Part shown: positions 1 through 53,812 of the stretch, piece after piece | How the letters are laid out: each line of letters opens with the position of its first letter | Position numbering within the stretch: the first letter of the stretch is position 1 | Made by a program: the position numbers and the translations under genes | Origin: an uncultured Pelagibacteraceae bacterium | Lineage (GTDB): Bacteria; Pseudomonadota; Alphaproteobacteria; Pelagibacterales; Pelagibacteraceae | Assembly: GCA_902589315.1 (NCBI GenBank) | Contig: CACISK010000006.1 | Coordinates: forward strand, 1 to 53,812 | Direction: 5' to 3' | DNA length: 53,812 nucleotides | Notes under the pieces: model-generated | Seen by the model: the letters and a program-made list of their open reading frames with translations, nothing else | Told to the model about the DNA's origin: nothing | Database searches by the model: none

Positions 1-27
1 TTGAAATAAAACAAAGTTTTAAGTAGT

Positions 28-255
28 ATGACGCCAGAAAACACGCAAAAACTCTGGAAAATTATTCAGGAAGCTGGCGATTATTTGGATGGTCAACTTC
101 CTAATCATCCAAATCATCCAAAAGGAAGAAATCCATATGCTCATGTAGCAATATGTGTAAAAAACAAATTTAATTCTACTTATAAAGATATTCCTGATGA
201 CAAATTTGATGAAGTAATCAACTATATTAAATTTTTAAAAGAAAATCCTAGTTAA
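28..255 (+). CDS. Small conserved-looking protein of unknown function
   Basis: A 75-residue soluble, charged protein with an ATG start. It has no signal peptide, membrane segment or cofactor motif that I can recognise. An Asn/His/Pro-rich stretch sits near residues 25-35 (NHPNHPKGRNPYAH) and is followed by a helical-looking acidic and aromatic C-terminus. The sequence looks protein-like rather than random: balanced composition, and its end overlaps the convergent threonine aldolase gene by only 4 bases, as is typical for this compact genome. No function can be given. The call as a real gene rests on composition and packing only. Confidence 0.7.
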   Translation: MTPENTQKLWKIIQEAGDYLDGQLPNHPNHPKGRNPYAHVAICVKNKFNSTYKDIPDDKFDEVINYIKFLKENPS

Positions 256-1301
256 TTAGATATAGTTTTTAGAAATTCGTCTACTTCACTACTTTTAGTA
301 TTCCAAGCTGTAACAAGTCTAACTGTCTTGCCACCTAATTCCTCATTGCTCATCATATATTCTTCTGTATTTAAATGCTCAACCATCTTTTTTGGGAGTT
401 TAACAAAAACTTCATTTGCCTCAGTTGGATATTCAAGTTTAACTTGATTACTAGAAACTAAACCATCACTTAATTTTTTTGCCATTAAATTTGCATGTCT
501 TGCGTTTTTTAACCAAACATCATTTGAGATATACCCATCTAATTGTGCAGAAACAAAACGCATTTTAGATAATAAATGACCAGATCTTTTTAACAAAAAA
601 GGTAAATTACCAACTAATTCTTTATTAAATATAATAATTGCTTCTGCTGCTATACATCCGTTCTTTGTTGCTCCAAAAGATAATATGTCTATCCCTGATT
701 TCCACGTCATTTCTGCAGGAGTAACATCTAGTGAAACTAAAGCATTAGCAAATCTAGCACCATCCATATGTACTTTTAAATTTTTTTTATGTGCAATTTC
801 TGAAATATTTCTAATTTGATCTAAGGTATAAACTTCACCAGTTTCTGTAGCTTGAGTTATACTAACAATTGATGGTTGAGTGTGATGCACAATTCCAAAT
901 CCTCCAATATTATCATTTAGCTCATTAACTGTTATTTTGCCGTCTTTACCATTTAATGGAACAAGTTTTGCACCACCGGTATAAAATTCAGGGGCTCCAC
1001 ACTCATCAACATTGATATGAGAAAATTTATGGCAATAAATACTTCCAAACGATGGAGATATAGCAGAAAGTGCTAAAGCATTTGATGCGGTCCCTGATGC
1101 TGTAGGATAAACAATTACATCCTTTTCAAAAATTTTTGAAAATTTTTCTTGTAATACTCCTGAAATTTCATCATTGCCATACGGAGGGGCAATACCATCG
1201 TTTGCTTTGATAATTGCATCCAAAACTTCTGGGCAAGCGCCAGTTACATTATCTGAAGCGAATTTTACTCTTTTTCGTTTCGTATTTATTTTTGCATTCA
1301 T
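252..1301 (-). CDS. ltaE: Low-specificity L-threonine aldolase
   Basis: A PLP-dependent fold-type I enzyme of the beta-eliminating lyase/threonine aldolase family, 349 residues (usual length about 340-350). It cleaves L-threonine or allo-threonine to glycine and acetaldehyde in the cytoplasm. The Schiff-base lysine is in SFGATKNG, preceded by the cofactor Asp/Arg region HMDGARFANALV. The N-terminal FASDNVTGACPEV and PPYGNDE segments are typical of the family. The ATG lies one base after the stop of the upstream amidinotransferase, so the two are almost certainly translationally coupled in one operon with the EamA transporter. It is a plausible route to glycine in a glycine-dependent marine heterotroph. 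Substrate preference cannot be read from sequence. Confidence 0.92.
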   Translation of the reverse strand: MNAKINTKRKRVKFASDNVTGACPEVLDAIIKANDGIAPPYGNDEISGVLQEKFSKIFEKDVIVYPTASGTASNALALSAISPSFGSIYCHKFSHINVDECGAPEFYTGGAKLVPLNGKDGKITVNELNDNIGGFGIVHHTQPSIVSITQATETGEVYTLDQIRNISEIAHKKNLKVHMDGARFANALVSLDVTPAEMTWKSGIDILSFGATKNGCIAAEAIIIFNKELVGNLPFLLKRSGHLLSKMRFVSAQLDGYISNDVWLKNARHANLMAKKLSDGLVSSNQVKLEYPTEANEVFVKLPKKMVEHLNTEEYMMSNEELGGKTVRLVTAWNTKSSEVDEFLKTISN

Positions 1302-1302
1302 T

Positions 1303-2418
1303 TTATTGTTTTGGAAAATAATCTTTCAAAGTACCTTCTCTATAAACATCAGCTGTACAACAATGAAGTCCTCCACCAAAAGCATATGCATCTCTTAATT
1401 CTACAGGGATAACTTCCATACCTAGTTTGTCGAGCTGTTCTGCTTGATATTTTTCACTTTTTTCAACGCATACAGTTTTAGGATCAAGTACTAAAACATT
1501 CATCGATAGCCATACTGAGGAGTAACAAAGTTGTGGCGGAGTATTGTGAGCTGGTTGTGCTGCATCAATAATTTCCCATCCATTATCTTCAAATAATTTT
1601 CTTTGTTCTTTAGGAAGTCTTCGTTGTGGATTATTAATAATTAAGCCCTCTTTAATTGGGGTGAAAGTTGCATCAATATGAATTGGGTAAGGATCACCTG
1701 GGAAATTTACAGCATGAACCCTATGATCCTTAAAATGTCTTTTTATCCAATCGATACCTTTTAGATTAGTTGTAAAACCATGTTGTACAACCAAATCTTT
1801 TCCAAATCTTAAAATATCTGCGGCATCAAATAATGGTTCTTCCTCAGTTGTGACAAAGTATTTATTTTCTGTCCACTCAAGCCTCTTAGTTACGCCAATT
1901 TTGTCTGATAAATAATCTTTTCTATAATCTGCATCGGTTAATCTAGGCTTTGGTGCTGATTCATGTCTCATATTTGGATCTTTATTATAATACTCTTTTA
2001 ATAAAGGTCTGTAACATAGGTACTCAAACCATCTGCACCTATAGCTCATTGTAGCTTCTAATATTTCATTTCCCACAGTTAATAAAACATCTCTAGGTGG
2101 CATGCATCCAAACATAGTTTTGGCTTTCCAGTCAGGAGTTGATGTTGCTTGATTAAAATCTAAAGGTGTAGGTCTATCAACTTTTATACCTTTTTTTTCA
2201 AGCAAATTTGAAAAGTTATCTAATAGTTCATTTGCTTTATCGACAGTGTCCTTAGTTCTTGGACCATAAGTTCCTCGCATATCAGAGTCTTCTGGAACTT
2301 TAGCATCTAAAGCAGGTTCGGGTGCTGGAATACAAGTACCATCTGCTCTTCCAACAATTACATGTTTTAATGGATCCCATTCATTCCAACTATTAACAAT
2401 CTTATTATTTTGAGCCAT
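1303..2418 (-). CDS. Glycine amidinotransferase-like protein (AGAT family)
   Basis: A 371-residue member of the arginine:glycine amidinotransferase family, which moves the amidino group of arginine to an amine acceptor such as glycine. Compared by memory with human AGAT, the catalytic triad is intact: Asp198 in EEPLFDAADIL, His247 in PYPIHIDATF and Cys353 in FGGGLHCCTADV. WLSMNVLVLD also matches the family. It lies in a minus-strand operon between an EamA transporter (6-base gap) and threonine aldolase (1-base gap), so its partner gene makes glycine, the classical acceptor. The acceptor is not proven; related enzymes act on other amines in secondary metabolism. No creatine-forming methyltransferase was seen in the window. 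Confidence 0.85.
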   Translation of the reverse strand: MAQNNKIVNSWNEWDPLKHVIVGRADGTCIPAPEPALDAKVPEDSDMRGTYGPRTKDTVDKANELLDNFSNLLEKKGIKVDRPTPLDFNQATSTPDWKAKTMFGCMPPRDVLLTVGNEILEATMSYRCRWFEYLCYRPLLKEYYNKDPNMRHESAPKPRLTDADYRKDYLSDKIGVTKRLEWTENKYFVTTEEEPLFDAADILRFGKDLVVQHGFTTNLKGIDWIKRHFKDHRVHAVNFPGDPYPIHIDATFTPIKEGLIINNPQRRLPKEQRKLFEDNGWEIIDAAQPAHNTPPQLCYSSVWLSMNVLVLDPKTVCVEKSEKYQAEQLDKLGMEVIPVELRDAYAFGGGLHCCTADVYREGTLKDYFPKQ

Positions 2419-2424
2419 GTAAAA

Positions 2425-3330
2425 TTAATTTAATCCAATAAATCTTCTATTAGATTGCATTATCATACTATAATAAAATATAGCTAAAAAAATAAAGAAC
2501 CCACCAATAATTGTGTTAGTTGAAGGAATTTCATTTATTCCAAGCCATGGAAGCCAAACCCAAAATATTCCTCCTATAACTTCAGTCAAAGATAATAAAG
2601 TCAAATCAGCTGCTGGAATATGTTTTGATCCAATTGAATAAAGAATTAAGCCCATGCATACAAGTGTTCCATGAGTAGCAAATAATGCTTCGTTTTTATT
2701 TGAAGATAAAAAATTTGCATCGTTATTTAAAAGCATAACTGTTGAAAATAAAAAACAAAATAAGCCTGCTATAGCAACAGTTGTAAACGTGGGAGTTTGT
2801 TTTCTCCATCTCAGGCTTACTGAAAAAATTGAAAAACCTAGTGCTGATACAAGTCCAAATATTAGACCCATTATCGAATTTTCTCCGGTATTATCGTAGG
2901 CCATTACAATTATACCAAATGCTGCAACTAAAATTGATATCCAAACTGTGATTGATATTTTTTCTTTCAAGAAAAGGAAGCCAAGTAGTGCAGTTATAAA
3001 AGGCATTGCAGCTAAACATAATAGAGTTACTGCTGCTGTAGTATTAGTAATTGACCAAATAAAAGTTATCATTGCTGTTCCTAAACCGACACCACCTATA
3101 ATTCCAGATATCCCAATTTTTAAATAATTTTTATAAAATGAAATTCCTTCTTCCAAAAATAAGTAAACATTGAGCAATAAAAAAATAACAATGCCTCTCG
3201 CAAACAAGTATTGCCAAGGGACAGTTTCGGGTTGATCTATATGTCTTACAACATATGGTCCAAATGACCAAAGTATGCCTGCAAATAAAACAATTGGAAT
3301 AGCTACTTTAGGATTTTTTAAATCAGGCAT
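2425..3330 (-). CDS. EamA/DMT-family transporter
   Basis: A 301-residue integral membrane protein with about ten hydrophobic segments in two repeated halves, the EamA (drug/metabolite transporter) pattern. The first half begins VAIPIVLFAGILWSFGPYVV, and the second-half repeat begins near GLIFGLVSALGFSIFSVSLRW. It is the first gene of the operon that continues with the amidinotransferase and threonine aldolase, so export or import of an amino acid or guanidino compound is a reasonable inference. DMT substrates cannot be read from sequence. A second, unrelated EamA gene lies near 18 kb. Confidence 0.85.
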   Translation of the reverse strand: MPDLKNPKVAIPIVLFAGILWSFGPYVVRHIDQPETVPWQYLFARGIVIFLLLNVYLFLEEGISFYKNYLKIGISGIIGGVGLGTAMITFIWSITNTTAAVTLLCLAAMPFITALLGFLFLKEKISITVWISILVAAFGIIVMAYDNTGENSIMGLIFGLVSALGFSIFSVSLRWRKQTPTFTTVAIAGLFCFLFSTVMLLNNDANFLSSNKNEALFATHGTLVCMGLILYSIGSKHIPAADLTLLSLTEVIGGIFWVWLPWLGINEIPSTNTIIGGFFIFLAIFYYSMIMQSNRRFIGLN

Positions 3331-3376
3331 AAATTAATTTATTTTTTAAAATTTTTAGTGATATTATTAAATAAAT

Positions 3377-3778
3377 ATGGATTTAGATATAATAAAAATT
3401 GCATCCGACACAACTAATAATAAAATATTGAATGATTATACCCATAGATCGAAATACAAAAATAAAACTTGTGGCGATATAATTGAAATGAGAGTTAATA
3501 TTAAGAAAGATATAATACAAGATATTGGGTATCAGACAAAGTCCTGTGTATACTGTCAAGCTTCTGCAAGCTTAATATCTCATAAACTTATAAAAAAAAG
3601 TAAAAATAAAGTTAATTATTTATTTAAAAATCTTATCGATTATTTTGAAAAAGAAATTAAACCTTTGCCAAAAAATCTAAATAAATTTAATAAATTGTTT
3701 AATAAAAAAAATATATCTAGAAAAAACTGTGTATTAATGCCATTAATTGCACTTAAAAAACTCCATATTGATGAATAA
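3377..3778 (+). CDS. IscU/NifU-type Fe-S scaffold-like protein (SufU-like)
   Basis: A 133-residue protein with the three-cysteine layout of the IscU/NifU N-terminal family: one Cys before a conserved Asp in KTCGDIIEMRV, a second site in KSCVYCQASASLISHKL, and the third in RKNCVLMPLIALKKL. In the family these residues hold a nascent Fe-S cluster or zinc. Lysine and asparagine are unusually abundant between residues 70 and 115. No cysteine desulfurase or Suf gene lies nearby, so pathway assignment is uncertain. Its stop overlaps the start of the next gene by 8 bases (ATGAATAA), indicating co-translation with the HPP-family membrane protein. Confidence 0.78.
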   Translation: MDLDIIKIASDTTNNKILNDYTHRSKYKNKTCGDIIEMRVNIKKDIIQDIGYQTKSCVYCQASASLISHKLIKKSKNKVNYLFKNLIDYFEKEIKPLPKNLNKFNKLFNKKNISRKNCVLMPLIALKKLHIDE

Positions 3779-4235
3779 TTTAGATATTAAAAAACCTGTT
3801 ATCGCTGCAATATTTTCTACTTTGACAATTGGGGTTTTGTCATTGCTTACTTATAAAACGCCTTATGGATTATTTTTGATTGCTTCCTTTGGTTCTACAA
3901 TGGTTTTACTTTATGGGCATACAGAAAGTCCTTTTGCAAAACCTAAAAACATATTTTTTGGTCATTTTTTAACTGCGCTGGTTGGAGTGATATTTGTGAA
4001 TTTTGTTCCACTTCCAATATATATTATTATACCTGTTGCTGTTGGAATAGGTGTCGGATTAATGATTATTCTTAATGTAACCCACCCTCCTGCAGGAGGA
4101 AATCCGATTATTGTGATCATGGGATCAGTTTCATTTGAATATTTAATATCCCCAGTTATAAGTGGATCAATTATTGTTATAGTTTTCGGTATAATCCTGA
4201 ACAAATTTATTGCTAAAAGGAATTACCCAAAATAA
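3771..4235 (+). CDS. HPP-family integral membrane protein
   Basis: A 154-residue protein with four predicted transmembrane segments and the diagnostic HPP-family sequence NVTHPPAGGNPIIVIMG. Other family features are the N-terminal KPVIAAIFSTLTIGVLSLL and FGSTMVLLYGHTESPFAKPKN. I chose the ATG at 3771, which overlaps the upstream stop codon by 8 bases, over a TTG further upstream inside the preceding gene. HPP proteins are poorly characterised; some plant and cyanobacterial members have been linked to nitrite transport, but this cannot be transferred safely. Coupling to an Fe-S scaffold-like gene is odd and gives no clear function. Confidence 0.85.
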   Translation: MNNLDIKKPVIAAIFSTLTIGVLSLLTYKTPYGLFLIASFGSTMVLLYGHTESPFAKPKNIFFGHFLTALVGVIFVNFVPLPIYIIIPVAVGIGVGLMIILNVTHPPAGGNPIIVIMGSVSFEYLISPVISGSIIVIVFGIILNKFIAKRNYPK

Positions 4236-4328
4236 ACACAATTTGTTTGCTAGTCCTATTTAACTTGTGCTAGTCTTTTAAATAATAATTAATAATTCAG
4301 CTTTAAGAAGCTAGTAATAGGAGTAAAA

Positions 4329-5528
4329 ATGAAAGTACTTTGTGTATTGTATGATGATCCAAAAGGTGGAATGCCTAAATCTTATCCACTGTCGGATTTA
4401 CCAAAATTAGAGAAATATCCAGATGGAATGACATTGCCATCGCCTAAAGGAAGAGATTTTACACCAGGCCAATTACTTGGTTGTGTTTCAGGTGAACTTG
4501 GTTTGAGAAAGTTTTTAGAGAGTAATGGACACGAGTTGGTCGTTACTAACAGTAAAGATGGAGATGGATGTGAAGCGGATAAACATATTGTTGATGCTGA
4601 CATTGTTATCTCACAACCATTTTTCCCTTATTATTTAACTAAGGAAAGAATCGCTAAAGCTAAAAACCTTAAGATGGCAATTACAGCAGGAATAGGTTCT
4701 GATCACGTAGATTTACAAGCAGCAATGGATAATAAAATTGATGTTGTTGAAGTAACTTTCTGTAATTCTAGATCAGTTGCTGAACACATAGTAATGATGA
4801 TTGTTTCAATGGTTAGAGATTATCACAATCAACATAGAATAGTTAATGAAGGTGGATGGAATATTGCAGATGCTGTTCAGAGAAGTTATGACGTTGAAGG
4901 AATGCATATAGGAACCGTTGCTGCTGGAAGGATCGGATTAGATGCACTTAGAAAAATGAAACCATTTGATGTTCATTTGCACTATTTTGACAGACACAAA
5001 TTACCTGACAGTGTTGAAAAAGAACTAAACTTAACTTTTCATGAATCAGTAGAGTCTATGGTAAAAGTTTGTGATGTTGTTACAATAAATTGCCCACTTC
5101 ATCCTGAAACTGAAAATTTATTTGATGATGAAATGATAAGTAAAATGAAAAAAGGAGCATACATAGTTAACACTGCAAGAGGTAAAATTTGTAATCGAGA
5201 TGCAATAGCTAAAGCGCTAAAAAGTGGACAGCTAAGTGGTTACGCAGGTGATGTATGGTTTCCACAGCCTGCTCCTAATGATCATGTATGGAGAACAATG
5301 CCAAATCATGGAATGACACCACACACTTCTGGTACATCTTTATCAGCTCAAGCAAGATATGCAGATGGTGTTAGAGAAATATTAGAATGTTTCTTTGAAG
5401 GAAAAGAAATTAGAGATCAATATTTGATTGTAAAAGATGGTCAATTAGCAGGTATGGGTGCACATTCTTACAGTAAAGGGTCTGCAACTAGTGGATCAGA
5501 AGAAGCTGCTAAATATCAAAAAAAATAA
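4329..5528 (+). CDS. fdh: NAD-dependent formate dehydrogenase
   Basis: Oxidises formate to CO2 with reduction of NAD+, as a soluble metal-free D-2-hydroxyacid dehydrogenase fold enzyme. The 399 residues match the usual 400. By remembered Pseudomonas numbering, every key residue sits at the same position: Asn146 (FCNSRS), nucleotide loop GTVAAGRIG at 196-204, Asp221 that selects NAD over NADP (YFDRHKLP), Arg284 (NTARGK), Gln313 (WFPQPAPND) and His332 (MTPHTSGT). A good Shine-Dalgarno AGGAG is at 4319-4323. The gene appears monocistronic: 93 bases separate it from the HPP gene, and a long hairpin follows the stop. It fits C1 oxidation for energy in SAR11. Confidence 0.96.
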   Translation: MKVLCVLYDDPKGGMPKSYPLSDLPKLEKYPDGMTLPSPKGRDFTPGQLLGCVSGELGLRKFLESNGHELVVTNSKDGDGCEADKHIVDADIVISQPFFPYYLTKERIAKAKNLKMAITAGIGSDHVDLQAAMDNKIDVVEVTFCNSRSVAEHIVMMIVSMVRDYHNQHRIVNEGGWNIADAVQRSYDVEGMHIGTVAAGRIGLDALRKMKPFDVHLHYFDRHKLPDSVEKELNLTFHESVESMVKVCDVVTINCPLHPETENLFDDEMISKMKKGAYIVNTARGKICNRDAIAKALKSGQLSGYAGDVWFPQPAPNDHVWRTMPNHGMTPHTSGTSLSAQARYADGVREILECFFEGKEIRDQYLIVKDGQLAGMGAHSYSKGSATSGSEEAAKYQKK

Positions 5529-5538
5529 AATAGATTTA

Positions 5539-5575
5539 TTAAAGGTATGCTACTTAAATAAGTAGCTACCTTTAA
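5539..5575. terminator. Long stem-loop downstream of fdh
   Basis: Arms 5539-5555 and 5560-5575 pair over 16 base pairs with one bulged T at 5548 and a four-base AAAT loop. It starts 10 bases after the fdh stop codon. There is no long T run after the 3' arm, so it may be a processing or stabilising hairpin rather than a classical intrinsic terminator. Confidence 0.6.
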
Positions 5576-5614
5576 TACCATAGATTTAAACACTCATTAT
5601 TATATATTTTGAAT

Positions 5615-6187
5615 ATGAGGTTATTTTACTACTTTTTATTATTATTTCTTATCTCGACATCATTCTCTCATTCAAAAGATAAAGCATATTTTGCAGGAGG
5701 TTGTTTCTGGTGCATGGAGGAATCCTTTGAAATGTTAGAAGGTGTAGAAGAAGTTATATCAGGTTACTCAGGAGGGATCACTGCTAATCCAACATATAGG
5801 GAAGTCACTTACGGAGATACGGGTCATTTTGAGGTTGTTGAAATAATTTATGACAAAGAGAAAATATCCTATAAAGAACTCTTGAAAAACTTCTGGCTTA
5901 ATATTGATCCATTTGATGCTTACGGCCAGTTTTGTGATAAAGGATACAGCTACAGATCTGTGGCATTTTACGAAAATGATTATCAAAAAGATTTAATCGA
6001 GAAAGATATAAAAAGATTAGAAAAGAAATTTAAAAAAAAAGTCGTTACATATGTCAAAGAATTTGAGATTTTTTACATAGCAGAAGATAAGCATCAAGAT
6101 TACTATCAAGTATATTTAGAAAATTATTTAAAATATAAGAAAGCATGCAAAAGAGAGAGAATTCTTGATATTATTTGGGGATCATAA
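5615..6187 (+). CDS. msrA: Peptide methionine sulfoxide reductase A, probably exported
   Basis: Reduces methionine-S-sulfoxide in proteins. The catalytic motif GGCFWCMEESF follows directly after an N-terminal hydrophobic stretch (residues 1-19, ending STSFS), which looks like a signal peptide, so the enzyme probably works in the periplasm. The ATG at 5615 gives 190 residues; a TTG six bases upstream is possible but less likely. Also visible are the family segments YSGGITANPTYREVTYG, GHFEVVEIIYD and EDKHQDYYQ. Its stop is followed after 3 bases by the next gene's ATG, suggesting co-transcription. Periplasmic location is inferred from the leader only. Confidence 0.92.
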   Translation: MRLFYYFLLLFLISTSFSHSKDKAYFAGGCFWCMEESFEMLEGVEEVISGYSGGITANPTYREVTYGDTGHFEVVEIIYDKEKISYKELLKNFWLNIDPFDAYGQFCDKGYSYRSVAFYENDYQKDLIEKDIKRLEKKFKKKVVTYVKEFEIFYIAEDKHQDYYQVYLENYLKYKKACKRERILDIIWGS

Positions 6188-6190
6188 TCA

Positions 6191-7198
6191 ATGCCTGTAA
6201 CAAGCAAATTTGTAGCTTTAAAAAACTATATCCCTACAGGTTTACCAAAAAAAACTGACTTTGAAATAAAAACAAAAGAGATATCTTTAGATACTAAGAA
6301 CAATATATTGGTTTTAAATTTATGGATTTCAGTTGATCCTTATATGAGGGCAAGGATGACCGAAAGAAAAAACTATAAACCACCTTTTAATATTGGTGAA
6401 GAGATGGAAGGTTATGCGTTAGGAATAGTTAAAGAGTCTAAAGACAAAAATTTTAAAGAAGGAGATATTGTTTTTAGTAATTTCGGAATGAGAGATTACT
6501 TTGTTTGTAATTCCAATGATCTAAAAAAAATTGAGCCAATAAATATTCCTATACAAACATATCTAGGTCCACTTGGAATGACAGGTCATACAGCTTATAT
6601 AGGACTTTTTAAACATGGTGAATTAAAACCAGGTCAAACAATCCTTGTTTCTTCAGCCGGAGGTAGTGTTGGATCTACTGTTTGTCAAATTGCAAAAAAT
6701 ATGGGTTGTAAAGTAATTGCAAGTACAGGATCAGATGAAAAAGTTAAATGGTTAAAAAATGATTTAAAAATTGATCATGCGTTTAACTATAAAAAAATTG
6801 AAAATATTGTTTTGCATCTTAAAGAAGTTTGTCCTGAAGGATTTGATTTATATTTTGATAATGTAGGTGGCGATTTCTTAGAGTCAGCTATTTTTCAAAT
6901 GAAGAACTTTGGAAGAATTGTAATTTGTGGAAGGATATCCCAAATGAATGCTACTAATCCTGGCTCTGGTCTAAAAAATATGGCCCATGTTCTTGTAAAA
7001 AGACTAACTATTAAAGGTTTTATAATTTTTGATCATGAAAATGATAGAGAACAGTTTGAAACCGATATGGTTAAATGGCTATTAGAAGATAAAATTAAAT
7101 TTAAAGAAACTGTTTACAAGGGTATAGAAAATACGCCAAAATCATTCATTGATTTATTAGAAGGTAAAAACATAGGAAAAATGCTTGTAAAAATTTAA
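6191..7198 (+). CDS. Zinc-free MDR-family NAD(P)H oxidoreductase (CurA/leukotriene B4 dehydrogenase-like)
   Basis: A 335-residue medium-chain dehydrogenase/reductase without the catalytic zinc ligands, resembling CurA and 15-oxoprostaglandin 13-reductase/2-alkenal reductases. Family marks: SVDPYMRARMTERKNY near residue 50, GPLGMTGHTAYIGLF near 130, the nucleotide-binding AGGSVGSTVCQIAK near 155 and DLYFDNVGGDFLESA near 220. Such enzymes reduce alpha,beta-unsaturated carbonyls using NADPH. It directly follows msrA (3-base gap), which would fit an oxidative-damage repair pair, though this is inference. The true substrate is unknown. Confidence 0.88.
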   Translation: MPVTSKFVALKNYIPTGLPKKTDFEIKTKEISLDTKNNILVLNLWISVDPYMRARMTERKNYKPPFNIGEEMEGYALGIVKESKDKNFKEGDIVFSNFGMRDYFVCNSNDLKKIEPINIPIQTYLGPLGMTGHTAYIGLFKHGELKPGQTILVSSAGGSVGSTVCQIAKNMGCKVIASTGSDEKVKWLKNDLKIDHAFNYKKIENIVLHLKEVCPEGFDLYFDNVGGDFLESAIFQMKNFGRIVICGRISQMNATNPGSGLKNMAHVLVKRLTIKGFIIFDHENDREQFETDMVKWLLEDKIKFKETVYKGIENTPKSFIDLLEGKNIGKMLVKI

Positions 7199-7209
7199 TT
7201 AGAATTTTT

Positions 7210-7380
7210 ATGAAATTTTTAAAGAAGTTTTATAGACCCTTTTTATTAACCTATATTTTTTTGAGTATAGCTATCAGTTTTTATCCATCATTTGATTTTT
7301 ACTCACTAAAAGGTCAAATTCTTATAATTGCTGTTTCTTTTTTTAATGGGATGATGGGAGTTTACGTAAAAAAATTATAA
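7210..7380 (+). CDS. Small membrane protein, 56 residues, unknown function
   Basis: An open reading frame from ATG 7210 to TAA 7380 encodes MKFLKKFYRPFLLTYIFLSI and continues to a C-terminus ending GVYVKKL. It has two hydrophobic segments (about residues 10-24 and 36-51), positive residues at both ends and aromatic residues at the membrane edges, as expected for a two-helix inner-membrane protein. It starts 11 bases after the previous stop on the same strand and overlaps the convergent FAD gene end by 6 bases, filling the gap exactly. No family is recognised. Confidence 0.65.
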   Translation: MKFLKKFYRPFLLTYIFLSIAISFYPSFDFYSLKGQILIIAVSFFNGMMGVYVKKL

Positions 7381-8478
7381 AACGTAGGGCTCGGGTCTTG
7401 CAGAGCTATTTAATACTCTTTCGACTGCAAAAACACTAATGTCTATAGTTTGATAACTGCCTGTAGTTATTAATTCAGTTAGAGCTCTACCAATTCCTGG
7501 TGCTTGCATTAAACCTCTGCCGGTAAATCCTGAGGCCATGTAAACATTTTCATATTTTGGATGTTTTCCAACTACAGCATTATTATCTAATTTGTTACAA
7601 TCATAATATCCAGCCCATCCACCTGTTAATTTGAGTTCTTCAAATGCTGGTATTCTTTTTGCAAGAGCAGGCCAAACTAATTCTTCAAAATCATTCCATG
7701 CAGGTTCGAGATCTTCTGCATCAAAAACTGAAATTGGAGAACCTGCTAAATATTCTTTTCCTTCTGGTCGCCAATATACTCCTGTTGTTAGATCTCCGGA
7801 TAATGGCATCTCTGGAATATGTTTAGGACATTTAACTCTAAAGACTGTATGTTTTTGAGGTACTACAGGAATATCTTCAAGTAGTTCCTTAGTCCAACAC
7901 CCAGCTGCAGAAATAATTGTCTTTGCATTAATTTCAGATAGGCTCTTAACCTCTCCCTTAATAAATTCTGCCCCAAGATCAATTGCTTTATGCTTTAAAG
8001 CGCTATGAAATAAAAATGGATCAATCCATCCCTCGCTCTTGTTATCAGTAAATGTTGCAGTTTCAATTCCTTCCTCATTAATGTAAGGAAAATAGTTTTT
8101 CAATTCAGAACCTTTAATATTTTTTGTACCCGCTTCACATTTTTTATGATTTTCTAAAGCTCTGTATTGCTCTTCTGCATGATCTGGTCCAAACATTAGA
8201 AGATATCCATTGGGCACCATGCTAGCTGTTGGATTTGGATTTTTTTCAGTTTTCAATAATTCTGGTATTTGAAATATAAATTCCCTTGCAAATTTTCCTA
8301 AAAGAATATTTTCTTTTTGAAAAAACTGTCGTCTAAATCCACCAAGTGATAATGGGAATGATGCAGTTTTATAAGTTGGATCCCTTTCAATGACTTTTAC
8401 TTTTCTGCCTTCTTTGGACATAAAGTATGCAGTTGCAGCTCCAATTATACCACCACCTACTATTACAACATCATCCAT
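7375..8478 (-). CDS. FAD-dependent amino acid/amine oxidoreductase (DAO family)
   Basis: A 367-residue glycine/D-amino-acid oxidase-type flavoprotein. The N-terminal dinucleotide motif VVIVGGGIIGAATAYFMSKEGRKVKVIE and the C-terminal FAD contact region ENVYMASGFTGRGLMQAPGIG are clear. GGFRRQFF near residue 47 is typical of the sarcosine/dimethylglycine/FOXRED1-like branch. These enzymes oxidise secondary or tertiary N-methyl amines or D-amino acids. No covalent-flavin histidine motif could be judged with confidence. It sits one base downstream of tspO on the same strand, so the two are probably co-transcribed. Given the C1 genes around it, an N-methyl amino acid substrate is attractive but unproven. 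Confidence 0.85.
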   Translation of the reverse strand: MDDVVIVGGGIIGAATAYFMSKEGRKVKVIERDPTYKTASFPLSLGGFRRQFFQKENILLGKFAREFIFQIPELLKTEKNPNPTASMVPNGYLLMFGPDHAEEQYRALENHKKCEAGTKNIKGSELKNYFPYINEEGIETATFTDNKSEGWIDPFLFHSALKHKAIDLGAEFIKGEVKSLSEINAKTIISAAGCWTKELLEDIPVVPQKHTVFRVKCPKHIPEMPLSGDLTTGVYWRPEGKEYLAGSPISVFDAEDLEPAWNDFEELVWPALAKRIPAFEELKLTGGWAGYYDCNKLDNNAVVGKHPKYENVYMASGFTGRGLMQAPGIGRALTELITTGSYQTIDISVFAVERVLNSSARPEPYVL

Positions 8479-8479
8479 A

Positions 8480-8947
8480 TTAGTTTATCAAAAAAATGTT
8501 TATATTTAAAAGCAATGCAAAACAACACCATAACAAATATGGAATCATCAAATACATGCTTAATTGACTTATATTCTTATATTTAAATACCAATAAAACA
8601 ATAAATATAATTAACACAACAAGATTTAAAATTGCTAAAGAAATATTATGGAAACCAAAGAAAACAACACTCCAAGTTGTATTAAAAAAAAGATGAATGA
8701 AATATAAAAATACAATATTTAAATTTTTTGTGTTTTTATGCCACGCATTCCATATGGCTATTGTCATAAATAAATAAAGTAATGTCCATACTGGCCCAAA
8801 TATCCAATCTGGTGGATTGTATTGAGGTTTAGATAAATTTGAATACCAAGGTTCTTTAAAATTTATAGTAACCAAACCTCCTATAAAAGAAGCTGAAAAC
8901 GTAGTAATTGCAAAGAGAATAAAAGATAAAATTTTATTTTTTAGCAT
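8480..8947 (-). CDS. tspO: TspO/MBR-family membrane protein
   Basis: A 155-residue five-helix membrane protein of the tryptophan-rich sensory protein/benzodiazepine receptor family. The diagnostic WYSNLSKPQYNPPDWIFGPVW lies at about residues 34-54, followed by LLYLFMTIAIWNAWH and NTTWSVVFFGF. Family members bind porphyrins and cholesterol-like ligands and act in tetrapyrrole-linked or stress signalling, for example in Rhodobacter. The first hydrophobic segment is helix 1, not a cleaved signal. It is the upstream gene of a pair with the FAD oxidoreductase (one base apart) and is divergent from the SDR gene (24-base gap). Confidence 0.93.
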   Translation of the reverse strand: MLKNKILSFILFAITTFSASFIGGLVTINFKEPWYSNLSKPQYNPPDWIFGPVWTLLYLFMTIAIWNAWHKNTKNLNIVFLYFIHLFFNTTWSVVFFGFHNISLAILNLVVLIIFIVLLVFKYKNISQLSMYLMIPYLLWCCFALLLNINIFLIN

Positions 8948-8971
8948 TTAAGTACTATACAGCAGTTAAAT

Positions 8972-9730
8972 ATGAATAAAAAAGTAATTTGGATCACCGG
9001 CGGAAGCACAGGAATTGGCAAAGCACTTGCGTTAAAATTTGCTAATAATGGATGGACAGTTGCTATTTCTGCAAGAAGAGAAAATTTATTAAAAGAAATC
9101 GAAGATAAGCATCAAAGTATTAAATCTTTTCCACTTGATGTAAATGATAAGGAAAAGTGTAAGTCTGTTTTTGAAAATATAAAAAAGGAACTTGGTGACA
9201 TCGAAATTTGTTTTTTTTCTACGGGTACTTGGGATCCAAAAAAAGAAAGAGAAATTGATTTAGAACAAATTGAAAAAGTATTTAAAGTAAATTTTTTTGG
9301 AACATTAAATTGTATAAAAGCAGTTGAAACTCATTTTCGAGAAAGAGGAAAAGGTATTATTACCATTGTATCTTCGATTGCAGGATACAAAGGCTTACCT
9401 AACTCAAATGGCTATGGACCATCCAAAGCTGCTTTAAGTAATCTTGCTGAAAGTTTACATTTTGATTTTGGAAGATATGGCGTGAGGGTTTGTTTAGTTT
9501 CTCCAGGTTTTATCAAAACACCAATGACTGATAAGAATGATTTTAAGATGCCTTTTCTAAAAACTCCAGAATTCTCGGCAGATAAAATTTATGATGGGCT
9601 TATTAATGGTTCTAATTTTGAAATACACTACCCAAAAGAATTAACTTTGATCCTTAAATTTTTAAAAATAATACCTGATGGATTATATTTTTATTTAATA
9701 CGGAAATTAACTAAATTACAAAAAAAATAA
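8972..9730 (+). CDS. Short-chain dehydrogenase/reductase
   Basis: A 252-residue classical SDR. The cofactor motif TGGSTGIGKALALKF is at residues 8-22, the catalytic Ser lies in IVSSIAGYKG, and the YxxxK dyad is in NGYGPSKAAL. The C-terminus carries extra basic residues and a short hydrophobic region (LYFYLIRKLTKLQ) that could associate with membrane. It is divergent from tspO and convergent with the DUF3833 gene, 2 bases apart. SDR genes commonly neighbour the FAD/DUF1365/Cfa cluster in other proteobacteria, so a role in lipid oxidation-reduction is possible. Substrate unknown. Confidence 0.88.
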   Translation: MNKKVIWITGGSTGIGKALALKFANNGWTVAISARRENLLKEIEDKHQSIKSFPLDVNDKEKCKSVFENIKKELGDIEICFFSTGTWDPKKEREIDLEQIEKVFKVNFFGTLNCIKAVETHFRERGKGIITIVSSIAGYKGLPNSNGYGPSKAALSNLAESLHFDFGRYGVRVCLVSPGFIKTPMTDKNDFKMPFLKTPEFSADKIYDGLINGSNFEIHYPKELTLILKFLKIIPDGLYFYLIRKLTKLQKK

Positions 9731-9732
9731 AA

Positions 9733-10281
9733 TTAATCTTTAACAAACATCACAGTCAACTCTGCAACTTTAATTCCAAATTTTGTCATCTTAGCTCTGT
9801 TGATAGCTACTCTTTCGTCTTGTATAAATATCCAATCGTCAAAAGTAATTTTGATATTTTTTCCTTTCACTGGAACTAATAAAACATACTCAAATTTAAA
9901 TGCTGGGCCATACGAATACCCCCTAGCCTTTCCAACTACATCGCCTGCGGTTCCCTCATAATTATGTTCATCAATTTTATCTATTACCCATTGCCTATTT
10001 TGTATTTCACCGTCATTCCAAATAAATTTTTCATCTAATATAAGTTGTTTGCCATCCCACTTACCGTCTAAGTCTGCTGAAAATTGTCTTGTAACTTTAC
10101 CTGATCTGTTTTGGAGTATGCCCCAAGCTTTGACGTTTCCACTTAAATATTCTTCAATTATTAATCTTGGTTTTTGATCTTTAAAATCTTCTGGTTTCAT
10201 AGATTGATTATTTATACAGCTTGTAATTAATCCTGTAAAAATTATCAATAAAAATACTTTAAAAAAATTTTTTTTAATCAT
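9733..10281 (-). CDS. DUF3833-family lipoprotein
   Basis: A 182-residue protein with an N-terminal lipoprotein signal: MIKKN, a hydrophobic core and the lipobox GLITSC, so Cys22 is probably lipidated. The body has the DUF3833 pattern: KAWGILQNRSGKVTRQF, WDGKQLILDEKFIWNDGE, YEGTAGDVVGKARGYSYGPAF and a C-terminal DDWIFIQDERVAINRAKMTKFG. It is the last gene of the run that includes the Cfa-like methyltransferase, DUF1365 protein and FAD oxidoreductase, one base after the methyltransferase stop. DUF3833 proteins recur in this cluster in many proteobacteria. A lipid-binding periplasmic or outer-membrane role is inferred; the biochemistry is unknown. Confidence 0.88.
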   Translation of the reverse strand: MIKKNFFKVFLLIIFTGLITSCINNQSMKPEDFKDQKPRLIIEEYLSGNVKAWGILQNRSGKVTRQFSADLDGKWDGKQLILDEKFIWNDGEIQNRQWVIDKIDEHNYEGTAGDVVGKARGYSYGPAFKFEYVLLVPVKGKNIKITFDDWIFIQDERVAINRAKMTKFGIKVAELTVMFVKD

Positions 10282-10282
10282 A

Positions 10283-11464
10283 TTAAATTTTATTTTGCAT
10301 GGAAAATTGAATTAAATCTATATTCTTTGATTTAAACCCTGCTTCACAATATGACAAATAAAAATGCCACATACGTTTAAATTTATTATCAAATCCATGT
10401 TTTGAAATCTCTTCCCATTTTTTTAGAAATTCATCTCTCCATATTTTTAATGTACTGGAATAGTGAGATCCATATGATTCATATTTTTTAATTTCTAAAC
10501 CGTTGCTACTAGATAAATCATATAATTTTTTTTTTGATGGCAAAAAACCTCCAGGAAATATGTATTTTTGTATAAAGTCTTCTTTGGTTTTATATCTGTC
10601 AAATAAACTATCATCGATTGTTATCGCTTGTATCGCGGCCCTTCCATTCTCAGATAGATTTTTTTTAATACTTTTAAAATAATTGACTAAATAATTTTGC
10701 CCAACCGCTTCTATCATTTCTATAGATGCGATAGAGTCATATTTGTCTTTTACATCTCTATAATCTTTCAAAAATATATTCACTTTTTCATTCAATCCAT
10801 TTTCAAATATTCTTTTTTTTGAAAATTCAAATTGCTCTTTAGAAATTGTTATACAATCTAATTTTACATCATAATTTTTACCCACATATTCAGCAAAGCC
10901 ACCCCAGCCACAGCCAATTTCTAAAATTTTATTTCCTACATTTGGCTTTATTAATTCTGTAAGCTTTTTATATTTATTTAATTGAGCAGAAAATAAATCG
11001 TCTTTTTGTTTTTCAAAAATTGCACTTGAATAAGTGAGTGAAGGATCTAACCATAATGAAAAGAAATCATTTCCCAAATCATAATGTTTTGAAATATTTT
11101 TCTTACTCCTACTCTTGTTATTATTTATGAAAATACTCTTTAGTTTATTAATCATTGATAAATCAAAAATACCTGAAAATTTATAAACAAGCTTTATATT
11201 TTTAGCTGTTATTTCTATTAGATTAGTTAGATTATCTGTTTCAAATTCATTTCGCATGTAAGCTTCCGCAAGTCCTACACTTCCTGATTTAATTATTTGA
11301 AGTGTTAAACCAGGTTTGTTAATTTTAACCTTAGCTCTTAATAATTCACTCTCATTGCCAAACTTATATATTTTGCTGTCATGATTTTGAATTTCAAGAA
11401 ATCCATGCTTTATTAGTTTGAGAGAATTAAATACGATTTTATCTGACAAAAGATTAAAATTCAT
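10283..11464 (-). CDS. Cyclopropane-fatty-acyl-phospholipid synthase-like SAM methyltransferase
   Basis: A 393-residue SAM-dependent enzyme acting on unsaturated phospholipid acyl chains. The N-terminal lipid-binding domain carries GSVGLAEAYMRNEFETDNL, then HYDLGNDFFSLWLDPSLTYSS, the SAM motif LEIGCGWGGFAEYVG (181-195), DYRDV and C-terminal RMWHFYLSYCEAGF. Aligned by memory to E. coli Cfa, Glu239 and Tyr317 are kept (Glu252, Tyr335), but two residues around the bicarbonate site differ: Cys139 is Ser147 and His266 is Gln279. It may therefore catalyse simple methylation rather than cyclopropane formation. It overlaps the DUF1365 gene by 4 bases and belongs to the FAD/DUF1365/Cfa/DUF3833 cluster. 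Confidence 0.88.
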   Translation of the reverse strand: MNFNLLSDKIVFNSLKLIKHGFLEIQNHDSKIYKFGNESELLRAKVKINKPGLTLQIIKSGSVGLAEAYMRNEFETDNLTNLIEITAKNIKLVYKFSGIFDLSMINKLKSIFINNNKSRSKKNISKHYDLGNDFFSLWLDPSLTYSSAIFEKQKDDLFSAQLNKYKKLTELIKPNVGNKILEIGCGWGGFAEYVGKNYDVKLDCITISKEQFEFSKKRIFENGLNEKVNIFLKDYRDVKDKYDSIASIEMIEAVGQNYLVNYFKSIKKNLSENGRAAIQAITIDDSLFDRYKTKEDFIQKYIFPGGFLPSKKKLYDLSSSNGLEIKKYESYGSHYSSTLKIWRDEFLKKWEEISKHGFDNKFKRMWHFYLSYCEAGFKSKNIDLIQFSMQNKI

Positions 11465-12228
11465 TTTTTTTCAAACGTAATATTATTTTTTATTTTTATG
11501 TTTTTTTTTACTAACTTAACTCCCTTTAACCATAATTTTAATGCTTCAAAATGAATTGCGGCAATAACTTTAAAGGTCATTAACGGGTGAGAAATATAAG
11601 ATATAAGCATATTTTTATTGTTAATTTCTTTTGCAACCCCATCTTGTGAAGCATATAACAATTTTCCCTCCATATCACTTTGATCAATTATTACGGATAA
11701 CATTTTTTCAGGTTTGAGGATTCTAAAATTGTATTTACTTTTCATTTCAATAAATGGTGAAACGAAAAACTTCTTCTCACAGCTATTTGTAATTATTTTT
11801 TCGTCTTTGACTTTAAATATATAAGTATGTTGCTCACCAAATGTATTTTTAACTTCATACAATATAGCTATAATTTTTGAATGATTATCATAAACGAAAA
11901 AAATACTTAATGGATTAAATACGTAACCAAATATTCTAGGATAACAAAGCAATTTTACCTTTATGTTTTCAAATTGAATGTTGTTTGATTTTAAATTTTC
12001 TATTACCCAGGCTTTTAAATCACTACCATCTCTAGGTCCGTGATCTTTGTCATAAAAACTTAAAATATTAAAACTATTGTTAGAAAAAATTTTAATTTTT
12101 TTTTGTATCAAATTAATTTCATCAAGATCTAAAAAGAGTGAGAAAACGTTGTATTTAAAAAAGTGATATTTTGGCTTAAATCTTTTATGAATTACTTTAC
12201 CTTCGTAAATATTGGAATTTTTAATCAT
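11461..12228 (-). CDS. DUF1365-family protein
   Basis: A 255-residue protein of the DUF1365 family. Signature segments: IYEGKVIHKRFKPKYHFFKYNVFSL at the start, DHGPRDGSDLKAWV, YPRIFGYVFNPLSIFFVYD, NTFGEQHTYIF and a C-terminal SHPLMTFKVIAAIHFEALKLWLKG. It has no signal peptide. DUF1365 genes almost always sit between an FAD-dependent amine oxidase-like gene and a Cfa-like methyltransferase, as here (8-base overlap upstream, 4-base downstream), which implies one pathway acting on membrane fatty acids. The biochemical role is not known to me. Confidence 0.88.
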   Translation of the reverse strand: MIKNSNIYEGKVIHKRFKPKYHFFKYNVFSLFLDLDEINLIQKKIKIFSNNSFNILSFYDKDHGPRDGSDLKAWVIENLKSNNIQFENIKVKLLCYPRIFGYVFNPLSIFFVYDNHSKIIAILYEVKNTFGEQHTYIFKVKDEKIITNSCEKKFFVSPFIEMKSKYNFRILKPEKMLSVIIDQSDMEGKLLYASQDGVAKEINNKNMLISYISHPLMTFKVIAAIHFEALKLWLKGVKLVKKNIKIKNNITFEKK

Positions 12229-13459
12229 TTAGGTTTTCAATCATATTAATGGATGATTTTATTCCATCTTCATGAAAACCGTAACCAAAATAACTTCCAC
12301 AAAACAATACATTTCTTTTATTTTGTATTTCTTTTAATAACTTTTGATTATTCAAAGCATCTTGATCAAAATAAGGGTGGGTAAAATTAACTTTTTGTAG
12401 GATTTTTTTTTGATCTATTTCAAAAAAAGGATTTAAGGTTAAGAAAATATTTTTTTCTGTTTTCAGATTTTGTAATAAGTTCAACCAATAAGTTAATGAT
12501 GTCTTACTAATATCTGATTTATCAACTGAGGAATTCCATGAAGACCAAACTTTTTTATTATTTGGCATACATACATCATCAGTATGTATTACTGCTAAAT
12601 TTGATTTGTATTTGAAATTTGATAGTATTTTTTTTTCATCCTCAGTCGGCTCACTCAAAATTTTCAATGCATCATCTGCATGAGTAGCGATGACAACTTT
12701 ATCATAATCAAAAAATTCGTTGCTAGCACCGTAATATACTTGAACACCAATTTTATTTCTTTTTATCGAACTAATTTTATAATTTTTAAAATATTCTCCG
12801 CTTATTTGAGTTAATACTTTCTCTACATAAGTTCTGCTTCTTTTGGTAACTGTGTACCATTGTGGTCTATTTTTTAATTTAAAAAGTCCATGATTTTGAA
12901 AAAATTTTAAGAAAAATTTAATTGGCATTTGATTTGCTTCTACTGGTGGCATAGACCAGATTGCAGAAACCATTGGGATAAGATGAAAATTAATAAAATT
13001 TTTTGACCATTTATTTTTTTCAAGAAATTCACCAAGGGTAATCTCTTCATTTAAACTTTTAATTTGATCACACTTTTTGTAGAAGTTTATAATATCAAAA
13101 AACATTTTTAAAAATTTTAAATTAAAAAGATTAGCTTTATTTGCAAAAATTCCGTTTAAACCTCTGCCACAATATTCATAATTTGTATCTTTTACAGAAA
13201 CAGAAAATGACATATCGCTTTTTTCAATTTCAATTTTTAATTCGTTAAAAAAATTTATGAGATTTGGATAAGTTTCATGATTAAAAACAATAAAGCCAAT
13301 ATCTACAGGAACTTTTTTACCATTGATTAAAGTATCTAAGGTATATGAATGACCACCAAAATGATCTTCACTTTCAAATAAATCAACATGGTGTTTTTTG
13401 GAAAGCTTTTGTGCTGCTGATAAACCAGAGATTCCTGATCCAATTACTGCAATTCGCAT
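12221..13459 (-). CDS. FAD-dependent amine oxidase-like protein (lipid-modification cluster)
   Basis: A 412-residue NAD/FAD-binding protein of the amine oxidase/phytoene desaturase superfamily. The N-terminal MRIAVIGSGISGLSAAQKLSKKHHVDLFE is a Rossmann FAD motif, followed by GGHSYTLDTLINGKKVPVDIGFIVFN and the C-terminal NVLFCGSYFGYGFHEDGI. The family is conserved beside DUF1365 and Cfa-like genes; in Rhodobacter, genes of this kind have been tied to desaturation in methylated furan fatty acid synthesis, as I recall. Its ATG is 26 bases after the gcvP stop on the same strand with no visible terminator, so it could be read from the gcv operon. Confidence 0.86.
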   Translation of the reverse strand: MRIAVIGSGISGLSAAQKLSKKHHVDLFESEDHFGGHSYTLDTLINGKKVPVDIGFIVFNHETYPNLINFFNELKIEIEKSDMSFSVSVKDTNYEYCGRGLNGIFANKANLFNLKFLKMFFDIINFYKKCDQIKSLNEEITLGEFLEKNKWSKNFINFHLIPMVSAIWSMPPVEANQMPIKFFLKFFQNHGLFKLKNRPQWYTVTKRSRTYVEKVLTQISGEYFKNYKISSIKRNKIGVQVYYGASNEFFDYDKVVIATHADDALKILSEPTEDEKKILSNFKYKSNLAVIHTDDVCMPNNKKVWSSWNSSVDKSDISKTSLTYWLNLLQNLKTEKNIFLTLNPFFEIDQKKILQKVNFTHPYFDQDALNNQKLLKEIQNKRNVLFCGSYFGYGFHEDGIKSSINMIENLND

Positions 13460-13485
13460 TAAGGCTATGCTGCGTCTTCTTTAAA

Positions 13486-16335
13486 CTAATCCATGCTTGG
13501 GCATGTGCAGAATATATTTTTATCTCCATAAACATTGTCTACCCGGGCAACTGGAGGCCAAAATTTATTTTGTTTTAGAAAACTTGCAGGATATGCTGCT
13601 TCTTGTCTTGAATATTTATGTTCCCATACATCTGATGATAATTCAGTATCAGTGTGAGGAGCATTTTTAATTGGATTGTCAACTTTATCAAATTCACCTG
13701 ATTTAATTTTTTCAATTTCTTGTTTAATCTTAATTAAAGTGTCACAAAATCTGTCTATTTCTGACAAGCCTTCACTTTCAGTTGGCTCTATCATCATAGT
13801 GCCAGCAACAGGCCATGACATAGTTGGTGCGTGAAATCCAAAATCTATCATTCTTTTAGCAATATCTTCTTCTGTTACCCCTGTTTCAGATTTAATATTT
13901 CTAATATCAATTATGCACTCATGTGCAACATTTCCATTTGCACCTTTGTACAAAATCGGAAAGTGATCTTTTAATCTGTGAGCAATATAATTTGCGTTTA
14001 AAATTGCAACTTGGGTAGCAAGCTTTAATCCTGCTGATCCCATCATTTTAATATACATCCAAGAGATTGATAGAATACTTGAGCTACCCCAAGGAGCTGC
14101 TGATACTGCTCCAATTCCACTTGTTGGTCCGCAATCTTTTATTACTGGATGATTAGGCAGATAAACTTGTAAATGTTTTTTACAAGCTATAGGTCCCATT
14201 CCAGGTCCACCACCACCGTGAGGAATACAAAATGTTTTATGCAGATTAATATGACAAACATCTGGACCAAAATTTCCAGGCTTTGCAACTCCAACAAGGG
14301 CATTTAAATTTGCTCCATCCATATAGACCTGTCCACCATGTTTATGAACTAACTCACAAATATCTTTTATTTTTTCCTCAAATACTCCATGGGTAGATGG
14401 GTAAGTTACCATTAAAGCTGCGAGATTTTCCGAATGTTGCTCTACTTTTTTCTTTAAATCATCGAAATCTACATTTCCCTCTTTATCACAATTAACGACA
14501 ACCACTTTCATTCCAACCATTTGTGCGCTTGCTGGATTTGTACCATGTGCCGAACTTGGGATTAAACATATATTACGATGAGCTTCATCTCTATCTAAGT
14601 GATACTTTCTTATAACCATTAGACCTGCATATTCTCCTTGGGCGCCTGCATTAGGTTGTAGAGAAACACCGGAAAAACCTGTTATAGATCTCAACCAATT
14701 TTTTAAATCAGTAAACAAATCTCTAAAACCTTCCATTTGTTCAACTGGAACAAAAGGATGAGGTTCTGCAAATTCTTTCCAAGAAATCGGGATCATTTCA
14801 GCAGCAGCATTTAACTTCATTGTGCACGACCCAAGTGCTATCATAGTTCTATTCAATGCTATATCCTTATCCTCTAGCTTTTTAAGATATCTAAGCATTT
14901 CAGTTTCTGAATGATATAATTTAAAAATTGGATGCTCTAAATATTTTGAAGTTCTTAATAAATTTTTTGGTAAATTAGGTAATTTAACTGAAGGATCCTC
15001 TTTTTTTATTGATTCTGCAGCGTTAAAAATTTTTAATAATTGATTTACTCTATAAACGTTTTTTCTTTCATCGAAAGAGACAGCAAGCATTTCAGAATTT
15101 ACTTTTCGTATATTAACTTTATGATTTAGAGCATTTTTATAAATTTGATCAGTCTTTTCTTTGGTAATAATTGTAACAGTATCAAAAAAATAATCAGAAT
15201 AAATTTCATAACCTGACTGTTTTATTTTATCAGCAAAACTTTTTGCTAATTGAGAAACTCTTTCAGAAATATTTTTAATTCCATCTGGACCATGATAAAT
15301 AGCATATGCTGCTGAAACAATTGCTAATAAAGCTTGTGCAGTACAAATATTGCTTGTCGCCTTATCTCTTCTGATGTGTTGCTCTCTAGTTTGTAAAGAT
15401 AATCTGTATGCCTTGTTGCCATGTCTATCAACTGACACTCCAACAATTCTACCAGGCATTGATCTCTTATACTCGTCTTTAGTTGCAAAAAATGCTGCAT
15501 GTGGACCTCCATACCCCATTGGTATTCCAAATCGTTGAGAGCTTCCTACTGCTATATCAGCACCAAGTTCTCTTGGAGTTTTTAATTTTGCTAAAGCTAA
15601 TAAATCACAAGCTAATACAGCCTTACCATTTTTTTTATGAATTTTGCTAATTGCTTCACTTGGGTCTTTAATATCTCCTAAAGTTCCGGGATATTGTAAA
15701 ATTCCGCAAACAAGATCTTCTTTTAATTGGTCTAAAACTTCATCTTCTTTTCCAACTAAAACTTTTAACCCCATTGGTTCAGCTCTAGTTTGAATTACAT
15801 TTATAGTTTGAGGATGACAATCCTCAGATACAAAAACTAAATTGCTATCTTTTTTATTTAATCTATGACTAAGGCCCACAGCTTCTGCTGCTGCTGTACC
15901 TTCATCCAATAAAGAAGCATTAGCGATATCCATTCCAGTAAAATCAACAATCATTTGTTGAAAGTTTAACAACATCTCAAGTCTCCCTTGAGCTACTTCA
16001 GGCTGATAAGGTGTATATGATGTATACCAACCTGGATTTTCTAAAATATTTCTTAAAATTACATATGGCGTATAAGTTCCATAATAACCCATTCCAATAA
16101 AATTTGAGTAAACATGATTTTTTTTTGAAATTGCTCTTAATTTTCTTAACGCCTCATATTCTGAATTAGACTCTCCAATATTAAGCTCACCTTTAAACAT
16201 TATTTTTTCTGGAACGGTGTTATTCATTAAATCATCAATTGATTGATAATTTAATTCTTTTAACATTTTTGATTGGTCTTCTTTAGAAGGTCCGATGTGT
16301 CTTTTTATAAAATCTTTTTCTGAATTTGGTAGCAT
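13486..16335 (-). CDS. gcvP: Glycine dehydrogenase (decarboxylating), P-protein
   Basis: The PLP enzyme of the glycine cleavage system. It decarboxylates glycine and passes the aminomethyl group to the lipoyl arm of GcvH. At 949 residues it is the fused alpha-beta single-chain form. The PLP lysine lies in CHINLHKTFCIPHGGGGPGMGP. Other family sequences include FIGMGYYGTYTP near residue 80, NASLLDEGTAAAEA near 140 and TMKLNAAAEMIPISW at the start of the C-terminal half. The ATG overlaps the gcvH stop by one base. It is the third gene of gcvTHP under the tandem glycine riboswitch. Confidence 0.98.
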   Translation of the reverse strand: MLPNSEKDFIKRHIGPSKEDQSKMLKELNYQSIDDLMNNTVPEKIMFKGELNIGESNSEYEALRKLRAISKKNHVYSNFIGMGYYGTYTPYVILRNILENPGWYTSYTPYQPEVAQGRLEMLLNFQQMIVDFTGMDIANASLLDEGTAAAEAVGLSHRLNKKDSNLVFVSEDCHPQTINVIQTRAEPMGLKVLVGKEDEVLDQLKEDLVCGILQYPGTLGDIKDPSEAISKIHKKNGKAVLACDLLALAKLKTPRELGADIAVGSSQRFGIPMGYGGPHAAFFATKDEYKRSMPGRIVGVSVDRHGNKAYRLSLQTREQHIRRDKATSNICTAQALLAIVSAAYAIYHGPDGIKNISERVSQLAKSFADKIKQSGYEIYSDYFFDTVTIITKEKTDQIYKNALNHKVNIRKVNSEMLAVSFDERKNVYRVNQLLKIFNAAESIKKEDPSVKLPNLPKNLLRTSKYLEHPIFKLYHSETEMLRYLKKLEDKDIALNRTMIALGSCTMKLNAAAEMIPISWKEFAEPHPFVPVEQMEGFRDLFTDLKNWLRSITGFSGVSLQPNAGAQGEYAGLMVIRKYHLDRDEAHRNICLIPSSAHGTNPASAQMVGMKVVVVNCDKEGNVDFDDLKKKVEQHSENLAALMVTYPSTHGVFEEKIKDICELVHKHGGQVYMDGANLNALVGVAKPGNFGPDVCHINLHKTFCIPHGGGGPGMGPIACKKHLQVYLPNHPVIKDCGPTSGIGAVSAAPWGSSSILSISWMYIKMMGSAGLKLATQVAILNANYIAHRLKDHFPILYKGANGNVAHECIIDIRNIKSETGVTEEDIAKRMIDFGFHAPTMSWPVAGTMMIEPTESEGLSEIDRFCDTLIKIKQEIEKIKSGEFDKVDNPIKNAPHTDTELSSDVWEHKYSRQEAAYPASFLKQNKFWPPVARVDNVYGDKNIFCTCPSMD

Positions 16336-16715
16336 TATGCTGATGTCTCCTTTGAAAATTTTTCATATTCCTCTTTATTCATTAGACTGTCCATTTCTTT
16401 TTTGTCTTTTATTTTAAGTTTAAAAAACCATGCAGACTCTTCTGGGTCTTCATTTATTTTTGATGGATCATCAACTATCATTTGATTTGTATCTATAACT
16501 TCTCCACTAACAGGAGTGTAAACATCGCTAGCAGCTTTCGTTGACTCAACCACTCCAGCAGTTCCATCTTTATCAACATGTGAACCTTTCTCTGGGAGTT
16601 CTGCAAATACTATATCCCCAAGCATTTCTGTTGCATGCTTAGTTATTCCAATTGTAGCTTCTTCTCCATCTAGTTTAATCCATTCATGTTCTTTTGAATA
16701 TTTAACCTCAGACAT
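16335..16715 (-). CDS. gcvH: Glycine cleavage system H protein
   Basis: The 126-residue lipoyl carrier that shuttles the aminomethyl intermediate between GcvP, GcvT and lipoamide dehydrogenase. The lipoylated lysine is Lys60 in [19 protein letters not shown], and the N-terminal [20 protein letters not shown] is typical of the family. It overlaps gcvT by 8 bases at its start and gcvP by one base at its end, so all three are translationally coupled. Length is normal. Confidence 0.98.
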
Positions 16716-17814
16716 TAATTTCCCCTTTTACGTAATTTTTTTTATAAAACGGTAAGTTACAAATATTTGCAGGAATTTTTTTTCCTCTAACTTCAAGAAA
16801 TATTTTTGTATTTACAGTTGAATAACTATTATCGACATATCCCATTGCTATTGGATGTTCAACGCTCGGTCCAAATGTGCCACTTGTTACTTTCCCAATT
16901 TCTTGATTTTTATCATTGTAAATTTTGGTATTTCCTCTAGCAATTACTTTGCTGTCTGGTTTTATACCAACTCTTAATTTTTTTACTCCGCTTTGAAATT
17001 GATTTTTTAAAACTTCTGATCCAACAAATTCAGTCTCAATTCTGCTCTTAGGTATTGCCCATTTTAGATTAGCTTCGATAGGACTTGTATCATTGTTTAA
17101 ATCATTTCCATACAAGCAGAGTCCAGCTTCCATTCTTAATGTATCTCTTGCTCCTAAACCAATCAATTTAGATCCATTTTCTATAAAACTTTCTACAAAA
17201 GTTTCAGCATCACTATTTTTTATAGAAATTTCAAATCCATCCTCACCAGTATATCCTGATCTAGTTATGTATACTTTTTCATTTTTATAGACATAGTTGT
17301 TTCCGTTCATAAATTTTAGACTGTCACAACCAGGTATAACTTTATTTAAAACATTTTTTGCCTCAGGGCCCTGTAATGCAATTAATGACAATGACTCGTC
17401 AAGATTTAATTTATATTGATTATCAAGTTTAGATTTTATTACTTCATAATCATTGTACTTACATGCAGCATTCAAGATAATTAAAAATCCATCAGATGTT
17501 TTAGTAATTATCAGATCGTCCTGAATTCCTCCCTTGTTATTCATTAAAAATGAATACTTACTTTGATTAGTTTTCAATTTTTTCAAATCCGCAGGAAAAA
17601 TCTTCTCAAGATCATTTGTAAGATCATCACCACCCGATATAAATAATTGACCCATATGAGAAACATCAAAAATACCAGAGTGTGAACGTGTGTATTTATG
17701 CTCTTGTATAATTCCATCTTTATATTGGATGGGCATTTGATATCCAGCAAATTCTACAAGCTTTGCGCCGTACTTGATGTGGAGATTATTTAACGATGTT
17801 TTTTTTATACTCAT
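16708..17814 (-). CDS. gcvT: Glycine cleavage system aminomethyltransferase, T-protein
   Basis: A 368-residue tetrahydrofolate-dependent aminomethyltransferase that releases ammonia and makes 5,10-methylene-THF. Key regions: [20 protein letters not shown] and [13 protein letters not shown] near the start, [14 protein letters not shown] near residue 200, and [20 protein letters not shown] with the folate-binding acidic residues. It is the first gene of the gcv operon. Its ATG is the last triplet of a 12-base segment able to pair with the riboswitch linker, so initiation is probably controlled by glycine. Only a weak Shine-Dalgarno (AGAG) is present, and it lies inside that pairing segment. Confidence 0.97.
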
Positions 17815-17898
17815 ATTAACTCTTTATGCCCCCTCTGTCTTTTTGCCTGAGAGATTTGCTCCTTCGGCGAGAATAATTCTCTTTCCAGAGTTAATATG
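17812..17898 (-). promoter_or_regulatory. Start-codon sequestering inverted repeat of the glycine riboswitch
   Basis: The 12 bases at 17898-17887 in the mRNA sense (CATATTAACTCT) are perfectly complementary to 17823-17812 (AGAGTTAATATG), which hold the weak Shine-Dalgarno and the gcvT start codon. The first arm covers the inter-aptamer linker and the first four bases (CTCT) of the aptamer 2 P1 helix, so the two structures exclude each other. Inferred action: without glycine the start codon is hidden; with glycine P1 forms and the start codon is freed. Confidence 0.7.
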
Positions 17899-17968
17899 TA
17901 CGGTCCATTTGCCTGAGAGTTTCCGGGGTGGTTGCTCCTTCGGCGCTACAAAAGTAGTCTCTCCCGTA
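17833..17968 (-). ncRNA. Tandem glycine riboswitch (gcvT motif)
   Basis: Two glycine aptamers in the gcvT leader. Aptamer 1 spans 17968 down to 17899, closed by TACGG/CCGTA, with the conserved cores GCCGAAGGAGCAA and ACTCTCAGGCAAA. Aptamer 2 spans 17890 down to 17833, closed by CTCTG/CAGAG, with GCCGAAGGAGCAA and ATCTCTCAGGCAAAAAGAC. The linker is about 8 bases. Glycine riboswitches of this family usually turn on glycine cleavage when glycine is abundant. I see no intrinsic terminator between aptamer 2 and the gene, which argues for translational rather than transcriptional control. Confidence 0.95.
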
Positions 17969-18005
17969 TAAATTCTTATAACATAACTAATATAAATTTA
18001 TAGCT

Positions 18006-18878
18006 CTAATTTGTTGCACTTTTTTTTTTCATAAGTGAAAGAAATTGTATTAAAACTGCAAATATCACTATTAAACCACCAACTAAAACGCTGGTTGGAG
18101 GATTTTCATTTATAAACATCCACGCCCAAAAAGGTCCTAAAACTGCCTCTGATAACATTATGATTCCAACTAAGGCTGAAGGTGTAGATCTTGCACCAAT
18201 TGTAATGAAAATAAAACCAAAACCAAGTTGGAAAAAGCCAGCTAAAAATCCCAAAAAAATGTCATTTAAAGATATTAAGATCGTTTTAGACATAAAATAT
18301 CCAATGATCAAAGCAATAACGCCTGCAATAAATTGTAATGGAACCATATCTACACTTGGAAATTTTCTAACTATTAAAATTAATGTTGCGAATGATATTG
18401 GCATAATAAAAGCAGCAATATTTCCACTCATTTGTCCAACTGTTAATGAGCTTCCAACCATCAAAATTATTCCTGAAATTGCTAAAACTATAGAAGTTAA
18501 TGTTATTAAGTTTATTTTTTCTTTTAAAAAGATATATCCAAAGATTGCTAAAAATAATGTTTGGGTTTGAATTATAAAATTAGTATTTGCTACAGTAGTA
18601 TTATACATTGCAAAAACATAACCACTAAAGCCACACGCAAGTATAATCCCTCCAATAAGACCAGGGATTCCAGATTTATAAAATGCTGAAATAAAATTTT
18701 GCTTATAAATAATAATTAGAAAGATTAGAACTACAGTAATAAAAAAAACTGATCTCCAAAATAGAATTTGCCATAAAGTAGAGCCTTCGAAAGATTTGAC
18801 TATCAACCCTCCAAAACTTAGACTGAAAGCACCAAAAAAAATCAAAAGCGGCCCTGGTAATTTTGTAATTAAATTCAT
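18006..18878 (-). CDS. EamA/DMT-family transporter
   Basis: A 290-residue membrane protein with about ten hydrophobic segments in two EamA halves, first half from LLIFFGAFSLSFGGLIV and second half from MSGNIAAFIMPISFATLILIV. It starts with a 4-base ATGA overlap on the stop of pxpC, so it is the last gene of a minus-strand pxpB-pxpC-eamA operon. Co-transcription with 5-oxoprolinase subunits suggests transport of 5-oxoproline, glutamate or a related compound, but this is inference. It also lies 28 bases from the far end of the gcv leader region, facing the same way. Confidence 0.85.
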   Translation of the reverse strand: MNLITKLPGPLLIFFGAFSLSFGGLIVKSFEGSTLWQILFWRSVFFITVVLIFLIIIYKQNFISAFYKSGIPGLIGGIILACGFSGYVFAMYNTTVANTNFIIQTQTLFLAIFGYIFLKEKINLITLTSIVLAISGIILMVGSSLTVGQMSGNIAAFIMPISFATLILIVRKFPSVDMVPLQFIAGVIALIIGYFMSKTILISLNDIFLGFLAGFFQLGFGFIFITIGARSTPSALVGIIMLSEAVLGPFWAWMFINENPPTSVLVGGLIVIFAVLIQFLSLMKKKSATN

Positions 18879-19831
18879 TTAATTTGAGAAATAAGATTAT
18901 TAGTCTCCATCTGATAAAGTTTATATAATGTTTCAGCATCCTCTAAGCTTACATCTTTAAATTTAATATTAGATCCTGGTGTTAATTGTACCAGTCGATC
19001 ATAGTCAGCAGATATTACAGTTGCAATCTTCGGATAACCACCAATAGTCCCATGATCTGATAACATAATTATTGGATCTCCAGCAGATGTGATTTGAATT
19101 ACACCTTTTACCAAACCTTCAGATTTTATATTAGGATCGACAATATTTTCAATTTTTGGACCTTCTAATCTCATACCCATCCTGTCTGAAAGTTTTGTAA
19201 TTTTAAAACTTTCTTTAAAGAATTTATTTTGTGAAGACACAGAAAAATAATCATAATTTGTGCCTTTAATGACCCTTATATTTTCAATAGTGCTACCCAA
19301 GTAATCAAGTTTTCTTTCGTTAAAAGAATTATTGATATCAATTATTTCAATTTCTAAATCTTTAGAAAGTTTATTTCCATTATTTGTTCCAATTTTAGCT
19401 TGTGTATTTATTGAACAGCTGCCCCAATAATAATCAACACCAAAAGTTCCATTAATCGAAAAATATCCATAAACAGACTTGTTGGTTGAATGTATGTCGA
19501 CTTCATCTCCATTTTTTAATAAATAACATTGGTAGGAATTACCATCAATAACACCCTCTTTTGTTATAATTTTAAATGATACATTTCCAGAAATACAAAA
19601 AAAAATATCTTTTCCAAAATACCTCAAATGTGGGCCTTGATAAGCAAATTCTATTACAGGTGAATTGTAATCATTTTGTAGAAGTGAGTTTAACAATTGA
19701 AAATTTCTTTTATCCATCGCTCCACTAAAAGGAATACCAATATGGTATAAATTATTTCTTCCTAAGTCTTGATATGTGGTGTTGATACCAGCTCTTAAGA
19801 TTTTAAAGTAGTTTCTATCTTTTGATTTCAT
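18875..19831 (-). CDS. pxpC: 5-oxoprolinase subunit C (biotin-dependent carboxyltransferase/KipA family)
   Basis: A 318-residue subunit of the ATP-dependent prokaryotic 5-oxoprolinase, which opens 5-oxo-L-proline to glutamate. The family start is LRAGINTTYQDLGRNNLYHIGIPFSGAMDKRNF; the signature SDHGTIGGYPKIATVISADYD is near residue 260. The 5' end overlaps pxpB by 17 bases and the 3' end overlaps the EamA gene by 4. Length is normal for the family. In Bacillus the homologue KipA antagonises the kinase inhibitor KipI, but in proteobacteria PxpABC acts as a metabolic enzyme. Confidence 0.93.
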   Translation of the reverse strand: MKSKDRNYFKILRAGINTTYQDLGRNNLYHIGIPFSGAMDKRNFQLLNSLLQNDYNSPVIEFAYQGPHLRYFGKDIFFCISGNVSFKIITKEGVIDGNSYQCYLLKNGDEVDIHSTNKSVYGYFSINGTFGVDYYWGSCSINTQAKIGTNNGNKLSKDLEIEIIDINNSFNERKLDYLGSTIENIRVIKGTNYDYFSVSSQNKFFKESFKITKLSDRMGMRLEGPKIENIVDPNIKSEGLVKGVIQITSAGDPIIMLSDHGTIGGYPKIATVISADYDRLVQLTPGSNIKFKDVSLEDAETLYKLYQMETNNLISQIK

Positions 19832-20489
19832 TATATTTATCTAAAGTTATTCTATAAAATTTTATTGTATCACCTGGATTAACAAGATTGGGGTTTGATT
19901 GATTAGATGTGTCGAAAATATTTTGTGGTGTATTTCCCAAAATATTCCATCCTCCAGGTGTTTCAAAAGTGTATATGTTGCAAAATTGTTCTGTTATTCC
20001 AACAGAACCTTTTGGAACTTTAACTCTTGGTGTTTCTAATCTTTTTAATCTCATTTCCTGGTTAAGATCGCCAAGAAAAGGCATGCCAGCCACAAATCCT
20101 GTCATATAACAAAAGTAATTTTTGCTAAAAAATTTTTCTAGAATTATTTCTGATTTTAATTTTAATTTATTTTCAATTCTTTTAATATCTAATGCAAAAT
20201 TATTATCACAACACACAGGAATTTCGATTAGGTTTTTTTCTAATTTATTGTTTTCTTTAATCTCTATATTTTCAATTTTTTTTTTTAAAGATAAAAAAGA
20301 ATGTATATTTAAATCATATGAAATTATTAATTTATTATAAGATGGAGTTAAGTTTGTAATACCTTCTAAATTTAATTTTTTTATATGGTAAAAATATTTG
20401 ATAACATTTGAATTAATTTCTTGATTTACATCACTTCCAAAGTCGCAATACAAAGCTGCGTCACCAAGATTTAATATATTTTTTATCAT
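19815..20489 (-). CDS. pxpB: 5-oxoprolinase subunit B (KipI family)
   Basis: A 224-residue KipI/allophanate hydrolase subunit 1-type protein, partner of PxpC. Characteristic segments: NLGDAALYCDFGSDVNQEIN at the N-terminus, PVCCDNNFALDIKRIE in the middle, and FCYMTGFVAGMPFLGDLNQEM followed by RLETPRVKVPKGSVGI and TPGGWNILGNTP near the C-terminus. Together with PxpA and PxpC it forms the 5-oxoprolinase complex that recycles 5-oxoproline arising from glutamine or glutathione breakdown. The gene is divergent from pxpA with 27 bases between the start codons, so the two transcripts must share a very compact control region. Confidence 0.93.
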   Translation of the reverse strand: MIKNILNLGDAALYCDFGSDVNQEINSNVIKYFYHIKKLNLEGITNLTPSYNKLIISYDLNIHSFLSLKKKIENIEIKENNKLEKNLIEIPVCCDNNFALDIKRIENKLKLKSEIILEKFFSKNYFCYMTGFVAGMPFLGDLNQEMRLKRLETPRVKVPKGSVGITEQFCNIYTFETPGGWNILGNTPQNIFDTSNQSNPNLVNPGDTIKFYRITLDKYNEIKR

Positions 20490-20516
20490 CCCATGTTATA
20501 CTTATGATTTATTAGT

Positions 20517-21290
20517 ATGGAAATTAATATCAATTGTGATTTAGGTGAAAAATCAAAGCATCATTCAGATGAAAATGATCCAAAATTACTAGAAATTGTC
20601 AATTCAGCTAATGTTGCTTGTGGTTATCATGCTGGTGATGAAGATAGCATGAACCAAGTTGTAAAAATTTGTAAGAAAAACGGTGTTAGCATAGGTGCAC
20701 ATCCATCATTTAATGATCCAGAAAACTTTGGACGTAAAAGACTAAATTTATCGTCAGATGAAATAAATAAATTATTAATTGATCAGTATGAAATTTTACA
20801 AGATATAGCTGAAAAACATGGTGAGAACGTTACACATATTAAACCACATGGTGCATTAAATAATATGGCTTGCGAAGATATTGAGCTTGCAAAGATCATT
20901 GCAAAATCAATCTGCAATTTTAATAAAGATTTAATTTATTTAGTGCCTACAGGTTCAAAGATGGAAGAAGCAGCAAAGAAATTTGATATGAGGATAGCAT
21001 GTGAAATTTTTGCTGATAGAAATTATGAAGATAATGGAAACTTAGTGTCTAGAAAAGAGCCTCATGCACTTATTACAGATCCAGATAAAGCAAAAAGTCA
21101 CGTTTTAAGCATGGTTAAGAACCAAGCCATTAATTGTCACAGCGGAAAGCAAATACCTTGTGAAATAGATTCTGTGTGCATACATGGAGATAATGAAAGT
21201 TCTCTAGCTACAGCTATATCCATAAAAAATAATTTAATAGATAATGGCTTAGAACTAAAAACACTAACTAACTTAAGGAAATTTAAATAA
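20517..21290 (+). CDS. pxpA: 5-oxoprolinase subunit A (LamB/YcsF family)
   Basis: A 257-residue LamB/YcsF family protein. The metal-binding type N-terminal INCDLGEKSKHHSDEND, then VNSANVACGYHAGDEDSM, GAHPSFNDPENFGRKRL, HIKPHGALNN and the C-terminal CIHGDNESSLATA are all present. It is the third subunit of 5-oxoprolinase, cleaving 5-oxoproline with ATP. It is transcribed away from pxpB and overlaps the following TPR gene by one base (TAATG). Length is normal (about 245-255). Confidence 0.95.
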   Translation: MEININCDLGEKSKHHSDENDPKLLEIVNSANVACGYHAGDEDSMNQVVKICKKNGVSIGAHPSFNDPENFGRKRLNLSSDEINKLLIDQYEILQDIAEKHGENVTHIKPHGALNNMACEDIELAKIIAKSICNFNKDLIYLVPTGSKMEEAAKKFDMRIACEIFADRNYEDNGNLVSRKEPHALITDPDKAKSHVLSMVKNQAINCHSGKQIPCEIDSVCIHGDNESSLATAISIKNNLIDNGLELKTLTNLRKFK

Positions 21291-21778
21291 TGATAAAGAA
21301 AATATTTTTTTCAATGTTCTTTTTAATTTTTTTAGCAGGAACATCTTTTGCAGCTGGATCTAGTAGTGATTCTGGATCAACAGAAAGCCATTATGATAAG
21401 GCAGTGAAATTGATTAAAGCTGCAAAAAAATTAGAAAAAAAAGGTAAAACAGAGAAAGCAATTAAAAGATACGAAAGAGCAATTAAATTTTTAGTAAAGT
21501 CAAATAAGATGAAGCCAAATAAAGCAGACACATTAAATTATCTTGGATTTGCAACTAGAAAAACTGGTGATTTTGAAAATGGTGAGAAATATTATCTTCA
21601 AGGTTTAGCTATTGAGCCAAATCACATAGGAATTAACGAATATCTTGGTGAATTATATGTTGCAACCGATAGGATAAATTTAGCAAAAGAAAGATTGAGT
21701 GTTCTAGAGGGATGTAATTGTGAAGAATACAATCAGTTAAAGGGTGTTATAGACGGATCTAAAAAATCAAAATACTAG
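21290..21778 (+). CDS. Exported tetratricopeptide-repeat protein
   Basis: A 162-residue protein with a signal peptide (MIKKIFFSMFFLIFLAGTSFAAG, likely cut after AFA-like SFA), a Ser/Gly-rich linker, and roughly three TPR-like helical pairs from residue 36: AVKLIKAAKKLEKKGKTEKA, ADTLNYLGFATRKTGDFENG, and IGINEYLGELYVATDRINLA. Two cysteines (GCNCEE) lie near the C-terminus. It probably serves as a periplasmic protein-interaction module. It is coupled to pxpA by a TAATG overlap and ends 4 bases into the convergent dctM gene. The partner is unknown. Confidence 0.85.
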   Translation: MIKKIFFSMFFLIFLAGTSFAAGSSSDSGSTESHYDKAVKLIKAAKKLEKKGKTEKAIKRYERAIKFLVKSNKMKPNKADTLNYLGFATRKTGDFENGEKYYLQGLAIEPNHIGINEYLGELYVATDRINLAKERLSVLEGCNCEEYNQLKGVIDGSKKSKY

Positions 21779-23085
21779 TTTATATTTTTTATCATTTGCT
21801 CAGGCATCCAAAGAGCAATTTCTGGAAATATCACAACCAAGATAACAGCAAAAATCATTAGCAAGAAGAGTGGAAACGCACTTCTTGCTATATAACCCAT
21901 ATCTTTATTAGCCATACCCTGAAGAACAAAAAGATTAAAACCAACCGGCGGCGTGATCTGAGCCATTTCGACAACAATAACTAGAAAAACACCAAACCAA
22001 ATCATATCAAAACCTGCTTGTCTAATCATTGGTTCAATTATAGCCATTGTTAAAACTACAGCAGAGATACCATCAAGAAACATTCCAAGAATTATATAAA
22101 AAATCATTAAAACAAAAATTAAAACATATGGAGAAAGTTCCATTCCTTCAATCCATAGAGCAAGATTCCTTGGCAATCCCGTAAATCCCATTGCCAAAGA
22201 TAAAAATGTGGCTCCTGCTAATATAAAAGCTATCATACAGGAAGTTTTAGTAGCACCCAAGAGTGACTCTTTAAATGTTTTTAAAGAGAAACTTTTTTGA
22301 AAGTATGATAATATTAATGCACCTACTACACCCAAAGAAGCTGCTTCGGTTGCGGTTGCTATGCCAGTATAAATTGAGCCAATAACTGAAACTATTAATA
22401 ATATTACAGGTATCAGTTTTCCTGATTTCCTTACCTTTTCCATAAGTGAGAAGTCTTGTTTAAAAGTAGGCATGGATTTTTTATTTATTAACGACCAAAT
22501 CATTACATATGTCATAAAGATCAACGCAATCATTATTCCTGGTAAAATTCCTGCAATAAATAGTTTTGCAATCGACTCTTGGACAGTCACACCATAAATA
22601 ATTAAAATAATTGAAGGTGGAATTAGAAGACCGAGTGTTCCTGAACCAGCTAAACTTCCAAGCAGAATACTTTCTGGATATTTTCTTTTTCTTAGTTCAG
22701 GAATAGACATTTTTCCTACTGTGGCTACAGTTGCTGCAGAAGATCCTGAAATAGCTGCAAATAAAGCACATCCAACTACATTAACATGCACTAAGCCACC
22801 GGGTAGTTTCTGCATCCATGGGGATAATCCTTCAAATAAATTTTCAGATAACTTTGTCCGAAATAAAATTTCACCCATCCAAACAAATAAAGGAAGTGCA
22901 GTTAAAGTCCATGAAGATGAGGCACCCCAAATTGTTGTTGCCATCGCATCACCAACTGGTCTTGTGGTGAACAGCATCATTCCTATAGATGAAACACCAA
23001 CCATGCTTATAGCAACCCAAATTCCTGAGCCTAAAAATATCAAGAGAACACTTATGAAAAATATAGTAAGTAAAATTTCAGTCAT
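21775..23085 (-). CDS. dctM: TRAP transporter large permease (DctM type)
   Basis: A 436-residue membrane protein with about twelve hydrophobic segments, the ion-transporter-fold subunit of a tripartite ATP-independent periplasmic transporter. Family sequences: ISGSSAATVATVGKMSIPELRKRKYPESILLGSLAGSGTLGLLIPPS across residues 110-160, and GMFLDGISAVVLTMAIIEPM and AQITPPVGFNLFVLQG in the second half. It overlaps dctQ by 8 bases. Uptake of an organic acid driven by a sodium or proton gradient is inferred from the family; the substrate is undefined. Confidence 0.95.
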   Translation of the reverse strand: MTEILLTIFFISVLLIFLGSGIWVAISMVGVSSIGMMLFTTRPVGDAMATTIWGASSSWTLTALPLFVWMGEILFRTKLSENLFEGLSPWMQKLPGGLVHVNVVGCALFAAISGSSAATVATVGKMSIPELRKRKYPESILLGSLAGSGTLGLLIPPSIILIIYGVTVQESIAKLFIAGILPGIMIALIFMTYVMIWSLINKKSMPTFKQDFSLMEKVRKSGKLIPVILLIVSVIGSIYTGIATATEAASLGVVGALILSYFQKSFSLKTFKESLLGATKTSCMIAFILAGATFLSLAMGFTGLPRNLALWIEGMELSPYVLIFVLMIFYIILGMFLDGISAVVLTMAIIEPMIRQAGFDMIWFGVFLVIVVEMAQITPPVGFNLFVLQGMANKDMGYIARSAFPLFLLMIFAVILVVIFPEIALWMPEQMIKNIN

Positions 23086-23569
23086 TTTTTTTTATTTGTA
23101 TTTTCAAAACTAATTGATGAGATACACATATGAAAAATATTAGTGATCCTAAAGCAACACTAGTTTGTGGTATCCAAATTAAAATTTCGTCAGCTCCTTC
23201 ACTTCTCTCTTGAAATTCATAAGATATTTTTAGCATTTTTAAAAAATAAAAAGCTAGATAACCAGAAAAAATAGTTGCAACTATCAAACTCCATAATTCC
23301 AAAAATCTCTTTTTAATCCCAGTAGCTTTTTCTAAAAATAAAGTAATTCTAATGTGACCACCTTCTACAAAAGTATAAGATAAAGCAAAAAAAGATGAGG
23401 CAGACATACAATATCCAGAATATTCAGCTAGGCCTCTTATATAAAAACCAAATATTCTTGATGAAATTCCAATTAAAATAAAAACTGCAACCAAAATAAG
23501 AAAGAATGCAGCGATATAGCCTGAGTAACTATAAAGATTATTTAAAAATTTATTGACTTTAGCAAACAT
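23078..23569 (-). CDS. dctQ: TRAP transporter small permease (DctQ type)
   Basis: A 163-residue four-helix membrane protein. Family features include the first segment FFLILVAVFILIGISSRIFGFYIRGLAEYSGYCM and the following SASSFFALSYTFVEGGHIRI, matching the DctQ E/G-H-I-R consensus. It pairs with DctM (8-base overlap). Its ATG lies only 2 bases downstream of an 11-base-pair hairpin with a T run that separates it from dctP, so it has no free Shine-Dalgarno and must depend on read-through or hairpin opening. Confidence 0.92.
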   Translation of the reverse strand: MFAKVNKFLNNLYSYSGYIAAFFLILVAVFILIGISSRIFGFYIRGLAEYSGYCMSASSFFALSYTFVEGGHIRITLFLEKATGIKKRFLELWSLIVATIFSGYLAFYFLKMLKISYEFQERSEGADEILIWIPQTSVALGSLIFFICVSHQLVLKIQIKKND

Positions 23570-23571
23570 AT

Positions 23572-23598
23572 AAAAAGGCCGTTTAATACGGCCTTTTT
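23572..23598 (-). terminator. Intercistronic terminator-like hairpin between dctP and dctQ
   Basis: Arms 23572-23582 and 23588-23598 pair perfectly over 11 base pairs (AAAAAGGCCGT with ACGGCCTTTTT) around a 5-base loop. Read on the minus strand it has the GC-rich stem and T run of an intrinsic terminator. It lies 12 bases after the dctP stop and 2 bases before the dctQ start. It probably reduces dctQM transcription relative to dctP and protects the dctP mRNA 3' end. Confidence 0.88.
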
Positions 23599-23610
23599 AA
23601 TTATAATGAT

Positions 23611-24582
23611 TTAATTATAAGCAGCAAGAACACTAGCACCTCTATCGCCAGCTTTTTTCTTCCATTCTTCTGCCATTGTAGCACCAACTTTTTTGAAATG
23701 ACTTTCAAGGGCTGCATTTACTTTGCCTACTTTCATTCCAGCATCAGCTAAAGCTTTTTTATCAGCAACATTTCCTTTTTTTGAAAGTGCCCAACCTTTT
23801 TTCTCAGCAACAACTGCCTCTTCCATAATCATTTTTTGTGTAGCTTTATCTAATTTATTCCAAGAACCTCTGTGAGCTACAATCATATTTTTTGGAAACC
23901 AAGCTGCAATATCATAAAAATACTTTACTCCATTTTCCCAAATTTTACTGTTCTTACCAGTAGTTGGTGAAGTAATCATACTTTCAACCGCACCAGTTGA
24001 GAATGCTTGGCTTATTTCAGCTGCTTCTATTTTTGTAGGAGCCATACCTGTCAACTCGGCCATTCTAATAGTTGCAGAATTATATGCTCTAAATTTTAAA
24101 CCTTTTAAATCAGCAACACTATTAATTTCTTTTTTACTATAAAGACCTTGCGCAGGCCATGGTACAGCGTATAAAAATACAAGACCTTTTTGATCTAGAC
24201 CTTTAATTATTGCAGGCTTAGATGCTTGATACAGTTTCATAGCATCATCATAAGATGTCGCAAGAAATGGTTGTGAATCAATCTCTAATAACGGATCCTC
24301 TTTACCTAGAGCCGACATAAATCTCTCACCAATTTGAGCTTGTCCAGTTCTAACAGCCCTAAATATCTCTCCACCTTTAAATAGAGATCCACCTGGGTGT
24401 GTTACTATTGTTAATTTCCCCCCGCTTTTTTCTGAGACATTTTTAGCAAATTCAGCTGCATTAGCAGAGTGGAAGTTGCTTGCACCATATGCTAGTGCCA
24501 TATCCCATTTTTCTGCAGCAAAAGCATTAGCAGTTAAAAGAACAGAAAATAAAACAGAGAGCAAAATTTTGAAAAGTTTCAT
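23611..24582 (-). CDS. dctP: TRAP transporter periplasmic substrate-binding protein (DctP)
   Basis: A 323-residue exported protein with a signal peptide (residues 1-22, ANAFA before AEKWDMAL). It has the DctP fold marks: LTIVTHPGGSLFKGGEIFRAVRTGQAQIGE near 60, the substrate-contact region LKGLKFRAYNSATIRM near 165 with the family arginine, and EISQAFSTGAVESMITSP near 195. A very strong Shine-Dalgarno (GGAGGA, complement of 24586-24591) predicts high expression, as expected of an abundant SAR11 binding protein. The dctQM genes follow after a hairpin. The ligand is unknown; the conserved arginine fits a carboxylate. Confidence 0.95.
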   Translation of the reverse strand: MKLFKILLSVLFSVLLTANAFAAEKWDMALAYGASNFHSANAAEFAKNVSEKSGGKLTIVTHPGGSLFKGGEIFRAVRTGQAQIGERFMSALGKEDPLLEIDSQPFLATSYDDAMKLYQASKPAIIKGLDQKGLVFLYAVPWPAQGLYSKKEINSVADLKGLKFRAYNSATIRMAELTGMAPTKIEAAEISQAFSTGAVESMITSPTTGKNSKIWENGVKYFYDIAAWFPKNMIVAHRGSWNKLDKATQKMIMEEAVVAEKKGWALSKKGNVADKKALADAGMKVGKVNAALESHFKKVGATMAEEWKKKAGDRGASVLAAYN

Positions 24583-24694
24583 AAATCCTCCATATTTCTA
24601 AAAAACATATCTCATTATGTATTAAAACTTAAATCAATAAAAATTTTTGATGTTTTATTGAAAAATAATAAATAATTACTATTATAATAACATC

Positions 24695-25306
24695 TTGATC
24701 GAACAATCACTCATTTTACTGCAAATTATATTTATAGATATTATTCTTGCGGCAGATAATGCAATAATAATAGGATTAATAGCAGCTAATTTTGTCCCAA
24801 AAAATAGAAAAAAAATAATATTCTGGGGAGTGGTTGGAGCGTTAGTTTTCAAAGTTATATTTGCAATATTTGCAACATATTTATTTAAGTTTTACTTCAT
24901 TAAAATTCTTGGTGGATTACTTTTAATTTGGATTGTTAATGACTTAAGAAAAGATTTATTTGAAATTCAAAAAATTAAGTCTCCTAAAAAGAAATCTATG
25001 GAACCTTCATTTATCAAAAGTATTTACAAAGTATTATTTGCAGATATTACGATTAGTTTTGATAACGTTATTGGCGTTGTGGGTGCAGCCAAAGGTAATT
25101 TTGGTTTTATGATTTTTGGATTAGTATTATCAGTAGTTCTTACTGGAGCCTTAGCTACTTATTTAGCAAATTATATACAAAAACATCTATGGATAGCTTA
25201 TATAGGTTTAGGCTTTATATTGTTGGTTGCTATTCAATTAGTAATAGGTGGATTAGTCGATTTAGAAATTTTAAATATTAACGAAAAATATATAAAGTAT
25301 TTCTAA
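24695..25306 (+). CDS. TerC/YjbE-family integral membrane protein
   Basis: A 203-residue protein with about seven hydrophobic segments. Two repeat motifs typical of the TerC/YkoY/YjbE family carry acidic residues within the membrane: IDIILAADNAIIIGL near residue 14 and FADITISFDNVIGVVG near 108. Relatives are implicated in manganese or other metal export. The start appears to be a TTG at 24695, since no ATG precedes the first motif; residues MIEQSLILLQ then lead straight into helix 1. The 112-base upstream region shows no yybP-ykoY-type manganese riboswitch core that I can see. Confidence 0.85.
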   Translation: MIEQSLILLQIIFIDIILAADNAIIIGLIAANFVPKNRKKIIFWGVVGALVFKVIFAIFATYLFKFYFIKILGGLLLIWIVNDLRKDLFEIQKIKSPKKKSMEPSFIKSIYKVLFADITISFDNVIGVVGAAKGNFGFMIFGLVLSVVLTGALATYLANYIQKHLWIAYIGLGFILLVAIQLVIGGLVDLEILNINEKYIKYF

Positions 25307-25308
25307 TA

Positions 25309-25728
25309 TTACCAAGTTCCAGTATTTTCCATTGATGACCAGGGCTCTTTAGGAGGAAGATTTCCCTCCTGAAGTATTTCAATTGATATTTTATCTGGTG
25401 ATTTCACAAATGCCATATGACCATCTCTAGGTGGTCTATTAATTGTATAACCCATATCCATTAGTCTTTGACATATTTCGTATATATTTTTAACTCTATA
25501 AGCTAAGTGACCAAAGTTTCTAGATCCCTCTCCTAAATTGTCACCGTCCCAATTATAAGTTAGTTCAATTTCTGCATTATTGTCGTTTGGTGCAGCTAAA
25601 AAAATTAATGTATATCTACCTTTTTCATTTTCCATTCTTTTTGTCTCTTTTAAACCCAGTCCATCACAAAAAAATTTTAACGACTCCTGAATATTCGAAA
25701 TTCTGATCATTGTGTGTAAATATTTCAT
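25309..25728 (-). CDS. gloA: Lactoylglutathione lyase (glyoxalase I)
   Basis: A 139-residue VOC-fold metalloenzyme that isomerises the methylglyoxal-glutathione hemithioacetal to S-lactoylglutathione. Compared by memory with E. coli GloA, all four metal ligands are present: His5 (KYLHTM), Glu in IELTYNWDGD, His in FGHLAYRV and Glu in KISIEILQE. Length is normal. The gene is 20 bases from the end of guaA on the same strand and convergent with the TerC-like gene. It shows a C-terminal extension rich in Pro and Trp (PPKEPWSSMENTGTW) relative to E. coli. Confidence 0.92.
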   Translation of the reverse strand: MKYLHTMIRISNIQESLKFFCDGLGLKETKRMENEKGRYTLIFLAAPNDNNAEIELTYNWDGDNLGEGSRNFGHLAYRVKNIYEICQRLMDMGYTINRPPRDGHMAFVKSPDKISIEILQEGNLPPKEPWSSMENTGTW

Positions 25729-25748
25729 AGTAAAATTATAATTTATTT

Positions 25749-27308
25749 CTATTCTAGTTCAATAGTACTTGGTGGTTTAGAAGTCACATCATAAACTACT
25801 CTATTTATACCTCGAATATTATTAACTATTTTATTCGATACCATTTGCATAAATGATTTATTAAATTGAAAATAATCCGCTGTCATTCCATCTTCAGATG
25901 TTATTGCTCTAAGCAAGCATAAATATTCATAGGTTCTATTGTCTCCCATGACACCGACAGTTTTAACAGGCAGTAATGCAGCATAAGCCTGCCATATTTT
26001 ATGATATAGATTGTGTTCTCTTAATGCATTTACAAAATAATTATCTGCTTCTTTTAAAATTTTTATTTTTTCTTTAGTAATTATGCCTGGCATTCTAATT
26101 GCTAAACCAGGACCAGGAAAAGGATGTCTAGAAATAATTTCATTACTTAAATTTAATTCTAGACCTAACATTCTAACTTCATCTTTAAATAAATACTTCA
26201 ATGGCTCAACCAATTTTAATTTCATCCTTTTCGGCAGACCACCTACATTATGGTGAGACTTAATTTTTGAAGTTTGACTTCCTGTTACAGATTTACTTTC
26301 AATTAAATCAGGGTATAGAGTTCCTTGAGCTAAAAATTTTACATTTTTTATTTTTTTTGCATATTTTTCAAAAAGTTTGATAAATAAATTTCCAATAATT
26401 TTTCTTTTTTTTTCTGGATCTGTTACGTTTTTTAGTTTGCTTATAAATAATTGTTCAGCATTTACATAAATTAAATTCAATTTAAATTTTTTTCTAAAAG
26501 TATTTACTACTTGTTTTTCTTCATTTTTTCTGAGCAGGCCAGTATTAACGAATATACAAGTTAAGTTTTTTCCAATCGCATTACTAATTAATTTTGCTAC
26601 TACACTACTATCTACTCCACCAGATAATGCACAAATTACTTTAGAATTTCCAACTTGTTCTTTAATTTGTTGCATAAGTTTGGATTTTTGATTTTTTGAT
26701 GTCCAATTTTTTTTAATTTTACAAATTTGAATTACAAAGTTTTTTAATATTACTTTGCCTTTAACTGTATGGGAAACTTCTGGATGAAACTGTATGCCAT
26801 ATATTTTTTTTTTTACATTTTCTATCATGCATAATTTCGAATTTGAAGATTTTGCTATAACTTTAAAACCTTTAGGTAATTTAATTACCTCATCTCCATG
26901 GCTCATCCATACATTGGTAGATTTTTTTTTAAAGAAATTTTCTGTTAAAGCACTTTTTTTTAATTTTGTAACTTTTGCTAACCCGAATTCTCTTGATTTT
27001 GCTCGTTTTACTTTGCCTCCTAATTCTTTAGAGATTATCTGGTGGCCAAAACAAATACCTAAAATTGGAATATTTAAACTTAATATACTTCTATTGAATT
27101 TAACTTTTTTATTTTGATAAACATTTAAGGGACCACCTGATAAAATGATGCCTTTCACATTTTTTTCATTTTTGTAGTCTTTAAGTTTGTTGTGACTTAT
27201 AATTTCACAAAAAACATTTAATTCTCTTACTTTTCTTGCAATTAATTGTGTAAACTGAGAACCAAAATCGATTATTAAAATTTTATATAGATTATTTTCA
27301 AGACGCAT
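25749..27308 (-). CDS. guaA: GMP synthase (glutamine-hydrolysing)
   Basis: Converts XMP to GMP with glutamine and ATP. The N-terminal class I glutamine amidotransferase domain shows the catalytic Cys in GICFGHQI and the His-Glu pair in [10 protein letters not shown]. The ATP-pyrophosphatase domain has the P-loop [12 protein letters not shown], and the C-terminal dimerisation domain ends in [10 protein letters not shown] as in other GuaA. I chose the ATG at 27308 (519 residues); a TTG at 27320 is an alternative. Either start lies inside the end of the upstream TPR gene, so the order guaB-TPR-guaA forms an overlapping operon. Confidence 0.97.
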
Positions 27309-27732
27309 CTTTTTTTTCAAACTCTTTTAGGCGTTTGTTAATAGATGCGATTTTATCACAAAGGTTCGAGCATATTTTCTTAAAATCTTCTCTAAGTTCC
27401 TCTGCTTTAGAAAAATTAGATCTTTCTAACTCAATATCTATTAATAGATACATTGCCTCTTCGTTGTTTGGCTCGAGTAGTAAGACTGTATTGATATTTT
27501 TTTCCAGTTCTGTTTTGTTTTCTTCATTTTTAAATATTTTTGCTAAATATAGATATGACTTTGAGTCTTTGGGATTGTATACAATATTTCTTTGAAATAA
27601 AAATTTTGAATCTTCATATTTTTCATTTTCATAAAGATTTTTTGCTTCATCAAAAAAATTAACTTTCTCCGCGTTAACATTAAAAATTAAAGTAAAAAGT
27701 AAAATCATTGCTAATGTAATTTTTTTTATCAT
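27298..27732 (-). CDS. Exported TPR-like protein between guaB and guaA
   Basis: A 144-residue protein with a signal peptide ([21 protein letters not shown], cut likely after NVNA) and helical repeats of TPR type: [42 protein letters not shown], and [23 protein letters not shown]. Two Cys residues (ICSNLCDK) sit near the C-terminus. It overlaps guaB by 4 bases (ATGA) and guaA by 11, so it is cotranslated with both purine genes although it should act in the periplasm. Function unknown. Confidence 0.85.
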
Positions 27733-28793
27733 CTTTTTATTTCGTCTATGTTATGTACCATACTTTCATAAAAACCTGCTTTAGTAATTTTGACAAATTT
27801 TGGTTTTTTTCTAAGATCTTTAATTCTTTTTGCACCTAAGTATCCCATTGATGATTTTAAACCCCCTACTAGTTGGTAGATTATTTTTTCAACTGTGCCT
27901 TTGTATTTAACAAAACCTTCAACACCTTCTGCTACATATTTTGAATTATCTTTTTGTTTTGATTGAAAATATCTATCTGCTGATCCTTTATTCATTGCTC
28001 CAATAGATCCCATACCCCTAAAACTTTTAAATAATTTACCACCTCTTTTTATAATTCTACCTGGAGCCTGATCTGTTCCTGCAAATAATGATCCAATCAT
28101 CACCGCATCTGCTCCTGCTGCAAGTGCTTTTGCAATATCCCCAGAAAATTTGATACCTCCATCAGCTATTAATGTTGTTTTTCTTTTGCCCATACCTTTT
28201 TTTACATCTAAAATTGCACTTAACTGTGGAACTCCGATCCCGGCAACTAATCTTGTAGTGCATATAGATCCTGGTCCAATTCCAACTTTTATAATATCTA
28301 CTCCTTGCTTAATCAGAAATTTAGCTGCTTCTGCTGTAGCAATATTACCTGCACATAAAGCTGTTTTAGTTGGTTTAATTTTTTTAATTTTTTTTATTAT
28401 TTCAGCTACTTTTTTTGTGTGGCCATGAGCTGTATCAACAACAATTAAATCGATATTTTCTTTTAAAATCTTTTGAGCTCTTATGTGTTCGTTTAAACTT
28501 GCACCAACAGCTGCACCAACTAACATTTTTTTTGCTTTTACTTTTCTTATTTCTTTTATCTGATCATTTATTGATAAATTTCTGTGTATAACACCTATTC
28601 CACCCTTTTTACCGATTGAAATAGCCATATTAGACTCTGTTACAGTATCCATTGCTGAAGTTAGAAGGGGTATAGAGATATTTAAGTGTTTTGATAATTT
28701 AACTTCTGTCTTTACTTCTGAAGGTAAAATTTCAGAATAATTTGGTGCTAAAGTTACATCATCGAAAGTGAGCGCTTCTTTGATAGGATCCAT
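27729..28793 (-). CDS. guaB: IMP dehydrogenase lacking the CBS (Bateman) domain
   Basis: Oxidises IMP to XMP with NAD+. The catalytic Cys178 is in GIGPGSICTTR, FRGMGSIGAM follows near 259, and the mobile-flap Arg-Tyr dyad is Arg274-Tyr275 (SADRYFQ) before EGVEGFVKYKG. That dyad separates IMPDH from GMP reductase. The usual enzyme is about 490 residues; this is 354. The barrel runs straight from IRKVK (residue 86) into KKMLVGAAVG, so the regulatory tandem CBS insert is absent. Allosteric ATP/GTP control through that domain is therefore lost. It is first in an operon with the TPR gene and guaA. Confidence 0.93.
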   Translation of the reverse strand: MDPIKEALTFDDVTLAPNYSEILPSEVKTEVKLSKHLNISIPLLTSAMDTVTESNMAISIGKKGGIGVIHRNLSINDQIKEIRKVKAKKMLVGAAVGASLNEHIRAQKILKENIDLIVVDTAHGHTKKVAEIIKKIKKIKPTKTALCAGNIATAEAAKFLIKQGVDIIKVGIGPGSICTTRLVAGIGVPQLSAILDVKKGMGKRKTTLIADGGIKFSGDIAKALAAGADAVMIGSLFAGTDQAPGRIIKRGGKLFKSFRGMGSIGAMNKGSADRYFQSKQKDNSKYVAEGVEGFVKYKGTVEKIIYQLVGGLKSSMGYLGAKRIKDLRKKPKFVKITKAGFYESMVHNIDEIKR

Positions 28794-28830
28794 GTCCTTA
28801 TATAAACGATTCTTAAAAAAATGAAAGTAT

Positions 28831-29442
28831 CTATCTTAAATTTTTGCAGATTAAAAAACTTTCTTTAGAGTCTTTTCTACTTGCTGGAGGCTTATAGACA
28901 TTGAATTTTACAAAATTTTTTTTTGAAAATGCAATTATCTCATTAAATGAAGTTCCCATAAATAATTTTGAGACAAAATAGCCATTTGGCTCCATCATTT
29001 TTGTAGCGAAATCCAAAGCTTCTAAAACTAATTCTCCAGTTACTATAGAGTCTAGATTTTTATTTCCCGTAGTATTGACTGCCATATCTGAAATAATTAG
29101 ATCAATTTTTCCACCAAAATAATTATTAATTTTATTTTGTTGCTCAGTATCCGTAAAATCTCCTTTTAAAATTTTTACATTCTTTATTTCTTCTATTTCT
29201 TTTAAATCTATTGCTAAATGCTTATTACATTTTAAATTACTTGATATATATTGAGACCAGCTTCCAGGAGCAGCTCCAAGATCTATTACCGATATATTAT
29301 TTTTTAAAAATTTAAATTTTTCGTTAATTTCTTTTAATTTATAAACGGCTCTTGATCTATATCCTTCAACTTTTGATTGTCTAACATAAATATCTCTTCT
29401 CTGCCTATTAATCCAATTTTTTGAGATTTTATTTTTTTTCAA
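28831..29442 (-). CDS. rlmE: 23S rRNA (uridine-2'-O)-methyltransferase RlmE (FtsJ/RrmJ)
   Basis: A 203-residue SAM enzyme that 2'-O-methylates U2552 of the 23S rRNA A-loop. The SAM motif VIDLGAAPGSWSQYIS, the catalytic Asp in LIISDMAVN, and Lys residues in SRAVYKLKEINEKF and YFVSKLFMG provide the K-D-K-E tetrad layout. Translation appears to start at a TTG at 29442 that overlaps the upstream glycosyltransferase stop (TTGA), because no ATG precedes the conserved N-terminus. It is the last gene of psd-pssA-glycosyltransferase-rlmE. Confidence 0.93.
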   Translation of the reverse strand: MKKNKISKNWINRQRRDIYVRQSKVEGYRSRAVYKLKEINEKFKFLKNNISVIDLGAAPGSWSQYISSNLKCNKHLAIDLKEIEEIKNVKILKGDFTDTEQQNKINNYFGGKIDLIISDMAVNTTGNKNLDSIVTGELVLEALDFATKMMEPNGYFVSKLFMGTSFNEIIAFSKKNFVKFNVYKPPASRKDSKESFLICKNLR

Positions 29443-30353
29443 TTAGTTTTGAACCTTAAAGATTTTGAGATTTTATTATTATCCAAAGTATTTAATTCTA
29501 TCTCTAGATTTTTCTCGTTTCTCATATCTTTATCATTTACTTTAATACCACTAGCCAAATGTATAATTCCAATTTTATGATTTGGTAAAAAAGGTTCCAC
29601 GAAAATTTTATTCTTTTCATCAAACTTTGGAAGTAAGTTGCTGACCAACCAGTTGCAATTATGAGGAAGAAATTCAACATCTACATTATCAATATATACG
29701 CATATATTTATTGCTAATTGCTCTGAACCAAATATTTGGCCATGACTAAGAGTAGTTTTTAAATTTTTTTGCCAAAAATTCCAACAATTAGAGTCTTTTT
29801 CTAATGAGAAAACACCAATATTAATATGCGGAGCAAATGCTAACTTTCTTGCTTTGTTAATATCAATTTTAGATTTAATAGCATGTTTAAAATTTTGTGA
29901 TTTTATAATGGCTAATTTTCCAAATAACCAACTAACGTTACTTAATATTCTATATCCAGGTGTCATTGTCTGGGTAATGCCTAGTTTGCCATTATCACAA
30001 GCCTTAAAATATAAGTCTATTGAACTCCAATCTTGAACCCAAGCATCACAATCAATCCACAGATATTTTTTATAGTTAGGAAAATATTTTGGAAGAAATG
30101 CTCTTGATACCTGACTTTTTAGCCATTCTTTACCTTTAACTTTAGATTGTGGAACCTCAATATCCCATTCAGCTTTTTTGATCTCATCTACCTTATTTTT
30201 TAGAAGAGCAGTTTGCTCCTCTGTTAAACCCGCATCAAGTATACAAATTGCAACCTTTTCACTGTGATTGAATTGTTTAATAGAGTCTATTAATTCATCT
30301 AGCAATTCATAGTAATTAGAATCTGCTAGAGAAATAATTGCATTCTTTTTCAT
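29439..30353 (-). CDS. Putative glycosyltransferase (GT-A type, DxD motif)
   Basis: A 304-residue soluble protein resembling GT8-like or uncharacterised sugar transferases. Visible features are the N-terminal KNAIISLADSNYYELLDELIDSI nucleotide-sugar fold start, the metal-binding DCD in KKYLWIDCDAWVQDW, and SEQLAINICVYIDN followed by FLPHNCNWLV in the acceptor half, then HKIGIIHLASG. It lies between pssA (one-base TAATG overlap) and rlmE (4-base overlap), so it may modify a membrane lipid or surface polysaccharide. Donor and acceptor are unknown. Confidence 0.78.
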   Translation of the reverse strand: MKKNAIISLADSNYYELLDELIDSIKQFNHSEKVAICILDAGLTEEQTALLKNKVDEIKKAEWDIEVPQSKVKGKEWLKSQVSRAFLPKYFPNYKKYLWIDCDAWVQDWSSIDLYFKACDNGKLGITQTMTPGYRILSNVSWLFGKLAIIKSQNFKHAIKSKIDINKARKLAFAPHINIGVFSLEKDSNCWNFWQKNLKTTLSHGQIFGSEQLAINICVYIDNVDVEFLPHNCNWLVSNLLPKFDEKNKIFVEPFLPNHKIGIIHLASGIKVNDKDMRNEKNLEIELNTLDNNKISKSLRFKTN

Positions 30354-31150
30354 TACAAAATATCTTCGTGATGGTCAACACTATCATCTTTTTCTTTATT
30401 TTGTTTTTTCAAAAATAGGTAATGGATTGAGCTTGCTGGAATCATTAATAAATAAATAATTCCTGAAATTATAATTGTATTAAAGGTATATATTAGCAAC
30501 AAACCAAAAAATAAAATTATTCCAAATAGAAGAAATATTGAAGTACTTCTTGGAACTACGATTCTTTTTAAAGAATATGTGGGAATTTTACTTATCAAAA
30601 GAACAGAAATAATAATGAATAAAGATGGAACAATTATATTTTTATTAATAGTTATAAACTGAACCTCACTAAAACTATAAATCAATGGCATTAAAACTAA
30701 TACTCCTCCTGCTGGTGATGGAATACCTTCAAAAAAGTTATCTCTCCATGAAGGCTCACCTCCTGTTGAAACATTAAATCTTGCAAGTCTCAAAGCAACA
30801 CAAACTACATATATTAAAGATATTAACCAACCAAATCTCCCAATATTATCTAGAGCCCAAAAATACATTATGAATGCTGGTGCAACTCCAAAACTAATTA
30901 CATCAGTTAATGAGTCTAATTCTTTTCCAACTTTTGATGTGGCTTTAATTAATCTTGCAATTCTTCCATCTAAACCATCAATGATTGCGGCAATTAAAAC
31001 TGCAATAACAGATAATTCAAATCTTCCGTCAAATGCAAATTTAATTGAAGTTAAGCCGATACACACTCCAACCAGCGTCATAATATTTGGCAAAATAACT
31101 CTTGAATTTTTATTTGAAACTAATCTTATATTCTTTTTTGGATTTTCCAT
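30353..31150 (-). CDS. pssA: CDP-diacylglycerol-serine O-phosphatidyltransferase
   Basis: A 265-residue inner-membrane CDP-alcohol phosphatidyltransferase making phosphatidylserine. The catalytic motif spans DGLDGRIARLIKATSKVGKE and LDSLTDVISFG near residues 60-95, containing the D-x2-D-G-x2-A-R-x8-G-x3-D-x3-D pattern. About seven hydrophobic segments are visible. The ATG directly abuts the psd stop. The next step, decarboxylation to phosphatidylethanolamine, is encoded by psd immediately upstream, so the pair makes the major zwitterionic lipid. Confidence 0.95.
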   Translation of the reverse strand: MENPKKNIRLVSNKNSRVILPNIMTLVGVCIGLTSIKFAFDGRFELSVIAVLIAAIIDGLDGRIARLIKATSKVGKELDSLTDVISFGVAPAFIMYFWALDNIGRFGWLISLIYVVCVALRLARFNVSTGGEPSWRDNFFEGIPSPAGGVLVLMPLIYSFSEVQFITINKNIIVPSLFIIISVLLISKIPTYSLKRIVVPRSTSIFLLFGIILFFGLLLIYTFNTIIISGIIYLLMIPASSIHYLFLKKQNKEKDDSVDHHEDIL

Positions 31151-31798
31151 TTATCTTTTAGCTATCAATGTTTCTCCAGCAACTGCTCTTTGATTTACTT
31201 TTACTAATGGTTCATAGTTTTCAAAATATAAATCTGCTCTACTTCCGAATCTAATCATCCCTATTCTAGATCCTTGATCGACATTTTCTTCAACTGAGGT
31301 ATCTGTTACTATTCTCCGCGCAACCAGTCCTGCTATTTGGACTACAATTATATCTTCTCCATGAGAATTTTTAATTTTATAATAATTTCTTTCATTGTCT
31401 TCGCTAGCTTTATCAAGAGATGCATTAATAAATTTTCCTGGTTTATATAAAATTTCTTCAATTTTTCCTGAACATGGAGATCTATTCACATGACAGTCAA
31501 ATACATTCATAAATATACTTACTTTCTTAAATTTTTTATTTTCAAGGCCCAATTCTTTTGGTCCGTTTGTATCTAAAACTTGTAAAACCAATCCGTCAGC
31601 AGGACTTATTAAATAGTTCTCATCATTTATTGGAATTCTTTCTGGATCTCTAAAAAAATAATAACACCAAATACTTAAAACCAATCCTATGAAACCTAAA
31701 AAACCATGAATGAAATATAGAATGATCGTTGCTACTACGAAAATTACTATAAATTTATAACCTTCGTTATGAATCTTTGGAAAAATTTTGTCTATCAT
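31151..31798 (-). CDS. psd: Phosphatidylserine decarboxylase proenzyme (short form)
   Basis: A 215-residue proenzyme that self-cleaves to form a pyruvoyl group and converts phosphatidylserine to phosphatidylethanolamine. The cleavage site Gly-Ser is in MIRFGSRADLYFE near the C-terminus; FMNVFDCHVNRSPCSGKIE and SPADGLVLQV are also characteristic. Two hydrophobic segments at residues 15-50 anchor it in the inner membrane. Its small size and the missing C-terminal extension fit the short bacterial form found in alphaproteobacteria. It is the first gene of psd-pssA-glycosyltransferase-rlmE and divergent from icd. Confidence 0.95.
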   Translation of the reverse strand: MIDKIFPKIHNEGYKFIVIFVVATIILYFIHGFLGFIGLVLSIWCYYFFRDPERIPINDENYLISPADGLVLQVLDTNGPKELGLENKKFKKVSIFMNVFDCHVNRSPCSGKIEEILYKPGKFINASLDKASEDNERNYYKIKNSHGEDIIVVQIAGLVARRIVTDTSVEENVDQGSRIGMIRFGSRADLYFENYEPLVKVNQRAVAGETLIAKR

Positions 31799-31872
31799 AA
31801 TCGTTCAATTGATAATTCTGGATTAATATGTATATAAAAAGTATAAATTCAATTATTAAGATACATCAAAAA

Positions 31873-33087
31873 ATGAGTAAAATTAAGGTAAAAAATCCCA
31901 TTGTCGAGCTAGACGGCGATGAAATGACAAGAGTAATTTGGGAATTCATCAAAAACAAATTAATTCTACCTTATTTAGATTTAGGCATTGAGTATTACGA
32001 TCTAGGAATGAAAAGCAGGGATGACACAGATGACAAAATTACCATCGACTGTGCTAATGCAATTAAAAAGAATGGAGTAGGTATCAAATGCGCAACTATT
32101 ACTCCTGACGAGGCGAGAGTTGAAGAATTTAAATTAAAGAAAATGTGGAGATCACCGAATGGAACTATAAGAAATATTATTGGAGGAACAGTATTTAGAG
32201 AGCCAATAATTTGTAAAAATATTCCTAAACTTGTCCCATCTTGGACAGATCCATTAATTATTGGAAGGCATGCTTTTGGTGATCAATATAGAGCTACAGA
32301 TTTTTTAGTTCCAGGAAAAGGTAAATTAGAAGTTAAATGGACATCAGATGATGGAAGTGATGAAAAGAGATATGAAGTATTCAATTTCCCAGGACCAGGT
32401 ATTGCTCTTTCAATGTATAATTTAGATAAATCAATAGAGGACTTTGCAAGATCATGTTTCAATTATGGCCTAATAAAAAAATGGCCTGTATATTTATCAA
32501 CAAAGAATACCATACTAAAAAAATATGATGGTAGATTTAAAGATATATTTCAAAATGTTTTTGAAAAAGTTTTTAAATCAGAATTTGAAAAAAATAATAT
32601 AACTTATGAACACAGGTTAATCGATGATATGGTAGCTTGTGCAATGAAGTGGCATGGTAAATATATTTGGGCTTGTAAAAATTACGATGGTGATGTTCAG
32701 TCAGATACTGTTGCTCAAGGTTATGGTTCTTTAGGTTTAATGACAAGTGTTTTATTAGCACCTGATGGTAGAACAATGGAAGCAGAGGCGGCTCATGGAA
32801 CTGTTACTCGACATTTTAGAATGCATCAGCAAGGTAAAGAAACATCAACCAATCCAATTGCATCTATATTTGCGTGGACAAGAGGTTTGGCGCACAGAGG
32901 AAAGTTAGATAGCAATGATGAATTAATTAAATTTGCCAAAACACTTGAAGAAGTATGTGTTGAGTCAGTTGAATCTGGGTCAATGACCAAAGATTTGGCA
33001 ATACTTATTGGTCCTTCTACAAAATATTTAACAACTAACCAGTTTTTAGATGTAATTGATGCAAGTTTAAAACAAAAACTAAATTAA
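31873..33087 (+). CDS. icd: NADP-dependent isocitrate dehydrogenase
   Basis: A TCA-cycle enzyme of the eukaryote-like subfamily, about 404 residues from the ATG at 31873, the normal length; a more upstream ATG at 31828 would add a 15-residue extension without family support. Substrate-binding [19 protein letters not shown], the NADP region [14 protein letters not shown], and the metal-binding [10 protein letters not shown] and [20 protein letters not shown] are present. It makes 2-oxoglutarate and NADPH. The end overlaps the convergent alaS by 9 bases. Confidence 0.96.
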
Positions 33088-35742
33088 GGTTTTTAGTTTT
33101 TGTAAAGCTTCGTCGATTTTATTTGAATCTTGCCCTCCAGCCTGAGCAAAATCTTTACGACCTCCACCGCCCTTTCCACCAATAATTTCAGATCCTAGTT
33201 TTGCAAATTTAACTGCATCGTATTTATTTGTTAAATTTTCTGTTACACCTACAGCAAGACCAACTTTCTCATCCTTATTTGCAAATACTACTACTATTCC
33301 TTCACCCAATTCTTTTTTACCTGCATCAACAAGTTTTCTTAGGTCTTTTGGAGACAAATCTTGAACTTTTTGTAATCTAACTTGAGTGCCATTTATATTT
33401 TCATCTTTAATTATATTTTTTGTTTTATCAGCTAAAACTGATTGAACATTTAATTGTTCCAATTGTTTATTAAGGTCTTTAATTAATCCTTTCGTATCTT
33501 TATTTTCTAGGTTTGGTTTTCCACCTAATTTAATAATTTGAGCAGACACCTTTTTAATACTGTCTTCATCCTTTTGTGCAGAAAGGTTTGACATTTTTTC
33601 CTTATTTTTTAAGAATATTTCGAGTTGTTTTTCCCTTAAAGCTTCAACCCTTCTAACTCCAGCAGCTATTGAGGATTGGCTAACAGTTTTAAATTTTCCA
33701 ATATCACCTGTATTTTTAACATGTGTTCCACCACATAATTCTGTTGAAAAGTAAGAGTTATTTTTCGCTCCCATAGAAACTACTCTCACTTCTTCTCCAT
33801 ATTTTTCACCAAAAAAAGCTAAAGCACCTTTTTCAATGGCAGCTTTTGGTGTCATAATTCTTGTAGTTACATCAGTTTTGTTTTGTACATATTCATTAAC
33901 TAATTTATCGATAATTGTTAATTCATCCTCTGTAATTGGTTTCATGTGACTAAAATCAAATCTTAGTCTATCAGGCGCAACTAAAGATCCTTTTTGCATA
34001 ACGTGTTTTCCCAATGTTCTTCTCAAAGACTCATGTAATAAATGAGTTGCAGAATGATAAGCCTTAAGATTGTTACGTCTTTCAATATCTATTTTCATTT
34101 CTACAACGTCTTTAATCTTAATCTCACCAGATTTTACAATTCCATGATGTATAAAAAGATCTCCAAGTTGTTTTTGAGTATCTGTAACCTCAAATACTGA
34201 ATTACCAGATACAATTGTTCCTTGATCTCCGACTTGTCCACCAGACTCTCCATAAAAAGGGGTTTGATTAGTAATAATTATCCCTTCCTCGCCATTTGAA
34301 ATTTTTTGTGCTTCTTTATTATTTTTAATTATTGATAACACCACTCCTTCTGATTGGTTAAATTCATATCCAAGAAACTCTGTAGATCCTATTTTATCTT
34401 TTATACCAAACCAGATTTCTTCTTCTGAAGCATCTCCAGAACCTTTCCAGTTTTGTTTTGCAAGTTCTTTGCTCTTTTTCATTAGCTCATCAAATTTATT
34501 TTGATCAACAGTCAAAGATTTATTTTTTAAAATATCTTCTGTTAAGTCTAGTGGGAAACCATAAGTATCATATAATTTAAATGCTACTTCACCTGGTAAA
34601 ACTTTTTTAATTTTTGAAATTTCATCATTCAAAATTTTTATTCCTCTATCAAGTAATACTAAAAATTTTTCTTCTTCCATTTTTAATGTTTCTTTAATTA
34701 AAGTTTCTGATCTTTCTAATTCGGGGTAGTTTCCTTTCATTTCATCTTTCAATGTATCAAAGATTTTATTGAAAACTGGCTCTTTAGAACCTAGCAAATG
34801 AGAATGTCTCATTCCTCTTCTCATTATTCTTCTAAGAACATAACCTCTACCTTCATTTGAGGGTAATACTCCTTCTGCAAGAAGAAATGAACTAGCTCTT
34901 AGATGATCTGCAATTACTCTAAAGCTTGACAAATTATTTTCATCTTGTGTTACTTTTGTAAATTCAGAAATCGAACTAATTAATTTTTTAAAATGGTCTG
35001 TTTCATAGTTATCATGTGTGCCCTGAAGTAATGCTGCAATTCTTTCTAAACCCATTCCAGTATCTACAGAAGGTTTTGGAAGATTAATTCTTTTATCTTT
35101 TGAAACTTGCTCAAATTGCATGAAGACTAAATTCCATATCTCAATATATCTATCGCCATCCTCATCTTTGGTTCCAGGTAAACCACCTTTTAAATGATCT
35201 CCATGATCATAAAATATCTCTGAACAAGGTCCGCAAGGGCCCATTTCGCCCATTGACCAAAAGTTATCTGAAGTTGCTATCCTAATAATTCTATCGTCGC
35301 TAAAACCCGCTATTTTCTTCCAAAAATTGAAGGCTTCGTCGTCTTCATGAAATACTGTTACATATAATCTATCTTTATTTAATCCAAAATCTTTAGTAAT
35401 TAAATTCCAAGCAAGTTCAATTCCCTTTTCCTTGAAGTAATCTCCGAAAGAAAAATTTCCAAGCATTTCAAAAAATGTATGGTGTCTTGGAGTGTAGCCA
35501 ACGTTTTCAAGATCGTTATGTTTACCTCCTGCTCTTACACATTTTTGAGAAGTAGTTGCTCTTTGATAATCCCTTTTTTCTAATCCGGTAAAGACATTTT
35601 TAAACTGAACCATGCCTGAATTTGCAAACATTAATGTTGGATCATTATTTGGAACCAAATTGCTAGACTCAACTATTTTGTGATCATTTTTTTCGAAATA
35701 ATTTAAAAAAGTTGATCTGATCTCGTTTAATGTTTTTGCCAT
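33079..35742 (-). CDS. alaS: Alanyl-tRNA synthetase
   Basis: An 887-residue class II synthetase of normal size. The catalytic domain starts with [23 protein letters not shown] and contains [15 protein letters not shown]. The editing domain has the zinc ligands of the HSATHLLH and [10 protein letters not shown] motifs (near residues 560 and 665). The C-terminal glycine-rich [16 protein letters not shown] closes the protein. The gene is separated from the recA terminator by about 80 bases on its 5' side; its promoter must lie within 35743-35790. Nothing unusual was seen. Confidence 0.98.
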
Positions 35743-35791
35743 ATTTTGTTAAAATACAGCTTTTTCTATTGATGTCTACATCTCTGAAGGG

Positions 35792-35820
35792 AAAAAAGGC
35801 GCCCTTTCGAGCGCCTTTTT
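35792..35820 (-). terminator. Intrinsic terminator of recA
   Basis: Arms 35793-35802 and 35811-35820 pair over 10 base pairs (AAAAAGGCGC with GCGCCTTTTT) with an 8-base loop. It lies 20 bases after the recA stop on the minus strand, with a T run in that direction. Confidence 0.92.
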
Positions 35821-35839
35821 AATAACTAAAAGTTATCTG

Positions 35840-36964
35840 CTAATTTTTTTTAGTAGGAATTTCTTCTTCTTTTTTTTGAGCCTCTACTTTTTCCTCGCTT
35901 AGTGGATTTCCCTCAATTTTCTTTGAGATCACACCAGCCTTTTCTCTGATTGCCATTTCAATTTCAGCAGCAGCTTTAGGATTTTGTTCAAGGTAAAGTT
36001 TAGCATTCTCTCTACCTTGACCAATTTTTTCACCTTTGTAAGCGTACCAAGCTCCAGATTTCTCTACGATATCTGCTTTGGCACCTAGGTCTATTAGTTC
36101 CCCTACTTTACTAATTCCTTTTCCATACATTAAGTCAAACTCAACAACTTTAAATGGTGGAGCAACTTTATTTTTTACAACTTTAACTCTTGTTGTGTTA
36201 CCAACGATATTATCTTTATCTTTGATTGCTCCAATTCTTCTAATGTCCATTCTAACTGATGAGTAGAATTTTAAAGAATTTCCACCTGATGTTGTTTCTG
36301 GGCTTCCAAACATAACACCAATTTTCATTCTAATTTGGTTAATGAAAATAACCATTGTATTAGTTCGTGAAATTGAGCCTGTTAATTTTCTCAATGCTTG
36401 AGACATCAATCTAGCTTGCAAACCAACATGAGTATCACCCATATCGCCTTCAATTTCAGCTCTCGGCGTTAATGCAGCTACAGAATCCACAACAAGAACT
36501 GACATTGAGCCAGATTTAATTAATGTATCAGTAATTTCTAAAGCTTGTTCACCTGTGTCTGGTTGAGAAATTAGCAACTCTTCAGTATTTACACCTAATT
36601 TCTTTGCATACACTGGATCTAAAGCGTGTTCTGCATCAACGAAACCACAAATTCCGCCAGCCTTCTGTGCTTCTGCAACTACTTGTAATGCTAATGTAGT
36701 TTTTCCTGAAGACTCTGGTCCATAAATTTCAATAATTCTTCCTTTTGGTAATCCACCAATTCCTAAAGCAAGATCTAAGCTTAAAGATCCAGTTGAGATA
36801 GACTCAACATCCATGGCTTTTTGCTCACCAAGTTTCATTACTGAGCCTTTTCCGAAGCTATCCGTAATTTGGCTGATTGCTGCGTCTAATGCTTTGTTTT
36901 TCTCTTTGTTTTCCAATTCTTTATCTTTTGCGGTTTTCACCACTTTTAGGTTATTTTTAGTCAT
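35840..36964 (-). CDS. recA: Recombinase RecA
   Basis: A 374-residue DNA strand-exchange protein and co-protease that triggers LexA/UmuD self-cleavage. The Walker A motif is [13 protein letters not shown], Walker B is [13 protein letters not shown]1 loop sequences follow near [23 protein letters not shown], and the L2 region lies near [21 protein letters not shown]. The extended N-terminus ([23 protein letters not shown]) and the acidic/Lys C-terminal tail are normal for alphaproteobacteria. A candidate promoter with a LexA-like operator precedes it, and an intrinsic terminator follows. Confidence 0.98.
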
Positions 36965-37011
36965 TTTTTGCCTCTTTTTTTGCTTTTTTTAACACTCGAA
37001 TCATGGATTTA

Positions 37012-37039
37012 AATGTACACATTTTGTTCTCATTGGCAA
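37012..37039 (-). promoter_or_regulatory. recA promoter with candidate LexA box
   Basis: On the minus strand, TTGCCA (37039-37034) and TACATT (37017-37012) form -35 and -10 elements 16 bases apart. Between and overlapping them is GAAC-AAAATGT-GTAC (37029-37015), which matches seven of eight fixed positions of the alphaproteobacterial SOS operator GAAC-N7-GAAC. The position would block RNA polymerase. The second half-site is imperfect, so confidence is moderate; the perfect copy upstream of umuD supports it. Confidence 0.6.
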
Positions 37040-37071
37040 TATATTTCTCAAAATAGTTTAAAATCGTTAAA

Positions 37072-38364
37072 TTACTTGAGTTTTAGGTATTCTCTATTCA
37101 ATAAACCAATAGCTTTTAGAACATTGTATTGGGCTATGAGATTATTTCTCTCAGATTCTGCTAAAGAAATTTTTGCAGCCAATAACAAAGAGTTTGATTG
37201 AATAACATCTAGCGTTGTTCTTGAACCTCTTTCATACTCTGCAGTTATTCCTTCGTTGGCAATTTTTGCTGCTCTAACTTGAGATCTTACAGAATTTAAA
37301 AAACTTTTAGATGCTTCAAGATTTGACCATACACTTCCAACATTTTTTTCAGTAGTTTTTACTGCATCCTCAAATAATAAAATTTTTCTAGTTTTTAGAT
37401 TTGTATTCTTGTTTATTTTTGCACGTTTACTTCCACCTGAATAAAATGGCCAGCTAATTGTTGCTTTAAGTGTATCCTTTTCTCTTTGATCATAAGTTGA
37501 ACTAAAATCGTCAGCATAAGATCTTTCTAAAGATAAAGATGCGCTAGGTTTTAAGTCACTTTCAGCAATTGCAATATCCATTTCGGACTGATTTAATTCT
37601 AGTTTAGCGATCATTATATCTGGGTTGTTCTCTCTTGCTAAATTGATTGCTGTACTAAGTTCACTTGGAACTCCTACAATTGCACTGTTTGTCTTTTTTA
37701 ATTCATTGGTATTTAAAAGTTTACCAATGATATTTTCATAATTTAATTTGTTAATCATTAATTCGCTTCTTGCTTGAGTTAGTTGAGCACTTGCTCCCGC
37801 AAGTGAGGATTCGGTTTGTGATAAATCCGCAGTTTTTATTTGTCCTCTATCTAATCTAACTTTATCATTTTCAAGTTGTTTAATAAGTAAATTTAAATTT
37901 TGCCTATTAATTGCAACTTTTTCTCTTGATAAAATTACAGATGTAAAAGCTTCTATAGCACTGTAAAGAACATCTTGTTCTTTTTTAAATAATTTTGCTT
38001 TTGCAAGTTCTAAACCTATTAAATTTTTTTCATAATTAAGGTCTCTTCCAAAATCCAATAAGGTTTGCTCTAATTTTATGGATGTTGTGAATGGGTCTAC
38101 ATCACTGATTGTTGCATCACCACCACTTTGATTTGTAAGTTTATTTGTTTCTTCAAGGCTCTTAGACCCACTTAAACTCAAAGAAGGCATATAATCAGCT
38201 TTAGATATATTTAGATCTTCTTCTGATGCTTTTATATTTTCTCTCTCAGCATTTAATTGTTTATTATTATTATAAGTTTCATTTAATGCTTCATATAATG
38301 TGACAGCTAGCGATTGAGCTGTTAACCAAAAAAAACTAACAATTATTATTAATATTTTTTTCAT
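37072..38364 (-). CDS. TolC-family outer membrane efflux protein
   Basis: A 430-residue exported protein (signal peptide residues 1-20, ending SLAV) with the duplicated coiled-coil/beta layout of outer membrane efflux factors. SNPSLS-like PSLSLSGSKSLEE and LEQTLLDFGRDLNYEKN are in the first half, and PSASLSLERSYADDFSS plus ISWPFYSGGSKRAKINKNTN in the second. Such proteins form trimeric exit ducts for RND, MFS or type I secretion pumps. No inner-membrane or adaptor partner is encoded nearby. The start overlaps the stop of the upstream kinase gene by one base. Confidence 0.92.
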   Translation of the reverse strand: MKKILIIIVSFFWLTAQSLAVTLYEALNETYNNNKQLNAERENIKASEEDLNISKADYMPSLSLSGSKSLEETNKLTNQSGGDATISDVDPFTTSIKLEQTLLDFGRDLNYEKNLIGLELAKAKLFKKEQDVLYSAIEAFTSVILSREKVAINRQNLNLLIKQLENDKVRLDRGQIKTADLSQTESSLAGASAQLTQARSELMINKLNYENIIGKLLNTNELKKTNSAIVGVPSELSTAINLARENNPDIMIAKLELNQSEMDIAIAESDLKPSASLSLERSYADDFSSTYDQREKDTLKATISWPFYSGGSKRAKINKNTNLKTRKILLFEDAVKTTEKNVGSVWSNLEASKSFLNSVRSQVRAAKIANEGITAEYERGSRTTLDVIQSNSLLLAAKISLAESERNNLIAQYNVLKAIGLLNREYLKLK

Positions 38365-39290
38365 TAATTGTACTTTACAGAATTTATTTGATGATTAGAA
38401 TTTAATTTAATAATTATAGATGCGTATTTTGGCGCATATTTAAACATATTTTGTGTAATTCTCTGGTAAGTTTGCATAAATTTTAAAACTTCCTTTTTTG
38501 TCATAATTTTTTGTTTTGTTTTTTTATTCTTATTTTTTAATTTAAGTTTTTTTTCCTGAATAACTCTCCACTTTTGTAATAAACTAAAATTTTCTGCCCT
38601 TAAAAATAATAAACAATCGAGCTTACTATAAAGTTTCTTGTATCCTTTTTTTAGCTGGTCATTAACATGTTTTCTCCAGATTAATTTATTATCATCATTT
38701 TTTTCCATCATATTTACACTTTTTTTTAATGTTTTTAAGCTTTCAGGTCTTGCTCCAACACACCAACCTTCAAAAATGATTACATCTGGTCTGCTATTTA
38801 CTTTATACCAATTTTTTTTTGTATATCTGTCATCAATTGCCTTATCGAACTTGGGTAACATAATTGATCTAAATTTTCTAGAGTTTGCTTTTTTAATAAA
38901 GTTAGACATATAATTTATATCATGTGTTCCAGGTACGCCTCTTGTCAATAATAATGGATGAACTTTCTTTGATAACTTTATTCTATCATTCTTTGTTTTG
39001 TAAATATCATCAATTGATATTTTGAAAACTTTTAACTTAAAATATTTTTTTAAAATTATCATTAAGATTGAGCTTATAGTAGTTTTTCCAGTTCCTTGTC
39101 CTCCTGTTAAACCAACAATATAAGGTTTATTAAAATTTATTTTTTTTGCAATCCAGAAACTCATTGGGATAAGATAATGTTTTAACATCTTGTCTTTGTT
39201 TTTAAATTTATCAGAAGATGTTTCTTGTGTTTTAATAAACTTGTAGCAATCTTTTTTTACTTTATTTAAACAATCCTCAACTAAATTCAT
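38364..39290 (-). CDS. P-loop kinase resembling D-glycerate 3-kinase
   Basis: A 308-residue kinase of the plant/yeast glycerate 3-kinase/phosphoribulokinase-like family. Visible features: Walker A GLTGGQGTGKTT at about residues 60-71, DD(I/F)Y-type ISIDDIYKTKNDR, LTRGVPGTHD, the LPKFDKAIDDRYTKKNW segment and FEGWCVGARPE. If correct it makes 3-phosphoglycerate from glycerate, linking photorespiratory-type C2/glycine metabolism to glycolysis. It is upstream of the TolC-like gene with a one-base overlap and follows the GFA gene by 6 bases on the same strand. The substrate is inferred from the family only. Confidence 0.8.
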   Translation of the reverse strand: MNLVEDCLNKVKKDCYKFIKTQETSSDKFKNKDKMLKHYLIPMSFWIAKKINFNKPYIVGLTGGQGTGKTTISSILMIILKKYFKLKVFKISIDDIYKTKNDRIKLSKKVHPLLLTRGVPGTHDINYMSNFIKKANSRKFRSIMLPKFDKAIDDRYTKKNWYKVNSRPDVIIFEGWCVGARPESLKTLKKSVNMMEKNDDNKLIWRKHVNDQLKKGYKKLYSKLDCLLFLRAENFSLLQKWRVIQEKKLKLKNKNKKTKQKIMTKKEVLKFMQTYQRITQNMFKYAPKYASIIIKLNSNHQINSVKYN

Positions 39291-39296
39291 TTTGAT

Positions 39297-39659
39297 TTAT
39301 TTTTGGTCAAGCGGATGATTGTTACCGTCATTAATCGAAACATCTTTATATTCGAAAGGATCAACTCCCTCAACACATCCAATATTTATCATATGTAATT
39401 TTGGATTACTTCTTGGCCTTGTATGTGTAAAAATTCCACAGATAGAGCAAAAATAATGTTTAGCTGTGTTAGTATAAAATTGATATAAAGTTAACTTATC
39501 TTCTCCTTTAGTAATCTTCATATCATTTTCTCCAATCGGAGACATAACATAGCCCTTTCTTTTGCATACAGAACAATTGCATCTTAAAACTTTTTCAAAT
39601 TTATCTGGAACATTAACCTCTGCTTCAACCGCACCACAGTGACATGTTAGTTTTTTCAT
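39297..39659 (-). CDS. GFA/CENP-V-family zinc protein
   Basis: A 120-residue protein with the cysteine pattern of the glutathione-dependent formaldehyde-activating (GFA) family: CHCGAVEAEV at residues 5-14, RCNCSVCKRKGYV near 28-38 and FCSICGIFTHTRPR near 70. These bind structural and exchangeable zinc. GFA proteins were once linked to formaldehyde-glutathione condensation; that role is debated, so I do not assign the reaction. In a window with formate dehydrogenase and the glycine cleavage system, a C1 role is attractive. It leads the minus-strand set GFA-kinase-TolC. Confidence 0.85.
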   Translation of the reverse strand: MKKLTCHCGAVEAEVNVPDKFEKVLRCNCSVCKRKGYVMSPIGENDMKITKGEDKLTLYQFYTNTAKHYFCSICGIFTHTRPRSNPKLHMINIGCVEGVDPFEYKDVSINDGNNHPLDQK

Positions 39660-39740
39660 TTTTTTATCCTTTAAATTTTTTGATAATTCTTTGTATTTAA
39701 ACTTTTAACTCATATTTTCATAAACTATAACTTGTTAAAG

Positions 39741-39749
39741 TTATCCACA
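39741..39749 (+). promoter_or_regulatory. DnaA-box-like site
   Basis: The sequence TTATCCACA matches the DnaA box consensus TTATNCACA exactly. It lies in the 217-base divergent region between the GFA gene and umuD. It is a single box; no second box was seen beside it, so DnaA binding is possible but chance cannot be excluded in AT-rich DNA. Confidence 0.4.
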
Positions 39750-39779
39750 GTGATACTAAATCTTGTTTCGATGTTCTCG

Positions 39780-39801
39780 TTTTGATTCACTTTTGATTCA
39801 C
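39780..39801. repeat. Two-copy tandem 11-base repeat upstream of umuD
   Basis: The unit TTTTGATTCAC occurs twice head to tail at 39780-39790 and 39791-39801. It lies 25 bases upstream of the umuD -35 element and could be an activator or repressor site. No known binding motif is recognised. Confidence 0.7.
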
Positions 39802-39825
39802 TTACAGACTCAAAATACAACCTAA

Positions 39826-39872
39826 TTGACACTATTGTATAACTCATGTACTAATAAGAACAAAACAAGAAC
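39826..39872 (+). promoter_or_regulatory. umuDC SOS promoter and LexA operator
   Basis: A consensus -35 TTGACA lies at 39826-39831, with a weak -10 TACTAA at 39849-39854 (17-base spacer). A perfect alphaproteobacterial SOS operator GAACAAAACAAGAAC (GAAC-N7-GAAC) is at 39858-39872, over the expected transcription start and 4 bases before the umuD ATG. Binding of LexA there should block transcription. The short leader leaves no Shine-Dalgarno outside the operator. Confidence 0.78.
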
Positions 39873-39876
39873 ACTT

Positions 39877-40272
39877 ATGAAGCTAACAATACCTTATTAT
39901 TTACATAAAGCAGGAGCTGGTTTTCCTTCCCCTGCAACTGACTACATAGAAGAAGATATAGATTTAAACGTACATCTAATCAAAAATGTTCCAGCAACTT
40001 TCATAATAAGAGTTCAAGGAAAATCAATGGTGGATGTTGGAATAAATGATGGTGATTTATTAGTTGTAGACAAAAGCTTAACTCCAAAAAATTTTTCAAC
40101 TGTCATAGCAAATGTTCACGATGAACTCGTTGTTAAAACTTTAGTTAAAGAAAAAGATAAACAATTTTTAACGTCAGGATCTAAAGAATTTTCTGATCGA
40201 ATTTTAATTAATGAAGAACAAGATATTTTTATTTGGGGAGTAGTCACCTATGTCATACATTCAGTACACTAA
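39877..40272 (+). CDS. umuD: UmuD-type SOS mutagenesis protein
   Basis: A 131-residue S24 self-cleaving protein that, after RecA-stimulated cleavage, joins UmuC as DNA polymerase V. The catalytic Ser50 is in QGKSMVDVG and Lys87 in HDELVVKTLVK, exactly 10 lower than the E. coli numbers 60 and 97. Cleavage is expected at Ala14-Gly15 in AGAGFPSPATDY, so the removable arm is 14 rather than 24 residues. I take the ATG at 39877; an in-frame upstream TTG coincides with the promoter -35 and cannot be the start. It overlaps umuC by 23 bases. Confidence 0.94.
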   Translation: MKLTIPYYLHKAGAGFPSPATDYIEEDIDLNVHLIKNVPATFIIRVQGKSMVDVGINDGDLLVVDKSLTPKNFSTVIANVHDELVVKTLVKEKDKQFLTSGSKEFSDRILINEEQDIFIWGVVTYVIHSVH

Positions 40273-41527
40273 AAAATTAGCACTAGTTGACTGTAATTCT
40301 TTCTATGTTTCTTGTGAAAGACTATTTAATCCAAAAATAAGGAAAAAACCTGTTGTAGTTTTATCTAATAATGACGGCTGTATAGTTTCACGATCCACTG
40401 AAGCAAAAGCTTTAGGAATTAAAATGGGTGAACCTTACTTTAAAGCAAAAGATATTATTATCAAAAATGATGTACAAGTATTCTCATCAAATTATTCTTT
40501 GTATGGAGATTTATCTAGAAGAGTAATGAGAACTTTAAAAAGATTTAACTCTGATATTGAAGTTTATTCAATTGATGAAGCATTTATGGATTTATCAAAT
40601 TTTTCTGACAATGAAGTAGAGCAAGTTGGAAGAGAAATTAGAGAAACAGTTTTAAAGTGGACTGGTATTCCAACCAGTATAGGAATAGCTAAAACTAAAA
40701 CTTTAAGCAAAGTTGCAAATCATATAGCTAAGAAAAAACAATCAGGTGTTACAAGTTTAATTGGAATAGAAAATCTCGATCCTATTCTTGAAAAAATTGA
40801 TATTAACGATGTTTGGGGTGTTGGAAGACAGATGACAAAGTTTTATCAAAAAAATGGAATTTATAATGCTAAACAATTAAAAAATAAATCAAACACCTGG
40901 ATTAAAAAATCCTCAAATGTTCTAAGTTCAAGAACAGCAATGGAACTTAGAGGTGTACCTTGTATTGATTTGGAAAAAACTGCATCAAAAAGAAAAAGCT
41001 GTGTAGTATCAAGATCATTTGGAAAAAGAATAGAAAAATTCCAAGAACTTGAAGAAGCTGTTGCTAGTTATTGTTTAAATGCATCAGAAAAGATAAGATC
41101 TGAAAACCTTGTTGCAAAAGCTGTTATGGTATTTGTTAGAACAAGTCCTTTTCAAAAACAATTTGGTTTTTATTCAAACTCCAGAACTGTTGATTTTCCT
41201 ATAGCAACTAACAATAGTATAGAGATCGTAAAAAATGCTTTATCTGTCTTAAAAGTAATCTTTAGAAAGGGGCATCGTTATCAAAAAGCAGGAGTGATGC
41301 TAACCGGATTAATAGATGCTGAAAATAATGAAAACTTATTTTCATCAGCAAAAGACGAGAGAATTAATAGATTAATGAGATCAATTGATAATACAAATTA
41401 TAGATATGGGAGATCGACATTAAGTCTCGCAAGTGCCGGTGTTAGAAAGTCCTGGAGTATGAAAAGAGATTATAACTCAAAAATAGATACTGCTGATTTC
41501 TATTGTTTGCCAACAATCAGAGCTTAA
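40250..41527 (+). CDS. umuC: DNA polymerase V catalytic subunit UmuC (Y-family)
   Basis: A 425-residue translesion polymerase. The palm motifs are LALVDCNSFYVSCERLF with the first catalytic Asp, the steric and fingers region VVVLSNNDGCIVSRSTEAKALGIK, and VYSIDEAFMDLS with the Asp-Glu pair. Little-finger and C-terminal sequences such as GHRYQKAGVMLTGL and ENLF (a remnant of the QLNLF-type clamp-binding motif) match UmuC rather than DinB. It starts 23 bases inside umuD, so the two are co-translated under the LexA operator. Length is as in E. coli (422). Confidence 0.94.
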   Translation: MSYIQYTKKLALVDCNSFYVSCERLFNPKIRKKPVVVLSNNDGCIVSRSTEAKALGIKMGEPYFKAKDIIIKNDVQVFSSNYSLYGDLSRRVMRTLKRFNSDIEVYSIDEAFMDLSNFSDNEVEQVGREIRETVLKWTGIPTSIGIAKTKTLSKVANHIAKKKQSGVTSLIGIENLDPILEKIDINDVWGVGRQMTKFYQKNGIYNAKQLKNKSNTWIKKSSNVLSSRTAMELRGVPCIDLEKTASKRKSCVVSRSFGKRIEKFQELEEAVASYCLNASEKIRSENLVAKAVMVFVRTSPFQKQFGFYSNSRTVDFPIATNNSIEIVKNALSVLKVIFRKGHRYQKAGVMLTGLIDAENNENLFSSAKDERINRLMRSIDNTNYRYGRSTLSLASAGVRKSWSMKRDYNSKIDTADFYCLPTIRA

Positions 41528-41532
41528 AAAAA

Positions 41533-42402
41533 TTATTTTATCGTATCAATACTTTCAATATTACTAAGAGAATTATTTAATTCCTCTAAATTTTCTCTTC
41601 TACCAATCATTACAACTGATAATCCAAATGCGATAATTAGAGCTAAGGGGATAGCTGTAACAATGCTTATGTAATCAGCCATTAAGATTAAATAAATAGC
41701 ATAAAATAAAATTGATCGAATAATAACTGTAGATTTAAAAACAGCTATGATTGCTAAAGAATGCTTAATTAAATTTTTAAAACTCATTTTAGAAGGACCA
41801 AAATATCTTGTCCCTCTTTCTGAAGGAGAAGAAGATCTGTCTTCTTCTAATTTTGCCAAAGCTCCAGAAAAGCTGCACCAAGTAGATTTATCGTTTATTA
41901 ATTTCTCAACAGTTGATTTTGGAAGACACGTATAATTTCCAAATTTTATCGAATGACCAGTAAATACATAAGTTATTATTTTATGGAAATGATAACAAGT
42001 TTTAAAAATAATATTTTCAGACCTTTTTACTCTTTCTCCTACAATTGGCTTTCCTTCGTCATATTTTATGTATTCTAGAAAACTTTTGATTTCTTCTGGC
42101 CTATCTTCACCATCAGAATCCATTGGGATTACATAATCAAATTCTTTATTTTGAAATATATGTTTAAGCCCAGTTGCAATGCATCTTCCATGTCCTTGAT
42201 TGTTTCTAATATTTAAGATTTCAACAGATAATAGGTTTTCTGTATTGGAAATAGAGGTTGGTTTTTCCTCAGTTGATGCATCATTGACAATGACAAGAGA
42301 AAATTCTGCATCTAAGTCTTTTACAATTGTATTTATTTCTTCAATTAATTTTGAAGCTGATTTCCAGTCATTGTAAACTGGTGTTAAAATAGTAATTTTC
42401 AT
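41533..42402 (-). CDS. Family 2 glycosyltransferase with C-terminal membrane anchor
   Basis: A 289-residue GT2 enzyme. The start MKITILTPVYNDWKSASKLIEEI, SLVIVNDAST, and the metal-binding PMDSDGED (DxD-type) define the GT-A catalytic domain. Two hydrophobic segments near residues 225-265 (VIIRSILFYAIYLILMADYI and following AIPLALIIAFGLSVVMI) anchor it in the inner membrane, as in polyprenyl-phosphate sugar transferases. It lies downstream of a GT39-like transferase and a possible 34-residue membrane peptide on the same strand, suggesting a lipid-linked glycan or lipid A modification module. The sugar is unknown. Confidence 0.88.
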   Translation of the reverse strand: MKITILTPVYNDWKSASKLIEEINTIVKDLDAEFSLVIVNDASTEEKPTSISNTENLLSVEILNIRNNQGHGRCIATGLKHIFQNKEFDYVIPMDSDGEDRPEEIKSFLEYIKYDEGKPIVGERVKRSENIIFKTCYHFHKIITYVFTGHSIKFGNYTCLPKSTVEKLINDKSTWCSFSGALAKLEEDRSSSPSERGTRYFGPSKMSFKNLIKHSLAIIAVFKSTVIIRSILFYAIYLILMADYISIVTAIPLALIIAFGLSVVMIGRRENLEELNNSLSNIESIDTIK

Positions 42403-42406
42403 TTAT

Positions 42407-42511
42407 TTAACTTGCAAGCAACCTCAGTAATGAGGCTACAATTCCATGTCCAGACAACTCTATTATTACAACAATAAAGACGATGAAAAGTATGTTTTTA
42501 TTGAATTTCAT
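42407..42511 (-). CDS. Possible 34-residue single-helix membrane peptide
   Basis: The frame from ATG at 42511 to TAA at 42407 encodes a basic start (MKFNKN), a strongly hydrophobic stretch (ILFIVFIVVIIELSGHGIV) and a short end (ASLLRLLAS). It begins 2 bases after the GT39-like stop and ends 4 bases before the GT2 start, filling the gap between the two glycosyltransferases completely. An intramembrane Glu and His are notable. It could be a small partner subunit, or noncoding DNA with a chance frame. Confidence 0.5.
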   Translation of the reverse strand: MKFNKNILFIVFIVVIIELSGHGIVASLLRLLAS

Positions 42512-42513
42512 AT

Positions 42514-43833
42514 CTATGACCCAACACAAATCTTATCAATACACATATATTTTTCAAATGAATTCAATTTTTCCTTTGTAATAAAGCCTTTCCAAATAGG
42601 TCTTGAATTGATGTGATATGATAAATTTCCAGCTGCCCATTCATCACCAAGGACATATTTAATAGGATCATCATGTTGTTCGTGCCATGCCATTTGAACT
42701 TTTATAGCTATATCTCTTCCAGGATAATCAGTCCTTTTATCAGTATGAGATATTGAGACATAACCATACAAAATTGGAGATAATAAAAATAAAAATATAA
42801 ATCCTATTAAAAAGGAATTTAGCTTCTTAATGTTTATTTGATCTTTCAAAAGGTAAATAAATAAAGTTCCAAAGAATAAGTAAAAAGGGGTCATCCACAT
42901 AGTTCTAATTTTTGATCCGGTTATTAGCGCTGTCATAAAAACCAGAACAATTGGGACTAAATTAATAAATATTAAAAATAAAAGTTTTTCATCTTTTAAA
43001 TTAAATTTATTTGGAATTTTTTTTATTAGTAGCAAGACTAGAATTAAAAATGGTATTAAAATACCAATTTGTTTTAATGTGAATATCAATGGATATTTAA
43101 GATGATTTATCATCTGCCCTTCATCCAAGCCTGCACGAGCAAAACCATATTTAATTGTAATAAAATCATTATTGAATAACCAAATTATATGTGGGATTAA
43201 AATTACAAAAAATACTTCTAAAGAAACTAAATATTTAAAATCAAACTTTTTTGATTTTTTAAAAAATATTAAATATGCAAACAATAAATCTATTGCTACT
43301 AATAAATATATAAAAAGATATTTAGATAAAATACCGAAAGCTGCTGCGGATCCTAATAAAATACAATCATAAAGCTCAATTTTTTTACTATTGTATATTT
43401 TCCACGTATAATAAACAGTTAAACACCAAAAAGGTAATTGACAAACGTTTACATTAAATTCTGGAGTCGTAAAGTTATAGAAGTATATCGCTTCAATAAG
43501 AAAAACTGATAACAAACTCAAAGTGCCATCATGAAGAATTTCCTGTGATAATTTAAAAATGATGAAAAAAGATATCACTACAAAAATTTGACTTAAAAAA
43601 TAATAAGCCCAGTCTTGTGGTCCAAATATTTGAAAAAAAATTTCCGGAAAAAATGCACTTAATGGTGGATGTTTATTAAATCCCCAATCTAAATTACTAC
43701 CCCAAGCCAAAGCTTCAATTGTATCTAGAGGTAAATTTGAGTTTGTGATCGTAGGAACAACTGTCCATAGAATTAAGTGAGTCGTTACAAAAATATAAAA
43801 AATATTATTTGTATTTCTTTTGTTTAAGGCCAT
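42514..43833 (-). CDS. GT39/ArnT-like integral membrane glycosyltransferase
   Basis: A 439-residue membrane protein with roughly ten or more hydrophobic segments and the dolichyl-phosphate-mannose transferase/ArnT-type first loop: PLDTIEALAWGSNLDWGFNKHPPLSAF with acidic residues, near residues 30-57. Family members transfer a sugar from an undecaprenyl phosphate carrier to lipid A, glycans or proteins. I use the ATG at 43833; a TTG nine bases upstream is less likely. The downstream GT2 enzyme could charge the lipid carrier. The upstream gap to the dksA-like gene (70 bases) holds both promoters. Confidence 0.85.
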   Translation of the reverse strand: MALNKRNTNNIFYIFVTTHLILWTVVPTITNSNLPLDTIEALAWGSNLDWGFNKHPPLSAFFPEIFFQIFGPQDWAYYFLSQIFVVISFFIIFKLSQEILHDGTLSLLSVFLIEAIYFYNFTTPEFNVNVCQLPFWCLTVYYTWKIYNSKKIELYDCILLGSAAAFGILSKYLFIYLLVAIDLLFAYLIFFKKSKKFDFKYLVSLEVFFVILIPHIIWLFNNDFITIKYGFARAGLDEGQMINHLKYPLIFTLKQIGILIPFLILVLLLIKKIPNKFNLKDEKLLFLIFINLVPIVLVFMTALITGSKIRTMWMTPFYLFFGTLFIYLLKDQINIKKLNSFLIGFIFLFLLSPILYGYVSISHTDKRTDYPGRDIAIKVQMAWHEQHDDPIKYVLGDEWAAGNLSYHINSRPIWKGFITKEKLNSFEKYMCIDKICVGS

Positions 43834-43912
43834 TTTTATCAATCTATATTAATAAACCGTTCTTGACACTCATTTATTCATGAATATATTCACCAACTCA
43901 AAATAACTAGGT

Positions 43913-44329
43913 ATGGTAAGAATTTCAAAAACTTATACTCCAAAAGAAAAAGAGAAATATATGTGTGCTAAACATTTAGCGTATTTTAAGATGAAATTGA
44001 TGGAGTGGAAAAAAGATTTAAAGAGATCTAATAACGAGGCGATTTTTCAAGCATCCATGGATGATAATAGTGCATCAGCTGACATAGTTGATCAAGCAAG
44101 TTCATACACTGAAAAGAATGTAGAGATGAGAGCTATTAATAGACAAATCAAATTAATTTCTAAAATTGATGGTGCATTAAAGAAAATTCAGGATGGAACA
44201 TATGGTTTTTGTGAAGAAACTGGTGAGCCTATTGGTTTAAAAAGATTAATGGCAAGACCAGTTGCAACTCTTTGTATTGCAGCTCAAGAAAAACACGAAA
44301 AAGACGAAAAAGTTTACGCTGACGATTAA
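43913..44329 (+). CDS. dksA: DksA/TraR-family transcription factor with incomplete zinc finger
   Basis: A 138-residue RNA polymerase secondary-channel protein that works with ppGpp in the stringent response. The coiled-coil tip has DIVDQAS (Asp57-x2-Asp60-x-Ala62), matching the functional DxxDxA of E. coli DksA. The zinc-finger region reads GFCEETGEPI and TLCIAAQE: only Cys100 and Cys121 remain; the partners are Thr103 and Ala124. Two-Cys forms occur among alphaproteobacteria, so it is likely functional but may not bind zinc tightly. It is convergent with the GST gene, overlapping by 4 bases. Confidence 0.9.
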   Translation: MVRISKTYTPKEKEKYMCAKHLAYFKMKLMEWKKDLKRSNNEAIFQASMDDNSASADIVDQASSYTEKNVEMRAINRQIKLISKIDGALKKIQDGTYGFCEETGEPIGLKRLMARPVATLCIAAQEKHEKDEKVYADD

Positions 44330-44949
44330 GGAAAATCTATTTCAGCATCTTTATTTAATGCTTTAAATCCTTTGATTACAGCTGGACGTTCAGCAATTTG
44401 AACAAACCACCTAGATAGGTTTTCAAAATTATTTAATCCAATATCATGTCTTTTGTGTCTTGCAATCCACGACCATGTAGCAATATCAGCAATAGAGTAT
44501 TTATCATTTGCTAAAAATTTACTCTGAGCCAATCTAGCCTCTAGATCCTCATAAATCTTTCTGGTGATTTTGAAGTATCTTTCTTCACCCCACTCACTTT
44601 TTCCTTGATGGTAATAGTGGAACTGATGATGTTGGCCTATCATTGGACCAACAATAGCCATTTGAGCCATCAACCACTGATTTATCTCTAGCTTATCTGC
44701 TTCAGGATAGAGTTTCATACTTTTCTCACCTAAATACATAAGTATAACTCCAGACTCGAATACGGTCTTATTATTCTCATGATCTATAATTACAGGTATT
44801 TTATTAAATGGACTTATTTTTTTAAATTCTGGTTTAAATTGATCACCACTAAGATTAACTTTTGTAAGTTTGTATTCAAAATCAATTTCCTCGAGCATTA
44901 TGCTAATTTTCCATCCATTGGGAGTATCAGCAGTAAAGAGTTCTATCAT
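44326..44949 (-). CDS. Glutathione S-transferase (YfcG/YghU-like)
   Basis: A 207-residue GST. The N-terminal thioredoxin fold shows FTADTPNGWKISIMLEE with the Asn/Thr-type active site of nu-class disulfide-bond reductases, then FNKIPVIIDHEN with the cis-Pro, and VFESGVILMYLGEKS with the glutathione-binding Glu-Ser. The all-helical C-terminal domain contains YSIADIATWSWIARH. It overlaps the ferredoxin reductase by 4 bases, so a shared redox operon is likely. The precise substrate is unknown. Confidence 0.92.
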   Translation of the reverse strand: MIELFTADTPNGWKISIMLEEIDFEYKLTKVNLSGDQFKPEFKKISPFNKIPVIIDHENNKTVFESGVILMYLGEKSMKLYPEADKLEINQWLMAQMAIVGPMIGQHHQFHYYHQGKSEWGEERYFKITRKIYEDLEARLAQSKFLANDKYSIADIATWSWIARHKRHDIGLNNFENLSRWFVQIAERPAVIKGFKALNKDAEIDFP

Positions 44950-45962
44950 TCTTTAACACCCAATCTATCTTTGATAGTGCTGGATGCAGTTGTAAATTCA
45001 AATCTATATTTTTCATCAGGTCTTGCATATTTAAAGCAGCCTCTTGCAGCTAAAGCTCCTTCATGAAAACCCGAAAGTATTAACTTTAATTTTCCCGGGT
45101 AAGTGCAGATATCTCCAATTGCAAATATTCCCTTTTTATTTGTCTCGAAATTTTCTGTATTTACTGGAATAGTTTTTTTATCTAAATTTAATCCCCATTC
45201 AGCAATTGGACCTAATTGCATAATTAATCCAAAGAAACCTAAAACATAATCAGCTTTTATAACTTTAATATCACCTGTATCACTTTTTATTTCTACACTT
45301 TCCAATGATCCATTTCCTTTGACATCTTTAATTGAGTATTTGGTAATTAAATTGATAGTTTTATTATCACTTAATTCTTTTATTTTTTGAACGCTTGCAG
45401 GCGCACCTCTGAACTCATCTCTTCTATGAATAAGAGTTACTTTAGATGAATTAGACAATTCTAGAGCCCAATCAAGTGCACTATCTCCGCCTCCAAATAT
45501 AGCTACTGATTTATCTTTAAAAATAGTTTTATCTTTTATTGAATATAATACTGATTTTCCGTCATACTTTTCTGCACTTTTTGTTGGGAATTTTCTTGGT
45601 TCAAAAGAACCTACGCCTCCTGCTATAACAATACTAGGTGTTTCAAATTCTTTACCATTTAATGTTTTAACTAACCATTTATTGTTTTCATTTTTTAATT
45701 CTTGAACTTTGTCACTTAAATGAAAGTTAAAATTAAATGGTTTTATTTGTTCAATCAAATTATTTGTAAGTTCTTCCCCTGTGCATTTAGGAACTGCAGG
45801 AATATCATAAATTGGTTTATCAGGATAAAGCTCAATACATTGTCCTCCAATTTTATCTAAGTTATCAACTATTTCACATTTCAATCCTATGATACCTAAT
45901 TGATGCGCACAGAATAAACCTGTTGGTCCTGCTCCAATAATGACTACATCAGTTTTTATCAT
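44946..45962 (-). CDS. Ferredoxin-NADP(+) reductase, thioredoxin-reductase type
   Basis: A 338-residue FAD/NADPH flavoprotein. VVIIGAGPTGLFCAHQLG is the FAD motif, VAIFGGGDSALDWALELS binds NADP(H), VTLIHRRDEFRGAP has the Arg pair for the 2'-phosphate, and GIFAIGDICTYPGKLKLI is the C-terminal FAD site. There is no redox CxxC, so it is the Bacillus YumC-type ferredoxin reductase rather than thioredoxin reductase. It overlaps the ferredoxin gene by one base, which strongly supports that partner. It passes electrons between NADPH and the [2Fe-2S] protein. Confidence 0.93.
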   Translation of the reverse strand: MIKTDVVIIGAGPTGLFCAHQLGIIGLKCEIVDNLDKIGGQCIELYPDKPIYDIPAVPKCTGEELTNNLIEQIKPFNFNFHLSDKVQELKNENNKWLVKTLNGKEFETPSIVIAGGVGSFEPRKFPTKSAEKYDGKSVLYSIKDKTIFKDKSVAIFGGGDSALDWALELSNSSKVTLIHRRDEFRGAPASVQKIKELSDNKTINLITKYSIKDVKGNGSLESVEIKSDTGDIKVIKADYVLGFFGLIMQLGPIAEWGLNLDKKTIPVNTENFETNKKGIFAIGDICTYPGKLKLILSGFHEGALAARGCFKYARPDEKYRFEFTTASSTIKDRLGVKE

Positions 45963-46285
45963 TAAACTTGTTTCTCCGGCATATGTACGGTTAAACCATC
46001 TAAATCATCTGAAACGATTAATTGACAACTTAATCTGCTATTAGATTTAGGTTCAAAGGCTTGATCTAACATATCATCTTCACCCATTTCTTTCTCAGGC
46101 AATTTTTTGAACCATTCATCATCGTTAATGTATACATGACAAGTTGCACACGACATTCCACCTCCACAATCTGCGTCTATGCCTGGAATATCATTTTGTA
46201 TAGCGCCTTCCATTACACTTAGACCATTAGCAACATCAGCCTCATGTTCAGTACCATTAAATTCTATATATTTGATTTTTGCCAT
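45962..46285 (-). CDS. Adrenodoxin-type [2Fe-2S] ferredoxin
   Basis: A 107-residue ferredoxin. Four cluster cysteines follow the C-x5-C-x2-C...C pattern in DADCGGGMSCATCHVYI and SRLSCQLIV. The acidic loop DDEWFKKLPEKEMGEDDML resembles the adrenodoxin partner-docking helix. It is followed immediately by its likely reductase and preceded by the proteorhodopsin terminator. A 7-base-pair hairpin in its leader is noted separately. It may support Fe-S assembly or a monooxygenase; no such partner is in the window. Confidence 0.94.
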   Translation of the reverse strand: MAKIKYIEFNGTEHEADVANGLSVMEGAIQNDIPGIDADCGGGMSCATCHVYINDDEWFKKLPEKEMGEDDMLDQAFEPKSNSRLSCQLIVSDDLDGLTVHMPEKQV

Positions 46286-46310
46286 ATTAAATAAATAACT
46301 CTTATAAACT

Positions 46311-46331
46311 AATTTGCGACTGCGGCAAATT
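46311..46331. other. Small hairpin in the ferredoxin leader
   Basis: Arms 46311-46317 (AATTTGC) and 46325-46331 (GCAAATT) form a perfect 7-base-pair stem with a 7-base loop, 26 bases upstream of the ferredoxin start. Its role is unknown; it is too AT-rich and too short to be a clear terminator. Confidence 0.4.
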
Positions 46332-46363
46332 TTTGAAATTTAGCATTTTGAATTTTTTGGACC

Positions 46364-46404
46364 AAAAAAAAAGGCAGGTATGTTTTGGCATACCCGCCTT
46401 TTTT
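46364..46404 (-). terminator. Intrinsic terminator of the proteorhodopsin gene
   Basis: Arms 46373-46382 and 46389-46398 form a 10-base-pair stem with a 6-base loop. Read on the minus strand the only imperfect pair is a G-U wobble and the stem ends in nine T residues (complement of 46364-46372); read on the plus strand the same position is an A-C mismatch. The orientation therefore points to proteorhodopsin, whose stop is 20 bases away. Confidence 0.92.
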
Positions 46405-46423
46405 AATATTAAAAGCTAATTAT

Positions 46424-47197
46424 TTAGCCTCTAGCTCTCGCTCCACCTTGTGAAACTGCTGCTGACCAGATTACTAGACCAAAAGCAATTTTATTGATGA
46501 AGTCTGCTAAGTTGTAAATCACGTTTAATGAGTTAGCGTCTACTCCACCTACTAGGTAACCAAAAATGTAACCTAATGGGTAAATAGCCCAACCAATTGT
46601 TACGATCATTCTCATAGCGCCCCATGCAGTTGCTAATGGCTTGTTTCCAGTTTTAGCTGCAATTTTTCCAGCTTCACCAGAGAATACTTCATATAAGATG
46701 TAGATCCATCCAGCCATACCGACTATGAAACCAAGCATAGCATTGATGTAACCTGCTTCTCCTAAGTATCCACCAATTAACATCACAAGCGAACCAATTA
46801 ATAATCTCCAGAAGATTGCTCCTGGGATTTTCTTAACTGCTGCTAGAATTAAGTAAAACTCGATCATCTGTAATGGTACAGTGATTAACCAATCAATATA
46901 TCTATATACTGTTGGAGAATCTCCAGTCATTACCCATACATCTCTCATGTACATGTAGTGAATGAATGCAACACCAGTTACAAGACCAGCTACTGTTACT
47001 GAAGTTTTCCAGCCTGCTGCAACAGTATTTCTTTCCATAAAGAAGAATACTGTAGCCGCTGCCATTCCCATTGCGATTACCCAAAAGGAAATCCCAACGA
47101 AGTCGTCAGAAGCTAACATAGCAGTTGCTGCGTTTGCTACACCAGTAAGACCAAATAAAGCTACTGTTGCTAATGCAAACATTTTAAGTTTTTTCAT
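46424..47197 (-). CDS. Proteorhodopsin (light-driven proton pump, blue-tuned)
   Basis: A 257-residue retinal protein with a signal peptide (ending ANA near residue 23) and seven helices. Own numbering is +5 relative to the green reference protein: His80 (75), proton acceptor Asp102 (97) in RYIDWLITVPL, donor Glu113 (108) and Schiff-base Lys236 (231) in FINKIAFGL. The spectral-tuning residue is Gln110 (105), the blue-absorbing type. A strong Shine-Dalgarno AGGGAG is present (complement of 47204-47209), and a terminator isolates the gene, so it is a separately controlled, highly expressed unit. Confidence 0.98.
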   Translation of the reverse strand: MKKLKMFALATVALFGLTGVANAATAMLASDDFVGISFWVIAMGMAAATVFFFMERNTVAAGWKTSVTVAGLVTGVAFIHYMYMRDVWVMTGDSPTVYRYIDWLITVPLQMIEFYLILAAVKKIPGAIFWRLLIGSLVMLIGGYLGEAGYINAMLGFIVGMAGWIYILYEVFSGEAGKIAAKTGNKPLATAWGAMRMIVTIGWAIYPLGYIFGYLVGGVDANSLNVIYNLADFINKIAFGLVIWSAAVSQGGARARG

Positions 47198-47224
47198 AAA
47201 AAACTCCCTCTCGTTAGTTTTTTT

Positions 47225-47242
47225 TAGTTTAAATTTAAACTA
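47225..47242. promoter_or_regulatory. 18-base perfect palindrome in the proteorhodopsin leader
   Basis: TAGTTTAAATTTAAACTA is a perfect palindrome 28 bases upstream of the proteorhodopsin ATG and downstream of its predicted promoter. It could be a protein-binding operator or an mRNA hairpin. Chance palindromes are commoner in AT-rich DNA, but 18 perfect bases in the leader of a highly expressed gene is noteworthy. Confidence 0.55.
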
Positions 47243-47259
47243 CGGATAAACTATGAAGC

Positions 47260-47288
47260 TTTATCCAAAGTTATGGGCTTAATATCAA
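47260..47288 (-). promoter_or_regulatory. Candidate proteorhodopsin promoter
   Basis: On the minus strand TTGATA (47288-47283) and GATAAA (47265-47260) are separated by 17 bases. The -10 sequence is also the arm of a small inverted repeat (GGATAAA 47244-47250 with TTTATCC 47260-47266). The match to consensus is moderate. Confidence 0.45.
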
Positions 47289-47299
47289 ATTAAATTAGT

Positions 47300-47328
47300 T
47301 TGTTGAAGGCTTTTTGCCGCGTTATAAG
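47300..47328 (+). promoter_or_regulatory. Candidate promoter of the acyl-CoA synthetase gene
   Basis: TTGTTG at 47300-47305 and TATAAG at 47323-47328 are separated by 17 bases, 84 bases upstream of the ATG. The rest of the 214-base divergent region 47198-47411 holds the proteorhodopsin promoter and palindrome; I see no small gene in it. Confidence 0.4.
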
Positions 47329-47411
47329 TGTTGATTTTACTTACTTTTTAAAATTAAATACAACCTGTTGCATAAATTCAATAGAAAAATGACACCAAAT
47401 AGCAAATCAAA

Positions 47412-49307
47412 ATGAATAGAAATTACAAAGAAATTTACAGCGAATCTTTAAAAAATCCTGAAGAATTTTGGCAGAAGATTTCTGAAGATGTGTTTTGGTA
47501 TAAAAAACCAACCAAAATTTTGAACAAAGATAACCCTCCGTTCTATAAATGGTTTGAAGATGGCATAACAAATACATGCTACAACGCCTTAGACCTTCAT
47601 ATTGATCAAGGGAGAGGCGATAAGACTGCTTTAATCTATGACAGTCCAATTACAGGTAATAAATCAAAGTTTACTTTCAAAGAATTAAAAGAAAAAGTTT
47701 CAAAATTTGCAGGAGCTCTCGATAAAAAAGGAGTTAAAAAAGGAGATCGTGTAATAATTTATATGCCGATGATACCAGAAGCAGTAGTGGCGATGCTCGC
47801 ATGTGGGAGAATTGGGGCAATTCACTCTGTTGTATTCGGTGGTTTTGCTTCAAATGAATTAGCTAGTAGAATTGATGATAGCAAAGCTAAAATTTTAATA
47901 ACAGCATCATGTGGATTTGAGCCTGGAAGAACAGTTGAATATAGACCACTAGTAGATGGGGCTTTAAAATTAGCAAAACACCAAGTTGAAAAGGTAATAT
48001 TATTTCAAAGAAAAGATCACGAGGTAAAATTAAATAAACCATTAGAAATAAGTTGGGATGAAGCGCTATCTGAAGCAAATGATAAAGATTGTGTTGAGAT
48101 GGGCGCTAATGATTATGCTTACATCCTTTATACTTCAGGAACCACTGGTATTCCAAAGGGGATAGTTAGAGATATTGGTGGTCACATAGTTGCTCTTAAA
48201 TGGACAATGAAAAATATTTATAACATTGATCAAGACGATGTATGGTGGTCAGCAAGTGATATTGGTTGGATTGTCGGACATTCCTATATTGTCTACGCTC
48301 CATTATTCAAAGGTTGTGCAACTCTCTTATTTGAAGGCAAACCTGTGGGTACTCCTGATGCTGGAGTATTCTGGAGAATTATTTCAGAATATAAAATCAA
48401 ATCCTTATTTACAGCTCCAACGGCATTTAGGGCAATAAAGAAAGAAGATCCAGAAGGTAAGTTTTTTTCTAAATATGATTTAAGTTCATTTGAGTCATTA
48501 TTTTTGGCAGGTGAAAGAGCAGACCCTGATACTATTAAATGGGCTGAAAATTTACTTAAAGTTCCTGTAATTGACCATTGGTGGCAAACTGAAACAAGTT
48601 GGGCGATAAGTTCAAATTGCACTGGGATTGAAATGCAAGAAACAAAATATGGATCTGCTTGTAAAGCGGTTCCAGGTTATAATGTAAAAATAATTAAACC
48701 AGATCAAACAATAGCAAAACCGAATGAGATGGGAGATATTGTAGTTAAACTTCCACTTCCACCAGGTACGTTTCCAACTTTGTGGAATGCAGATGAAAGA
48801 TATAAAGAAAATTATATGTCAAATTATAATGGTTACTATCAAACTTATGATGCAGGACATATTGATGATGATGGATATATTTGGATTATGTCTAGAACAG
48901 ATGACATAATAAATGTTGCAGGCCATAGACTTTCGACTGGTGCAATAGAAGAGGTTTTGTCTGAACATCAGTCTGTTGCTGAATGCGCAGTGATAGGAAT
49001 TAAAGATCAACTAAAAGGACAATTGCCAATTGGTTTAATCGCACTAAAAGCTGGAGTTTCTAAGGATAATGAGACAATTTCAAAAGAGTGTGTACAGATG
49101 GTTAGAGATAAAGTCGGACCTGTTGCAGCTTTTAAAATAGCAATTGTTGTTAAAAGATTACCAAAAACTAGATCTGGAAAAGTATTAAGAGGAACAATTA
49201 GAAAAATTGCTGACAAAGAAGAATATAAAATGCCTGCAACAATTGATGATCCTGCGATCCTTGATGAGATAAAATTAGACTTAATAAATAGCAATATTAT
49301 AAAATAA
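47412..49307 (+). CDS. prpE: Propionyl-CoA/acetyl-CoA synthetase (PrpE-like)
   Basis: A 631-residue AMP-forming acyl-CoA ligase that activates propionate or acetate. The AMP-binding motif is YTSGTTGIPKGIV; VIDHWWQTETSW with the following Ala/Ile resembles PrpE more than acetyl-CoA synthetase, where TETGG is usual. The C-terminal PKTRSGKVLRG contains the catalytic and acetylatable Lys. Length fits both families. It is divergent from proteorhodopsin with a 214-base shared control region and coupled to the following SMR gene by a TAATG overlap. Propionate preference is inferred. Confidence 0.9.
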   Translation: MNRNYKEIYSESLKNPEEFWQKISEDVFWYKKPTKILNKDNPPFYKWFEDGITNTCYNALDLHIDQGRGDKTALIYDSPITGNKSKFTFKELKEKVSKFAGALDKKGVKKGDRVIIYMPMIPEAVVAMLACGRIGAIHSVVFGGFASNELASRIDDSKAKILITASCGFEPGRTVEYRPLVDGALKLAKHQVEKVILFQRKDHEVKLNKPLEISWDEALSEANDKDCVEMGANDYAYILYTSGTTGIPKGIVRDIGGHIVALKWTMKNIYNIDQDDVWWSASDIGWIVGHSYIVYAPLFKGCATLLFEGKPVGTPDAGVFWRIISEYKIKSLFTAPTAFRAIKKEDPEGKFFSKYDLSSFESLFLAGERADPDTIKWAENLLKVPVIDHWWQTETSWAISSNCTGIEMQETKYGSACKAVPGYNVKIIKPDQTIAKPNEMGDIVVKLPLPPGTFPTLWNADERYKENYMSNYNGYYQTYDAGHIDDDGYIWIMSRTDDIINVAGHRLSTGAIEEVLSEHQSVAECAVIGIKDQLKGQLPIGLIALKAGVSKDNETISKECVQMVRDKVGPVAAFKIAIVVKRLPKTRSGKVLRGTIRKIADKEEYKMPATIDDPAILDEIKLDLINSNIIK

Positions 49308-49639
49308 TGCTTAAGACATATCTTTTTTTAGTAGGAGCAATTATCTGTGAAGTTTGTGGAACAATGCTTCTTCCTGTTACACAAAACTTCACAAAAGTAA
49401 CACCAACAGTATTTTTGGCTGGATTTTACTTATCAGCTTTTTATTTACTTACGTTTGTTGTTGACAAACTGCCTATAGCTATTGTTTACAGCACGTGGAG
49501 CGGACTTGGTATTTTTACTATCGCAATATTGGGCTATATATTTTTTAAACAATCTTTAAGTTGGCAAGCTATTTTGGGTATGTTTTTTATTGTAGTTGGA
49601 GTAACACTTGTAAATATGTATTCAAGTAAAACTATTTGA
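49307..49639 (+). CDS. SMR-family small multidrug transporter
   Basis: A 110-residue four-helix protein of the small multidrug resistance family. The essential membrane Glu is in GAIICEVCGTMLL (Glu14-equivalent of EmrE), AIVYSTWSGLGIFTIAILGY matches the second and third helices with the conserved Trp-Ser-Gly-x-Gly, and the C-terminal helix is AILGMFFIVVGVTLVN. It works as a dual-topology or antiparallel dimer exporting cationic or guanidinium-type compounds by proton exchange. Overlap by one base with the acyl-CoA synthetase stop suggests co-transcription, but no functional link is obvious. Confidence 0.92.
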   Translation: MLKTYLFLVGAIICEVCGTMLLPVTQNFTKVTPTVFLAGFYLSAFYLLTFVVDKLPIAIVYSTWSGLGIFTIAILGYIFFKQSLSWQAILGMFFIVVGVTLVNMYSSKTI

Positions 49640-49640
49640 C

Positions 49641-50951
49641 TTATTCAAAAAGAATTGGTTTGCCTGATGGGTCTCCTAAAATTTCATCTTCTTTCATTTT
49701 AACATCCCCATTAATAACTGTATAAACTGGCGAACCTTTAAATTTGTAGCCATCAAATGGGCTCCATCCACACTTACTATGAATATTTTCGTTTTTAATT
49801 TCTATAATTCTATTCATATCTATTATTGTAAAGTCAGCATCATAATCTTTTCTGATAAATCCTTTATTTTTAATGCCAAATACCGAAACTGGATTTTCAC
49901 AAAGAAGTTTAATTAGTTGATCCAATGTAAGTTTTTTATCATTCACATGATTTAGCATAATCGGTAATAATGTTTGTACTCCAGGCATACCAGATGGTGA
50001 CTGTGGATATTCTTTTAATTTATTTTCTTTCAAATGGGGTGCATGATCAGAACCAATAGTATCGTTATAGTTATTTCTAATAGCATACCATAGTCTATCA
50101 TAATGTGACTTATCCCTTAAAGGGGGGTTCATCTGTGCAAAGGTTCCAAGTTTGTCATAACAATCTGGTGCATATATTGTTAGATGTTGTGGAGTAATTT
50201 CAAAAGTTATATTTCCTTTATTTTGAGATAAGAAATCTACTTCTTCTTTAGTAGTAACGTGCAATATGTGTGCTTTTTTATTTAGTCTCTTTGCAATCCT
50301 TACAATCCTTCTAGTAGACGACATCGCACATTCTTCGTTTCTCCATACAGGATGGGTATGAACATTACCTTTTTCAATTAATTTTTTTCTTAAATTAATT
50401 ATTTCCTCATCTTCAGAATGAACTGCAACTATTTTTGAGGTATTTTGAAAGACTTTTTCAATATCTTCTTCTTTATCAACTAAAAGATTTCCAGTTGACG
50501 ATCCAGCAAAAAGTTTTACTCCACAACATCCATCTAAACCTTTAAGCTTTGCTAAATCGGAGAAATTATCTGGAGTTGCTCCAAAATAAAAAGCATAATT
50601 TGAATACATCCTATTTTTTGCAAGATTTAACTTGTTGTTAAATTCTTTCATATTTGCTGTTGGTGGATTTGTATTTGGCATCTCAAATACACTTGTAATA
50701 CCACCAGCAATAGCTGCTTTACTTCCTGTATGTAAGTCTTCTGCATTAGTTGATCCGGGCTCGCGAAAATGAACTTGAGTATCCATGCAACCCGGTAAAA
50801 CTAGTAAATTGTTTGCATCAATAGTTTCCTTGCTTTGTTGGTTATTTAAGTCGCCAATTATTGAGATTTTTCCATTCTGAATACCAATATTAGTCTTGGT
50901 AAGTTTGCCGTCGATATAACACTCTCCATTTTTTATAATAAGATCTAACAT
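49641..50951 (-). CDS. pyrC: Dihydroorotase (class I)
   Basis: A 436-residue amidohydrolase catalysing carbamoyl-aspartate cyclisation in pyrimidine synthesis. The metal-binding DTQVHFREPG (HxH) is near residues 57-66, GVKLFAGSSTG carries the candidate carboxylated Lys, and AVHSEDEE, HILHVTT and IGSDHAPHLKENK supply the other ligands and the catalytic Asp. Length suits class I dihydroorotase, and the related allantoinase/hydantoinase families share the fold, so some doubt remains. It converges with the SMR gene by a 1-base gap and is divergent from ygfZ. Confidence 0.85.
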   Translation of the reverse strand: MLDLIIKNGECYIDGKLTKTNIGIQNGKISIIGDLNNQQSKETIDANNLLVLPGCMDTQVHFREPGSTNAEDLHTGSKAAIAGGITSVFEMPNTNPPTANMKEFNNKLNLAKNRMYSNYAFYFGATPDNFSDLAKLKGLDGCCGVKLFAGSSTGNLLVDKEEDIEKVFQNTSKIVAVHSEDEEIINLRKKLIEKGNVHTHPVWRNEECAMSSTRRIVRIAKRLNKKAHILHVTTKEEVDFLSQNKGNITFEITPQHLTIYAPDCYDKLGTFAQMNPPLRDKSHYDRLWYAIRNNYNDTIGSDHAPHLKENKLKEYPQSPSGMPGVQTLLPIMLNHVNDKKLTLDQLIKLLCENPVSVFGIKNKGFIRKDYDADFTIIDMNRIIEIKNENIHSKCGWSPFDGYKFKGSPVYTVINGDVKMKEDEILGDPSGKPILFE

Positions 50952-50994
50952 TTTAAGTATTCGTTACTATATTATTCTTTTATATCTATCAATA

Positions 50995-51885
50995 ATGAAA
51001 AAAAATAATGTTTATATCTTAGAGGACAGAGGACTTTTATATATTTCTGGTGAAGACTGTAAAGAATTTCTACAAAATATAATTACAAATAATATAAATA
51101 AAGTAGATGAAAAAAATTCTTGTTATTCTGCTTTGCTTACTCCGCAAGGAAAATATTTGTATGATTTCAACATATTAAAACATAAATCTGGGTATTTTTT
51201 AGATTGTGAGAAAAAAAATATAGATAATTTATTTAAACAATTAAATTTATACAAACTTAGATCAAAAGTAGAAATTTTAAATTTAAGCAATGAATTTGTA
51301 ATTGCTGTTCTTAGTAAAGAAAGATTTTTGGAAATGGAAAATTCAAGTTCTAATAGAGGATGTACAATAAAATACAGAGAAGATAGTATTTTTTTAGATC
51401 CTAGAAATATAGAGCTTGGGGCTAGACTAGTAACTAATTTAGAAAAATTATATCTATCATTAAAAAAACTTGGTCTTCAAAGTGAAAATAAAAATGAATA
51501 TTATAAATTAAGTCATGAAATTGGTATTCCGCAAAATAATACTGACAAACTTCAAAATAAACTTTTTGGCATTGAGTGTAATTTTGAAGAATTAAATGCA
51601 ATAGATTTTAAAAAAGGTTGTTATGTAGGCCAAGAAAACACTGCCAGGATAAAGTTAAAAGACAAATTGAACAAACGTCTTCTACCAGTTGAAGTAATAG
51701 AGGGTGATTTAGAGAGTGACATTGTATCATTTGAGAAAGATGAAATAGGAAAAATATTGATAAATGATGATTATCCGTATGCTATAATTAAAGTTAAAAA
51801 TGAAAAATTTGAATTTGACAAAACTTTTAATTGTGGCTCTGCAAAAGTTAGAATCAAGAAACCTAATTGGCTACAAATTACTTAA
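50995..51885 (+). CDS. ygfZ: YgfZ/GcvT-like folate-binding Fe-S repair protein
   Basis: A 296-residue protein related to aminomethyltransferase with the diagnostic YgfZ motif KKGCYVGQENTARIK near residue 205 (K-G-C-[YF]-x-G-Q-E). YgfZ/IBA57 proteins bind tetrahydrofolate and help the function of certain Fe-S enzymes such as the MiaB tRNA methylthiotransferase. The N-terminal GLLYISGEDCKEFLQNIITNN and YSALLTPQGKYLYDF agree. It has a plain cytoplasmic start and is convergent with the MazG-like gene, overlapping by 8 bases. Confidence 0.9.
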   Translation: MKKNNVYILEDRGLLYISGEDCKEFLQNIITNNINKVDEKNSCYSALLTPQGKYLYDFNILKHKSGYFLDCEKKNIDNLFKQLNLYKLRSKVEILNLSNEFVIAVLSKERFLEMENSSSNRGCTIKYREDSIFLDPRNIELGARLVTNLEKLYLSLKKLGLQSENKNEYYKLSHEIGIPQNNTDKLQNKLFGIECNFEELNAIDFKKGCYVGQENTARIKLKDKLNKRLLPVEVIEGDLESDIVSFEKDEIGKILINDDYPYAIIKVKNEKFEFDKTFNCGSAKVRIKKPNWLQIT

Positions 51886-52249
51886 TAAATTGAGATAAAT
51901 CTGGTTTAAAATAATTTGGACCTTTCATAACTTTGCCCTGATCATTATAAATAGGTTTTCCATCATTTCCTAACTTGCTCATATTAGAATTTTGGACTTC
52001 TTCAAAACAAGCGTCTAAATCAATTCCAAATGCATGCCCAGCCCCATATGTTACATATAAAATATCTGTTAAAGCATCAGCAGCCTCTAGAAGATCGTTG
52101 TTATCTAAAGCTTGTTTAAATTCATCAAGTTCTTCTTTAATCAAATTATACCTTAGCTCATTTATTTTTGCTGAACTAAATGACGGTGATGATTTAACCT
52201 CTTGGCCAAATGTTTGCATAAAATTTTTTACTTTTTGAAAATTTGTCAT
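51878..52249 (-). CDS. MazG-like/phosphoribosyl-ATP pyrophosphohydrolase-like protein
   Basis: A 123-residue all-alpha NTP pyrophosphohydrolase of the MazG/HisE-like superfamily. The metal-binding acidic pairs are in RYNLIKEELDEFKQAL (E-E-x2-E) and EAADALTDILYVTYGAG (E-x2-D). The C-terminus, GNDGKPIYNDQGKVMKGPNYFKPDL, resembles the subgroup annotated near DR2231. Such enzymes clean noncanonical or excess nucleotides. A good Shine-Dalgarno (AGGAG) precedes the ATG. Substrate unknown. Confidence 0.85.
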   Translation of the reverse strand: MTNFQKVKNFMQTFGQEVKSSPSFSSAKINELRYNLIKEELDEFKQALDNNDLLEAADALTDILYVTYGAGHAFGIDLDACFEEVQNSNMSKLGNDGKPIYNDQGKVMKGPNYFKPDLSQFIK

Positions 52250-52310
52250 TTTACTCCTGTAAGATTAATAAAAATTAGTATATAAATTATTTGGTTATTT
52301 ATTCAAATAA

Positions 52311-53699
52311 ATGAAAACAAGAAAAGAATTTGATAGTATTGGCGGTATAAACGTACCCAATAACAGGTACTGGGGAGCCTCGACACAAAGGTCAAAAAAA
52401 TTTTTTAATATTGGCAAAATAATTGTGCCACCTTCACTAATAAGATCAATTGCAATAATTAAGAGAAGTGCAGCTATAGTCCATCAAAAAGACAAGTTAA
52501 TTTCGAAAAAAATTTCTAAATCAATAATCAAAGCCTCTAATGAAGTTATTTCAGGAAAATTGGATGAAAATTTCCCTTTAAAAGTTTGGCAGACTGGATC
52601 TGGAACGCAAACCAATATGAATGTAAATGAAGTAATAGCAAATAGAGCTATAGAAATTTTAAAAGGGAAAAAAGGATCAAAGAAACCTGTTCATCCAAAC
52701 GATCATGTTAATAAATCTCAGTCAACAAATGATGTTTTTCCAACTGCAATGCATATTTCTGTAGCTACTGAGACACTGAAAAAACTTTTACCAAGTTTAA
52801 AATTATTAGAAATTTCATTAGGAAAAAAAAGTACTGAATTTAAAAAAATAGTTAAAATTGGTAGAACTCATCTTCAAGATGCTACACCCCTATCACTTGG
52901 ACAGGAATTTTCTGGTTACCATGAACAAGTAAAAAAAAGTATAGAAAGGATCAAATATTGTTTAAATGATATTTTTTATTTGGCCCAAGGTGGAACCGCA
53001 GTTGGAACTGGAATAAACTCAAAAAAAAATTTTGATAAAAAAATTGTTAAAGAAATTAAAAATTTTTGTAAGATAAATTTTAAACCTGCACAAAATAAGT
53101 TTTCAGAATTAGCAGCACACGATGCAATTGTAAATTTTTCTGGATCTTTAAATTCATGTGCTGTTGCTTTAATGAAAATATCAAATGATATAAGATTTTT
53201 AGGCTCAGGACCTAGGGCAGGATATGGCGAACTTTTACTTCCAGAGAATGAACCCGGATCTTCAATAATGCCAGGAAAAGTTAATCCTACACAATGTGAA
53301 GCAGTAACAATGGTATGTGCAAAAGTAATAGGTAATCATACAGGAATAACAGTTGCTGGAAGTCATGGACATTTTGAACTAAATGTATTTAAACCATTAA
53401 TTGCATATAACATTTTGCAATCAATAGATATTTTAGCAGATAGCGTAAAAAATTTTAGCTTGTACTGTGTGAAGGGTATTAAAGCGAATAAAAAAAAAAT
53501 TAAAGAGCATTTAGATAATTCATTAATGTTAGTAACGGCCTTAGCACCTAAAATTGGTTACGATAATGCAGCCAAGATTTCAAAAAAAGCTCTTAAAAAT
53601 GGAACCAAATTAAAAGATGAAGCTATTAAATCAGGCTTAATTAATAAAAAAGAATATGATTTATTAATTAATCCTATAAAAATGATAAAGCCCAGTTAA
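52311..53699 (+). CDS. fumC: Fumarate hydratase class II
   Basis: The TCA-cycle enzyme interconverting fumarate and malate, 462 residues as normal. Signature regions: SGTQTNMNVNEVIANRA, HVNKSQSTNDVFPTAMH, GRTHLQDATPLSLGQEFSGY with the catalytic His, and the aspartase/fumarase signature GSSIMPGKVNPTQCE with the flexible-loop Ser. It is divergent from the MazG-like gene (61-base gap) and its stop overlaps the end of a minus-strand reading frame by 2 bases. Confidence 0.97.
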   Translation: MKTRKEFDSIGGINVPNNRYWGASTQRSKKFFNIGKIIVPPSLIRSIAIIKRSAAIVHQKDKLISKKISKSIIKASNEVISGKLDENFPLKVWQTGSGTQTNMNVNEVIANRAIEILKGKKGSKKPVHPNDHVNKSQSTNDVFPTAMHISVATETLKKLLPSLKLLEISLGKKSTEFKKIVKIGRTHLQDATPLSLGQEFSGYHEQVKKSIERIKYCLNDIFYLAQGGTAVGTGINSKKNFDKKIVKEIKNFCKINFKPAQNKFSELAAHDAIVNFSGSLNSCAVALMKISNDIRFLGSGPRAGYGELLLPENEPGSSIMPGKVNPTQCEAVTMVCAKVIGNHTGITVAGSHGHFELNVFKPLIAYNILQSIDILADSVKNFSLYCVKGIKANKKKIKEHLDNSLMLVTALAPKIGYDNAAKISKKALKNGTKLKDEAIKSGLINKKEYDLLINPIKMIKPS

Positions 53700-53812
53700 T
53701 CAACTACTTTTCTTATATGTGATCTCAAATTTTGTATATTTTTAACTAAATAAATTTCGCTAGATTTCTGTGTATTTTCATCATTATTAATTTTTACATT
53801 TTTAATAATAAA
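53696..53812 (-). CDS. C-terminal fragment of an unidentified gene (runs off the window end)
   Basis: The minus-strand frame entering at 53812 stays open for 38 codons to TAA at 53696-53698 and ends in NLRSHIRKVVD. The 2-base overlap with the convergent fumC stop fits the packing of this genome. The fragment is charged and has no recognised motif; the remainder lies outside the window. Confidence 0.5.
   Translation of the reverse strand, partial: FIIKNVKINNDENTQKSSEIYLVKNIQNLRSHIRKVVD

Follow-up and report, generated by a model that had tools for sequence, protein, structure and literature searches.

In the SAR11 gcvT glycine riboswitch, the spacer between the two aptamers is very probably the off-arm in a translation switch that glycine activates. 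In the window—the whole 53,812-nt stretch of DNA that was analyzed—gcvT, gcvH, and gcvP are minus-strand genes lying 3′ of the riboswitch (Table 1). As the first-pass annotation had claimed, with coordinates and letters that prove correct, CATATTAACTCT (17898–17887, minus strand) matches AGAGTTAATATG (17823–17812) as a perfect reverse complement over 12 nt; the helix predicted from this match covers the Shine–Dalgarno (SD)-like sequence and the spacer besides the ATG. Because CUCU at 17890–17887 is common to the 12-bp helix and the 5′ strand of aptamer-2 P1, the two helices are mutually exclusive, which bears out the competition claimed earlier. The same annotation had noted the absence of a terminator, and our consensus scan of 17700–18060 agrees: Nothing resembling a terminator lies on the gene strand, the scan's one match being on the plus strand. 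Exclusive helices, compensatory change in both arms, and the lack of an intrinsic terminator together fit a translational ON platform, in which translation would depend on glycine.

Table 1. Coordinates of the gcv genes, aptamers, pairing arms, and candidate expression signals in the window
Feature	Position	Strand	Basis or remark
gcvT	16708..17814	-	NCBIfam TIGR00528 and NF010093
gcvT start codon ATG	17812..17814	-	
gcvH	16335..16715	-	
gcvP	13486..16335	-	
Glycine aptamer 1	17891..17976	-	RF00504, 69.2 bits (gathering 32)
Glycine aptamer 2	17833..17890	-	RF03166 tandem alignment and conserved core by eye
Aptamer-2 P1	CUCUG 17890-17886 with CAGAG 17837-17833	-	
Aptamer-2 P1 3′ strand	17833..17837	-	Competes with start arm for CUCU
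Anti-start arm: inter-aptamer linker CAUAUUAA plus CUCU of aptamer-2 P1	17887..17898	-	Exact complement, covariation
Start arm AGAGUUAAUAUG: SD-like AGAG, spacer UUAAU, gcvT AUG	17812..17823	-	
SD-like AAAGAG, 5 nt 5′ of ATG	17820..17825	-	Sequence reading; putative role
TTATAA, candidate −10-like box just 5′ of aptamer-1 P1	17976..17981	-	Putative

The tandem assignment follows from an aptamer 1 above the curated RF00504 score, an adjoining second aptamer, and a glycine-metabolism gene downstream. The final bases of aptamer 1 overlap the linker arm. Aptamer 2 alone does not rise above the RF00504 gathering threshold in the window scan; its conserved core, GCCGAAGGAGCAAA...CUCUCAGGC, was read by eye. 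With the tandem model for the glycine-GGAnGA riboswitch (RF03166), both aptamers align; the score of 79 bits (E 6.3e-17) is under the model's gathering cut-off of 110 bits. Elsewhere in the window, the SAR11_0636 sRNA occupies 39733–39822 on the minus strand (Rfam RF01827, 88.8 bits).

For comparison across SAR11, we combined a genus search (399 genomes, 272 with a match) with an order search (297 genomes, partly overlapping the genus set; 200 with a match); where contigs of named genomes were scanned, the best 80 of 228 relatives were used. Among the matches listed were 274 Pelagibacterales loci, 240 of them with gcvT; 238 were parsed, yielding 143 leaders counted as distinct over their last 160 nt, where duplicate loci merge. 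Two loci (L204 and L227) had too short an upstream sequence and were left out. Because best-of-list matches were used, the sample is skewed toward strong aptamer scores and close relatives. Arms were anchored through the alignment, not through complementarity, and the tree was built from 300 nt of gcvT coding sequence.

Pairing between the arms is maintained throughout this sample. Across the 143 distinct Pelagibacterales gcvT leaders, 98.25% of the cells at the 12 pairs hold standard pairs, vs. only 35–48% in registers slid by one to three positions. Collapsing the leaders to their 28 distinct arm combinations leaves 94.9% standard pairs, compared with 87.0% when partners are shuffled (maximum 91.4%; 0 of 5000 shuffles reach the observed value). 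On the gcvT tree, five in-register double changes preserve pairing and none breaks it, so the compensatory arm changes that had been proposed as a check of the first-pass reading are indeed found; the 132 off-register column pairs together hold three preserving and four breaking double changes. Single changes away from Watson–Crick pairs are equally structured: At pairs 3–11, 18 lead to G-U, 0 to A-C, and 3 to other mismatches, and this central tolerance of G-U but never of A-C points to an RNA helix. At pairs 1, 2, and 12, 20 single changes produce mismatches and 3 produce G-U. Since changes at these end pairs mostly gave mismatches, the helix ends are loose; of the 143 leaders, 15 have a break at pair 1 and 10 at pair 12.

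The arms vary together among lineages. The combination CAUAUUAACUCU/AGAGUUAAUAUG is found in 78 of the 143 leaders, CGUAAUAACUCU/AGAGUUAUUAUG comes mainly from another genus, and AAUUAAAACUCU/AGAGUUUUAAUG occurs in a single leader of genus g4. L186 and L189, of genus g4, form just 9 and 10 of the 12 pairs. The start codon lies within the 12-nt arm in 131 of 143 leaders. In the other 12, the ATG is downstream of the arm, so that the SD and spacer alone are covered, and both arms differ jointly; the AUG lies farther downstream with UGUAAUAACUCU/AGGGUUAUUACA and likewise with AAUAUUAACUCU/AGAGUUAAUAUU. One SAR11 gcvT leader (L223) apparently has a GTG start codon, inside the arm. Start-arm columns have entropies of 0–0.83 bits, vs. 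0.99–1.67 at the six positions immediately 5′. The 3′ strand of P1 reads CAGAG in 85 leaders and CAGAU in 58; the C of CUCU facing this last position is kept in 141 of 143 leaders despite having U, not G, as its P1 partner in those 58, which fits an additional pairing with the SD. Just 3′ of aptamer-2 P1, the G run at 17830–17833 includes three conserved positions (entropy 0–0.23) with variable columns on either side.

Thermodynamic models place the ligand-free leader in the masked state. RNAfold without ligand returns a minimum free energy (MFE) structure containing at least 8 of the 12 anti-start pairs in 142 of 143 leaders (the exception is L186), and the mean pair probability of the anti-start helix over the set is 0.98. 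With aptamer-2 P1 imposed as a constraint, the median penalty is 5.3 kcal/mol (range −4.0 to 9.4; 143 leaders); for the window RNA, the masked form has −40.5 kcal/mol, vs. −33.2 kcal/mol for the open form with both P1 stems. These energies come from a folding model that leaves out glycine binding and aptamer tertiary contacts. Given that the model favors the masked state, glycine and tertiary contacts must pay for opening, or the switch is kinetic.

From sequence, covariation, and predicted folding, we read the element with considerable confidence as a tandem glycine riboswitch with a translational glycine-ON platform, whose anti-start arm would consist of the linker and the 5′ strand of aptamer-2 P1. 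Without glycine, these segments would form 12 bp with the gcvT SD, spacer, and start codon and block ribosome entry. With glycine, the aptamers would hold CUCUG in aptamer-2 P1, and the 12-bp helix would lose its CUCU half; the freed start region would then permit translation of gcvT-gcvH-gcvP and cleavage of glycine. RNA polymerase reaches the linker and aptamer 2 ahead of the start arm, so strand displacement during or soon after transcription probably decides between the two helices.

Complementarity of this length could be sought in the base composition, the sequence being A+T-rich (GC 30%), yet chance is refuted by the shuffles and by the covariation, and we regard its probability as negligible. 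The longest Watson–Crick complement between the leader and the −20 to +9 region is 12 nt, and none of 2000 approximate dinucleotide shuffles of the leader reaches it (mean 5.7, maximum 11); 12-mer complements within 150 nt upstream occur at 6/7655 and 4/7655 sampled places on the window's two strands. A DNA-level inverted repeat, such as an operator bridged by a regulator, would be expected to show the same long, widely spaced repeat. Such a site would treat G-U and A-C alike, contrary to their 18-to-0 count at pairs 3–11, and the arms coincide with P1 and the SD; that count makes a DNA site very improbable.

Two further readings accept an RNA helix. The helix might be a constitutive translation attenuator or an mRNA-stability element placed between the aptamers and the gene, and the model energies, which favor it over P1 without ligand by the median given above and by 7.3 kcal/mol in the window, are compatible with that role. 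A pure attenuator, however, needs no aptamer strand, whereas here P1 also uses CUCU, and conservation extends to P1 as well as to the arm; moreover, the family's known role at gcvT is glycine-responsive ON control (Bacillus subtilis, Neisseria gonorrhoeae). We therefore consider an attenuator or stability element unlikely. The logic could also be reversed, with the linker/start helix acting as an outer P1 that is stabilized by glycine-bound aptamer 2 and turns gcvT off: The helix does enclose aptamer 2, whose P2 and P3 remain formed in the MFE. Against this glycine-OFF arrangement, the native P1 beside the binding core is displaced, 21 unpaired nucleotides are left at the 3′ junction, and repression by glycine of its own cleavage makes little sense. 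The SAR11 element is also published as glycine-activated (Tripp 2009, as far as the covered parts of the record extend), and we judge the glycine-OFF arrangement quite improbable.

The glycine-ON reading has its closest described counterpart in the N. gonorrhoeae gcvT switch, which passages of PMC13104608 present as a translational glycine-ON tandem switch with an aptamer-2 sequence masking the gcvT ribosome-binding site. Tandem aptamers, a gcvT start masked without glycine, and translation turned on by glycine are common to that report and to the mechanism proposed here. For N. gonorrhoeae, the same passages propose that nucleotides of aptamer-2 P3a, P3, and P1 cover the bases immediately 5′ of the start codon, whereas in SAR11 the inter-aptamer linker and the P1 5′ strand would do the masking, and aptamer-2 P2 and P3 are predicted to stay formed. 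The B. subtilis gcvT riboswitch shares the tandem aptamers, the glycine-ON response, and the gcvT operon; it differs in its transcription-terminator platform (both from parts of PMC5666159), and SAR11 linkers are without a GANG motif. Another inter-aptamer linker with a regulatory role is described, in the sections covered of PMC11508383, from the same organism group (Pelagibacter ubique), but that linker keeps one aptamer from responding to SAM, whereas the gcvT linker would mask a start site. According to a passage of PMC2864753 that cites Tripp 2009, SAR11 glycine-metabolism genes carry translation-modulating riboswitches, and the SAR11 gcvT and glcB tandem glycine riboswitches of the published record (Tripp 2009; PMC2704228; PMC2211319; sources covered in part) are the same elements as those studied here. 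Within the titles and passages covered of the literature on glycine and SAR11 riboswitches, a scope outside which Tripp 2009 falls, we found neither the linker/start helix nor its covariation. Pending Tripp 2009 and probing, the linker-based anti-start arm is a new form of translational glycine riboswitch platform.

A similar helix recurs on most of the sampled SAR11 leaders that lack gcvT. Such loci number 34 among the first 194 collected, and 33 were parsed (all but L013). One downstream gene, at L160, is confirmed as malate synthase G by a profile match; in most of the other leaders the downstream product starts with similar residues, as judged by eye. Passages in Meyer 2009 (PMC2704228), Kazanov 2007 (PMC2211319), and PMC5069720 record a glycine riboswitch on SAR11 glcB, which encodes malate synthase. 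In 29 of 33 leaders, similar arms, typically CAUAACACUCU with AGUGCUAUG, form at least 9 of 12 pairs when the best of eight registers is taken, a choice of register that flatters the set; the pairing is missing in L125, L178, L184, and L192. Inside the helix, 27 of the 29 fitting leaders share a mismatch at pair 7, with a linker A opposite C (e.g., L008, L142, and L160) or opposite A (L009, L070, and L098), and this fixed mismatch may tune helix stability. In the MFE structures, the AUG is paired with the linker or P1 in 27 of 33 leaders and is free of both in 6, including L090 and L120.

Other Alphaproteobacteria give a different picture. Among the matches listed were 69 class-level loci, 66 with a gcvT match and 62 parsed (unparsed: L299, L319, L321, and L341, of which L319 belongs to the window's own family). 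Complementarity between linker and start region has P < 0.05 in 7 of these 62 parsed gcvT leaders and P < 0.01 in 2 (median P 0.47), and we reject the idea that the platform is general in the class. For the strongest case, L302, and its order, inspection by eye shows that some leaders pair in part and that others do not keep the pairing; L276 and L316 have too few relatives for comparison. A SAR11-type gcvT leader with a GcvT identity of 65% sits on a contig (L344; G747 C29) in a genome of another order, that of G647, and reflects either bin contamination or transfer. Several gcvT leaders in the series L275–L343 have, by eye, a hairpin 3′ of aptamer 2 with CUGUC or CUCUGUC directly before the SD; these motifs could perhaps pair with the P1 3′ strand GACAG(AG), as part of a different platform.

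We also asked how the SAR11 linker relates to the leader–linker kink-turn. The motif GANG, which we take to be the kink-turn strand partly on account of the Rfam name GGAnGA, occurs in 0 of 143 SAR11 linkers vs. 38 of 63 other alphaproteobacterial linkers, and GA occurs in 39 of 135 SAR11 leaders vs. 39 of 55 in the outgroup, both contrasts being confounded by base composition. A test for the leader/linker P0 duplex gives P < 0.05 in 24 of 135 SAR11 and 5 of 55 outgroup cases and does not separate the groups. By comparison, part of PMC5666159 reports a leader–linker kink-turn P0 in >90% of tandem glycine riboswitches, a feature that does not strictly define the class.

The sequence upstream of aptamer-1 P1 is variable in SAR11. 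Of 135 leaders, 85 carry a TATAA-type pattern in the 35 nt preceding the core, usually 12–16 nt from it, and 50 lack the pattern there; if TTATAA in the window were a −10 box, it would leave scant leader before the aptamer. We treat the box as a candidate because a consensus scan of the window region returned no promoter. In passages of PMC5069720, reads of a SAR11 glycine riboswitch start at P1 or ≤15 nt before it. Variable upstream sequence, TATAA pattern, and published read starts together suggest a nearly leaderless riboswitch whose linker is free for the switch. Judging from the sequences compared, the linker probably became available as an anti-start arm once the promoter had moved up to aptamer-1 P1. 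We lean, by a slight margin, toward a broader proposal: that the SAR11 gcvT and glcB glycine riboswitches form a leaderless, kink-turn-free tandem subtype, in which genome streamlining brought the promoter right up to aptamer-1 P1 and so eliminated the kink-turn's leader half, the linker thus released took on the anti-start role, and control proceeds without the kink-turn needed in B. subtilis. Because the duplex test does not separate the groups and composition confounds the motif counts, we put this leaderless, kink-turn-free step forward as a proposal.

If the subtype is real, a single 8-nt spacer does double duty, linking the aptamers and providing the off-switch, and if SAR11 tandem switches work without a leader–linker kink-turn, the tandem design can do without that element, a debated point. 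Using the inter-aptamer linker itself as the off-arm would make for an economical expression platform. The helix provides a specific model, backed by covariation, for how glycine cleavage may be controlled in some of the ocean's most abundant bacteria, where a similar device probably also controls malate synthase.
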